Source of the DNA: Candidatus Bathyarchaeota archaeon
GTDB taxonomy: Archaea; Thermoproteota; Bathyarchaeia; Bathyarchaeales; Bathycorpusculaceae
Direction: 5' to 3'
NCBI GenBank assembly: GCA_937873375.1
Contig: CALMWK010000115.1
Coordinates: forward strand, 1 to 34,119
Length of the DNA stretch: 34,119 bases
Shown: positions 1 to 34,119 of the stretch, one piece after another
How positions within the stretch are numbered: position 1 is the stretch's first letter
Layout of the letters: each line of letters opens with the position of its first letter
Notes under the pieces: generated by a model
The model's input: only the letters and a program-made list of their open reading frames with translations
Told to the model about the DNA's origin: nothing
Database searches by the model: none
Translations under genes and position numbers: made by a program

Positions 1-1
1 C

Positions 2-202
2 ATTTTCATTGCGGCTTTCCACAAAGCAGCGCCTGAGGCACGGGATAATTTGGTGGATGCTTTGCGGATTTTGTGGACTGGGCGGTTGGCGGCGTTTGTG
101 AAAGAAACGTTGAGTATTAGCTCTGCGGAAACGGAAGAGCGAATTAGTGAGCAAGCCAGAGTCTTTGGAAAGTTGAAGCCTTACTTGGTAGATATTTTCT
201 GA
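2..202 (+). CDS. C-terminal fragment of an unidentified protein
   Basis: The frame is open from the window edge and ends at a TGA at 200-202, giving 66 residues that finish in KPYLVDIF. The fragment is mostly helical and amphipathic, with an RILWTGRL stretch followed by a charged segment (SSAETEERISEQ). No membrane segment or metal motif is visible. The start and most of the protein lie outside the window, so I cannot name a family. It is convergent with the universal stress protein gene that follows. Coding is supported by the open frame and plausible composition only. Confidence 0.6.
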   Translation: MFIAAFHKAAPEARDNLVDALRILWTGRLAAFVKETLSISSAETEERISEQARVFGKLKPYLVDIF

Positions 203-313
203 GAGTAAACAGGGTTGTTGTTTGCTGTTGAAGCTTTTGTGCTCGGCAAAGACTATAGCCCCCGTATTTATAGATTGAAATGTGGCTTGAACTTTAGTGT
301 AGAAATGGGGTTT

Positions 314-344
314 GCAAGCACAAAGGCGCTTGCTGAACCTTTTT
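314..344 (+). terminator. Possible terminator hairpin between convergent genes
   Basis: GCAAGC (314-319) pairs with GCTTGC (328-333) and is followed by a short T-run (340-344). It lies between the end of the unknown plus-strand gene and the end of the minus-strand universal stress gene. A T-run after a short stem fits archaeal termination, but the stem is only six pairs and it lies about 110 bases past the upstream stop. Confidence 0.3.
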
Positions 345-355
345 GTGGCTGCGTT

Positions 356-1210
356 CTATTTGACTATCAGAACTGAGCGGTGTGAGTCCATGCTTACGTC
401 TGCGCTTACGCTGCCCAGCAAAAATCTTTTCACGCTACTAAGACCCCTGCTGCCTAAAACAATCAAGTCATAATTCTCTTCTTTTGCTAAATCGAGGATG
501 GTTTTTGCGGGGTCGCCAATTTCGAGGCGTTTGTCGTAGGGGATGTTTTTGATTTTGGCTGCTGCGTCGTTTAGGATGTTAGTGCTTAATTCCTCTATCA
601 CCTTGGGCTCCATTTCAAACAGTTTTGCTTCTTCGACATGCAGCAAAGTTATTTTCCCTTTGAAGTGATGTGCCAGTTCAATGGCGTGGTCGAGTGCTCT
701 GCTTGCCTGCTCTGAGCCGTCTATGGCGACGAGGAGTTTTTTTATTTTGGTTTTTCTCTTGGCTATAAGCACCGAGCATTGGGTGTAGAGGGCAATTTTT
801 TCGGCTATACTTCCCAAAGAGTACTGTTTAACTGGCGTATCTGCACGGTTTCCGATAACCACAAGGTCGTATTTTTCGTCTTTAACCATCTGGAGTATTT
901 TGTCGGCTGGGTCTTCATGTGTCAGGAGCTCGGTTTTGATGACTATGCTTTCTTCTTTGAAAATTTCTTTGGCGGTTCGGATGATTTTTTCGCCAGCTTT
1001 CATGTATGACTCTTCGAGTTTTTGCAGAACCAGCGGTGGCAATTGGTAGTTGGCTTTCAGTTCGGGGTGCATAAAATCGTGTGAGACTATATGGACGACG
1101 TTTACTTCGGATTTGAAGCTTTTTGCGATGGAGGCTGCCAGTTGTTCTGCTCTTAGACAGGAATGTGACCCGTCTACGGGGACGAGGATTTTTTGAAAGA
1201 CTGGTTTCAT
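356..1210 (-). CDS. Tandem universal stress protein (two UspA domains)
   Basis: A 284-residue protein of two UspA domains, roughly residues 5-150 and 156-284. Each opens with the family's first strand (ILVPVDGS, LLVAIDGS). The second keeps the ATP-binding pattern G-x2-G-x9-G-S (GSRG...LGS). In the first, the second glycine is alanine (GNRA), so only domain 2 looks fully able to bind nucleotide. UspA proteins are cytosolic stress-response ATP-binding proteins; the exact role here is unknown. I chose the ATG at 1210 because GAGGT lies eight bases upstream; an in-frame ATG at 1225 would add MRLLT. The gene stands alone and divergent from the small membrane protein at 1320. Confidence 0.9.
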   Translation of the reverse strand: MKPVFQKILVPVDGSHSCLRAEQLAASIAKSFKSEVNVVHIVSHDFMHPELKANYQLPPLVLQKLEESYMKAGEKIIRTAKEIFKEESIVIKTELLTHEDPADKILQMVKDEKYDLVVIGNRADTPVKQYSLGSIAEKIALYTQCSVLIAKRKTKIKKLLVAIDGSEQASRALDHAIELAHHFKGKITLLHVEEAKLFEMEPKVIEELSTNILNDAAAKIKNIPYDKRLEIGDPAKTILDLAKEENYDLIVLGSRGLSSVKRFLLGSVSADVSMDSHRSVLIVK

Positions 1211-1273
1211 TGTCAATAACCTCATACATGTATTGTTTTAGGTGTTATTTCAAGTTGACTAACACGTCATGGA

Positions 1274-1289
1274 CCGAAATCTTTTAACT
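1274..1289 (+). promoter_or_regulatory. BRE/TATA promoter of the small membrane protein gene
   Basis: CCGAAATC (1274-1281) followed by TTTTAACT (1282-1289) matches an archaeal BRE plus TATA box. A start about 27 bases downstream would fall near 1312, giving a very short leader before the ATG at 1320. No Shine-Dalgarno is seen, which fits near-leaderless translation. Confidence 0.5.
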
Positions 1290-1319
1290 AACTGTGTTTA
1301 ATCCTAAACTGGTGTTGCC

Positions 1320-1619
1320 ATGTTCGCAAAAACTTTGTCCTCCCGCAGCATCGGCATATTGGCACTTGGCACCACGATGTTGTCTGTTTTTCTTCTAATT
1401 TTTCCCTACTACTATTCACCGCAATCCTACATTCCCAAAAACAACCCCGCATTAGGGTATTACATACCGAACACTTTGGAGGCATGGCTTGTTCTTGCAG
1501 CGGCTTTGATTCTGCTCATGTTTAGTATGTTTCTAATTGTTATCTATGCAAAAAAGAGGGCGGCGGAAGGAAAATGGGTGAACAAACCCTTCCCCGGTCT
1601 GCACCAAAAAATCAATTGA
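1320..1619 (+). CDS. Small two-helix membrane protein
   Basis: 99 residues with two strongly hydrophobic segments, about residues 12-30 and 55-75, joined by a Tyr/Pro-rich loop (YYYSPQSYIP). The second segment is followed by a basic stretch (AKKRAAEGK), suggesting a cytosolic C-terminus by the positive-inside rule. No catalytic motif is visible and I do not recognise the family. It has its own BRE/TATA promoter just upstream and no operon partner. Membrane topology is seen in the sequence; function is unknown. Confidence 0.65.
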   Translation: MFAKTLSSRSIGILALGTTMLSVFLLIFPYYYSPQSYIPKNNPALGYYIPNTLEAWLVLAAALILLMFSMFLIVIYAKKRAAEGKWVNKPFPGLHQKIN

Positions 1620-1700
1620 AAATTCCTGCATACACCGATTTTCTCAGCTAAGGCAAAAGCTTGCCCGCATCAGTCAAAGTATCTTAGAAAAAGAAAACAG

Positions 1701-1817
1701 CTATTCTTCCAAGTTTTGCAAGTCTGCAACGACTTTGGCGAGGCGCTCCACTAGGGCGCGGTCAAACTTTTGGTCTTCCTCTATGTTTGCAGGCGATCTG
1801 TATCTTCCCATACCCAT
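1701..1817 (-). CDS. Possible 38-residue small protein
   Basis: A short frame beginning MGMGRYRSPANIEED and ending in an amphipathic, charged helix (RLAKVVADLQNLEE). An in-frame TGA directly precedes the ATG at 1817, so the start is fixed to the ATG at 1817 or 1811. Composition is soluble and coding-like, with no low complexity. A TTATAA sits about 16 bases upstream and a 17-bp palindrome about 40 bases upstream. I recognise no family. The length makes chance a real possibility; conservation in relatives would decide. Confidence 0.4.
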   Translation of the reverse strand: MGMGRYRSPANIEEDQKFDRALVERLAKVVADLQNLEE

Positions 1818-1857
1818 TCATTAGGGTGCTTTTGTTATAACCGTTCTTGTGGCTTTT

Positions 1858-1874
1858 ACTTCGAACTTCGAAGT
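1858..1874. promoter_or_regulatory. 17-bp perfect palindrome, candidate operator
   Basis: ACTTCGAA-C-TTCGAAGT is a perfect inverted repeat of 8-bp arms around one central base. It lies in the non-coding stretch between the small minus-strand frame at 1701-1817 and the tRNA gene. A symmetric site of this size suits a dimeric helix-turn-helix regulator; the target gene is not certain. Confidence 0.4.
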
Positions 1875-2032
1875 AGCAGAAAGTTTCACCCAAGCAATTT
1901 GACAAGTTGCTGTAGTTTTTGGGTTGGTTTGCGAAGCAGAATTGGGGTGTTTGACTATTTTTTCATGGATGCTGTCGTTTTTCGACTGGAAGTCCATTGA
2001 ACGCAGTTGGCTCCGAAGGGTGGAGGGTTATG

Positions 2033-2110
2033 TGGTGCGGTCGACGGGATTCGAACCCGTGATCGCAAGCTTGGAAGGCTTGTGTCCTAACCAGGCTAGA
2101 CGACGGCCGC
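2033..2110 (-). tRNA. tRNA-Gly (anticodon TCC)
   Basis: The reverse strand folds into a full cloverleaf. The 7-base 5' acceptor strand starts at 2110. The D stem is GTCT/GGAC, the anticodon stem CAAGC/GCTTG encloses loop CTTCCAA with anticodon TCC, and the T arm is ACGGG-TTCGAAT-CCCGT. Discriminator A lies at 2036 and a 3' CCA is encoded at 2035-2033. It reads GGA codons. Acceptor position 5-68 is a C·A mismatch (strands GCGGCCG and CGACCGC), while the other six pairs are Watson-Crick. No intron is present. Confidence 0.95.
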
Positions 2111-2142
2111 TCATGTGCTATCTCCATGAATGGGGGGAGCGT

Positions 2143-2150
2143 AATTTAAG
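2143..2150 (-). promoter_or_regulatory. TATA box of the tRNA-Gly gene
   Basis: On the minus strand CTTAAATT lies about 37 bases upstream of the mature tRNA 5' end, the expected place for an archaeal TATA box with a short 5' leader removed by RNase P. Confidence 0.45.
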
Positions 2151-2255
2151 TTTATCTGGGTCAACTGACTTTTGAACACTTGTTCGGCAACTTTTTTCGC
2201 ATTGGATTTCTGAGGCGTCAGTTTGGAATATCAGGTTCCATCCAAAGAGTATTGT

Positions 2256-2277
2256 ATTTGCCTGTTTTTAGGTAAAT
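2256..2277. promoter_or_regulatory. Inverted repeat upstream of the CPBP protease gene
   Basis: ATTTGCCT (2256-2263) and AGGTAAAT (2270-2277) are 8-base arms with one mismatch around a T-rich loop, ending about 32 bases before the ATG at 2310. This may be an operator or simply AT-rich chance symmetry. The rest of 2111-2309 shows no gene. Confidence 0.25.
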
Positions 2278-2309
2278 CTCAAATAATCATTTCAACAAAC
2301 TACTGACTA

Positions 2310-3134
2310 ATGTCTAATCTAGAAGAAACAAATAACGCTAAACAAACAGGGTTAACCCCAATCATTTTGTTCTTCTTACTCACATTTGCCATATCTTGGG
2401 GTTGGTCCTTCTTAATTTACTTCCTCCCCGATGTATACTACGCACAAAGCTACGGTAGCGTCATTGGAATTTTAGCAACATTGTTTGTTGGGATTCAAGC
2501 TTTTGGACCAACCATAGCTGCAATAATAACAACTATTTATTTTGAAGGAAAAAACGGTCTAAAACAATATGCAAAGAGTCTGACAAAATTTAGAGTCAAA
2601 TACTACTGGTATTTACTGGTTTTCTTTCTCCCAATTTTCGCATATTCCTCGCCAATAATTGTCAACATAGCAATCGGCAACCCTTCAAACAACGACTACT
2701 TCAACACAAACCTGTGGGGCATCACATTTGCCACAATTACTTCTAACCTCTTTTTTGCAGCTTTAGCTGAAGAACCCGGATGGAGAGGTTTTGCCCTTCC
2801 AAAAATGAATCGGCACTTTAGACCTATAATTTCAGGAATTGCTATAGGCGTCATCTGGGCTTTTTGGCATTTATTACATTACGTTTTGGGTGGACGCGAC
2901 TGGAGCAGTTTTCCCCAGTTTATATTCACTGTGACTGTTATCTCCTGCATCTACACTTGGATTTACCTGAAGACCAAAAGCATTCCCCTGATGGTAATCT
3001 TCCACGTGATGCATAACCTTACCAACACCGTTTTCATAAACTACCATAACCCCCTCTGGGGAGGTCTCACGTACTTTGCCATATTAGTCGTTATACTTTT
3101 ATTTGACTCGAAAAATTTGCTGAAGAAACCTTAG
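2310..3134 (+). CDS. CPBP family intramembrane metalloprotease
   Basis: 274 residues with about eight hydrophobic helices. The CPBP (CAAX prenyl protease/abortive infection, Rce1-like) motifs are in order: EExxxxR at residues 154-159 (EEPGWR), FWHxxH around His187, and HVMHN around His232-Asn236. These glutamate, histidine and asparagine residues form the buried catalytic site in the family. It acts in the cytoplasmic membrane; in prokaryotes substrates are mostly unknown and range from peptide maturation to self-immunity. The gene stands alone, starting with ATG and with no clear Shine-Dalgarno. Family assignment is firm; the substrate is not known. Confidence 0.92.
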   Translation: MSNLEETNNAKQTGLTPIILFFLLTFAISWGWSFLIYFLPDVYYAQSYGSVIGILATLFVGIQAFGPTIAAIITTIYFEGKNGLKQYAKSLTKFRVKYYWYLLVFFLPIFAYSSPIIVNIAIGNPSNNDYFNTNLWGITFATITSNLFFAALAEEPGWRGFALPKMNRHFRPIISGIAIGVIWAFWHLLHYVLGGRDWSSFPQFIFTVTVISCIYTWIYLKTKSIPLMVIFHVMHNLTNTVFINYHNPLWGGLTYFAILVVILLFDSKNLLKKP

Positions 3135-3181
3135 ATGCGAAAATCTTAAAACCAAACTGAAACGAAATAGACTGTAGTGTG

Positions 3182-3361
3182 ATGCCCTTGGAGCTTTGGG
3201 TCTTAGGTGCAACAATAGCAGTGATTGGGGTTTTGGTTAGTGTTTGTGGAGCTGGAGCTAGTGAGTGGGATTTTGCTTTCAAGATAGTGGGCGTTGCCAT
3301 TGTAGGCGTTGGCTCTTGGGTTTGCATAACTAAATTCAGGCAATGGGTATCCTCCATCTAA
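3182..3361 (+). CDS. Small two-helix membrane protein
   Basis: 59 residues from the ATG at 3182 (a GTG at 3179 would add one residue). Two hydrophobic helices, about residues 4-24 and 32-52, are rich in Val, Gly and Ala, and a short basic tail follows (KFRQW). It begins 47 bases after the CPBP protease stop. A TATA-like ATCTTAAAA about 40 bases upstream suggests its own near-leaderless transcript. The reverse strand also carries open frames here, but the hydrophobic two-helix pattern makes this strand more credible. Function unknown. Confidence 0.5.
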   Translation: MPLELWVLGATIAVIGVLVSVCGAGASEWDFAFKIVGVAIVGVGSWVCITKFRQWVSSI

Positions 3362-3539
3362 AAGTGTAAAAGGTAAAACCACAACACCAATCAGAATGCA
3401 GGTTGAGTGGTAGCCTTCGCTGAAAAGTTTAATGTATATCAAGTGGAAAACGACAGGTACTTGTAAGCAACTGGAGAATAATTAACAAAGCTTAGTAAAC
3501 GCTAAGGGAGATAAAAAAATTAAGATCCGCGAAAGTGGC

Positions 3540-4082
3540 ATGCCGAAAGAAAAAGAGTGGACCGATTTTTTTGATCCAACCCAGATACTTCATTTGTTAG
3601 GTCTAAATTCCAGCGTAGTTGATGCCGCAGATTTTGGTTGTGGTTATGGAACATTTACGATGCCTGCTGCAAAAATCATCAGGGGAAAAATTTACGCCTT
3701 CGACATCGAACCTGCGTTAATTAAGGAAATAGAGCAGAAAACAAAAGAGCTTAACCTAAACAATGTGGAAGCGATTCTTCGTGATTTCGTGGCTGAAGGT
3801 TCAGGGCTAAAAGACCTGAGCGTTGACCATGTTATGCTGTTTAACATCCTCCATGCTGAAAAGCCAGAAAACTTGCTTAAAGAAGCCTACAGAATTCTAA
3901 GAGTCGGCGGTAGGCTTGGAATTATCCATTGGAATTATGATGCAACAACGCCTAGGGGTCCACCAATGGCTATTAGACCTAAACCTGAGCAATGCAGGAA
4001 ATGGGCTGAGTCGGTTGACTTCAGTTTCGAAAAGCAACTCGATCTAAAACCCTACCACTATGCCCTTGTAATGAGAAAGTAA
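3540..4082 (+). CDS. Class I SAM-dependent methyltransferase
   Basis: 180 residues. Motif I is DFGCGYGTF (about residues 32-40), the acidic end of strand 2 is FDIEP, and a motif-IV-like stretch (DHVMLFNILH) precedes a post-I helix and RVGGRLGIIHWN. This is the Rossmann-like methyltransferase fold of the Methyltransf_11/25 group, using S-adenosylmethionine. The C-terminal part is short, ending soon after strand 6. The substrate cannot be read from the sequence. It is a single gene, convergent with the Cys-rich protein gene that follows. Confidence 0.88.
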   Translation: MPKEKEWTDFFDPTQILHLLGLNSSVVDAADFGCGYGTFTMPAAKIIRGKIYAFDIEPALIKEIEQKTKELNLNNVEAILRDFVAEGSGLKDLSVDHVMLFNILHAEKPENLLKEAYRILRVGGRLGIIHWNYDATTPRGPPMAIRPKPEQCRKWAESVDFSFEKQLDLKPYHYALVMRK

Positions 4083-4097
4083 AATGTAACTTTGGCT

Positions 4098-4397
4098 CTA
4101 TGTTTTCTCTTCCAACGGGTTTAAGCAGAGGTAGCAGCTTTTTGACAATTTATACTCATGAAATACAGGACACAAAGCGCAATTACAACCTAATGCACGT
4201 ACCTGCTCAATCGGCTTCGAAGTTATGCCTCTAGCGCAGTAAAGTCCATTTTCAGGGTTAGTCGGGCATTCGGTACATAGGCATTTTTTCATGTTCTCTT
4301 CAGAATCAGCAACTTTCCCATACTGCTTTTTGTGCTTAAAGAACATGCCATTAATGAAAGCAAATCCTGATTTAACTTTTTGGCAAATCGCCATCAT
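4098..4397 (-). CDS. Cys-rich protein of the DUF2769 type
   Basis: 99 residues with nine cysteines, at 39, 41, 44, 54, 71, 73, 76, 88 and 91. The pattern CxCxxCPT...LYCARG...GCxCxxCPV...Y.L....YLC is the one I associate with the small archaeal DUF2769 family. The cysteines are presumably metal ligands (zinc or an iron-sulfur cluster). The first 35 residues lie outside the domain; a later ATG (residue 36, just before the first cysteine) would give a minimal domain. Function is unknown. No operon partner is evident. Confidence 0.65.
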   Translation of the reverse strand: MMAICQKVKSGFAFINGMFFKHKKQYGKVADSEENMKKCLCTECPTNPENGLYCARGITSKPIEQVRALGCNCALCPVFHEYKLSKSCYLCLNPLEEKT

Positions 4398-4495
4398 CCG
4401 TGAAATATTTGTGACGTGAGTAGGGAAGAGTATATCTTGCCCGCGAACCTACACATAGAAGCACCCTAACAAAGACGAAATCGCAGGCTGAGAAA

Positions 4496-4768
4496 ATGTC
4501 CCAAAAAAAGGAAACCCGCAGCAAAGTGCCAAGCAACCGCATCAAAATCCTAGTAAAAGAAGCAAAACAGATGGTCAATGGACCATACTACTGTCCCGAT
4601 TGCCGCAAAGAGCTTCTCCAGATTCTGGCAGACGTAAAAAAGAAGGAAGTGTACGCGGTATGCAAATGCGGCTTAGAGGAAAAATTGACGTATGCACCAG
4701 TTTTTCAACCTATAGACTACTACAACAAATTCAGGGACATACGCAAAAGGAAAATGATGCTACGATAA
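4496..4768 (+). CDS. Zinc-ribbon protein resembling elongation factor Elf1
   Basis: 90 residues: a basic N-terminus (about residues 1-28), a zinc ribbon with CPDC at 33-36 and CKC at 56-58, then a PIDYYNKFRDI segment and a basic tail. The layout (basic head, ribbon with two short strands, then P-(V/I)-D-x-Y-x-x-(W/F)) is that of the Elf1/Spt4-associated transcription elongation factor known in eukaryotes and some archaea. The second metal pair is CxC rather than CxxC, which is atypical. If right, it would act on RNA polymerase in the cytosol. A generic zinc ribbon is the alternative. Confidence 0.6.
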   Translation: MSQKKETRSKVPSNRIKILVKEAKQMVNGPYYCPDCRKELLQILADVKKKEVYAVCKCGLEEKLTYAPVFQPIDYYNKFRDIRKRKMMLR

Positions 4769-4865
4769 ACGAAGCCTGCTCAAACAGTTGCGCAATCCAT
4801 AATTTTCGGTTTAACAATCACCTAATAAGCAAGTCTGTGCAAGGCACTAAAGAGAACTGAACACT

Positions 4866-5309
4866 ATGAGCCAAGACAAATTAGACTTCACCCGACCTTT
4901 CCTCATACTGGGCAACCTATCCCTCGTCCTCTGGACCCTCCTCGCAACAGTCGCAGTCTGGTTCTACAACCAAACCTTCAGCTACCTCTTCCTGATTTTC
5001 GCCGCAGCCTCCATATTCCTCATACTGCGCAGGTTCGGATGCAACAGCTGCGCGTACTGCAAATCCTGCACCATGGGCTTTGGAAGACTCGCAGGCGCCT
5101 TCTTCGGAACAGGACAAACCAAAACCCTCAGCGTAGGCAGCCGCATGGGCATAATTGGCTTCATCTACTTCTTCATGGCTCCGTTGCCAGCAGCCTTACT
5201 CTCCGTTTCCATAGCTCAAGAGTTTACGTTTCTCAAAGTCGCAGTTTTAGCTTGCCTTTTGGCGATTACCGCTTATAGCTTATTCACTTGGCGCAAAACC
5301 AAAAAATAG
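4866..5309 (+). CDS. Four-helix membrane protein with a C-x2-C-x2-C-x2-C cluster
   Basis: 147 residues. Hydrophobic helices lie at about 11-34, 38-54, 92-115 and 122-139. Between helices 2 and 3 sits a loop with cysteines at 59, 62, 65 and 68, followed by a conserved-looking TMGFGRLAGAFFG stretch. Basic residues flank the loop (LRRF), so it probably faces the cytosol. Four equally spaced cysteines could hold an iron-sulfur cluster or zinc; ordinary ferredoxin motifs end in x3-C-P, so this is not a standard ferredoxin site. I do not recognise the family. It is convergent with the following gene, with one base between the stops. Confidence 0.7.
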   Translation: MSQDKLDFTRPFLILGNLSLVLWTLLATVAVWFYNQTFSYLFLIFAAASIFLILRRFGCNSCAYCKSCTMGFGRLAGAFFGTGQTKTLSVGSRMGIIGFIYFFMAPLPAALLSVSIAQEFTFLKVAVLACLLAITAYSLFTWRKTKK

Positions 5310-5310
5310 T

Positions 5311-5856
5311 TTAACTGTTATTTCTCTGCGCCAGTGTTTCCAAAATTTTTCCTGCAAAATCGCCTAACCCACGCTTAACAATAAACAAAATGACCACTTC
5401 CAGCACAAGCGTGCCCGCCAAGAAAACCGCCAAAACACGCGCCAAATCACTCAACAACAAAGCACCCTGAACATTCACATAACCGCCCCCTTCAACAAGC
5501 CAACTCCAACTGCTCAGGTTCTGGGTCGCTGCGAAAGAACCCAAATCCATCGACATCCACGCACACAAAACCGCCAAAACTACCGCGAAGACGCAACCCG
5601 CCACAGTCAACTTAACGTAATCCGAAGACAAGGCTGAAACGCTGGTTATCTCTGTTCCCGACCCGCTTGAAGAAAGGCGAAAGCGGATTGTTTTTTTGGC
5701 GGTTTTCGGCGAAATTCCCCACAGAGAACCCTGCTTAACAGTTACGCTCCTAGGCGGGTCTTCAAAAATTATCTTGCAGTCCTTTTGGGTAAGCAACGTC
5801 TTCAGTTGTGTGTAGGCATCACGGATTTCTGCGTCCACAACAACTGTCGCCGCCAA
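5311..5856 (-). CDS. Uncharacterised membrane-anchored protein
   Basis: 181 residues. An N-terminal soluble alpha/beta part (about 1-83, with SLWGISPKTAKKTIRF and GSGTEITSVS) is followed by hydrophobic segments at about 84-106 and 134-163 and a short amphipathic tail. The TTG start at 5856 is favoured because GAGGTG lies five bases upstream. It is the last of three minus-strand genes (7084 down to 5311), 26 bases after the coiled-coil gene, so probably co-transcribed. No family recognised; a membrane partner for the two upstream proteins is an inference from position. Confidence 0.65.
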   Translation of the reverse strand: MAATVVVDAEIRDAYTQLKTLLTQKDCKIIFEDPPRSVTVKQGSLWGISPKTAKKTIRFRLSSSGSGTEITSVSALSSDYVKLTVAGCVFAVVLAVLCAWMSMDLGSFAATQNLSSWSWLVEGGGYVNVQGALLLSDLARVLAVFLAGTLVLEVVILFIVKRGLGDFAGKILETLAQRNNS

Positions 5857-5882
5857 ACACCCACCTCAACAATAAAGGAAGG

Positions 5883-6311
5883 TTAGAAGACGTACGGCAG
5901 TTCTGTACTTTTGGCTTTAATTTCCTTCAGCGACTCGTACTGCGCTTCCATCATAATCTTCAACGCGTCAATGTGCTTTCGTATGTCCTCAATTTCATTA
6001 GCTTTATCGAGAACGCCTGGCTTCGCCAACTGCTCATCAATCTTGTCCACTGAAACTTCCAGAACCTTAACTTTGAACGCGAAAATCTGCAGCATATACA
6101 GCACACTAAGCTGCGATGACAACCTGTCAAGGCGGTCGTATGCCAGCATTCTGCGCATGTAAGCTTTAAGCTTCTGCTCCTCCGTGACATCTTTCGCTTG
6201 AAGCAGTTGCCCATACTCCGCTGTTTGCTTTGAAGCGGTCTCTTTGCTGTCTTCAAAGACTTTCTGAGTTCGCTTAGTAGTTTTCTCCAGCAGTTCTAAG
6301 ACTTCATCCAA
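5883..6311 (-). CDS. Uncharacterised helical, coiled-coil protein
   Basis: 142 residues, almost entirely predicted helix with many Lys, Glu and Gln and no cysteine. Heptad-like stretches span about 2-45 and 75-135, with a short break at KPGVLD. No hydrophobic membrane segment is present. AAGGT lies a few bases before the ATG at 6311. It sits between the zinc-finger gene (89 bases upstream) and the membrane protein gene (26 bases downstream) on one strand. A structural or adaptor role is plausible, but the sequence does not show a known family. Confidence 0.65.
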   Translation of the reverse strand: MDEVLELLEKTTKRTQKVFEDSKETASKQTAEYGQLLQAKDVTEEQKLKAYMRRMLAYDRLDRLSSQLSVLYMLQIFAFKVKVLEVSVDKIDEQLAKPGVLDKANEIEDIRKHIDALKIMMEAQYESLKEIKAKSTELPYVF

Positions 6312-6400
6312 ACCTTAAATCCCTCTGATGACTTCTTACATTCGAACAAGCCATATTTCACGTTTTCCATTAACCAACCCAAAACCGCAACAAACCACGG

Positions 6401-7084
6401 CTATTGTGGTTTCTTGTCAGACCCAAAAAGCTTCTTCTCATGCTGAGACCTAGGCTTAAACCCTCTACCCTGACGGTAACCCGCATTGCGTTGCCGCTCC
6501 AGATTCAAAATTCGAGCATAAAGCTTCGAAACCTTCGTCTTAGACGGTGCCTTACGTTTTAACGGGCGCACAGGCACAGGCGTAAACGGCTTACTAATCT
6601 CCGTGCTGGCTTTTAGTCCGCGGCGTCCACGCCCGCGCGGTTTCATGTACCCATCTCGCACTTTCTTGAAGTAGACCCAGCCTTCTTTCAGGTTGACTTC
6701 CTGAACTTCCCAACCAGCATCCAACCATCCTTTAGCGTGAGTACTCGACTTTGAATTGCTCCACCAATCCGTGTTACGGTAAGCTTCCATGGGCAGGTTG
6801 GTGCCGATTAGTCCGTCTATTCTCGCAAAAGTCAATTTGACCATGCTGGTGAATGCAGCGCGAAACTTCAAGTGCTTTGAGAGTCCCTCGTATTTTGAGG
6901 TAACTCGCGGAGAAACTACACGACGCGCGCAATTCAAGCATAACATAGCTGTGGGGTCGCCAGTGGCAACATCAGGCACCATACAGTCCCAGCAGTACAA
7001 ACGCTTGCACCTTGCACACTTCCTCAACCGACTCGTTGAAAGAACTCTTTTGCAGATGCCGCATTCGTCTTTGAAGGCAACCAC
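6401..7084 (-). CDS. FYVE-like zinc finger fused to a DUF7662-like domain
   Basis: 227 residues in three parts. Residues 8-52 hold eight cysteines spaced C-x2-C-x11-C-x2-C-x4-C-x2-C-x14-C-x2-C, close to the cross-brace zinc fingers of FYVE type; the RKCARC stretch sits where FYVE has its basic motif, though not RRHHCR. Residues about 62-145 resemble the DUF7662 domain as I know it: an IDGLIG helix, LP.EAYR, WWSN, then GWLDAGWEV and a final aromatic strand. Residues 146-227 are highly basic and probably disordered, suited to nucleic acid or ribosome binding. The start is a GTG at 7084 directly behind an in-frame TAG, so it cannot be longer. It is the first gene of a three-gene minus-strand cluster. 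Confidence 0.75.
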   Translation of the reverse strand: MVAFKDECGICKRVLSTSRLRKCARCKRLYCWDCMVPDVATGDPTAMLCLNCARRVVSPRVTSKYEGLSKHLKFRAAFTSMVKLTFARIDGLIGTNLPMEAYRNTDWWSNSKSSTHAKGWLDAGWEVQEVNLKEGWVYFKKVRDGYMKPRGRGRRGLKASTEISKPFTPVPVRPLKRKAPSKTKVSKLYARILNLERQRNAGYRQGRGFKPRSQHEKKLFGSDKKPQ

Positions 7085-7194
7085 ACCCTAAAGCGCAGAA
7101 GCGCCGCTACTCTACAATTGAATCACAGAAAATATTAACTTATACCCCTAATTTCAAGCAATTGCGCCTTCAAATTTGCCATGGCGTTTCAGTT

Positions 7195-8373
7195 TTATTC
7201 AAGTACAAATTCGTCTTTATCCTCATACGGGGTTTCTTTTCCGCCCAACCGTGAAACAACAAAACCCACAACAACACCCGCCGTCACAGCAAAAACCACA
7301 GTCAAACCGATGCCTGCCAGCTGCCACAACGGAAACGCCACCAACGCCATAGCCACTAAACCGCCAAACAAACCTGGCATACCGTGAAGGTTATGAACCC
7401 CACAAGTATCAACGCCACCGGTTAGCTTCTGTAGTCTAGGCTGAATGAATGTGTAACCGACAACACTAATTGCACCCGCAACCACCCCAATCAGCATACT
7501 CCATCCAGGGGTAACATTTGCAACTGTAGCGCCTATAGCTACACCTCCTGCAAGTGACGCGTTGGCAATGTCCGCAATCTCCATTTTGCCCCGAATAAGA
7601 ACCGAAAACACATAAGTTGCAAGAGTTGCACCGCACAACGCCAAAACCGTGTTAATTGCAACCAGCGGAACTTGTTCAACAGGTACCAATGCAGAACAGA
7701 AAGACGGCCAGAAAACCCACAGCGCCGCGCTGCCCAGCATTGCAAACTGGTTGCTTCTCTTGGAAGTTTCCACTTTTATTTCGCGTTCCCTCTTGGTGGT
7801 TAACATTATTATTAATCCAAGTGCAAAATAGGCTCCAAAAGCATGAATCGATATCGAACCCGCCGTGTCCAAGAAGGCGCCTGCTGGGATAACTGCGCCA
7901 CTGAGTAAAAGCCACTCGTTTAGGGCATACAGAGGCGTGAACAACAACCCGATGAGCAGGTACTGCGAAGTGTTTACCCTGCCCAGTGGACCTCCGATTG
8001 CGATGAGTAGGCTGGCGGCGGCGAATTCTGCAAACAAAAGCATGGAAATATTAGTTATTGTCAGGTCTGCAACTGGACCCCACAAGTATGGACGTACCAG
8101 CATGTACAGCGGTAAGGATAGCGCCACCAAAAGGTAAGTCGCCGTTATCGATGTGTAACCATACTTTCTAACAAACACCATCAAAAAGCCGAATCCAATC
8201 AGAAGCATCACAAGCACGTCAATGGATTTCTCGTACATGAACCCGTTTTCAGCAGCAGTCATTGCTCCCTCATGTCCGTAGCTGTTTAGCTGGGGCACCA
8301 GTGCGATTCCGATGAAAATTAAAATTACCAGGAAAACGGCAGCCCCTGTCTTCAGTCTTCTTTGATTTTCCAC
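7195..8373 (-). CDS. Rh-type ammonia channel (Amt/Rh family)
   Basis: 392 residues with about eleven membrane helices. It matches the Rh branch rather than AmtB: the FAEFAAASLLIA and LGRV..SQYL segment, ALNEWLLL, and DTAGSISIHAFGAYF with the first pore histidine at about 177. DTCGVHNLHGMPG follows with the second pore histidine at about 327. Rh proteins carry NH3 (and perhaps CO2) across the membrane. I start at the GTG at 8373, which has GAGGGG upstream. A TTG at 8409 would add 12 residues but lies before the transcription start implied by the TATA box at 8426-8433. No GlnK gene is adjacent. Confidence 0.9.
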   Translation of the reverse strand: MENQRRLKTGAAVFLVILIFIGIALVPQLNSYGHEGAMTAAENGFMYEKSIDVLVMLLIGFGFLMVFVRKYGYTSITATYLLVALSLPLYMLVRPYLWGPVADLTITNISMLLFAEFAAASLLIAIGGPLGRVNTSQYLLIGLLFTPLYALNEWLLLSGAVIPAGAFLDTAGSISIHAFGAYFALGLIIMLTTKREREIKVETSKRSNQFAMLGSAALWVFWPSFCSALVPVEQVPLVAINTVLALCGATLATYVFSVLIRGKMEIADIANASLAGGVAIGATVANVTPGWSMLIGVVAGAISVVGYTFIQPRLQKLTGGVDTCGVHNLHGMPGLFGGLVAMALVAFPLWQLAGIGLTVVFAVTAGVVVGFVVSRLGGKETPYEDKDEFVLE

Positions 8374-8425
8374 CCTGACCCCTCTTAACAAACGTTCAAT
8401 AAACCACAAAGATTAGAGCAAATTC

Positions 8426-8433
8426 TATATAAA
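8426..8433 (-). promoter_or_regulatory. TATA box of the Rh channel gene
   Basis: On the minus strand TTTATATA at 8433-8426 would place the transcript start near 8403, about 30 bases before the GTG start at 8373. This decides against the TTG at 8409. Confidence 0.55.
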
Positions 8434-8588
8434 CATATAATCATCCATGTTGTACACTGAACATTGTATCCATTTTTTTAAAAACTGTAACTGCCTCTGG
8501 GTCAAGCCCACTGAATCCATTTTATTATTCCAAAACAAAACTGGGGCTGAAGGGCTTTCAGAGACCCTCAGAGAACGAGAAGAAGCGG

Positions 8589-8789
8589 TTACTGGTTTCT
8601 TTGTTTTCCTACTCTTCGGAAGAGCAGATTTGCAACCAACGCAACTATCAAGTCGGCTATTATCCATTCAAGGGAAGAAATAATTCCTAAGAATGCAAGG
8701 ACAGTGAACAGCATCAAGAGCACGATGGCTATTGTACCGACTATGTTTTTGGTTTTGCGCACCGCATCATATCCACTTTTTGCTCCCAT
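8589..8789 (-). CDS. Small two-helix membrane protein downstream of rtcB
   Basis: 66 residues from the ATG at 8789. Two hydrophobic helices lie at about 17-36 and 40-56, and a basic tail (RRVGKQRN) ends the protein. AAGGTGA lies four bases before this ATG; an ATG at 8831 overlapping rtcB would add 14 residues but lacks such a site. It follows the rtcB stop by 22 bases on the same strand and is probably co-transcribed with it. Function unknown; nothing links it to RNA repair except position. Confidence 0.65.
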   Translation of the reverse strand: MGAKSGYDAVRKTKNIVGTIAIVLLMLFTVLAFLGIISSLEWIIADLIVALVANLLFRRVGKQRNQ

Positions 8790-8811
8790 CAAGTCACCTT
8801 TTGCGGGAACC

Positions 8812-10290
8812 TTAACCTTTGACAACTGCAAGTGGCACTAAACGCGCGACCTTCGTGGCAATCCCAACCTTGTCACTCACGTCAGCCACAACATCCACGT
8901 TCTTGTACGCTGGATCAGCTTCCTCAGCCAAAATCATACTGCTTGCCGCCCGAACCACAATGCCCCGCTTCTCCAAACCCGCTTTGATGTCGCCACCCCA
9001 GTACTTGCGCTTCGCCGCCGACCTGCTCATCATGCGTCCTGCGCCGTGTGCTGTCGAACCAAATGACAAATCCATAGCTTTCTCGGTGCCGACCAGAACC
9101 CACGAACTTGTGCCCATGCTGCCTGGAATAAGCACAGGTTGCCCCTTTGAACGGTAATCTTGCGGAACCTCCACGTGTCCTGGTGGAAATGCGCGTGTGG
9201 CGCCTTTGCGGTGAACCCAGACCTTCTTTTTGCCCCCCTCAACGTTGTGCGTTTCGACTTTTGCAATGTTGTGAGCCACATCGTAAACGAGTTTTAGTCC
9301 GAATTTTTCTGGGTCTTGGTTGTAAACTTGCTGAAAACTCTGCCGAACCCAATGCGTAATCGCCTGCCTGTTGCAGAACGCGTAGTTTACTGCGCAAGCC
9401 ATCGCTTGGTAATAGTCCCGTGCTTCGCTGCTGCCTCCAGGTGCGCATGCCAGTTCTCTGTCCGGCAAAGAAATTTTGTACTTCTGCACCGCGTGCTCCA
9501 TTACGCGTAGGTAGTCACTGCAAACTTGGTGACCGTAACCTCTTGAGCCGCAGTGAATCATGACCATAACTTGCCCTTCTGCCTCGATGCCGAAAGTCTT
9601 CGCGGTTTCAGGGTTTAAAATTTTGTCCACCTTCTGAATCTCCAAAAAGTGGTTGCCTGAACCTAAAGTGCCCAGCTGCGTTACGCCTCTGTTCTTGGCG
9701 GTTGGAGAAACCTTGTCTGGGTTAGCGTTCTTCATGCATCCCTGCTCTTCACAGTGTTCTGCGTCTTGTGCCCAGCCCATGCCTTTTTCAATGAGCCAGT
9801 TGACGCCTTCAACAACAACCCTATCCTGGTCACTCTTGGAAATTGTGAAGTCTTTTCTGCGGCTTCCCAGTCCCGATGGTACATTGGTGAAGATTGACTC
9901 TGCTAACTGAGCAAGTTTTGGTCTTACGTCTTTTTCTGTGAGGTTTGTGGTTAAGAGGCGTACTCCGCAGTTTATGTCGTAGCCTACGCCGCCTGGGCTG
10001 ATAACGCCTGCATCGTAGTCGGTTGCGGCTACGCCGCCTATGGGAAAACCGTAACCTTCATGGCCATCCGGCAAAGTGATGGCGTTCTTGTAAATGCCTG
10101 GCAAATGGGCAACGTTGGCGCATTGCTCCATGGTTCGGTCTGTTTTCATTTTTTCTATGAGGGCTTCGTTGGCGAAAATTAAGCCTGGAACCTGCATTCC
10201 TGGTCTGAAGCGTGGAATACGCCATGAGTAATCGTCTATTTTCTCCAGAGGAACCCTTAATGTTGGAGCGCGACCTGCGTCTTCACCCAT
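8812..10290 (-). CDS. rtcB: RNA-splicing ligase RtcB
   Basis: 492 residues, the full length of archaeal RtcB, with no intein. It joins 2',3'-cyclic phosphate and 5'-OH RNA ends (tRNA exon joining, RNA repair) using GTP and Mn2+. Visible motifs are DGHEGYGFP (about 75-83), YDINCG with metal ligands Asp105 and Cys108, GSGNHFLE, HCGSRGYGH, and STAHGAGR with the guanylylated histidine at about 415. AGGTG precedes the ATG at 10290, and a TATA-like element lies at 10322-10330. Its cofactor archease is encoded at 12079-12528, separated by an MBL hydrolase and adenylate kinase. Confidence 0.97.
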   Translation of the reverse strand: MGEDAGRAPTLRVPLEKIDDYSWRIPRFRPGMQVPGLIFANEALIEKMKTDRTMEQCANVAHLPGIYKNAITLPDGHEGYGFPIGGVAATDYDAGVISPGGVGYDINCGVRLLTTNLTEKDVRPKLAQLAESIFTNVPSGLGSRRKDFTISKSDQDRVVVEGVNWLIEKGMGWAQDAEHCEEQGCMKNANPDKVSPTAKNRGVTQLGTLGSGNHFLEIQKVDKILNPETAKTFGIEAEGQVMVMIHCGSRGYGHQVCSDYLRVMEHAVQKYKISLPDRELACAPGGSSEARDYYQAMACAVNYAFCNRQAITHWVRQSFQQVYNQDPEKFGLKLVYDVAHNIAKVETHNVEGGKKKVWVHRKGATRAFPPGHVEVPQDYRSKGQPVLIPGSMGTSSWVLVGTEKAMDLSFGSTAHGAGRMMSRSAAKRKYWGGDIKAGLEKRGIVVRAASSMILAEEADPAYKNVDVVADVSDKVGIATKVARLVPLAVVKG

Positions 10291-10321
10291 AAATTAACAC
10301 CTACAGAGAAAGGGAGAGTTG

Positions 10322-10330
10322 AATATAAAA
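10322..10330 (-). promoter_or_regulatory. TATA-like element upstream of rtcB
   Basis: On the minus strand TTTTATATT about 35 bases before the rtcB ATG would give a short leader holding the AGGTG site. It shows that rtcB has its own promoter although the MBL gene ends only 72 bases upstream. Confidence 0.45.
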
Positions 10331-10362
10331 CAGTTTTGAAACAAATTCCCCTTAGTACAGGG

Positions 10363-11286
10363 TCAAATTTTTGGTTTTCTGGCGAAGTCTACGAAACCTT
10401 GCACGCTGTTCTCAATCAAAGTTTTCCGGTGAACAGGATTTTCTTTAAGCGCAGAAGCAATTTCGCGGACTCTTTTATCTCCACTAAGTATGGCTTCCCT
10501 TATCGTCTCTGTGCTTTCGCCCTTCTTTACGCCTTCTTCAGCTATTTTCAGCCAGAGTTTAATCTGCACCGCATAATCCCGCAACCGCCTAACAGCGTCT
10601 GAGGCGCTCCCAAAATGAGAGTAACACAAAATTTTAGGGTCAAGACTGATGAGTTTATTTAGCGAAATCAACGCGATGTCAGGTCGAAATGGAGGCGGCG
10701 TAGTGGGGAAAACGGTGTTGTACTCGCTGAGGTATGCGCCCGCGGCATCACCTGAAAAAACGGCTTCATTCAGGTACTCGTAGTAACTCAGGTTGTGAGC
10801 GGCATGTCCTGGAGCTTCCACCGTCTTCAGTTTCACGCCGTTGCCTGCATCAAAAGTCATGCCTTCATGCGCAATAATTAGTTTATCTTCTGGCACTGGT
10901 TCAGGTTCGCCGAACATCTCCGCAACATTTCCCAGAACTTCTTTGGTTGCAGCCCAGAGCTTCGCGGGGTCTTTTAGGTGGGGTGCGCCTTTGGGGTGAA
11001 CGATGACTTTGGCGTTTGGCAAACTTTTCAGCAGGGTACCTGTGCCGCCGCAGTGGTCAACGTGTACATGGGTTAAGGCAATATAGACTACGTCTTCTGG
11101 GTTGACGTTTAGTTCTTTGAGTCCTGAAAGTAGGTTGGAGATAGATGAGGTTGGTCCAGTTTCAACTATGATGGTCCTGTTTCCCTTCAGGACGTAGCTT
11201 GCGATGAGGTTTTTGAAGCCGCCAGCTTCTAAGTCTACTATGAACAGGTTTTTCCCGATTTCTTTGGTGTGCATTTTTCGCAACAT
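10363..11286 (-). CDS. Metallo-beta-lactamase-fold hydrolase
   Basis: 307 residues. The zinc signature HVHVDH lies at residues 73-78. APGHAAHNLSYYE carries the next histidine, a GDAAGAYL stretch the bridging aspartate, and CYSHFG a late histidine. The second half (about 215-307) is helical, like the C-terminal region of glyoxalase II-type and related MBL hydrolases. It is probably a cytosolic hydrolase; the substrate is not evident. Starts at 11286 (ATG) and 11274 (ATG, MHTKEIG) are both possible; a GAGGG lies just upstream of the first, which suits the second better. It is divergent from adenylate kinase. Confidence 0.88.
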   Translation of the reverse strand: MLRKMHTKEIGKNLFIVDLEAGGFKNLIASYVLKGNRTIIVETGPTSSISNLLSGLKELNVNPEDVVYIALTHVHVDHCGGTGTLLKSLPNAKVIVHPKGAPHLKDPAKLWAATKEVLGNVAEMFGEPEPVPEDKLIIAHEGMTFDAGNGVKLKTVEAPGHAAHNLSYYEYLNEAVFSGDAAGAYLSEYNTVFPTTPPPFRPDIALISLNKLISLDPKILCYSHFGSASDAVRRLRDYAVQIKLWLKIAEEGVKKGESTETIREAILSGDKRVREIASALKENPVHRKTLIENSVQGFVDFARKPKI

Positions 11287-11428
11287 CCCTCTGAGGGTAA
11301 ATGTAGAAGTCTATGGAGGGGGCATAAACGTTTCTTTTCTATAACTCTTGATTATTGGCGCGTAACCTTTAACTGTTAGGTTTTTTCATTTTGTAATGAT
11401 TTACTGTCTACGCGAGAGGCTGGACTTG

Positions 11429-12082
11429 GTGAATGCAATAATCTTCGGTGCCCCAGGTTCTGGAAAAGGCACTTACAGTGCGTTGCTTAAAGCTAAACTT
11501 GGCGTTGACGTAATCGCGATGGGCGATATTTTCAGGGAATTAATGAAGGAAGATACACCTTTTGGCAGGAACATTAAGAGTTATGTGAAAGCAGGGTTGC
11601 TTGTTCCTGATGAAATAACCTTAGACATTTTGAAGAAGCACATATCCCAAGTGCCGAAAGGTCACGGATTTATTTTGGATGGGTATCCGCGTAATCTTGC
11701 GCAAGCTCAAACACTGGAGAGCATCGCCAAAATTGACGTCTTATTGCAGTTGGTTGTTCCAGACTGGATAATCATCGAGCGATTATCTGGGCGACGAATC
11801 TGTAAAAACTGTGGAGCCGTTTACAACTTGCAATTTTTAAAACCCAAAGTGGAGGGGGTTTGTGACAAGTGCGGTGGTTCGCTTTATCAGCGGCAAGATG
11901 ACAACCCTGAGATTATACAAATGAGGCTTGAACTTTACGATAATGAAACAAGCCCACTTATACGGTACTATACAGGAAGAAAGGTGCCTGCTATCGTGCA
12001 TAAAAGTGACTCGCTTCAGATTCCGCCTGAAACCGTAGTCGACCTTTTTGTGACTGATCTCAAGAAGCTTAATCTGATTTAG
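11429..12082 (+). CDS. adk: Adenylate kinase, zinc-LID type
   Basis: 217 residues. It interconverts ATP + AMP and 2 ADP in the cytosol. The P-loop GAPGSGKGT is at the N-terminus, the AMP-binding region holds GDIFRELM and ILDGYPRN, and the LID carries a zinc site with CKNC and CDKC. This is the bacterial-type enzyme, not the short archaeal AdkA. The GTG at 11429 has a GAGAGG nine bases upstream and starts exactly where the family does. An ATG at 11396 would add 11 residues and sit near the expected transcript start. The gene overlaps the convergent archease gene by four bases at the stop codons. Confidence 0.93.
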   Translation: MNAIIFGAPGSGKGTYSALLKAKLGVDVIAMGDIFRELMKEDTPFGRNIKSYVKAGLLVPDEITLDILKKHISQVPKGHGFILDGYPRNLAQAQTLESIAKIDVLLQLVVPDWIIIERLSGRRICKNCGAVYNLQFLKPKVEGVCDKCGGSLYQRQDDNPEIIQMRLELYDNETSPLIRYYTGRKVPAIVHKSDSLQIPPETVVDLFVTDLKKLNLI

Positions 12083-12528
12083 ATGTCGAGGATAAACATC
12101 AACGTAGCCTTGTCCGCTTCCCTAATTATCTCCATCTGGTGATAAGTAGCTGCTTTAACACCTACTTTCTGCGGGTGTTTTCCAGGATTAAATTTTTCTC
12201 CCCACACAGTAGCTTTGAGTTTGAACCCCTCTTTTGTCTCCTTAAAACTGTGAACCTCAAACTTGGAGAAAAGCATGCCCTCTACCTCGAACTTCACGAG
12301 AAGCGCTTCCAGCCAACTATAAAGCAACGCATACTCGTCTTCCGCTTCCACCTCCACCGCTTCCCTGTGCGCAGGGTTGACCTTTTGTGTGTCCGTCATG
12401 ACTTCGAACATTGCACGTGCCGCGTTGCCTAAGGCTTCCTCCATGGTTGCGCCGTATGCCGCGATGTAGGCGTCTGCGGTGTGTTCTAGAAACTCGAATT
12501 TTCCAGCGAATTTGTTTGGTTTGTCCAA
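12079..12528 (-). CDS. Archease, RtcB cofactor
   Basis: 149 residues. Archease motifs are FEFLEHTADAYIAAYG at the N-terminus, ALLYSWLEALL in the middle and VKAATYHQMEI near the end, with a terminal FILDI that carries the family's C-terminal aspartate. Archease speeds RtcB guanylylation and allows multiple turnover. It lies 24 bases downstream of the M42 aminopeptidase gene on the same strand and overlaps adk at the stop codons. The partner gene rtcB is 1.8 kb away on the same strand but in a separate transcript. Confidence 0.95.
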   Translation of the reverse strand: MDKPNKFAGKFEFLEHTADAYIAAYGATMEEALGNAARAMFEVMTDTQKVNPAHREAVEVEAEDEYALLYSWLEALLVKFEVEGMLFSKFEVHSFKETKEGFKLKATVWGEKFNPGKHPQKVGVKAATYHQMEIIREADKATLMFILDI

Positions 12529-12551
12529 ATCAAGACACCCTTTTTTGGATT

Positions 12552-13595
12552 TTAGAATTTGTTTTGGATATTCTGAACTGCCGCTGCCGCCAGCTTCGCC
12601 GAGTTTTCGGCGTCTTTTAGGTTGATTAAGCCGAATGGGCTGTGGATGTACCTTGTTGGAACAGATATCGTGCCGCTTGGAACACCCTGCCTCGTCAAAG
12701 ATATGCGTGCAGCATCTGTTGTGCCCAGCAAGCCAGTTTCAAGTTGGTATTCAATTTTGTTTTCTGAGGCTGTGTCGATGAGCCACCGCAGAACTTTGGG
12801 GTGCGTAATTAACCCTGAATCCGTCACGGTTAAGGCTGGGCCTTTGCCCATTTTTACGCTGGTGTCAAATTCTCTTACGCCCGGCACATCACCTGCAACT
12901 GTTACGTCTAAGGCTAAGGCTACGTCAGGCTCGATGCCGAACGCTGCGGTTGCTGCGCCTCTCAAGCCAACTTCTTCTTGAACTGTGCCTACGGCGTACA
13001 CGGTGCAGTCGGTTTTCTCCAACTGTTTGAGGGTTTCAATCATGAAGGCGCAGCCTGCACGGTTGTCAAAGGCTTTGCCCATGACTATGCCTTTGCCCAG
13101 TTTCGTGTACTTAGCATCAAAACCTATGGCATCTCCGACTTTGATGCCCATTTTCTTTGCGTCTTCGCGGTTCTCCGCGCCTACGTCAATGAACAAATCG
13201 TCGTAGGTGACGATTTTTTTGCGCTCATCCTCCTTCTGGATGTGCGGCGGCTTGGAACCTATGACACCGGGCAACGTTTCTTTGTCGGTGTAAACGTTAA
13301 CTTTTTGGGCTAGCAGAATTCGGTCGTCTATCCCGCCCATCTTTGCGAATTTGAGAAAGCCCTCTTTGGTTATGATTTTCACCAGCAAACCAACTTCATC
13401 CATGTGTGCAGCAAGCATAACTTTTGGTCTGCCTTTTTTGCCTTTTTTTATGGCGATGACATTTTCCAGCTTGTCCACAACGACCTCGTCTGCGTGGGGT
13501 TTGAGAAGTTTAATCATGAGGTTTCGGACTTCGCCTTCTCTGCCTGCCACTCCACAGGCGTTTGAGAGCTTCTCTAAGTTATCAGCTAACGACAT
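12552..13595 (-). CDS. M42 family aminopeptidase (TET/endoglucanase-like)
   Basis: 347 residues, the usual M42 length. The two-metal site is visible: AAHMDEVG (His and catalytic Asp), FDNRAGC (bridging Asp), QEEVGLRGA (catalytic Glu and ligand Glu), ALDVT (ligand Asp) and RYIHSP (ligand His). An insert of about 120 residues between the first two forms the dimerisation (PDZ-like) domain in this family. Archaeal members form tetrahedral dodecamers (TET) that trim peptides released by the proteasome. It is the first gene of a pair with archease and is divergent from the mtdB-like gene. Confidence 0.95.
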   Translation of the reverse strand: MSLADNLEKLSNACGVAGREGEVRNLMIKLLKPHADEVVVDKLENVIAIKKGKKGRPKVMLAAHMDEVGLLVKIITKEGFLKFAKMGGIDDRILLAQKVNVYTDKETLPGVIGSKPPHIQKEDERKKIVTYDDLFIDVGAENREDAKKMGIKVGDAIGFDAKYTKLGKGIVMGKAFDNRAGCAFMIETLKQLEKTDCTVYAVGTVQEEVGLRGAATAAFGIEPDVALALDVTVAGDVPGVREFDTSVKMGKGPALTVTDSGLITHPKVLRWLIDTASENKIEYQLETGLLGTTDAARISLTRQGVPSGTISVPTRYIHSPFGLINLKDAENSAKLAAAAVQNIQNKF

Positions 13596-13682
13596 AACAC
13601 CGTGCCTTCTTGAACGTTACAAGTACAATTACATCTCGGGCGGTCAATTATTAAACAATTGTGTTTGGTGGAAGTGGTAATT

Positions 13683-13707
13683 CTTAAATGCGTCAACCGC
13701 GTCAACA
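13683..13707 (+). promoter_or_regulatory. Promoter of the mtdB-like gene with a 9-bp direct repeat
   Basis: CTTAAAT (13683-13689) is a TATA-like box. Directly after it stand two copies of GCGTCAAC(C/A), at 13690-13698 and 13699-13707, filling the space between TATA and the expected transcript start near 13712. A protein bound there would block initiation, so a repressor site is plausible. The ATG follows at 13732. Confidence 0.45.
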
Positions 13708-13731
13708 GCATATTCAAGGTTGGACTTTAAA

Positions 13732-14664
13732 ATGGCACAACAACCAAGTTTCAAAACAGTTTTCGTTTTCCTAGACACCGACAAATACTGCAGCCCATTC
13801 GACATGCTCGTAGCAATAGACGCATTCCCAGACTCCATGATATTCAAGTACGAGAACGTTACAGGCGAGGACGCCGCAAAAATCGTTTTCGACGCGCTCT
13901 TCCCACGCGGACCCATGGGGGCACAACACACAAAAATCTTCATCAACGGCAGCAACTTCGACATGGTCAGCGAAGTCGTCGCGGCAACCCAGAAATGCAT
14001 GGCATCTGCTCCATGGGGAAACAGCATCATAGTTGACCCCCGAGGCGCATACTCAACAGCCGCTGGCGCCGTCGCAAAAACACTAGGATTATCACTTGAG
14101 AAGGGCTTTGGCACGTTGGAAGGCAAAAACGTCACCGTGCTCGCTGGTACAGGACCAGTCGGGCAGACAGCCGCAAGAATCTACGCTTCAGAAAAAGCCA
14201 ACGTAGTAATCACTTCACGCACCATGGCAAAAGGACAAGCTGTAGCGGACAAAATTAACAAAGAAGTCGGCGCAGAACGCGTCAAAGTAGTCGAAGTCAC
14301 CAAACCCGAACAGACATCCGCAGCAGTCAAAGACGCAGAAATCATTTTGGCAGCAGGCGCAGGCGGAATCCAACTGCTAAGCGCAGCCGACCTGAAGAGT
14401 GCAGCGAAATGCAAGATTGTTGCAGACATCAACGCCATCAAACCCCTCGGCGTGGAAGGTTTAGGCTCAAATGACGACGGCGTAGCACTATCATCAGGTG
14501 CCTTCGGAATCGGCGCATTGGCAATTGGCAAACTGAAGATAAAAATTGAGACGGAAATGATTAAGCGCGCAACAGCGGCGCCGCAAGGGTTGTTTGACTA
14601 CTCGATAGCCTACGAAATAGGCAAAGCAGCAATTCTCAAGAAACTCGCCAAAGCAAAAGCTTAA
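13732..14664 (+). CDS. Methylene-H4MPT dehydrogenase, NAD(P)-dependent MtdB type
   Basis: 310 residues. Residues about 1-125 resemble the N-terminal domain of MtdA/MtdB (FLDTDKYCSPFDMLVAIDAFPD and FPRGPMG.....IFINGS). Residues about 125-310 form a Rossmann domain with the dinucleotide site LAGTGPVGQ and SRT after strand 2, which suits NADP. The reaction is methylene-H4MPT to methenyl-H4MPT, part of the C1 branch that includes Ftr in this window. It is unrelated to the F420-dependent Mtd of methanogens. I chose the ATG at 13732, with AAGGTT upstream; a TTG at 13720 is the alternative. Cofactor specificity is inferred. Confidence 0.85.
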   Translation: MAQQPSFKTVFVFLDTDKYCSPFDMLVAIDAFPDSMIFKYENVTGEDAAKIVFDALFPRGPMGAQHTKIFINGSNFDMVSEVVAATQKCMASAPWGNSIIVDPRGAYSTAAGAVAKTLGLSLEKGFGTLEGKNVTVLAGTGPVGQTAARIYASEKANVVITSRTMAKGQAVADKINKEVGAERVKVVEVTKPEQTSAAVKDAEIILAAGAGGIQLLSAADLKSAAKCKIVADINAIKPLGVEGLGSNDDGVALSSGAFGIGALAIGKLKIKIETEMIKRATAAPQGLFDYSIAYEIGKAAILKKLAKAKA

Positions 14665-14677
14665 AACAAAAAGTTGG

Positions 14678-14717
14678 CTGCCAAAAAGGCAGTTCCATCC
14701 TTTCTTTTATTTTTTGT
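14678..14717. terminator. Terminator hairpin between convergent mtdB-like and dapL genes
   Basis: CTGCC (14678-14682) and GGCAG (14688-14692) form a hairpin with an AAAAA loop, followed on the plus strand by a T-rich run from 14700. The whole 53-base gap between the two convergent genes is used. It could serve the mtdB-like gene directly; on the minus strand dapL lacks a T-run after the stem. Confidence 0.5.
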
Positions 14718-15881
14718 TTATTTGAAGAGTTTTCGGATTCTCTCGCTGGCTTCAATTATACGCTCTTTAGGCTGCGTGAACGTTATCCTTGCGTAACCTT
14801 CTCCGTGCTTCCCAAAGCCAACACCAGGAGTCACTGCAACACCAACGCTGAGCAGTTTCGCCGCAAACTCCATGCTGTCACCTTTGCAGTTCACCCAAAC
14901 ATAAAACGTCGCCTTAGGCTTTTCACAGGGGAAACCAACATCGCCCAAACATTCAACCAACGTGTCGCGGCGTTCCGATAGTATCTGGTTGTTTTTCTTG
15001 AGGAATTCTGGCGGCTCCGCGCTCTTGTAAGCTGCCAACGCTTTCACAGCAACCTTCTGCGTGTACACGGGTGGTCCTGAATCAACCTGCGATTTTATCT
15101 TGGTTAAGCCGCCCACAAGCTGCTTGTTGCCGACTGCGAAGGCGATGCGGTCGCCTGTAATGTTGAACGTCTTAGACAGCGAACTGAACTCTATAGCAAC
15201 GTCCATGGCGCCGTCAACCTCCAAGATGCTGGGTGCCTTGTAGCCGTCGTAGCTGACTTCCGAATAAGCATTATCATAGCACAGGATGATGTTGTTGTCA
15301 CGCGCAAACTCCACTGCCTCTTTGAGGAACTTTTTGTCCACGGTGGCGCTGGTTGGGTTATTTGGGTAGTTCAGAAACATCATCTTGGCTTTCTTGGCTT
15401 TTATCGCGTCGAAGTCTGGTTTGAAGCCGTTTTCTTCAAGCAGAGGCATCGGCACCGCTTCACCGTCGCAGAGTATGGTGCTGCCGTTGGCGTAAACGGG
15501 GTAAGCAGGGTCAGGAACCAAAACTCGGTCGCCTGGGTTCACAAACGCACGGGCAGCATTCGCAATGCCCTCCTTGGAACCTAGCAACGCGACAACTTGG
15601 TCTTGGGCTATGTCCACGTTGAATCTCTTCTTGTACCACTCAGCCACAGCTTGCCTAAAGTCAGGTTCACCTTGGCTAAAACTATAATTGTGATTCTTCA
15701 CGTTCGCCACTTCTTCCTTGAGAGCCTCAACCACGAACGGTGGCGGCGGAAGGTCAGGGTCACCTATACTCAAGGAGATAAGGTCGACTCCCTGCGCTTT
15801 CTTCTCTTTAATCTGCTTCTCGATTTCAGCGAAAAGGTAAGGCGGTAATCTGTTAACTCGGTCAGCGAATTCAAACTTCAT
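14718..15881 (-). CDS. dapL: LL-diaminopimelate aminotransferase
   Basis: 387 residues, a fold-type I PLP aminotransferase. It converts tetrahydrodipicolinate and glutamate to LL-diaminopimelate in one step. Motifs are SIGDPDLPPP near the N-terminus, YPNNPT, CYDNAYSE, the PLP lysine in SLSKTFN, and an arginine in the GYARITF segment that binds the substrate carboxylate. The start FADRVNRLPPYLFAEI is typical of DapL. It is the last gene of the lysine operon, 20 bases after dapF. I chose the ATG at 15881; a GTG at 15893 would add four residues. Other class I aminotransferases look similar, but the operon decides the call. Confidence 0.93.
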   Translation of the reverse strand: MKFEFADRVNRLPPYLFAEIEKQIKEKKAQGVDLISLSIGDPDLPPPPFVVEALKEEVANVKNHNYSFSQGEPDFRQAVAEWYKKRFNVDIAQDQVVALLGSKEGIANAARAFVNPGDRVLVPDPAYPVYANGSTILCDGEAVPMPLLEENGFKPDFDAIKAKKAKMMFLNYPNNPTSATVDKKFLKEAVEFARDNNIILCYDNAYSEVSYDGYKAPSILEVDGAMDVAIEFSSLSKTFNITGDRIAFAVGNKQLVGGLTKIKSQVDSGPPVYTQKVAVKALAAYKSAEPPEFLKKNNQILSERRDTLVECLGDVGFPCEKPKATFYVWVNCKGDSMEFAAKLLSVGVAVTPGVGFGKHGEGYARITFTQPKERIIEASERIRKLFK

Positions 15882-15901
15882 GTTTCTAGTCACGCTTAGT
15901 T

Positions 15902-16726
15902 CTAAAACAGTCTTCCTTCAAAAACCTTCTCTGCCGCGCCACTCATCAGCAAGTGTTCTGCGATGTCTACTTGCAAGTCGCCTCCTAGAAGATGCGCCGT
16001 GACTTTGCTGCCGACCTTGCCCAGCTTGTTTGCCGCAGCCGCCGCAGCGCAGGCACCTGTGCCGCAGGCTAAGGTTTCGCCGCAGCCTCGCTCCCAAACC
16101 CGTACTTTGAGCTCTTTTTTGTTGAGGATTTGAACGAAGCCGACGTTGGTGCGTTTGGGGAAAACCTCGTGGTTTTCAATAATGGGTCCTATGTACTCGA
16201 CTGGAAACTCGTCCACGTTTTCTACGAATATGATGCAGTGAGGGTTGCCCATCGAAAGGCAGGTTATTTTGTAGTTTTCCTCGTCCAGTTCAAGGTCTTG
16301 GCTGACGCATGCGCCCTCGCCCTTCATGGGAAGCGCTTTTCTGTCCCAGTTTGGCGCGCCCATATCAACCTTAATTGATGTTACTTCGTTGTCCTTCAAC
16401 GTTAACCAGACTTGTTTTATGCCAGCCAAGGTTTCAACGTTGAACTGGTCTTTTTTGACTATTTTGTTTTCGTAGCAGTATTTGGAGAAGCAGCGGATGC
16501 CGTTGCCGCACATTTCAGCTTCGCTTCCGTCAGCGTTGAAAATCCGCATCTTCACATCCGCCATCGCAGAGCCTGAAACAAGCAAAAGCCCGTCTGCGCC
16601 CACGGAGAATTTTCTTTCACACAGCTTCTTGGCTAGTTTGGCGGCTTCGGTTGTGCCTATTTTCTCGTCGCGGTTGTCAATGACCACGTAGTCGTTGCCT
16701 AAGCCATGCATCTTCCAAAACTTCAT
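15902..16726 (-). CDS. dapF: Diaminopimelate epimerase
   Basis: 274 residues. It interconverts LL- and meso-diaminopimelate with two active-site cysteines, seen here in EMCGNGIRC (first half) and ACGTGAC (second half). The N-terminal MHGLGNDYVV and NADGSEAE are family hallmarks. Its ATG at 16726 overlaps the lysA stop as ATGA, so translation is probably coupled; a GTG at 16735 would add MGT but is less likely. It lies between lysA and dapL in the lysine operon. Confidence 0.97.
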   Translation of the reverse strand: MKFWKMHGLGNDYVVIDNRDEKIGTTEAAKLAKKLCERKFSVGADGLLLVSGSAMADVKMRIFNADGSEAEMCGNGIRCFSKYCYENKIVKKDQFNVETLAGIKQVWLTLKDNEVTSIKVDMGAPNWDRKALPMKGEGACVSQDLELDEENYKITCLSMGNPHCIIFVENVDEFPVEYIGPIIENHEVFPKRTNVGFVQILNKKELKVRVWERGCGETLACGTGACAAAAAANKLGKVGSKVTAHLLGGDLQVDIAEHLLMSGAAEKVFEGRLF

Positions 16727-18012
16727 TGTTCCCACTCTGCTGACATCCGCTGACTGACCATTAAATCGTCAAGTTGCTCCCGCTCTCTAACAACCTTGTA
16801 CTTGCCATCTTTCACGAGGACCTCGGCGGCTCGGGGGCGTGCGTTGTACTGTGAACTCATGGAGAACCCGTAGGCTCCCGCGTTCAAAACCGCCAACAAG
16901 TCGCCCTCCTCCATCTTAGGCAGTCGCCTGTCCTTAGCCAGCAAATCGCCTGATTCACAGATGGGTCCTGCAATGTCATATTTCCCTTCTTCAGAAGCAA
17001 ACATCTTGTTCGCCACAAGGATATGGTGGTAGGAGCCGTACATGGCGGGGCGCACCAGTGTAGTGAAGCCTGCATCCACTCCTATGAACTTCCTAAACGG
17101 CGTAGCCTTCAAGGTGTTCACTGTGGTTAAGAGGACGCCGGCGTCGGCGACGAGGAATCTGCCAGGCTCCACACAGAAGACCGGCTCACCTAAACCATAC
17201 TGCTGCGTCTTGTTCTTGAAAAGCGCAAGCACTTTCTCGGAGTAAACATTCAAGTCCAATTCTTTATCTTCTGGTTTGTAGGGGACACCTATGCCTCCGC
17301 CCACATCCACGGATTCAAAATCTATGCCGACTTGTTCATGGATTTTTCTGGCAATTCCAAGGAGCTTGTCAAGTGCCGCCAAGAAAGGCTTCACGTCGAG
17401 GACGCCTGAGCCAATATGCATGTGTATACCAAACTTCTCAACGCCTGCCGCCTTTGCTGTTGCGTACGCTTTGAGGGCGTTATTTTCCCATAAGCCAAAC
17501 TTTGTTTGTTTGCCTGCGGTGATGACGTGGTTGTGGTGTCCTGCGCCAATTTCAGGGTTAACTCTGACCGACAGAACCTTGGGCACGGCAATTTTTAGCA
17601 GGCGGTCTAGTTGTGAGAGTGAATCTACGTTTACGGTTACGTTGGAGTCTGAGAGGAATTTGAGTTCGTCGTTTCGGACGCTGGTTCCCGTGAACAGGAT
17701 GCGGTCAGGCGTGAAGCCGCTTGTTAGTGCCATGAACACCTCGCCTGGGCTAACTGCGTCTATGTTGGCGCCCTCATTTTCCATAGTCTTTAGCACAGCG
17801 AGGTTGGAGTTTGCTTTTGCAGCGTAAAAAATCTTGACTTTCTCGTAGTTCTGCTTTAGTGCGTTGTTGAGTCGTTGGTAGTTTTGCCTGATTCTTTTTT
17901 CGCTTATGACGTATAGGGGGGTGTCAAATTTTTCTGCAAGGGTTTTTGTGGAAACCCCGTCGATGAAAAGTTGGCCGTTCTTGTTTTCAAGGGGTTCTTT
18001 GAGGGTGTACAC
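16723..18012 (-). CDS. lysA: Diaminopimelate decarboxylase
   Basis: 429 residues. It is a fold-type III PLP enzyme that turns meso-diaminopimelate into L-lysine. The PLP lysine is in FYAAKANSN; HMHIGSG, DVGGGIGVPY, EPGRFLVADAG (phosphate and substrate contacts) and CESGD with the catalytic cysteine follow in order. The start is a GTG at 18012 with GGTGA six bases upstream. It is 53 bases after asd, the widest gap in the operon, and shares an ATGA junction with dapF. Confidence 0.97.
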   Translation of the reverse strand: MYTLKEPLENKNGQLFIDGVSTKTLAEKFDTPLYVISEKRIRQNYQRLNNALKQNYEKVKIFYAAKANSNLAVLKTMENEGANIDAVSPGEVFMALTSGFTPDRILFTGTSVRNDELKFLSDSNVTVNVDSLSQLDRLLKIAVPKVLSVRVNPEIGAGHHNHVITAGKQTKFGLWENNALKAYATAKAAGVEKFGIHMHIGSGVLDVKPFLAALDKLLGIARKIHEQVGIDFESVDVGGGIGVPYKPEDKELDLNVYSEKVLALFKNKTQQYGLGEPVFCVEPGRFLVADAGVLLTTVNTLKATPFRKFIGVDAGFTTLVRPAMYGSYHHILVANKMFASEEGKYDIAGPICESGDLLAKDRRLPKMEEGDLLAVLNAGAYGFSMSSQYNARPRAAEVLVKDGKYKVVREREQLDDLMVSQRMSAEWEQ

Positions 18013-18065
18013 TTATTCTCACCAGTATCGTGTTTCGTTAGACAGTATATATGTGGGGGTTGGTT

Positions 18066-19124
18066 TTAAGCTAATCCCTTAGCAACCATCAACTCAGCAC
18101 TCAGAATTCCTGCGCCTGACCCACCGCGGATGGTGTTATGCCCCAGACACATGTACTTCATGGTCATTATCGGGTCTTTTCTGATTCTGCCCACGACAAC
18201 ACTCATACCTTTGCCTTCATCCCTGTCAAACCGTGGTTGTGGTCTGTTTGCCTCTTTCCGCACAACAATTGGATTTTCAGGAGCTGAGGGTAGCTTGAGC
18301 TGTTGGGGTTCGCCGCGGAATTTCCTGAAAGCTTCCTCCACTTCCTCCACTGAGGGGCAGCTGTCAAGTTTCACAAATATGGATTCTAAGTGTCCGTCTT
18401 TGACATGGACTCGGTTGCAGCTTGAGCTGATGACGAAGTCAGCGTTTTGCACTTTGCAGCCGTCGAAGGCGCCCAATATCTTCTGGGATTCGCTCTCCAT
18501 CTTGTCCTCTTCTTTGCCAATGTAGGGCACGATGTTGTCGATTATGTCCAGTGAGGGAACGCCGGGGTATCCTGCGCCGCTTAACGCCTGCATCGTTGTA
18601 ACCATGACTTGGCTGAGTCCAAACTTCATGAGCGGCTTTAGCGTCATGGCCATCTGGATGGTGCTGCAGTTAGGGTCGGTTGTGATGAAGCCTTTCCAAC
18701 CTCTCTGCTTCTTCTGAATTGGAATAAGTGCTGCGTGTTCAGGGTTAACTTCGGGAATAAGCAAGGGAACATCTTTTTCCATCCTGTGAGCGCTTGCTTT
18801 GCTGAACACGGGATACAAAGCCGCGAATTCAGACTCCACAGGTCCTGCTAAATCTCCGGGTAGCGCCGAGAAAACTAGGTCTACATTTCCTGCTTTCTCC
18901 ACAGATTCCACAGTGGCATCTGCAACATTCATTTCGGCGAGTTCTTTGGGCAGGTTGCATTCCATCGTCCAGTTGCAGGCGTCTTTGTATTTTTTGCCTG
19001 CTGACCGCTCGGAGGCTGCGAGCACCTCGATTGTGAACCATGGGTGCCCCTGCAATAGTTGGATGAACCTTTGTCCGATGGCGCCTGTGGCGCCTAATAT
19101 GGCTACTTTACGTTTCGAAGACAT
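18066..19124 (-). CDS. asd: Aspartate-semialdehyde dehydrogenase, archaeal/fungal type
   Basis: 352 residues. It reduces aspartyl phosphate to aspartate semialdehyde with NADPH. The nucleotide-binding motif is LGATGAIGQRF at the N-terminus, the catalytic cysteine is in TDPNCST, the substrate arginine region is SSSCNRV, and the LGHNTIRGG motif with histidine lies near the C-terminus. The length and motifs fit the archaeal and fungal class rather than the usual bacterial one. Its ATG lies inside the end of lysC with a 17-base overlap, so the two are probably translated together. Confidence 0.96.
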   Translation of the reverse strand: MSSKRKVAILGATGAIGQRFIQLLQGHPWFTIEVLAASERSAGKKYKDACNWTMECNLPKELAEMNVADATVESVEKAGNVDLVFSALPGDLAGPVESEFAALYPVFSKASAHRMEKDVPLLIPEVNPEHAALIPIQKKQRGWKGFITTDPNCSTIQMAMTLKPLMKFGLSQVMVTTMQALSGAGYPGVPSLDIIDNIVPYIGKEEDKMESESQKILGAFDGCKVQNADFVISSSCNRVHVKDGHLESIFVKLDSCPSVEEVEEAFRKFRGEPQQLKLPSAPENPIVVRKEANRPQPRFDRDEGKGMSVVVGRIRKDPIMTMKYMCLGHNTIRGGSGAGILSAELMVAKGLA

Positions 19125-20289
19125 TACTTATCGCTTCCACTGCTCTTTTGAGTTGTTTTTCCTCGATAAAAACGTTAATGGTTGCCTTGCTGGTGGTGAC
19201 CTCGATTATGTTGATGGCTTTGCGGCTCAGAGCGCTGGAAATTTTTGCCACTCCACCTGGCGAGTCGATGAACATTGGGTGATTGACTTGCAGCATGGCT
19301 ACCTTTTCTCTGTGGCTGATGGCTTTGAAGCCCTCAACGTTGTGCAACTGATTTATGACTTGGTTGACGTTGCCGTCGGTGGTGAAGATTGTGATGCTTT
19401 TATTTCCTGAACTGACACCGTAAATGGGTTTTCCTTCCAACGCTGCGAATGCTTCCTTCAGGTTATCGGAGTCCACGTTACAGACAATGTTGATAGCTAA
19501 CAGGTCTTTGAGGCTCTCAATCTCTGCTGAATTCAAGTTGAATGAGCCTGTGATTTCCGTGCCGCCAACCGCTATGTTTTCGGAGTCAAAGCTGACTACT
19601 CGAAGCTTCTGGTCGGGTAGCTTGTACTTTAGAGATTCTGGCTTGACGATTTTCGCGCCGCCCTGCACCAAGTCAAACGCTTCATGGATGTCTAGTTTGG
19701 CGATGAATTTGGCGTCTGGAACTATTTTTGGGTCGGCAGACATGATGCCGTCTGTTTCCTTGACAAGAATTATCTCATCTGCCTGCAGAATCTTGGCAAG
19801 AAGCAAGGCGGTGGTGTCGCTTCCGCCGCGTCCCAGCGTGGTGACGTTGTCTTCTTCGTCTTTGCCCAGAAAACCACAAACAACTGCTACAGCGTTTCCA
19901 AGCTGCGGCACCAAGTACTTTTGAACCATACTGCTGGTTTTTTCAATGTTGGGTTTGGCGTCGCGGAAGCACGAATCAGTGATTATGGGCCAGTTGTCTT
20001 GTGCGGGGTCAAACAGTTCCGCTTGGGCGCCTGCTGCTCTGAGGGCGCTGCAGAAAACTCTGGCGCTGGTGCGTTCCCCCATGGAAACGACATCTGCGTA
20101 GTCGGCGTCGCTCATGTTGCCTAACTGGCTTATCGCGACAACCAAGTTATCGGTCATTTTGCCCATAGCTGAAACCACCACTACTTTTTCTTTGTAGGGT
20201 GCTTGGGCAACCATTTTTGCGGCTTGTGCGACTTTTTCGCCTGTGGCGAGGTCTGCGCCGCCGAACTTTATGACTGCTCTACTGTTCAC
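19108..20289 (-). CDS. lysC: Aspartate kinase
   Basis: 393 residues. It phosphorylates aspartate in the first step of lysine synthesis. The kinase domain (about 1-245) has KFGGADLA, VSAMGKMT and GRGGSDTTA. Two C-terminal ACT domains (about 250-393) are the usual site of feedback inhibition by lysine or threonine. I start at the GTG at 20289, with GGAG ten bases upstream and 19 bases after the dapB stop; longer frames reach back into dapB and add 36 residues with no homology. No homoserine pathway gene is adjacent, so lysine is the likely effector. Confidence 0.95.
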   Translation of the reverse strand: MNSRAVIKFGGADLATGEKVAQAAKMVAQAPYKEKVVVVSAMGKMTDNLVVAISQLGNMSDADYADVVSMGERTSARVFCSALRAAGAQAELFDPAQDNWPIITDSCFRDAKPNIEKTSSMVQKYLVPQLGNAVAVVCGFLGKDEEDNVTTLGRGGSDTTALLLAKILQADEIILVKETDGIMSADPKIVPDAKFIAKLDIHEAFDLVQGGAKIVKPESLKYKLPDQKLRVVSFDSENIAVGGTEITGSFNLNSAEIESLKDLLAINIVCNVDSDNLKEAFAALEGKPIYGVSSGNKSITIFTTDGNVNQVINQLHNVEGFKAISHREKVAMLQVNHPMFIDSPGGVAKISSALSRKAINIIEVTTSKATINVFIEEKQLKRAVEAISNVFET

Positions 20290-20308
20290 TTGTGTTTGTT
20301 CTCCATTG

Positions 20309-21100
20309 TCAAAGGTTGAGGACATCTTGCATGCTGAAGATTTTCGGCTGGTTCTGCCTGCTGAGCCAATCCGCCGCGTAAACGGCACCTTGTGCAAAAA
20401 CGCTTCGGGAGAAGGCGGTGTGTTCTATGCGAAGCATTTCGTAGGGTCCTGCAATTATGAGGTCGTGGATGCCTGGGACTCCGCCTGCACGCATGGCTAC
20501 GATTTCAAGTTCTTCGGGTTTTCTTGGGCTTATGCCTTCTCTTCCGTAGACTGTGGCTTTGTATCCGCGGGTGTTGGCGACGATTTCGCCGAGTTTCTTG
20601 GCGGTGCCACTGGGTGCATCTTTCTTGGCGGTGTGGTGGATTTCGCTTATGCTAAAGTTGTATTCTGCTGGAAAGGCTTTGAGGACTTCTGCGAGTTTAA
20701 AGAACATGTTAACGCCTACGCTGTAGTTGGGCGAGAAGACGGCTGGAACTTTTCCTTCTACGGCGCTTCGGATTTGGCGATTCTGTTCTTCTGTGAAGCC
20801 TGTTGTGCCTAGGATAATTCTTTTTCCCAAGTTGGCTACCGCAGGGAGATTGGCGACTTCTGCGGCGGGCGCGGTAAATGTGATGTAGACATCTGCGTTG
20901 GCTACGGCTTCGCTGAGCCTATCAGGTCCCATGATGAGGGTGTCGCTGTGGGTTATGCCTAGTTCTTTGAGGCTTTTGCCGATACAGGGGTTGCCTGCCG
21001 CTTCAATGGCGCCCACTATTTGGTGTCCTTTGCTGGTGGCGTCCGTTATGATGGCGTTGCCCATTTTGCCTGCGGCGCCTGCGACGCACAGCTTAAGCGT
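20309..21100 (-). CDS. dapB: 4-hydroxy-tetrahydrodipicolinate reductase, apparent ACG start
   Basis: 263 residues if translation begins at the ACG at 21100-21098. It reduces the DapA product with NAD(P)H. Motifs are the dinucleotide site CVAGAAGKMG, GTTGF, SPNYSVGVN, and EIHHTAKKDAPSGTA with the catalytic histidines and lysine. The first ATG in frame (21064) falls inside the dinucleotide site and would delete its start. The frame is open for about 14 codons above the ACG, to a TGA, and holds no ATG, GTG or TTG. A strong GGAGGG sits eight bases before the ACG. A CTG at 21091 is the other non-standard option. dapA ends inside the first codons (8-base overlap). Confidence 0.9.
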   Translation of the reverse strand, partial: TLKLCVAGAAGKMGNAIITDATSKGHQIVGAIEAAGNPCIGKSLKELGITHSDTLIMGPDRLSEAVANADVYITFTAPAAEVANLPAVANLGKRIILGTTGFTEEQNRQIRSAVEGKVPAVFSPNYSVGVNMFFKLAEVLKAFPAEYNFSISEIHHTAKKDAPSGTAKKLGEIVANTRGYKATVYGREGISPRKPEELEIVAMRAGGVPGIHDLIIAGPYEMLRIEHTAFSRSVFAQGAVYAADWLSRQNQPKIFSMQDVLNL

Positions 21101-22130
21101 AGTAGAGTCCCTCCAGGTAGCGTTCGTTGTATAGTCTGTCTTTCAGGTTAACATCAAAGAAGACCTCAATTGGTGCGAGAATTTCAGGGTTATTCTCGTA
21201 AACTTTCTTTGCTGCGGCTATGACGACTTCTAAGCCGTTGCGGGTCATTTTGCCCAGCGGTTGCCTACAAGGTCCAGAAGGCATACCTAAAATATTCATT
21301 AGTGTCTTGGTTGCTAGGGGGTTGCGTGCTTTGCATGTTACGGGTCCATAGGCGGTTTGTTCTTGGGTCTTAACGGTGATTGCTGAGAACAGCGGTTGTA
21401 GTGCTTGGACGATTTTTTGTGCTTCGGCGTGGTTGCCCTCAAGACTAAAACGAATTATGTCGCTTAAGGCGTGGGGTGCAATGTTGGAGGTGACTGAAAT
21501 GGCTCCGCTTGCCGCGATGTCTGGCGAGGTCAGCATGGTGAAGGTTTTGTCGTCGTCGCCTGAGAGAATGTCAAAGTCGTTTCCGCAGACCTTGCGCGTT
21601 AGCTTCATGTTTTCTAGGTCGCCTGTGGCTTCCTTCACGGTGCGCACATTTGGGTATTGCGAATGCAGAACTGCTATGTCTTGCGGTAAAAGTTGGCATC
21701 CTGTTCTGCCGGGGATAACGTAGGGGATAAGTTGCATGTCTGGGAACTGCCTTGCGATGGGTTCAACGTATTCTCTGCGAATTTCAAGGCTGCTGGGTCC
21801 ATTATAGTAGGGGTCTACCAGCAAGACAGCTTGGACGCCGATGTGCTGGGCGTGCACGGTGCCTTCTATGGCTTCCTGCGTGCTGTTGCTTCCTGTACCA
21901 GCGATTGTTACGCCTTTGCCGCCTATGTATTCGTGAATATGTTCTGTGACTTTGTTATGTTCGTTCCAGTCTAAGGTGGGGCTTTCGCCAGTGGTGCCGC
22001 AGGCTAAGATGCCACTTGCGCCTTCTCTAATTTGGAATTCAACTAACCTTTGTAAACCCTCGTAGTCTACTTCACGGTTTCTGCGGAAGGGGGTTACGAG
22101 AGCAGTGTAACAACCTTTGAAATACGTCAT
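21093..22130 (-). CDS. dapA: 4-hydroxy-tetrahydrodipicolinate synthase
   Basis: 345 residues, about 50 longer than the usual 290. A class I aldolase barrel that condenses pyruvate with aspartate semialdehyde. GTTGESPTL carries the threonine of the proton relay, DPYYNGPS the tyrosine donated by the neighbouring subunit, YVIPGRTG the tyrosine and arginine of the active site, and VKEATGD the Schiff-base lysine. The C-terminal extension (about 295-345) is charged and ends in RLYNERYLEGLYYA. First gene of the lysine operon, with AGAGG upstream of the ATG and a BRE/TATA promoter at 22169-22188. Confidence 0.95.
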   Translation of the reverse strand: MTYFKGCYTALVTPFRRNREVDYEGLQRLVEFQIREGASGILACGTTGESPTLDWNEHNKVTEHIHEYIGGKGVTIAGTGSNSTQEAIEGTVHAQHIGVQAVLLVDPYYNGPSSLEIRREYVEPIARQFPDMQLIPYVIPGRTGCQLLPQDIAVLHSQYPNVRTVKEATGDLENMKLTRKVCGNDFDILSGDDDKTFTMLTSPDIAASGAISVTSNIAPHALSDIIRFSLEGNHAEAQKIVQALQPLFSAITVKTQEQTAYGPVTCKARNPLATKTLMNILGMPSGPCRQPLGKMTRNGLEVVIAAAKKVYENNPEILAPIEVFFDVNLKDRLYNERYLEGLYYA

Positions 22131-22168
22131 TATGTTTTGCCTCTTGGTAAAGCTAGTATTCGCAGAGG

Positions 22169-22188
22169 TTTTATTTAAGCCTTTTTCG
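22169..22188 (-). promoter_or_regulatory. BRE/TATA promoter of the lysine operon
   Basis: On the minus strand CGAAAAAGG (BRE) runs into CTTAAATAAAA (TATA). The start would be near 22148, leaving a leader of about 18 bases before dapA. That leaves no room for a lysine riboswitch. Confidence 0.65.
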
Positions 22189-22203
22189 ATTTAATTAATA
22201 TTT

Positions 22204-22217
22204 TTACGCATTACGCA
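22204..22217. repeat. Tandem TTACGCA pair upstream of the lysine operon promoter
   Basis: TTACGCA occurs twice head to tail, 16 bases upstream of the lysine operon BRE. It is placed where an archaeal activator or a regulator of either divergent gene could bind. Two short copies could also be chance. Confidence 0.35.
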
Positions 22218-22327
22218 AATAATTCACTCTTAAAATTATGTTTACCTAGTCTCGACAACGTTTTCCGCAAAAGCCGCCATATTTGGAAAAGAATGCCCTT
22301 ATTAACATGAACACCACTTTTAGCTGA

Positions 22328-22564
22328 ATGGCTGACCAAATGACCCGCAACCACGATAACCCCAATAACGGAACATTCAAAGCAGGCGCCTTTTTGTGTC
22401 CAGTCTGCTGCGTAGAGTACCTAGAAATCGAAGTTGACTTCGAATACGAAGGCACCATTTTACATGACGTAAAAATGCTCCGCTGCCCAGTTTGCCACGA
22501 AGAACTCTTCACTCCTGAGCAGCATGACACCATAAAAGCGCGACTCCATCGCACTCAAAAATAA
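22328..22564 (+). CDS. YgiT/MqsA-type zinc finger protein
   Basis: 78 residues. Two CPVC knuckles, CPVCCVEY and CPVCHEELFTPEQ, enclose a beta-rich segment. This is the YgiT-type zinc finger layout found alone and at the N-terminus of MqsA antitoxins. Here it has no helix-turn-helix part and no toxin gene beside it, so an antitoxin role is not supported. The start is an ATG at 22328; MTRN five codons on is an alternative. It is divergent from dapA. A hairpin (CAGCTT/AAGCTG) follows the stop at about 22568. Confidence 0.72.
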   Translation: MADQMTRNHDNPNNGTFKAGAFLCPVCCVEYLEIEVDFEYEGTILHDVKMLRCPVCHEELFTPEQHDTIKARLHRTQK

Positions 22565-22684
22565 AAACAGCTTCCAAAAAAAGCTGCTACGCCGCGGGGA
22601 ACCTTCAAAGAACAGGCAAAACCAGAATTTACATCTGTACTGCTTTTTCGCCATCATATTTGATGCCTATTAGCCAATCTATGC

Positions 22685-22990
22685 AGAAACTATAGAGGTG
22701 GGTAGTTAGGCAGCAGAAAAACGTAGGGGGAGGGGTAGAGAAAACGTAGGGTCCCTACTTAGGGTCAAATTCTTTTCTTTATGTAAGGGAGGGGGGTACC
22801 TGCAGAGCAAGAGGAGCTAAAGCTCGCAGTAAAGGCTCAGTCAAGGGGCAGTCTACTTGGTGGTTGACTCTATTTATAGAGGGGGGTAGGTCTCTGCAGA
22901 GAGGGGGGTTAGACGTCAGCAGAAAAACCGAGGGGAAATGGGAGGTCAAAACCATAGAGACCTATCATAGGGCAACTTTTCCTTTCTGCA
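22685..22990. repeat. G-rich imperfect repeat region upstream of ftr
   Basis: Part of the 563-base gene-free stretch 22565-23127. The plus strand is purine-rich, with G-tracts at 22726-22735, 22787-22797, 22881-22887, 22902-22908 and 22931-22943. Imperfect copies share AGAGGGGGGT, and CAGCAGAAAAAC occurs at 22711-22722 and, identically, at 22918-22929. Palindromes occur: CTCTAT-TT-ATAGAG (22868-22881) and TCTCTGCAGAGA (22891-22902). AGTCAA at about 22839 can pair with TTGACT at about 22864. No protein frame is convincing. It may be a structured RNA, a protein-binding region or a G-quadruplex-prone segment; I cannot tell which. It does not match RNase P or SRP RNA by eye. Confidence 0.5.
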
Positions 22991-23078
22991 GGCATGACAC
23001 GCGCCCAAAACTAAACAACTCCCTCCAGCTGCAACGCTGAATATGACGCGTGCAATCTAAAATCGGCATCCCAACTCA

Positions 23079-23094
23079 CGAAAACTCTTAAATC
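23079..23094 (+). promoter_or_regulatory. BRE/TATA promoter of ftr
   Basis: CGAAAACT (BRE) followed by CTTAAATC (TATA) places the start near 23117, eleven bases before the ftr ATG. AAAGG at 23115-23119 would be at the very edge of that leader. Confidence 0.6.
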
Positions 23095-23127
23095 ATACCA
23101 GACACAACAGAATCAAAGGTTTCACTC

Positions 23128-24099
23128 ATGTCAAACGACAATACTAAACTGGAAATCCTCGGCTACGACGACAAAGAAAAAGTTTTCACCGTGAAATCCC
23201 AAGCGGGAAACACGCTTAAAATCGTGGACACCTTCGCTGAAATGTTCCCCCTCTGGGCTGGAAGAGTCCTCATAACCGCCCAAAACGAAAAATGGGCACA
23301 AATCGCAGCAAGCCTAACCACAGGTTTCGCCACCAGCGTCATCGAAGCCACCGCAGAAGCAGCCATCGAACGCACAGTCCCAGCGGACCAAACACCCGAC
23401 AAACGCCCGGGCATTCTCATCCAAATCTACAACCGCGACCGCTTTGAACTCAAACGCCAACTCATGGAACGTATTGGACAATGTACCCTCACATGCCCAA
23501 CCACAGCAGCATTTAACGGACTAGTCGGCAAACGTACCCTCAACGTCGGCAGCAGCCTCCGATACTTCGGTGATGGCTTCCAAAAGAAAACCATGGTCGG
23601 CGGCAGAAAATGCTGGAAAATCCCAGTTATGGAAGGCAACTTCATCGTGGAAGATGGCTTCGGAGCCATGGAAGCAGTTGCAGGCGGCAACTTTATGATC
23701 TTCGCAAAAACACAAGAAGCTGGTCTTAAAGCTGCAGAAGCAGCCGCAGACGCCATACGTGCCAACGCACCCGACGTAATTATGCAATTCCCCGGAGGAG
23801 TATGCCGCGCAGGCAGCAAAGCAGGCTCGCTTAAGTATAAACTGAAAGCTTCAACTAATCATCCGTACTGTCCAACGCTAAAAACTTTGGTTCCTGATAG
23901 TGTTGTTCCTGAAGGCGTAAACTGTGTCTACGAAATCGTCATGAACGGCTTAACGTTGGATGCAGTCAAAAATGGCATGAAGCAAGGCGTAGCTGCAGCT
24001 GCAAACGTGCCTGGTGTTGTGAAGATTTCGTCAGGTAACTATGGTGGAAAGCTTGGTCCGTTTAAGGCTTTCTTGAAAGACGCCATAGGCGCAACATAA
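23128..24099 (+). CDS. ftr: Formylmethanofuran:H4MPT formyltransferase
   Basis: 323 residues. It moves the formyl group from formylmethanofuran to N5 of tetrahydromethanopterin, the second step of the archaeal methyl branch from CO2. Family stretches include DTFAEMF, RVLITAQNEKWA, ATGFATSVI, AEAAIE, PDKRPGILIQI, ERIGQCTLTCPTTAAFN and PGVVKISSGNYGGKLG at the C-terminus. Compared with the usual 297 residues it has an N-terminal extension of about 25. It is transcribed alone from its own promoter, with aRF1 following 80 bases later under a separate TATA. Together with the mtdB-like gene it indicates an H4MPT C1 pathway. Confidence 0.96.
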   Translation: MSNDNTKLEILGYDDKEKVFTVKSQAGNTLKIVDTFAEMFPLWAGRVLITAQNEKWAQIAASLTTGFATSVIEATAEAAIERTVPADQTPDKRPGILIQIYNRDRFELKRQLMERIGQCTLTCPTTAAFNGLVGKRTLNVGSSLRYFGDGFQKKTMVGGRKCWKIPVMEGNFIVEDGFGAMEAVAGGNFMIFAKTQEAGLKAAEAAADAIRANAPDVIMQFPGGVCRAGSKAGSLKYKLKASTNHPYCPTLKTLVPDSVVPEGVNCVYEIVMNGLTLDAVKNGMKQGVAAAANVPGVVKISSGNYGGKLGPFKAFLKDAIGAT

Positions 24100-24148
24100 C
24101 CTTCCCTTTTCCCTTTACGTAACTTTTATCTTATCAAACGTAGCGTAG

Positions 24149-24155
24149 TTTATAG
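24149..24155 (+). promoter_or_regulatory. TATA box of the aRF1 gene
   Basis: TTTATAG centred at 24152 lies 28 bases before the TTG at 24180, so the transcript probably begins at or next to the start codon. No Shine-Dalgarno is visible, in keeping with a leaderless mRNA. Confidence 0.5.
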
Positions 24156-24179
24156 CTAAACGGTTATACGTGAGAACAG

Positions 24180-25448
24180 TTGAGCACCGCAAAAAAAACC
24201 TCCCTCGAACTCTTCAGGTTACGGAAAACTCTAACAGCGTTAGCTAACAAAGCCGGTAGTCACACTGAGCTCATTACGATTTATGTTCCGCCAGACAAAC
24301 AAATCAGCGACGCCGTAAACCTGTTGCGCAACGAATACGGGACCGCCAGCAACATCAAATCTAACGTTACCCGAAAAAACGTACTAGACGCTATCACCAA
24401 AGTTCAGCAAAAGCTCAAGCTTTTCAAGGACCCTGGAGAAAAAGGCCTAGTAATTTTTGCTGGTGCTCTCCCGCAGGAAGGTGGCGGACCAGGCACCGAA
24501 AAAATGGAAACCTACGTTATTGTGCCGCCTGAGCCCATCAAGATTTTTCTTTACCGTTGTGACTCGCGTTTTCACACTGAACACCTGCAGGAGATGTTGC
24601 GTGAAAAGGAAACCTACGGCATCATCCTAGTTGATGCTTCAGATGCTACGATAGCTACTTTGCAGGGGAAAAGGCTGAACATTGTTCGGCAAACGTACTC
24701 TGGTGTTGCGGGAAAAACCCGTGCAGGCGGGCAATCAGCTCGACGATATGAACGTTTAAGGGACATGCAGCTTAACGAGTACTTTACTCGTGTGGGCGGG
24801 TACGTTAACGAGATTTTCTTGCCCATAGACACACTCAAAGGCATTATTCTTGCAGGTCCAGGACCCACCAAATACGACTTCCAAAAAGGCGATTATCTTC
24901 ATTACCAGCTTAAAAACAAGATTTTGGACGTAGTCGATACCGCATACGTTGAAGAGCAGGGTGTCAAAGAAGTTGTGGAGAAAGCGCCTGAAATAATGAA
25001 GAAAGTTCGCTACATCGAAGAGAAGCAGATCATGCAAAAGTTCCTCTACGAAGTCGGACACGACACAGGTTTGATAACTTACGGTGAAGCTGAGGTTCGG
25101 CATGCGTTGCAGGCGAGTTCAGTTCGCATGTTGCTGTTGTCTGAGAGTTTGGACATACAGCGAGTCTCGGTTAAATGTAGTGCTTGCGGCTATCAGGAAC
25201 AAGAAACTGTGAAAGGCCCAAACATAGCTGCGTTTGAACAGGGTTTAGCGGGGAAACCTTGCCCCAAATGCCAAGCGCCCTCGCTGACGGTAGATGAAAA
25301 AGTCGACATCGTGGATGACTTGGCGCAGCTTGCCGAGTACTCAAACACTGAGGTTGAGATGATTTCCACCGAGACCGAAGAAGGGCAGATGCTCAAGAAC
25401 GCGTTCGGCGGAATAGCCGCCATGTTGCGGTTCAAAACACAAGGCTAA
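24180..25448 (+). CDS. prf1: Peptide chain release factor aRF1
   Basis: 422 residues, the usual archaeal length. It recognises all three stop codons and triggers peptide release. The N domain has NIKS at 58-61 and YRCDSRF (the YxCxxxF motif) at 125-131. The M domain has the catalytic GGQ at 183-185 (RAGGQSARR), and the C domain carries a zinc site CSACG and CPKC. The start is TTG at 24180, apparently leaderless. The stop codons of this gene and of the convergent DUF167 gene overlap over four bases (25445-25448). Confidence 0.97.
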   Translation: MSTAKKTSLELFRLRKTLTALANKAGSHTELITIYVPPDKQISDAVNLLRNEYGTASNIKSNVTRKNVLDAITKVQQKLKLFKDPGEKGLVIFAGALPQEGGGPGTEKMETYVIVPPEPIKIFLYRCDSRFHTEHLQEMLREKETYGIILVDASDATIATLQGKRLNIVRQTYSGVAGKTRAGGQSARRYERLRDMQLNEYFTRVGGYVNEIFLPIDTLKGIILAGPGPTKYDFQKGDYLHYQLKNKILDVVDTAYVEEQGVKEVVEKAPEIMKKVRYIEEKQIMQKFLYEVGHDTGLITYGEAEVRHALQASSVRMLLLSESLDIQRVSVKCSACGYQEQETVKGPNIAAFEQGLAGKPCPKCQAPSLTVDEKVDIVDDLAQLAEYSNTEVEMISTETEEGQMLKNAFGGIAAMLRFKTQG

Positions 25449-25720
25449 ATCTCTTGCAATAATTTTTCAATTTCGCTTTTCTTTCTTCCTCTCAGGAGCA
25501 AGGCTTTCTGTTTGGAAGTGGCGCCTGAAACAATTTCAACTTTGCCGTGCAAAAGCTTGGAGAGTTCTTTTATGATTTCTTTGTTCACTTTGCCCTTAAC
25601 TGGCTCTTCCGTGCATCGAACAACCACTTCGTCGCCTTCGATTTGTACTTCGAATTTTTGGCTGTTCGGCTTCACAAAAACTTCCAAGACCACGCCGTCT
25701 TTGGTTTCGCTCAGCTTCAT
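25445..25720 (-). CDS. DUF167 (YggU/UPF0235) family protein
   Basis: 91 residues from the ATG at 25720. The fold is clear from LEVFVKPNSQKFEV, VVRCTEEPVKGKVNKEIIKELSKLL and VEIVSGATSKQKALLLRG, the conserved core of the family. These are small cytosolic alpha/beta proteins, present in all three domains, whose function is not settled. The ATG overlaps the topoisomerase stop as ATGA, so the two are translationally coupled; a longer frame from 25732 lies inside the topoisomerase gene. Confidence 0.93.
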   Translation of the reverse strand: MKLSETKDGVVLEVFVKPNSQKFEVQIEGDEVVVRCTEEPVKGKVNKEIIKELSKLLHGKVEIVSGATSKQKALLLRGRKKSEIEKLLQEI

Positions 25721-27363
25721 ACTGTTACGCACTCAGCTTCAGACTTGCTTTTGCCTTCCAGCGCCCAGCTGAATTTCTTGCGCAGCGTCGCAGGATAAAA
25801 CTTTTCCAAGTTAAACTTGACTTTCTTTGCCCACTTCACATACGCCGTGGGGTCAATATACGACTTCAACGACGTGCCCAAGTTGTACTCTCGGGTCATC
25901 TTGGTCAGTTCTATGTCAAGTTTCGCTTTCTCAATTCGGGTTGTGAGCGCCTCGGTTTTTTTGCCTTCCGCCTTCTTCTGCACCAGCTGCGCTTCCATCT
26001 CTTTGAGGTGAGCTTTTTTCTTGGCTAATCGGTCATCGAAGGTGGGTGGAATCTTGCGTTTGTGGTTTGCAACTTCCGCCACTTTCAAATTCGCTTTCTT
26101 CGCTGCATACGTCTTTAGGTATTCTGGGTCGTCTTTTTTGACGCCGCTTCTCTCCAGTTCTTCCTTTACGGTTGTGGTGCATCGCCAAGTGCGGAACACT
26201 TTGGCGGTTAGTTTGGGCATTTTTTCGCTGAGGAACCGTGAAACTTTCTTGGAGTCTATGCCTTCAAAGAGGTATTCTTTGCTGTTTTTCGCAAAATACT
26301 CAATGTTCCTGATAACCGCGGGTGGAGCAGGCACCTGTTTTATCCAGCGGACAGAGTCTTTGCCTAAAAAGTCAAAGTGCACGATGTCGCCTTCGATTTT
26401 GATGTGCTCAGACCTGAGTGTGATGGCGCCTACGGTGTCGGCTTCGTCTGGGTCTTTTTCGTCGCCCACCCTCATGTTAGGTTTGAGAATTAGCCAGCAG
26501 ACAGTGGCGACTTTTCTGCGGTTTTCGTCTTTCGCGTCAAGGTTTTTCATTATGTGGTCTTCAATTTTCCCAATCTGCTTGCCCAAGTTCTCGGCTTTTT
26601 GGAACTTCTCTTTCTCACGGTTCTGCTTCAGAAACGCAGAGTCCGAAAACCAGACGTACTTGACTTTCCCCGTGAGCTTATCTATCCACTTCGCCACGTA
26701 CATCTTGTTAGGTTCCCAAATGACCTTCCAGCCCTCAGGCTTTGGAGCGTCTGGTGACAAGTTGAGAGTTATATCTTCCATGCTGGGTCCTTCCTTCCAT
26801 TTGCCACGCTGCGGATGGTCGCCCCGTCCAGCGAAAAGGCATGAGGGTTCGGCGGTCCAGTTGGCTACTTCAAGCTTTTGCCCATCAACCTCAGCAAAAC
26901 CATAATTTTCCTTTAGTTTTTCTCTTTGAACTTTCCGCTCGGCGGCAAGCTGCTTCTTCACTTCGGCAGGCATGTCCAGCTTCTTCTGCTTTTCCCGCTC
27001 AACATAGTTTGAAATTTCCGAGAAATCAATGTCCTTATGAATCGCCGCGTCAGGATTGCCCACGTCATCTGCCGCGTAATTCTCAATTTTTTTGAGATAT
27101 TCTTCCGCGAAAGCCCCTAAGAAGCCCAAAGACGGATTCTCAAGTTTTAGCTGTTCAAGAAACTCGTGCATGAAGTTCTTCATGAAAACGTTATCTGGCG
27201 GGGAAGCAATGGATTGTCTTTTTCTGATCCAAGCAACCGCCATCTGCTCACTTTTAGCAGTTAATGGTACACTTTGACCGTGGATTTTAACGGTGAATCT
27301 TTTATGTTCGTATTGTGGAACGTATATCCCGTTATGTTTGAGACTTTGTAAAACGTGTTTCAT
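25717..27363 (-). CDS. DNA topoisomerase IB, eukaryotic type
   Basis: 548 residues. It relaxes positive and negative supercoils by a 3'-phosphotyrosine nick. Core matches to eukaryotic Top1 are LFAGRGDHPQRGKW, EDITLNLSPDAP, DEADTVGAITLRSEHI and FDFLGKDS. Catalytic residues are all present: Arg in MRVGDEK, Lys in GKDS, Arg in FRTWR, His in NHKRKIP and the nucleophile Tyr502 in KSYIDP. A charged helical linker (about 435-485) precedes the C-terminal domain. It lacks the long disordered N-terminal domain of the eukaryotic enzyme. Bacterial TopIB is much shorter. It is co-translated with the DUF167 gene. Confidence 0.96.
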   Translation of the reverse strand: MKHVLQSLKHNGIYVPQYEHKRFTVKIHGQSVPLTAKSEQMAVAWIRKRQSIASPPDNVFMKNFMHEFLEQLKLENPSLGFLGAFAEEYLKKIENYAADDVGNPDAAIHKDIDFSEISNYVEREKQKKLDMPAEVKKQLAAERKVQREKLKENYGFAEVDGQKLEVANWTAEPSCLFAGRGDHPQRGKWKEGPSMEDITLNLSPDAPKPEGWKVIWEPNKMYVAKWIDKLTGKVKYVWFSDSAFLKQNREKEKFQKAENLGKQIGKIEDHIMKNLDAKDENRRKVATVCWLILKPNMRVGDEKDPDEADTVGAITLRSEHIKIEGDIVHFDFLGKDSVRWIKQVPAPPAVIRNIEYFAKNSKEYLFEGIDSKKVSRFLSEKMPKLTAKVFRTWRCTTTVKEELERSGVKKDDPEYLKTYAAKKANLKVAEVANHKRKIPPTFDDRLAKKKAHLKEMEAQLVQKKAEGKKTEALTTRIEKAKLDIELTKMTREYNLGTSLKSYIDPTAYVKWAKKVKFNLEKFYPATLRKKFSWALEGKSKSEAECVTV

Positions 27364-27482
27364 GCGTTTGGCATCTCATGTAATTTTGGTGCGTCGTGGA
27401 AACTTTGCCGCTTTTCCATGCTTTTCTATGTTTGGATGGTTTCTAGCTTAAAAACTTTCACTAAGGCTTTGCTGTGATTGGC

Positions 27483-27887
27483 TCAAAAAAGCAACTTGGA
27501 ATTCTTCGCCGCCCTCGACTTCTTCAGTTTCGCGTAGACTTCATCCACCATCTTCCGCTCCACATACCCTTTGTGTGGGCGAAAACCGCCTCCGAACGCT
27601 CCAGGTATGTGCATAAGTTCGTGAACAAGGGTTCTTTCTCTGTCTTCGGGGGACATTTTGTCGTAAATCTCTGAGATAACTTCTATGGTGTATGCTGGCG
27701 GCATGTTAAGCACGCCCTGCCACAGTTTGCCCAAGCCGTGAATCCGCGCGATGGTGCGTTTGGCTTTGCTGCCTCTGCTGCGTACGCAGTAAACGAATTG
27801 GGGAACTACATGGAAGAACTCGCATTCTTCGGCTAGCTGGTCTACTTGCTTTTTGATTTCGGGGGCATCATAATATTTTATGGGCAT
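27483..27887 (-). CDS. Predicted zinc metallopeptidase, COG4900 type
   Basis: 134 residues. HELMH at 89-93 is a gluzincin or metzincin-type HExxH zinc site, and His105 in RPHKGYV could be the third ligand. The preceding YTIEVISEIYDKMSPEDRERTL helix fits the small COG4900/phage-like metallopeptidase family as I know it. It is cytosolic, with no signal peptide. The gene is small and stands between topoisomerase IB and a P-type ATPase on the same strand with gaps of 119 and 67 bases. The substrate is unknown. Confidence 0.8.
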   Translation of the reverse strand: MPIKYYDAPEIKKQVDQLAEECEFFHVVPQFVYCVRSRGSKAKRTIARIHGLGKLWQGVLNMPPAYTIEVISEIYDKMSPEDRERTLVHELMHIPGAFGGGFRPHKGYVERKMVDEVYAKLKKSRAAKNSKLLF

Positions 27888-27954
27888 GTTTTGTCCTCAG
27901 GCTTGCTTACGCTTGGCGCTTTGAAGTTACCTTCCTGTCCTCTTCATTTAACGT

Positions 27955-30585
27955 TTACTGAAAACTTCTCTGGGCGCCGTGGGTTTTCGTGTCTCGCAGT
28001 TTTTTGAACTCCATCCAGAACGTCGCCACAAACGACACGCCAATCGCCAGTGCCCAATCTGAAAGGCTCAGGCTAGTAATCTTGAGCAAATCATGTACAC
28101 CCGTTAGATTCGTGCCAACCACCAGTGTCGCTGCGACTACCAGTGCCCACAGCAGCATCACTTTGTTTGACAGCAAACCCTGCTTTAACAGCGGCTGCTT
28201 CTCAGACCTGAAATTGAACGCGAGGAAGATGTGTCCAATCATCCATGTTACGAACGCCATGGTTTGCGCCTGCACCAAGTTCTGCGTTGAATAGTACGTG
28301 AATAGGTAGCTTACGGAAACTGCTGCGAAGAGGCTCAGTGCACCCGTCAGGATGCTGAGTTGTATGCTGCGGTTCAGGAACTTCTCTTTAGGCTTCATGG
28401 GTGGCTTCTTCATGGTGCCTGCTTCTTGTGGTTCCGCCACAAAAGTTGCTGACGCCGCCAAGTCCATGAATAGCTCCAACACAATTATTTGAATTGGCGC
28501 GAACGGCAACGGGACACCCAACGCGATGGGCAACAGGAAGCTGGCAACCAATGCCATCTTACACGCGAGATAATACCGCACGCCTTTTCTGAGATTGGCG
28601 AAGATTTTTCGTCCTTCCTTAACCGCAGTTTCGATGGTTGCGAAATTGTCGTCTGACAAAATCATGTCCGCAGTTTCCTTCGCCACATCAGTCCCACGTA
28701 TGCCCATGGCGATTCCGATGTGCGCTTCCTTCAGGGCTGGAGCATCATTCACTCCGTCACCCGTGACCGCGACGATTTCGCCGTTCTCCCTCAGAAGCCT
28801 CACGAGGCGCAGTTTGTCTTCAGGTGTGGTTCGGGCAAAAACAAACGTATCCCGCAACGCTTCTTTGAGTTCTTCGTTGCTCATTTGGGCGATTTCGCTA
28901 CCAGTCAGCACCTTGGCGTGGTTGATGCCGACTTGGGATGCTATGGCTCTGGCGGTTTCAGGGTGGTCACCCGTAACCATAATGACTTTGATTCCTGCTT
29001 CTTGGCACAGTCTAATGGCGTTTTTGACTTCTTTTCTGGGGGGGTCAATAAATCCTATGACGCCTACGAAGACCAAGTTCTGCTCCAGACGATATTTCGT
29101 TTGCATCTGGATTGGAAGTATTTTGCGGTAACTGAAAGCCAGCAACCTTTGACCTGCCTGTGCCATAACTGAAACCGCAGTTACCATTTGGCTCCTCAAA
29201 TCTTCAGTTAATGGTTTTTCTTGCCCTTCAAGAAGTACCCCTACAGAATTGGCAAGGACATTTTCTGGGGCACCGCTGGACAAAACAACAATCGAGTTGC
29301 CAAGTTGATACACGTATGAGGCGAGTTTGCGTTTGCTGTCAAAACTTAACTCGTCTTTGAGCACCCACATCTCCTGTAGTTTCCCCATGTCTGCACCGTT
29401 TTCTTTGACCGCTTCCAAAATTGCCTTTGCCATCGGGTTACTGAGCGCGTCCTCAGAAGTTACGCCTTTAATCGCGTCACTTGCAAGCAGCGCGGTTTTT
29501 AGGGATTCTTTTTCGTTTTGCCCAAAATCCTGCTTCTTAACGATTCTGCCATCGAAATAGAGGCTTTCAATTCGCATTTTGTTCTCAGTTATGGTTCCTG
29601 TTTTGTCAGTGGCAATTATGGTGGTGCTTCCCAAAGTTTCGGCTGCTCGCAGACGCTTAACCACAGCGTTTTTGCGAGAAAGTGAGTAAGCTCCAACGCC
29701 CAGAACCATTGTGATTATGATGGGTAACTCTTCAGGTATAGTGGCGAAAGACAAGGATAACCCGTACAGAATTGCCTGCTCTACCGATAAACCTCTGAGG
29801 AAGCCGAGAACTGGCACCAGTATGCTAAAGAACAGGGCTATCCACACAAGGGTTTTCGCCAGCTGTTTCATGCCCAACTGCAACGGAGTTTTGGGCTCTT
29901 TTGCAGCCTTGGTTATGCCTGCTACTCTGCCCAGTTCCGTGTTCACCCCAGTGGCTGTAACTAGTGCTTTGGCGCGTCCTTTGGCGATGACGGTTCCCGC
30001 GTAAACTAGGTTTTTGCGTTCGGTGAATCGGGGCGCATCCAGCAAAATTGTGATGGCCTCTTTTGGCACTGGAAACGATTCACCTGTCAACGATGACTCG
30101 TTAACTTCCAACCCGACCGCATCCAGAAGTCCCGCATCCGCAGGCACTCTCTCGCCTGGTTTAAGCAGCACAATGTCTCCTGGAACAATCTGCTCCGTCA
30201 AAACTTCCACAGGTTGCCCGTTTCGAAGCACCGTGGCGGTTGGTGAAGTAAGTTTTTTCAGCGAGGCTATGGAGCGTTTAGCTCGGTATTCATTCCAAAC
30301 TTCCACCAAAACAAGTATGCTGATTATGGTGATTATGGCTAAGGAGTCAGTTAGGGTGCCCCAGATGCTGTAGAGCACGCCCACGGCGATGAGGAGCAGA
30401 ATCATGGGTTCAGTGACTTCTTCACGCAGAATTCCAAGGAAGCGAATTTCGTGCTCTTCCACCAACTTGTTAGGTCCATGCGTGGCTAGGCGGTCTGCAG
30501 CTTGCTGGGCTGTAAGTCCCTTTTCTGGGGCTGTGCCTTGCTGCTGAAGAGAATTTTTTGTTTCCTCGGCGCGCCCCTGACTCAT
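27955..30585 (-). CDS. P-type cation-transporting ATPase (P2-like)
   Basis: 876 residues with ten predicted helices. The A domain has TGES (167-170), the P domain DKTGT with the phosphorylated Asp327, and TGDGVNDAPAL closes the hinge. Helix M4 has IPEELP. Helix M6 reads ELFMDLA where SERCA has NLVTDG, so the Asn and Thr of the Ca2+ site are Glu and Met, and only the Asp is kept. The overall pattern is closest to Ca2+/H+ pumps of P2/P3 type, but the ion cannot be fixed. An N-terminal cation-ATPase domain (GLTAQQAADRLATHGPN) is present. ATG at 30585 follows AGGTG; a GTG at 30594 adds three residues. Confidence 0.93.
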   Translation of the reverse strand: MSQGRAEETKNSLQQQGTAPEKGLTAQQAADRLATHGPNKLVEEHEIRFLGILREEVTEPMILLLIAVGVLYSIWGTLTDSLAIITIISILVLVEVWNEYRAKRSIASLKKLTSPTATVLRNGQPVEVLTEQIVPGDIVLLKPGERVPADAGLLDAVGLEVNESSLTGESFPVPKEAITILLDAPRFTERKNLVYAGTVIAKGRAKALVTATGVNTELGRVAGITKAAKEPKTPLQLGMKQLAKTLVWIALFFSILVPVLGFLRGLSVEQAILYGLSLSFATIPEELPIIITMVLGVGAYSLSRKNAVVKRLRAAETLGSTTIIATDKTGTITENKMRIESLYFDGRIVKKQDFGQNEKESLKTALLASDAIKGVTSEDALSNPMAKAILEAVKENGADMGKLQEMWVLKDELSFDSKRKLASYVYQLGNSIVVLSSGAPENVLANSVGVLLEGQEKPLTEDLRSQMVTAVSVMAQAGQRLLAFSYRKILPIQMQTKYRLEQNLVFVGVIGFIDPPRKEVKNAIRLCQEAGIKVIMVTGDHPETARAIASQVGINHAKVLTGSEIAQMSNEELKEALRDTFVFARTTPEDKLRLVRLLRENGEIVAVTGDGVNDAPALKEAHIGIAMGIRGTDVAKETADMILSDDNFATIETAVKEGRKIFANLRKGVRYYLACKMALVASFLLPIALGVPLPFAPIQIIVLELFMDLAASATFVAEPQEAGTMKKPPMKPKEKFLNRSIQLSILTGALSLFAAVSVSYLFTYYSTQNLVQAQTMAFVTWMIGHIFLAFNFRSEKQPLLKQGLLSNKVMLLWALVVAATLVVGTNLTGVHDLLKITSLSLSDWALAIGVSFVATFWMEFKKLRDTKTHGAQRSFQ

Positions 30586-30768
30586 TTCATGCACCTAACA
30601 TTTCTGTTTATGATGCTGTGAGGTTTTAGGGTTTTGCTATATGTTTGCTGTTTCAGCAAGACCTTTTGAGTGGAAAACTTTAGTCCATTGCCGAAAAAAC
30701 CCGAAGTTCAACTGTGGCGCAGAAATGTTGCAATCTCCAAAGTTCTAAAAGACCTCTAAACAGGACAA

Positions 30769-30790
30769 TTTGTTCTCCTATGAGAACAAA
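30769..30790. promoter_or_regulatory. Perfect inverted repeat upstream of the TIM-barrel gene
   Basis: TTTGTTCTC (30769-30777) and GAGAACAAA (30782-30790) are exact 9-base arms around CTAT. The repeat ends 16 bases upstream of the TATA box at 30807, the usual place of an archaeal activator site. No gene lies in the 260-base gap 30586-30852. Confidence 0.5.
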
Positions 30791-30806
30791 AGCATTTTAC
30801 ACAAAA

Positions 30807-30814
30807 CTTTATAA
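30807..30814 (+). promoter_or_regulatory. TATA box of the putative TIM-barrel gene
   Basis: CTTTATAA places the transcript start near 30837; AGGTG then lies just before the ATG at 30853. Confidence 0.5.
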
Positions 30815-30852
30815 CATCGCCTAACGTTCTGCATGGTAAAAGGTGCAAAAAG

Positions 30853-31776
30853 ATGAAATTCGGCACATACGTATTCCTACCCGAGAAAACTGAAGGCTTT
30901 GATTTTCACCTGTTCCGTGTCAAACCAGAAGTCGGCAGAAGAATGCCACCGATGCCTGACATGTACAGCAACATCGCCATATTCGGCGACAACGTCACCG
31001 CACGCAACCACCCTGACTGGATCAGCCAATCACCCCTCGGCCCAGCATGGAGAACCAACAACAACTTTAACGTCCGCTGGGATATCCTTTGCCACACGCA
31101 GCCTGACCACAGAGAAGAACAACTAGACTACATCGAAGAAGTCGCAAGAAACAGTCCAGGAGTTTGGCTAAACAGCATACACTTCGCAGAGCACGGACAC
31201 TGCACATGCCCGCGATGCAACGAGAAATGGAAGAAAAGTGGCTTAAGCTGGCTCGAATGGCGCAGAAAAGAAGTCACCGATTACATGGCACAAGTCAGCG
31301 AACGAGTACGCGACCGCGCAAAGAAGAAATTCGTCATAGGCGTTCTGCCAGACCCAGTTACATCATATGAGCGCTTCGGCATAAACTTTGACGACTTAGC
31401 CCCCCTGACCGACGAATTCCTAGTGGTTATGTTCAGCAAGAACTATGCTACACCATGGTACTGGGAAATGCTCACCCGCGCATTCAAGAAGACCTTCAAA
31501 GAAGTGCCACTCAACATATCGCTTTACGTGTTCGGTCCAGGCGACGACGCAAGAGAAGTTGCTACACCAAGCGAATTGCTCACAGTATCTTCCCGTATGG
31601 CACGCGCTGGCGTAGACAACCTTCTATACTTGACCGAGGGCGCTTCTCAAATGAAAGCTTTCCAGAAGGCAGCAGTCGAAAAAGTTGAGCTCAGAGAACG
31701 ACTCAGAACCTACGGCGGTCAACCAGTTCAAGAATTCCTTGACTTGGTTAAGAGCTGGGAACAAATCGTTCAGTAA
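30853..31776 (+). CDS. Putative TIM-barrel protein of glycosidase-like type
   Basis: 307 residues, soluble, with no signal peptide. The middle holds HFAEHGHCTCPRC (a CxCxxC cluster) followed by SWLEWRRKEVTDYM. This pairing of a Cys cluster and an arginine-rich helix resembles uncharacterised glycoside-hydrolase-like TIM barrels (Cys-x-Cys-x2-Cys before WRR). Strand-like pieces (VWLNSIHF, FVIGVLPDP, EFLVVMF, LNISLYVFG, VDNLLYLTEG) alternate with helices as in a barrel. The catalytic acids cannot be assigned. Its own promoter, an upstream inverted repeat and a downstream terminator make it a single regulated unit. Family assignment is tentative. Confidence 0.6.
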   Translation: MKFGTYVFLPEKTEGFDFHLFRVKPEVGRRMPPMPDMYSNIAIFGDNVTARNHPDWISQSPLGPAWRTNNNFNVRWDILCHTQPDHREEQLDYIEEVARNSPGVWLNSIHFAEHGHCTCPRCNEKWKKSGLSWLEWRRKEVTDYMAQVSERVRDRAKKKFVIGVLPDPVTSYERFGINFDDLAPLTDEFLVVMFSKNYATPWYWEMLTRAFKKTFKEVPLNISLYVFGPGDDAREVATPSELLTVSSRMARAGVDNLLYLTEGASQMKAFQKAAVEKVELRERLRTYGGQPVQEFLDLVKSWEQIVQ

Positions 31777-31810
31777 ACCTTCAGGCACGAACATAAGAAA
31801 CCCTAAAGCA

Positions 31811-31843
31811 GGCAGTACGTTTTCACGCTGCCTTTTTATTTTA
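31811..31843 (+). terminator. Hairpin terminator after the TIM-barrel gene
   Basis: GGCAG (31811-31815) pairs with CTGCC (31828-31832), followed at once by a T-rich run to 31843. It begins 34 bases after the stop codon. The stem bases match those of the terminator at 14678. Confidence 0.6.
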
Positions 31844-31910
31844 TCTCACTCAACCTGAGCCTACTTGTCATCATGCCTTTTTTTCTTAATTTGCCCTGCA
31901 CCTTCAAAAA

Positions 31911-32007
31911 TAATAACTTTCTGTAAAACTTTTCTTAAAACTTTCAATAAAACCACTGTTAAAACCACTGTTAAAACTACCTTGAATTACCCCTGAAATT
32001 ACCCAAA
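31911..32007 (+). repeat. 12-bp phased repeat array leading into a TATA box
   Basis: TAAAAC begins at 31924, 31936, 31948, 31960 and 31972, exactly 12 bases apart. The units at 31948 and 31960 are identical (TAAAACCACTGT). The 12-base phase continues with GAATTACCCCTG at 31984 and AAATTACCCAAA at 31996, and a weaker copy lies at 31911. The array ends one base before the TATA box at 32009. It occupies the upstream regulatory region of the secreted propeller gene. Confidence 0.65.
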
Positions 32008-32008
32008 T

Positions 32009-32016
32009 TTTATATA
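32009..32016 (+). promoter_or_regulatory. TATA box of the secreted propeller gene
   Basis: TTTATATA gives an expected start near 32038. GGAGAG at 32042-32047 is a good Shine-Dalgarno six bases before the ATG at 32054, and it rules out the ATG at 32050, which is in another frame. Confidence 0.6.
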
Positions 32017-32053
32017 CTGTGCTTACCTAAAGCGTGGGTATGGAGAGAAATGA

Positions 32054-34119
32054 ATGAAAAACCCAAATAAACTAGCTTTAGCTACACTTTCCCTAATTCT
32101 GTTATTGACAATCTCTGCATTCGTCGCTATCATACCCTCAGCCACTGCCCAACTCGTCGACCGCGGAAAATTCACCACCTTCGCATACATCAGTGCAATG
32201 CCAGACCCTGTGGGTGTTGGTCAGACGGTTCTTGTTACTTACCGTGTTGACCAGCCAGCCGCAGGTGCACTCGTTCGTTCTGGGCACTTCAACGGCACTT
32301 CTGTTACTATCACGAAGCCTGATGGTACTACTGAGACTAGGCAGAACTTGGAAATGGACTCTACCAGTTCAGGTTGGTTCACATATGTTCCAACTCAGAC
32401 TGGAACATACTACTTCCAAATGCACTTCCCACAACAAGGACCCTATGTGAACGAACGTGACGGTGGATTCTTTGGCGCTCCCGCAGGCATCTACACATAC
32501 CTAGCTGATGACAGTGAAAGAGTTCCTCTTACAGTGCAAGCTGACCCGATACAACCTTATGGCAAGTCCCCACCGTTGCCAACTGGCTACTGGACTCGCC
32601 CAATTAATGCCGAGAACAAAAACTGGTGGCAAATAACTGACAACTGGCTTATGATTGGCTACGACCAGACCAGCCGAAGCTTTGCAGGCAACCCAACATT
32701 TGCTCCCTACACTTCAGGTCCACAAAGTGCACACGTCCTCTACACGAAGCCTATTATTGCAGGCGGTATCGTTGGAGGCATGTACGGTGACACAACCTAC
32801 TACACTGGCATTTCGTATGAGCAGTTCTTTAACCCGATGATTATGCAAGGAACTGTAATGTACACTGAACACGGACACACTGGCTCTACTGCATGGGGTA
32901 CCCGTTTCTTTGATCTCTACACAGGCGAAGACTACCCGGCTATGTACATGGACGGTCAAAGCGTGTCTTTCTGTCAATTGCTAAACTATGATTCACCCAA
33001 CGAGCACGGTGTGTTACCTTACCTCTGGATTACCGGTAGATCTAGTTGGGAAATGTACGACTTCGAACCTAACATGCAAACACCCCCACGACTCAGACTC
33101 ACCCTCGAAGGCATGAGTGGTTTAACTAGCTACACATGCTATGGTCCTAAAGGTGAAATACTGAGCTACGTCATGGGTGGCTCGCCAACTAATCGCTGGC
33201 TGGCAATGTTCAACTCCACAAGAGCTGTTCTAGGCCTTTCATATGCAGGCATTGATGTTTGGAGTCCAAGCGGAACCATAGATGCTTCACGTGCACTTGA
33301 CCAAAACCCTGGTGGTGCACCTGACAGTATAGCAGATGCTCAGGCAAGGAGTCACTCACCCTTCATGGGCATCGAGTGGAACGTGACACTAGGAAACATC
33401 GGCGTTATGGCAACCCCACGGTTAGTTAGCGTCGAAGAAGGTTTACTAGTTGCAACAGCTTCAGACAAGAGCGGTTTCCCATACGTCTACACTGATATAG
33501 GCATAGACATAGGCGCTATCAAGCAGAATGCTGTTGGAGCTTACCCAAGCGCAGTCACTCCTCTGTATAACATAGACCGAACCATGATACACGACATCCA
33601 CGACAGAGTCAGCGAAAACCTACGCGACGGAGTCTACGTAAGATATGATGAGGGCGAAGAAGTCTGGTATGGCTTTGACGCACGCACAGGACGACAACTA
33701 TGGGCAACAGCGCCAGTAGACAACGCATGGGCATTGTTCACCAGAATCTACGAATTAGCCTATGGCAAACTTGTAACTTCTGGCTTTGACGGCATTGTAC
33801 GCTGCTGGGACGCTGAAACAGGCGCATTACTCTGGGCATTCAACAAGGGCAGTGCTGGCTTTGAGAATGCTTACGGAACGTACCCTGAATACGCTGGCTT
33901 GACAATTGCTGATCGTACGGTTTATTGTACTGCTGATGAGCACTCTTCTGACGGTGTTTTGTGGAGAGGCGCAAACCTATGGGCTATCAACATAGACACA
34001 GGCGAACTAAAGTTCAGCATCAACGGCATGTATCGCCAACCAGCAGTTGTCGACGGCATACTCGTCGCGTTGAACTCTTATGATGGTCAAGTGTATGCTT
34101 TCGGTAAAGGTCCAAGCGC
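32054..34119 (+). CDS. Secreted PQQ-like beta-propeller protein, N-terminal part
   Basis: 688 codons are present and the frame is open at the window end. A Sec-type signal peptide is clear: KNPNK, a hydrophobic core of about 20 residues, then SATA-Q with cleavage near residue 33. An immunoglobulin-like domain follows (about 40-160; PVGVGQTVLVTYRV and TGTYYFQM). From about 480 onward come propeller blades with GFDARTGRQLWA, RCWDAETGALLWA, LWAINIDTGELKF and YDGQVYAFGK. Trp-rich GYWTRPINAEN and WWQITDNW motifs mark the region between. It is probably cell-surface or secreted; the function is not shown. A membrane anchor or S-layer domain may lie beyond the edge. Confidence 0.88.
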   Translation, partial: MKNPNKLALATLSLILLLTISAFVAIIPSATAQLVDRGKFTTFAYISAMPDPVGVGQTVLVTYRVDQPAAGALVRSGHFNGTSVTITKPDGTTETRQNLEMDSTSSGWFTYVPTQTGTYYFQMHFPQQGPYVNERDGGFFGAPAGIYTYLADDSERVPLTVQADPIQPYGKSPPLPTGYWTRPINAENKNWWQITDNWLMIGYDQTSRSFAGNPTFAPYTSGPQSAHVLYTKPIIAGGIVGGMYGDTTYYTGISYEQFFNPMIMQGTVMYTEHGHTGSTAWGTRFFDLYTGEDYPAMYMDGQSVSFCQLLNYDSPNEHGVLPYLWITGRSSWEMYDFEPNMQTPPRLRLTLEGMSGLTSYTCYGPKGEILSYVMGGSPTNRWLAMFNSTRAVLGLSYAGIDVWSPSGTIDASRALDQNPGGAPDSIADAQARSHSPFMGIEWNVTLGNIGVMATPRLVSVEEGLLVATASDKSGFPYVYTDIGIDIGAIKQNAVGAYPSAVTPLYNIDRTMIHDIHDRVSENLRDGVYVRYDEGEEVWYGFDARTGRQLWATAPVDNAWALFTRIYELAYGKLVTSGFDGIVRCWDAETGALLWAFNKGSAGFENAYGTYPEYAGLTIADRTVYCTADEHSSDGVLWRGANLWAINIDTGELKFSINGMYRQPAVVDGILVALNSYDGQVYAFGKGPS

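Follow-up and report, generated by a model that had tools for sequence, protein, structure and literature searches.

The window, by which we mean the whole 34,119-nt stretch of Bathyarchaeia DNA analysed here, contains at positions 6401-7084 a real gene whose product probably binds DNA or RNA and not membrane lipids. At a probability of about 0.5, we read this product as a lineage-specific nucleic-acid-binding adaptor, more likely for (double-stranded) DNA. In such an adaptor the DUF7662 domain, as a winged helix, would contact DNA, and a conserved basic helix and a disordered basic linker would contribute further, non-specific contacts along the backbone; the two-zinc finger of FYVE/RING type would be a docking site for a partner protein and not for a lipid. 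The winged-helix order of elements in DUF7662 and the fusion of this domain to HNH, GIY-YIG-like and McrB-like partners elsewhere point to nucleic-acid targeting, and the high isoelectric point of the family (9.7-11.2), the strongly basic tail and the conserved C-terminal helix were also counted in favour of the adaptor. From sequence and structure models, we infer zinc binding, DNA binding and partner docking for the protein. The features to which we refer are as follows.

6401..7084, minus strand: gene for a 227-aa basic zinc-finger/DUF7662 protein with a GTG start (open reading frame, conserved Bathyarchaeia family, purifying selection)
6914..7072, minus strand: predicted cross-brace finger, residues 5-57 (invariant cysteines; model block pLDDT 88-97; FYVE and Rab-effector fingers at Z 7.4-5.2)
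6662..6895, minus strand: DUF7662 domain with winged-helix order, residues 64-141 (PF24698, 48.1 bits; H-E-H-H-H-H-E-E; RepE, Pi and CtsR at Z 5.0-5.4)
6551..6649, minus strand: predicted disordered basic linker, residues 146-178, net charge +10 (pLDDT 49-64 in blocks 141-170; charge)
6467..6541, minus strand: conserved basic C-terminal helix, residues 182-206 (block pLDDT 93-96 over 181-200)
8812..10290, minus strand: rtcB, RNA ligase (PF01139, 592.9 bits; linked neighbour within the clade only)
12079..12528, minus strand: archease (PF01951, 157 bits; same cluster)

The gene and its product

The gene is present in one copy in its own genome. Its dN/dS of ~0.06 relative to the homologue at locus L003 indicates purifying selection; dS was saturated against the five other close relatives tested, for which pN/pS was 0.18-0.23. 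The isoelectric point of the window protein is 10.35, within the range found over 55 family members. A DUF7662-like domain had been proposed from the DNA alone, and the Pfam search bears this out, since DUF7662 (PF24698) matched residues 77-140 with an E value of 1e-12 and 48.1 bits vs. a curated cut-off of 26. No zinc-finger family in Pfam scored above its cut-off for the window protein, the nearest being Siva, zf-RING_2, C1_4, PHD and FYVE, and NCBIfam, PHROGs and PADLOC gave no match. A structure model built from 55 sequences (mean pLDDT 85.4, pTM 0.52) places the finger at residues 5-57 and the DUF7662 domain at 64-141, followed by the disordered linker and the helix at 182-206.

The long basic tail of the original prediction is likewise present, with a net charge of +10 in the linker and +11 over residues 179-227. 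The tail is more than a basic run, since it contains a conserved motif modelled as a helix: S181, T183, A190, N194 and R197 are identical in 54 of the 55 aligned rows, and R191 in 53. A tail-only search of the PDB returned only two chains, named T32-15-1 and F4132-2, which matched over 24 residues; no single stretch passed alone. Across the loci, a profile of the tail found no second protein, except pieces of two frame-broken copies of the same family. Our literature search found no paper naming DUF7662, and searches by title and start of abstract for FYVE with archaea, treble clef with prokaryotes, and Bathyarchaeia with winged helix or zinc finger found none describing the protein; the available part of PMC9324892 contains none of the four motif strings sought.

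The eight-cysteine finger

The open reading frame matches exactly the predicted spacing C-x2-C-x11-C-x2-C-x4-C-x2-C-x14-C-x2-C, with cysteines at residues 8, 11, 23, 26, 31, 34, 49 and 52. This pattern was found in 66 of 68 Bathyarchaeota loci, the x11 and x4 spacings being constant and the third ranging from 10 to 16; the two exceptions are a frame-broken copy (L102) and a gene cut by a contig end (L120). All eight ligand positions are cysteine in 55/55 aligned sequences. Two unrelated zinc knuckles were rejected on the model, in which the finger forms a single compact domain. The proposed likeness to FYVE fingers also held for the modelled fold: in structural alignment with VIA-align, the melanophilin finger ranked best (Z 7.4, rmsd 2.8, 53 residues aligned), followed by two FYVE domains at Z 6.6, one of them from a RUN/FYVE protein (rmsd 3.0, 54 aligned), and then by further FYVE, Slp4, RIM and CARP2 fingers, although rows no more than 1 Z apart are ties and all values lie below 8, so they may reflect only a common arrangement. 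Foldseek placed the CARP2 FYVE-type finger first (E 0.081), with no PDB match to the finger model at E ≤ 0.001. Sequence-profile matches in the PDB were ties between HOIP RING1 (the best, E 0.0021), a PHD finger (0.0045) and EEA1 FYVE (0.0057). Over the 55 members, Pfam FYVE matched 33 at E ≤ 1 (best 4e-4), zf-RING_2 22 and Prok-RING_2 15.

FYVE domains carry the lipid-motif signatures WxxD, R(R/K)HHCR, HHC and RVC. In the family sequences, each of WxxD, R[RK]HHCR, HHC and RVC occurs in 0/55, and Pfam FYVE (PF01363) scores the window protein at 8.8 bits vs. a gathering cut-off of 27.8. The archaeal finger shares the eight-cysteine spacing and predicted fold of FYVE (PF01363) and FYVE_2 Rab-effector fingers but differs from FYVE in lacking WxxD, RHHCR and RVC and, in the window protein, in falling under the Pfam cut-off. 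Because the lipid motifs are missing in all 55 sequences, we do not term it a FYVE domain; as modelled, it is FYVE-like in fold only. For the same reason membrane targeting is unsupported, and a membrane-lipid role was rejected. Of the suggested "membrane or nucleic acid targeting", the membrane half therefore falls, whereas the nucleic-acid half gains indirect support from the winged-helix arrangement of DUF7662 and from the nucleases to which it is fused in other proteins. "Eukaryote-like" was an overstatement, since RING-like binuclear treble clefs are described from prokaryotes too and Prok-RING_2 matches weakly in 15/55 members; the portion of PMC4506424 available to us argues that these treble clefs form one old fold group that includes prokaryotes, with many predating LECA and at least one present in LUCA.

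Long arrays of CxxC fingers were also observed in two HerA-like ATPases of the same phylum (L135:2469-5576, minus strand; L145:2682-5708, plus strand; frames of 1,009-1,036 aa, with DUF87 in L145), which end in such an array and whose last finger matches the finger profile with E values of 1e-5 to 8e-5.

The DUF7662 domain as a probable winged helix

DUF7662 was matched by Pfam in 55/55 family members, across which Y65, L72, L97, A101, W107, W108, W120 and W125 are invariant. The modelled elements (H66-75, E81-85, H86-93, H99-103 and H105-108, H115-122, E125-131, E136-141) follow the winged-helix order H1-S1-H2-H3-S2-S3, with additional helical turns preceding the final helix, and a separate model of DUF7662 alone gave the same order (mean pLDDT 85.2, pTM 0.71). 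Its best structural matches were mostly DNA-binding winged helices: the replication initiators RepE (Z 5.4, rmsd 3.2, 79 residues aligned) and Pi (5.3) and the repressor CtsR (5.0) came first and CodY and CRP-type regulators ranked lower, all at Z values below 8 that may reflect only a common arrangement. By Foldseek, yeast Stn1 was best at E 0.13, with CtsR equal and nothing at E ≤ 0.001. On the basis of the element order and of the agreement among the structural matches listed, the DUF7662 domain looks, in the model, like a DNA-binding winged helix. Winged helices are also able to bind RNA or protein.

Distribution, loss and decay of the family

A scan of a collection of 84,980 species genomes recovered 68 loci with relatives, every one named Bathyarchaeota, Bathyarchaeia, Bathyarchaeum or Bathycorpusculum in its record title. 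Fifty-four of them, 34-77% identical to the window protein, were aligned with it; the other 14 lacked the expected start codon, were cut by a contig end, were frame-broken or, for L078, closely resembled another locus (L077). Matches occurred in 48 of 60 related genomes, or 33 of 39 among the good ones. Class-wide, 104 of 189 genomes matched, 101 in the window's order and three outside it that matched one part only; phylum-wide, 73 of 397 matched, 56 within the order and 17 partially (five in the DUF7662 part, 12 in the finger part). The family does not extend beyond one order of Bathyarchaeia. An origin from a virus or mobile element was considered and set aside, since viral contigs held no whole-protein relative and there was no PHROG; phage and plasmid matches centre on the DUF7662 part of the protein.

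Within the window's family, the gene is present in 16 genomes of genus g12 and absent from 15, and it is absent from all three of genus g26. The genomes lacking it that were checked in these genera retain rtcB, and no remnant was found downstream of rtcB in five genomes without the gene. Its absence from g12 and g26 genomes is a lineage-specific loss; the gene can be lost. Given such losses, and copies that look frame-broken (L037, L047, L094 and L102), the gene is common but not universal. The copy at L037:7306-8004 looks decayed, with an in-frame stop, one zinc-ligand cysteine replaced by tyrosine and the tail in a separate frame, as does that at L094, where the tail lies in a separate open frame.

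DUF7662 in other proteins

Thirteen DUF7662 proteins from outside the archaeal family were scanned for partner domains. Above the Pfam cut-offs these were HNH_2 (L149, L150), AAA_5 (L129), which we take to be of the McrB kind, and DUF4268 (L151); GIY-YIG matches in L050 and in L148, which is annotated as a GIY-YIG nuclease, fell below cut-off. Seven of the 13 have no recognised second nuclease-like domain. The nuclease fusions do not represent a random sample, since annotation partly guided the choice of the six plasmid records from 20 plasmid matches. In PADLOC, restriction enzymes and candidate systems lie close to L129, HNH restriction models close to L149 and candidate system PDC-S11 close to L151; the placement of L148 near UzuA is weak. 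The HNH, GIY-YIG, McrB-like and DUF4268 partners are domains of DNA-acting enzymes. The other members of PF24698 share the WW-x-N ... A-x-x-W ... G-W core with the archaeal family; unlike it, those scanned lack the finger and tail, and several carry a fused domain of nuclease or McrB type.

Similar architectures have been described for readers of 6mA. According to the accessible part of PMC11037411 (2024), winged helices that read 6mA are fused to PD-(D/E)XK, HNH, GIY-YIG and PLD nucleases as well as to NTPases; the 6mA/GATC motif was seen in ~10% of the new fusions, the modification being unclear for the rest. The HHPV4I winged helix requires K197, R199 and Q200 (PMC10101028, in part). As far as these two sources reach, DpnI and HhiV4I/HHPV4I pair a winged helix with HNH, GIY-YIG or NTPase domains much as DUF7662 does (PMC11037411, PMC10101028); unlike them, the Bathyarchaeia protein has no nuclease domain. 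DpnI was absent from the PDB profile matches, the Pfam matches and the best 50 structural rows listed for DUF7662, and with no sequence link found the likeness is therefore one of architecture only.

Our analysis offers a fold and a testable role for an unnamed Pfam domain and places DUF7662 outside proteins with nuclease-type partners, in a single-gene family found widely across one archaeal order. Should DUF7662 prove to read a DNA modification, the family would represent a nuclease-free archaeal reader.

Alternative explanations and the genomic neighbourhood

A further reading is that the protein, encoded on the chromosome and built from a restriction-type targeting module, reads DNA that is modified or foreign: DUF7662 would recognise a modified base in the manner of the DpnI and HhiV4I winged helices, and the finger, in place of a nuclease, would recruit a partner instead of cutting. 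We consider this doubtful. The methyltransferase families PF01555 and PF02384 occur in 35/40 and 21/40 genomes, respectively, and two genomes that carry the gene (G008, G009) each have a single PF01555 match of at most 36.5 bits in a frame of ~350 aa, possibly an RNA methyltransferase, and no PF02384, which speaks against an endogenous amino-methyl mark, among these two families, being read in all hosts. Lipid binding and E3 activity are both unlikely. A role as a RING-type E3 ligase, or as a RING-like component in a ubiquitin-like system of archaea, would accord with HOIP RING1 as the best PDB profile match and with the zf-RING_2 and Prok-RING_2 matches. RING and PHD fingers, however, have a conserved histidine ligand (C3HC4 and C4HC3), which is found in 0/55 family sequences, every ligand position being cysteine, and an E2 (UQ_con) was detected in 0/37 genomes; we rate this role as very improbable. 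Least probable of all is a FYVE-type tether to membranes that would recognise a phosphorylated inositol lipid: the spacing, the fold and the Pfam FYVE matches would suit it, but the missing lipid motifs and the sub-threshold score of the window protein argue against it, as does the count of 0/37 related genomes with a PI3/PI4 kinase above cut-off. Since the control genomes gave no E2 match either and matched the kinase only below cut-off, both absences are soft.

Next best after a nucleic-acid-binding adaptor, and its main rival, is a role as an RNA-binding helper of RtcB and archease in tRNA splicing or RNA repair, in which the winged helix and basic tail would hold RNA and the finger the ligase; we regard this as a tentative possibility. 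Archease is the activator of RtcB. Upstream of the gene and co-directional with it in the window are genes for an ammonium transporter, a small open reading frame, rtcB, a metallo-beta-lactamase protein, archease and an M42 peptidase, with adenylate kinase in the same neighbourhood on the opposite strand. Of the 44 loci with at least 50% identity and enough flank, 39 have rtcB upstream in the same orientation, at distances of 9-4,259 bp, and archease is present in 28 of 33 loci with at least 6.5 kb upstream. Six loci with less than 2.5 kb upstream and no rtcB seen were set aside from the synteny count, and two loci (L117, L120) had no focal open reading frame of at least 80 aa. Eight of the 39 linked loci have short gaps of 9-127 bp, and in 16 the two genes are directly adjacent, with no open reading frame of at least 80 aa between them; the portion of PMC3973293 consulted describes RtcB-archease operons as reflecting joint function. 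However, such frames intervene in 23 of the 39, the ammonium transporter separates the two genes in the window by a gap of 1,728 bp, and about half of the g12 genomes do without the gene while those checked keep rtcB. Linkage was found in 0/17 loci below 50% identity, the gene and rtcB are on different contigs in five genomes of other families, and the neighbours in deeper branches have no visible common theme. Within one clade the linkage is real, and the deeper branches lack it; it is weak evidence for a shared pathway. With regard to the adaptor that we prefer, the only conserved neighbour being an RNA ligase fits an RNA target as well.

The surroundings of the gene have further features. 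The cluster at 8812-13595 of the window (rtcB, metallo-beta-lactamase, adenylate kinase, archease and M42 peptidase) is kept in many related loci. Downstream, two minus-strand genes at 5311-5856 and 5883-6311 have no Pfam match, and the former recurs adjoining the finger/DUF7662 gene, or one gene away from it, in 16 loci. Finally, a tRNA-Gly (TCC) gene lies at 2033-2110 on the minus strand and is overlapped by a spurious open reading frame on the opposite strand (1924-2175).

Follow-up and report, generated by a model that had tools for sequence, protein, structure and literature searches.

The window analysed here, a stretch of 34,119 nucleotides, is contig C115 of the Bathyarchaeia MAG G000 (2.0 Mb, 164 contigs). 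Its reverse strand carries dapA (dihydrodipicolinate synthase; 21093–22130; Pfam DHDPS, E = 1.1e-69) followed by dapB (dihydrodipicolinate reductase), whose coding region, taken from an ACG codon (21098–21100) to the stop, spans 20309–21100 and encodes 263 amino acids with the expected Pfam domains. The two genes overlap by 8 nt (21093–21100), the dapA stop codon TAA (21095–21093) lying inside dapB. A dapA Tyr codon, TAC (21101–21099), overlaps the dapB start codon in such a way that TAT or TAC in dapA is ATG or ACG in dapB. When translated, the dapB frame runs from a closing TGA (21143–21145) through 14 codons to the ACG, then through L-K-L-C-V-A-G-A-A-G-K to the first in-frame ATG (21064–21062, codon 13). 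All coordinates of the original prediction hold, as does its central observation that no ATG, GTG or TTG occurs in the dapB frame of G000 from the upstream TGA to codon 13. The ACG was likewise correctly placed inside the end of dapA, eight bases after a strong Shine–Dalgarno motif, GGAGGG (21109–21114), read from the sequence. Measured from GGAGG the spacing is 9 nt, within the genus-wide peak of 8–11 nt between GGAGG and ATG starts.

Counted from the ACG, the Pfam DapB_N match covers residues 3–126 (profile positions 2–124 of 124; E = 3.6e-26) and DapB_C is complete at residues 129–261, so both domains are intact with this start. Initiation at ATG 21064 would cut into DapB_N, because the match begins at residue 3, and would delete beta strand 1 and the greater part of the GxxGxxG nucleotide-binding motif, the leading glycines of GAAGKMG among it.

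About 90 relatives were compared overall, and the dapA–dapB junction was taken from 57 loci of the window's family, an alignment that the original prediction had proposed as a check. The start column is ungapped in 55 of these loci, with ATG in 50 and ACG in five. Four of the five belong to the window's genus (G000, G002, G003 and G004), the fifth, G029, to a different one; the window thus shares its ACG with four other species, and GTG or TTG occurs at no family locus. The other two loci have shifted starts: the ATG of G056 lies one codon before the usual column, and G034 has ACG at the usual column with a new ATG three codons downstream. The ACG lies exactly at the column where 50 relatives have ATG, which is more than chance would give, and this column places the dapB start of G000 at the ACG. 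The gene has no normal start codon and almost certainly begins at ACG, so that the original proposal of an ACG start is strongly backed by the relatives. An assembly or base-call error might be suspected in a MAG broken into 164 contigs; it is unneeded and very improbable, since four other species, whose genomes were assembled independently, carry ACG at the same place, and ACG also recurs in other genes (see below). The DapB of G034 (locus L056) has an N-terminal extension of about nine residues, as if its new ATG had taken over from an ACG start.

Translation of dapB from another codon was also considered, the candidates being CTG (21091), a CTT and ATG 21064. CTG is known to serve as a start, if rarely, and ATG 21064 is the first standard start in the frame, but the CTG is not kept in the other ACG species (CTC, CTC, CTA and TTC) and lies 18 nt from GGAGG, while the ATG, besides losing the nucleotide-binding motif, has an internal position in relatives whose start is the upstream ATG, which aligns with the ACG column. 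We regard such a start as improbable. Still less probable, and on a par with a sequencing error, is a DapA–DapB fusion produced by frameshifting near the dapA stop: the two genes do share 8 nt, read in different frames, but a slippery sequence is not evident, dapB has its own ATG start at an equal overlap in most relatives, and the other ACG genes have no comparable upstream frame.

The overlap with dapA offers an explanation for the choice of codon. An invariant Tyr is the penultimate dapA codon, with the same 8-nt overlap, in all 55 dapB loci that have ATG or ACG at the column. A change from ATG to ACG in dapB is a synonymous change from TAT to TAC in dapA, whereas GTG or TTG would alter the Tyr, which accounts for ACG being found rather than either of these. 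Outside the window's genus ACG is strongly avoided in dapB (one of about 48 loci, although TAC makes up 64% of Tyr codons; p = 3e-20); within the genus, where four of seven loci have ACG, there is no difference from the 72% share of TAC. ACG in dapB occurs only together with a GGAGG Shine–Dalgarno, which lies within 22 nt of the start in 5/5 ACG loci compared with 7/50 ATG loci (Fisher p = 2e-4, with ancestry ignored), an association that rests largely on one clade and for which independent pairs are too few for a test. GGAGG precedes dapB in every member of the window's genus and in G029, and a strong Shine–Dalgarno thus seems to allow almost free drift of the dapB start codon between ATG and ACG. 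The dapB ACG would have had several origins, through TAT-to-TAC changes that are silent in the overlapping dapA.

This pattern bears on the suggestion that weak initiation at ACG sets the DapA:DapB ratio, which we do not find supported, because closely related species differ in having ATG or ACG: the DapB tree requires a minimum of five switches between them, and the window's genus itself is divided into four species with ACG and three with ATG. Such a split is expected from synonymous drift of the dapA Tyr codon, and a second gene, described next, keeps ACG in a different context.

Besides dapB, the strongest ACG case is a FAD/Fe-S oxidoreductase subunit identified by the Pfam domain DHODB_Fe-S_bind. 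Its start column in the family loci holds 22 ACG, 26 ATG, one GTG and one TTG, with the ACG form spread over seven genera (g1, g3, g5, g9, g15, g24 and g31) and at least eight start-codon changes on the tree. GGAGG precedes the start in 22/22 ACG loci. Three of the genes (L144, L146 and L163) contain no ATG, GTG or TTG within their first 79 codons, and most of the other ACG loci contain none before codon 19. With a fixed search pattern, 18 genomes of the window's family gave the ACG form, against 0/166 genomes from other families of the class. The oxidoreductase ACG would be old and mostly kept. Here too the start sits where two genes meet, with the upstream stop ending between 4 nt before and 13 nt after it. 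A 13-nt overlap with an upstream iron-sulfur protein gene was seen at 15 of the 22 ACG loci (e.g. L136:2331-2343), where an ATG would change Arg to Cys in the protein encoded upstream; loci with ATG mostly have other junction geometries. One genome, G001, contains a second oxidoreductase gene (L213, contig C74) and a second dapB (L009, contig C45), both of which group with genus g5 and suggest contamination of that MAG by these contigs.

Further candidates came from a scan of the genus (1.23 Mb, later 1.63 Mb) for codons that follow a Shine–Dalgarno and precede a coding sequence without any NTG start. In the 1.63 Mb, ACG was the top non-NTG codon, with 13 occurrences against a mean of 2.6 (CTG, 0; ATT, 1; ATC, 1; ATA, 5), some of the matches probably being spurious, as G004 -41286 and G002b +321782 appear to be. 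The argH start column contains 18 ATG, four GTG, three TTG and three ACG, the last unambiguous in G002 alone, as the other two have a possible alternative start within three codons. In the GINS subunit gene of G005 a TAA stands immediately before ACG-Pro, where orthologues have NTG-Pro, and a DEAD-box helicase gene has ACG at the matching position in two species, G004 and G005. A pilin-like gene of G006 shows GGGAGG and then ACG, with ATG in a relative. Taken together, these alignments indicate that ACG is a recurrent putative start codon in several genes of the window's Bathyarchaeia family and not in dapB alone. Predicted ACG starts are in this sense a family-level trait, and hence of more interest than originally supposed. 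A DUF39 gene was rejected as an ACG case because it is ambiguous, g5 orthologues having TTG one codon later and other species CTC or CTA there; this homocysteine-biosynthesis-like gene (L165-L194) has no clear NTG start in g1 and some others, and may use non-standard starts. Another candidate (b in G004) was set aside, having no close relatives with a comparable start.

Apart from plant organelles, eukaryotes and the viruses of eukaryotes, recurrent ACG starts are very unusual. Among 61,358 ancestral AUG starts of bacteria and archaea, switches to GUG (363), UUG (113), CUG (2) and AUU (1) were recorded, but none to ACG (Belinky 2017, PMC5622118). The original statement that such starts are very rare in prokaryotes therefore stands in general, but not for the window's family, where they recur in several genes. 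Searches of open-licence papers turned up ACG starts for eukaryotes, eukaryotic viruses and plastids, and none for archaea or Bathyarchaeia. The ancestral-start survey also reports that genes switching to a suboptimal codon tend to compensate with a stronger Shine–Dalgarno (Belinky 2017, PMC5622118). The known non-AUG starts of prokaryotes (GUG and UUG, rarely CUG and AUU) likewise place a suboptimal codon behind a strong Shine–Dalgarno, but their mismatch falls at the first or third codon position, whereas that of ACG falls at the second. Near-cognate ACG starts of eukaryotes and viruses involve the same codon read by the Met initiator tRNA, although there by scanning ribosomes in a good context, and here in an archaeon with Shine–Dalgarno placement.

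We consider it likely that the dapB ACG is used through Shine–Dalgarno-driven, near-cognate initiation by the ordinary initiator tRNA, with ACG being tolerated and recurrent in the family. The strong Shine–Dalgarno (GGAGGG at optimal spacing) would position the ribosome on the ACG, and termination of dapA a few bases downstream probably assists. Initiator Met-tRNA (CAU) would then take ACG with a C.A mismatch at the middle base of the codon; because it is this ordinary Met-tRNA that would accept the codon, DapB would carry Met as its first residue. The sequences show where the ACG lies, its conservation and recurrence, the lack of other starts, the Shine–Dalgarno context, a normal initiator tRNA gene and the presence of aIF1; from these we infer ribosome use of ACG, the C.A pairing, the Met and the coupling. 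Translational coupling of dapB to dapA termination is plausible given the 8-nt overlap, and coupling to the upstream gene may help initiation at ACG in dapB, the oxidoreductase and the pilin-like gene. In their junctions dapB (8 nt) and the oxidoreductase (upstream stop from -4 to +13 nt) resemble known overlapping, translationally coupled gene pairs, from which they differ in starting with ACG; several other ACG genes do not overlap an upstream gene. Coupling as a general requirement was rejected, since the GINS, DEAD-box helicase and kinase genes with ACG are not closely coupled to the gene upstream.

The initiation machinery encoded in G000 looks ordinary in the parts searched. Its initiator tRNA is a single, normal gene with a CAU anticodon, A1-U72 and GGG/CCC in the anticodon stem. 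No initiator-like tRNA with a CGU anticodon was found in this genome, its CGU tRNA being typed as tRNA-Thr, and an initiator tRNA with an altered anticodon was accordingly rejected. Loss of the start-fidelity factor aIF1 (SUI1, PF01253) was rejected as well, the domain being found in 18/18 family members searched. A broader proposal is that relaxed initiation makes ACG a regular fourth start codon genome-wide, in at least half a dozen gene families and about half a percent of genes, by way of a changed initiation machinery, for example in initiator tRNA modification, initiation factors or 16S rRNA; we put this forward tentatively, as a possibility somewhat short of an even chance. A tRNA-like gene without a clear anticodon according to ARAGORN was also seen in G000 (L255, G000:C72:17532-17806).

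Plant organelles, in which ACG is the preferred non-standard start codon, suggest a different route to the same pattern, namely C-to-U editing of the mRNA, which would turn ACG into AUG and allow initiation at a normal codon. As in the organelles, ACG occurs here where relatives have ATG, the two interchange freely, and ACG is favoured as an odd start over CTG, ATT and ATC. Many organelle ACG starts are edited to AUG, but we see no sign of general C-to-U editing in these archaea. Of the four directions of transition at conserved internal sites in DapB and the oxidoreductase, the one that C-to-U editing could mend accounts for the fewest departures (5, the others giving 23, 34 and 58), and editing would not predict the association with strong Shine–Dalgarno sites. 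To our knowledge, no mRNA editing of this kind has been described in archaea. Editing therefore seems improbable, slightly more so than initiation at another dapB codon, and Shine–Dalgarno-driven initiation at the ACG itself is preferred.

Annotation pipelines and gene finders accept NTG starts, and ACG-started proteins of these archaea would therefore be truncated or missed. A lineage whose orthologous genes start now with ATG, now with ACG would also be a natural system for studying how the archaeal ribosome polices the second base of the start codon. The dapA–dapB junction illustrates, in addition, how overlap with the preceding gene can direct the evolution of a start codon, in this case because the change is silent in dapA. 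Apart from ACG, two purF-like ORFs (G002_1141 and G005_803) have no NTG before the expected N-terminal Cys, and in both an ATA just before GGC TGC GGT is a possible start.
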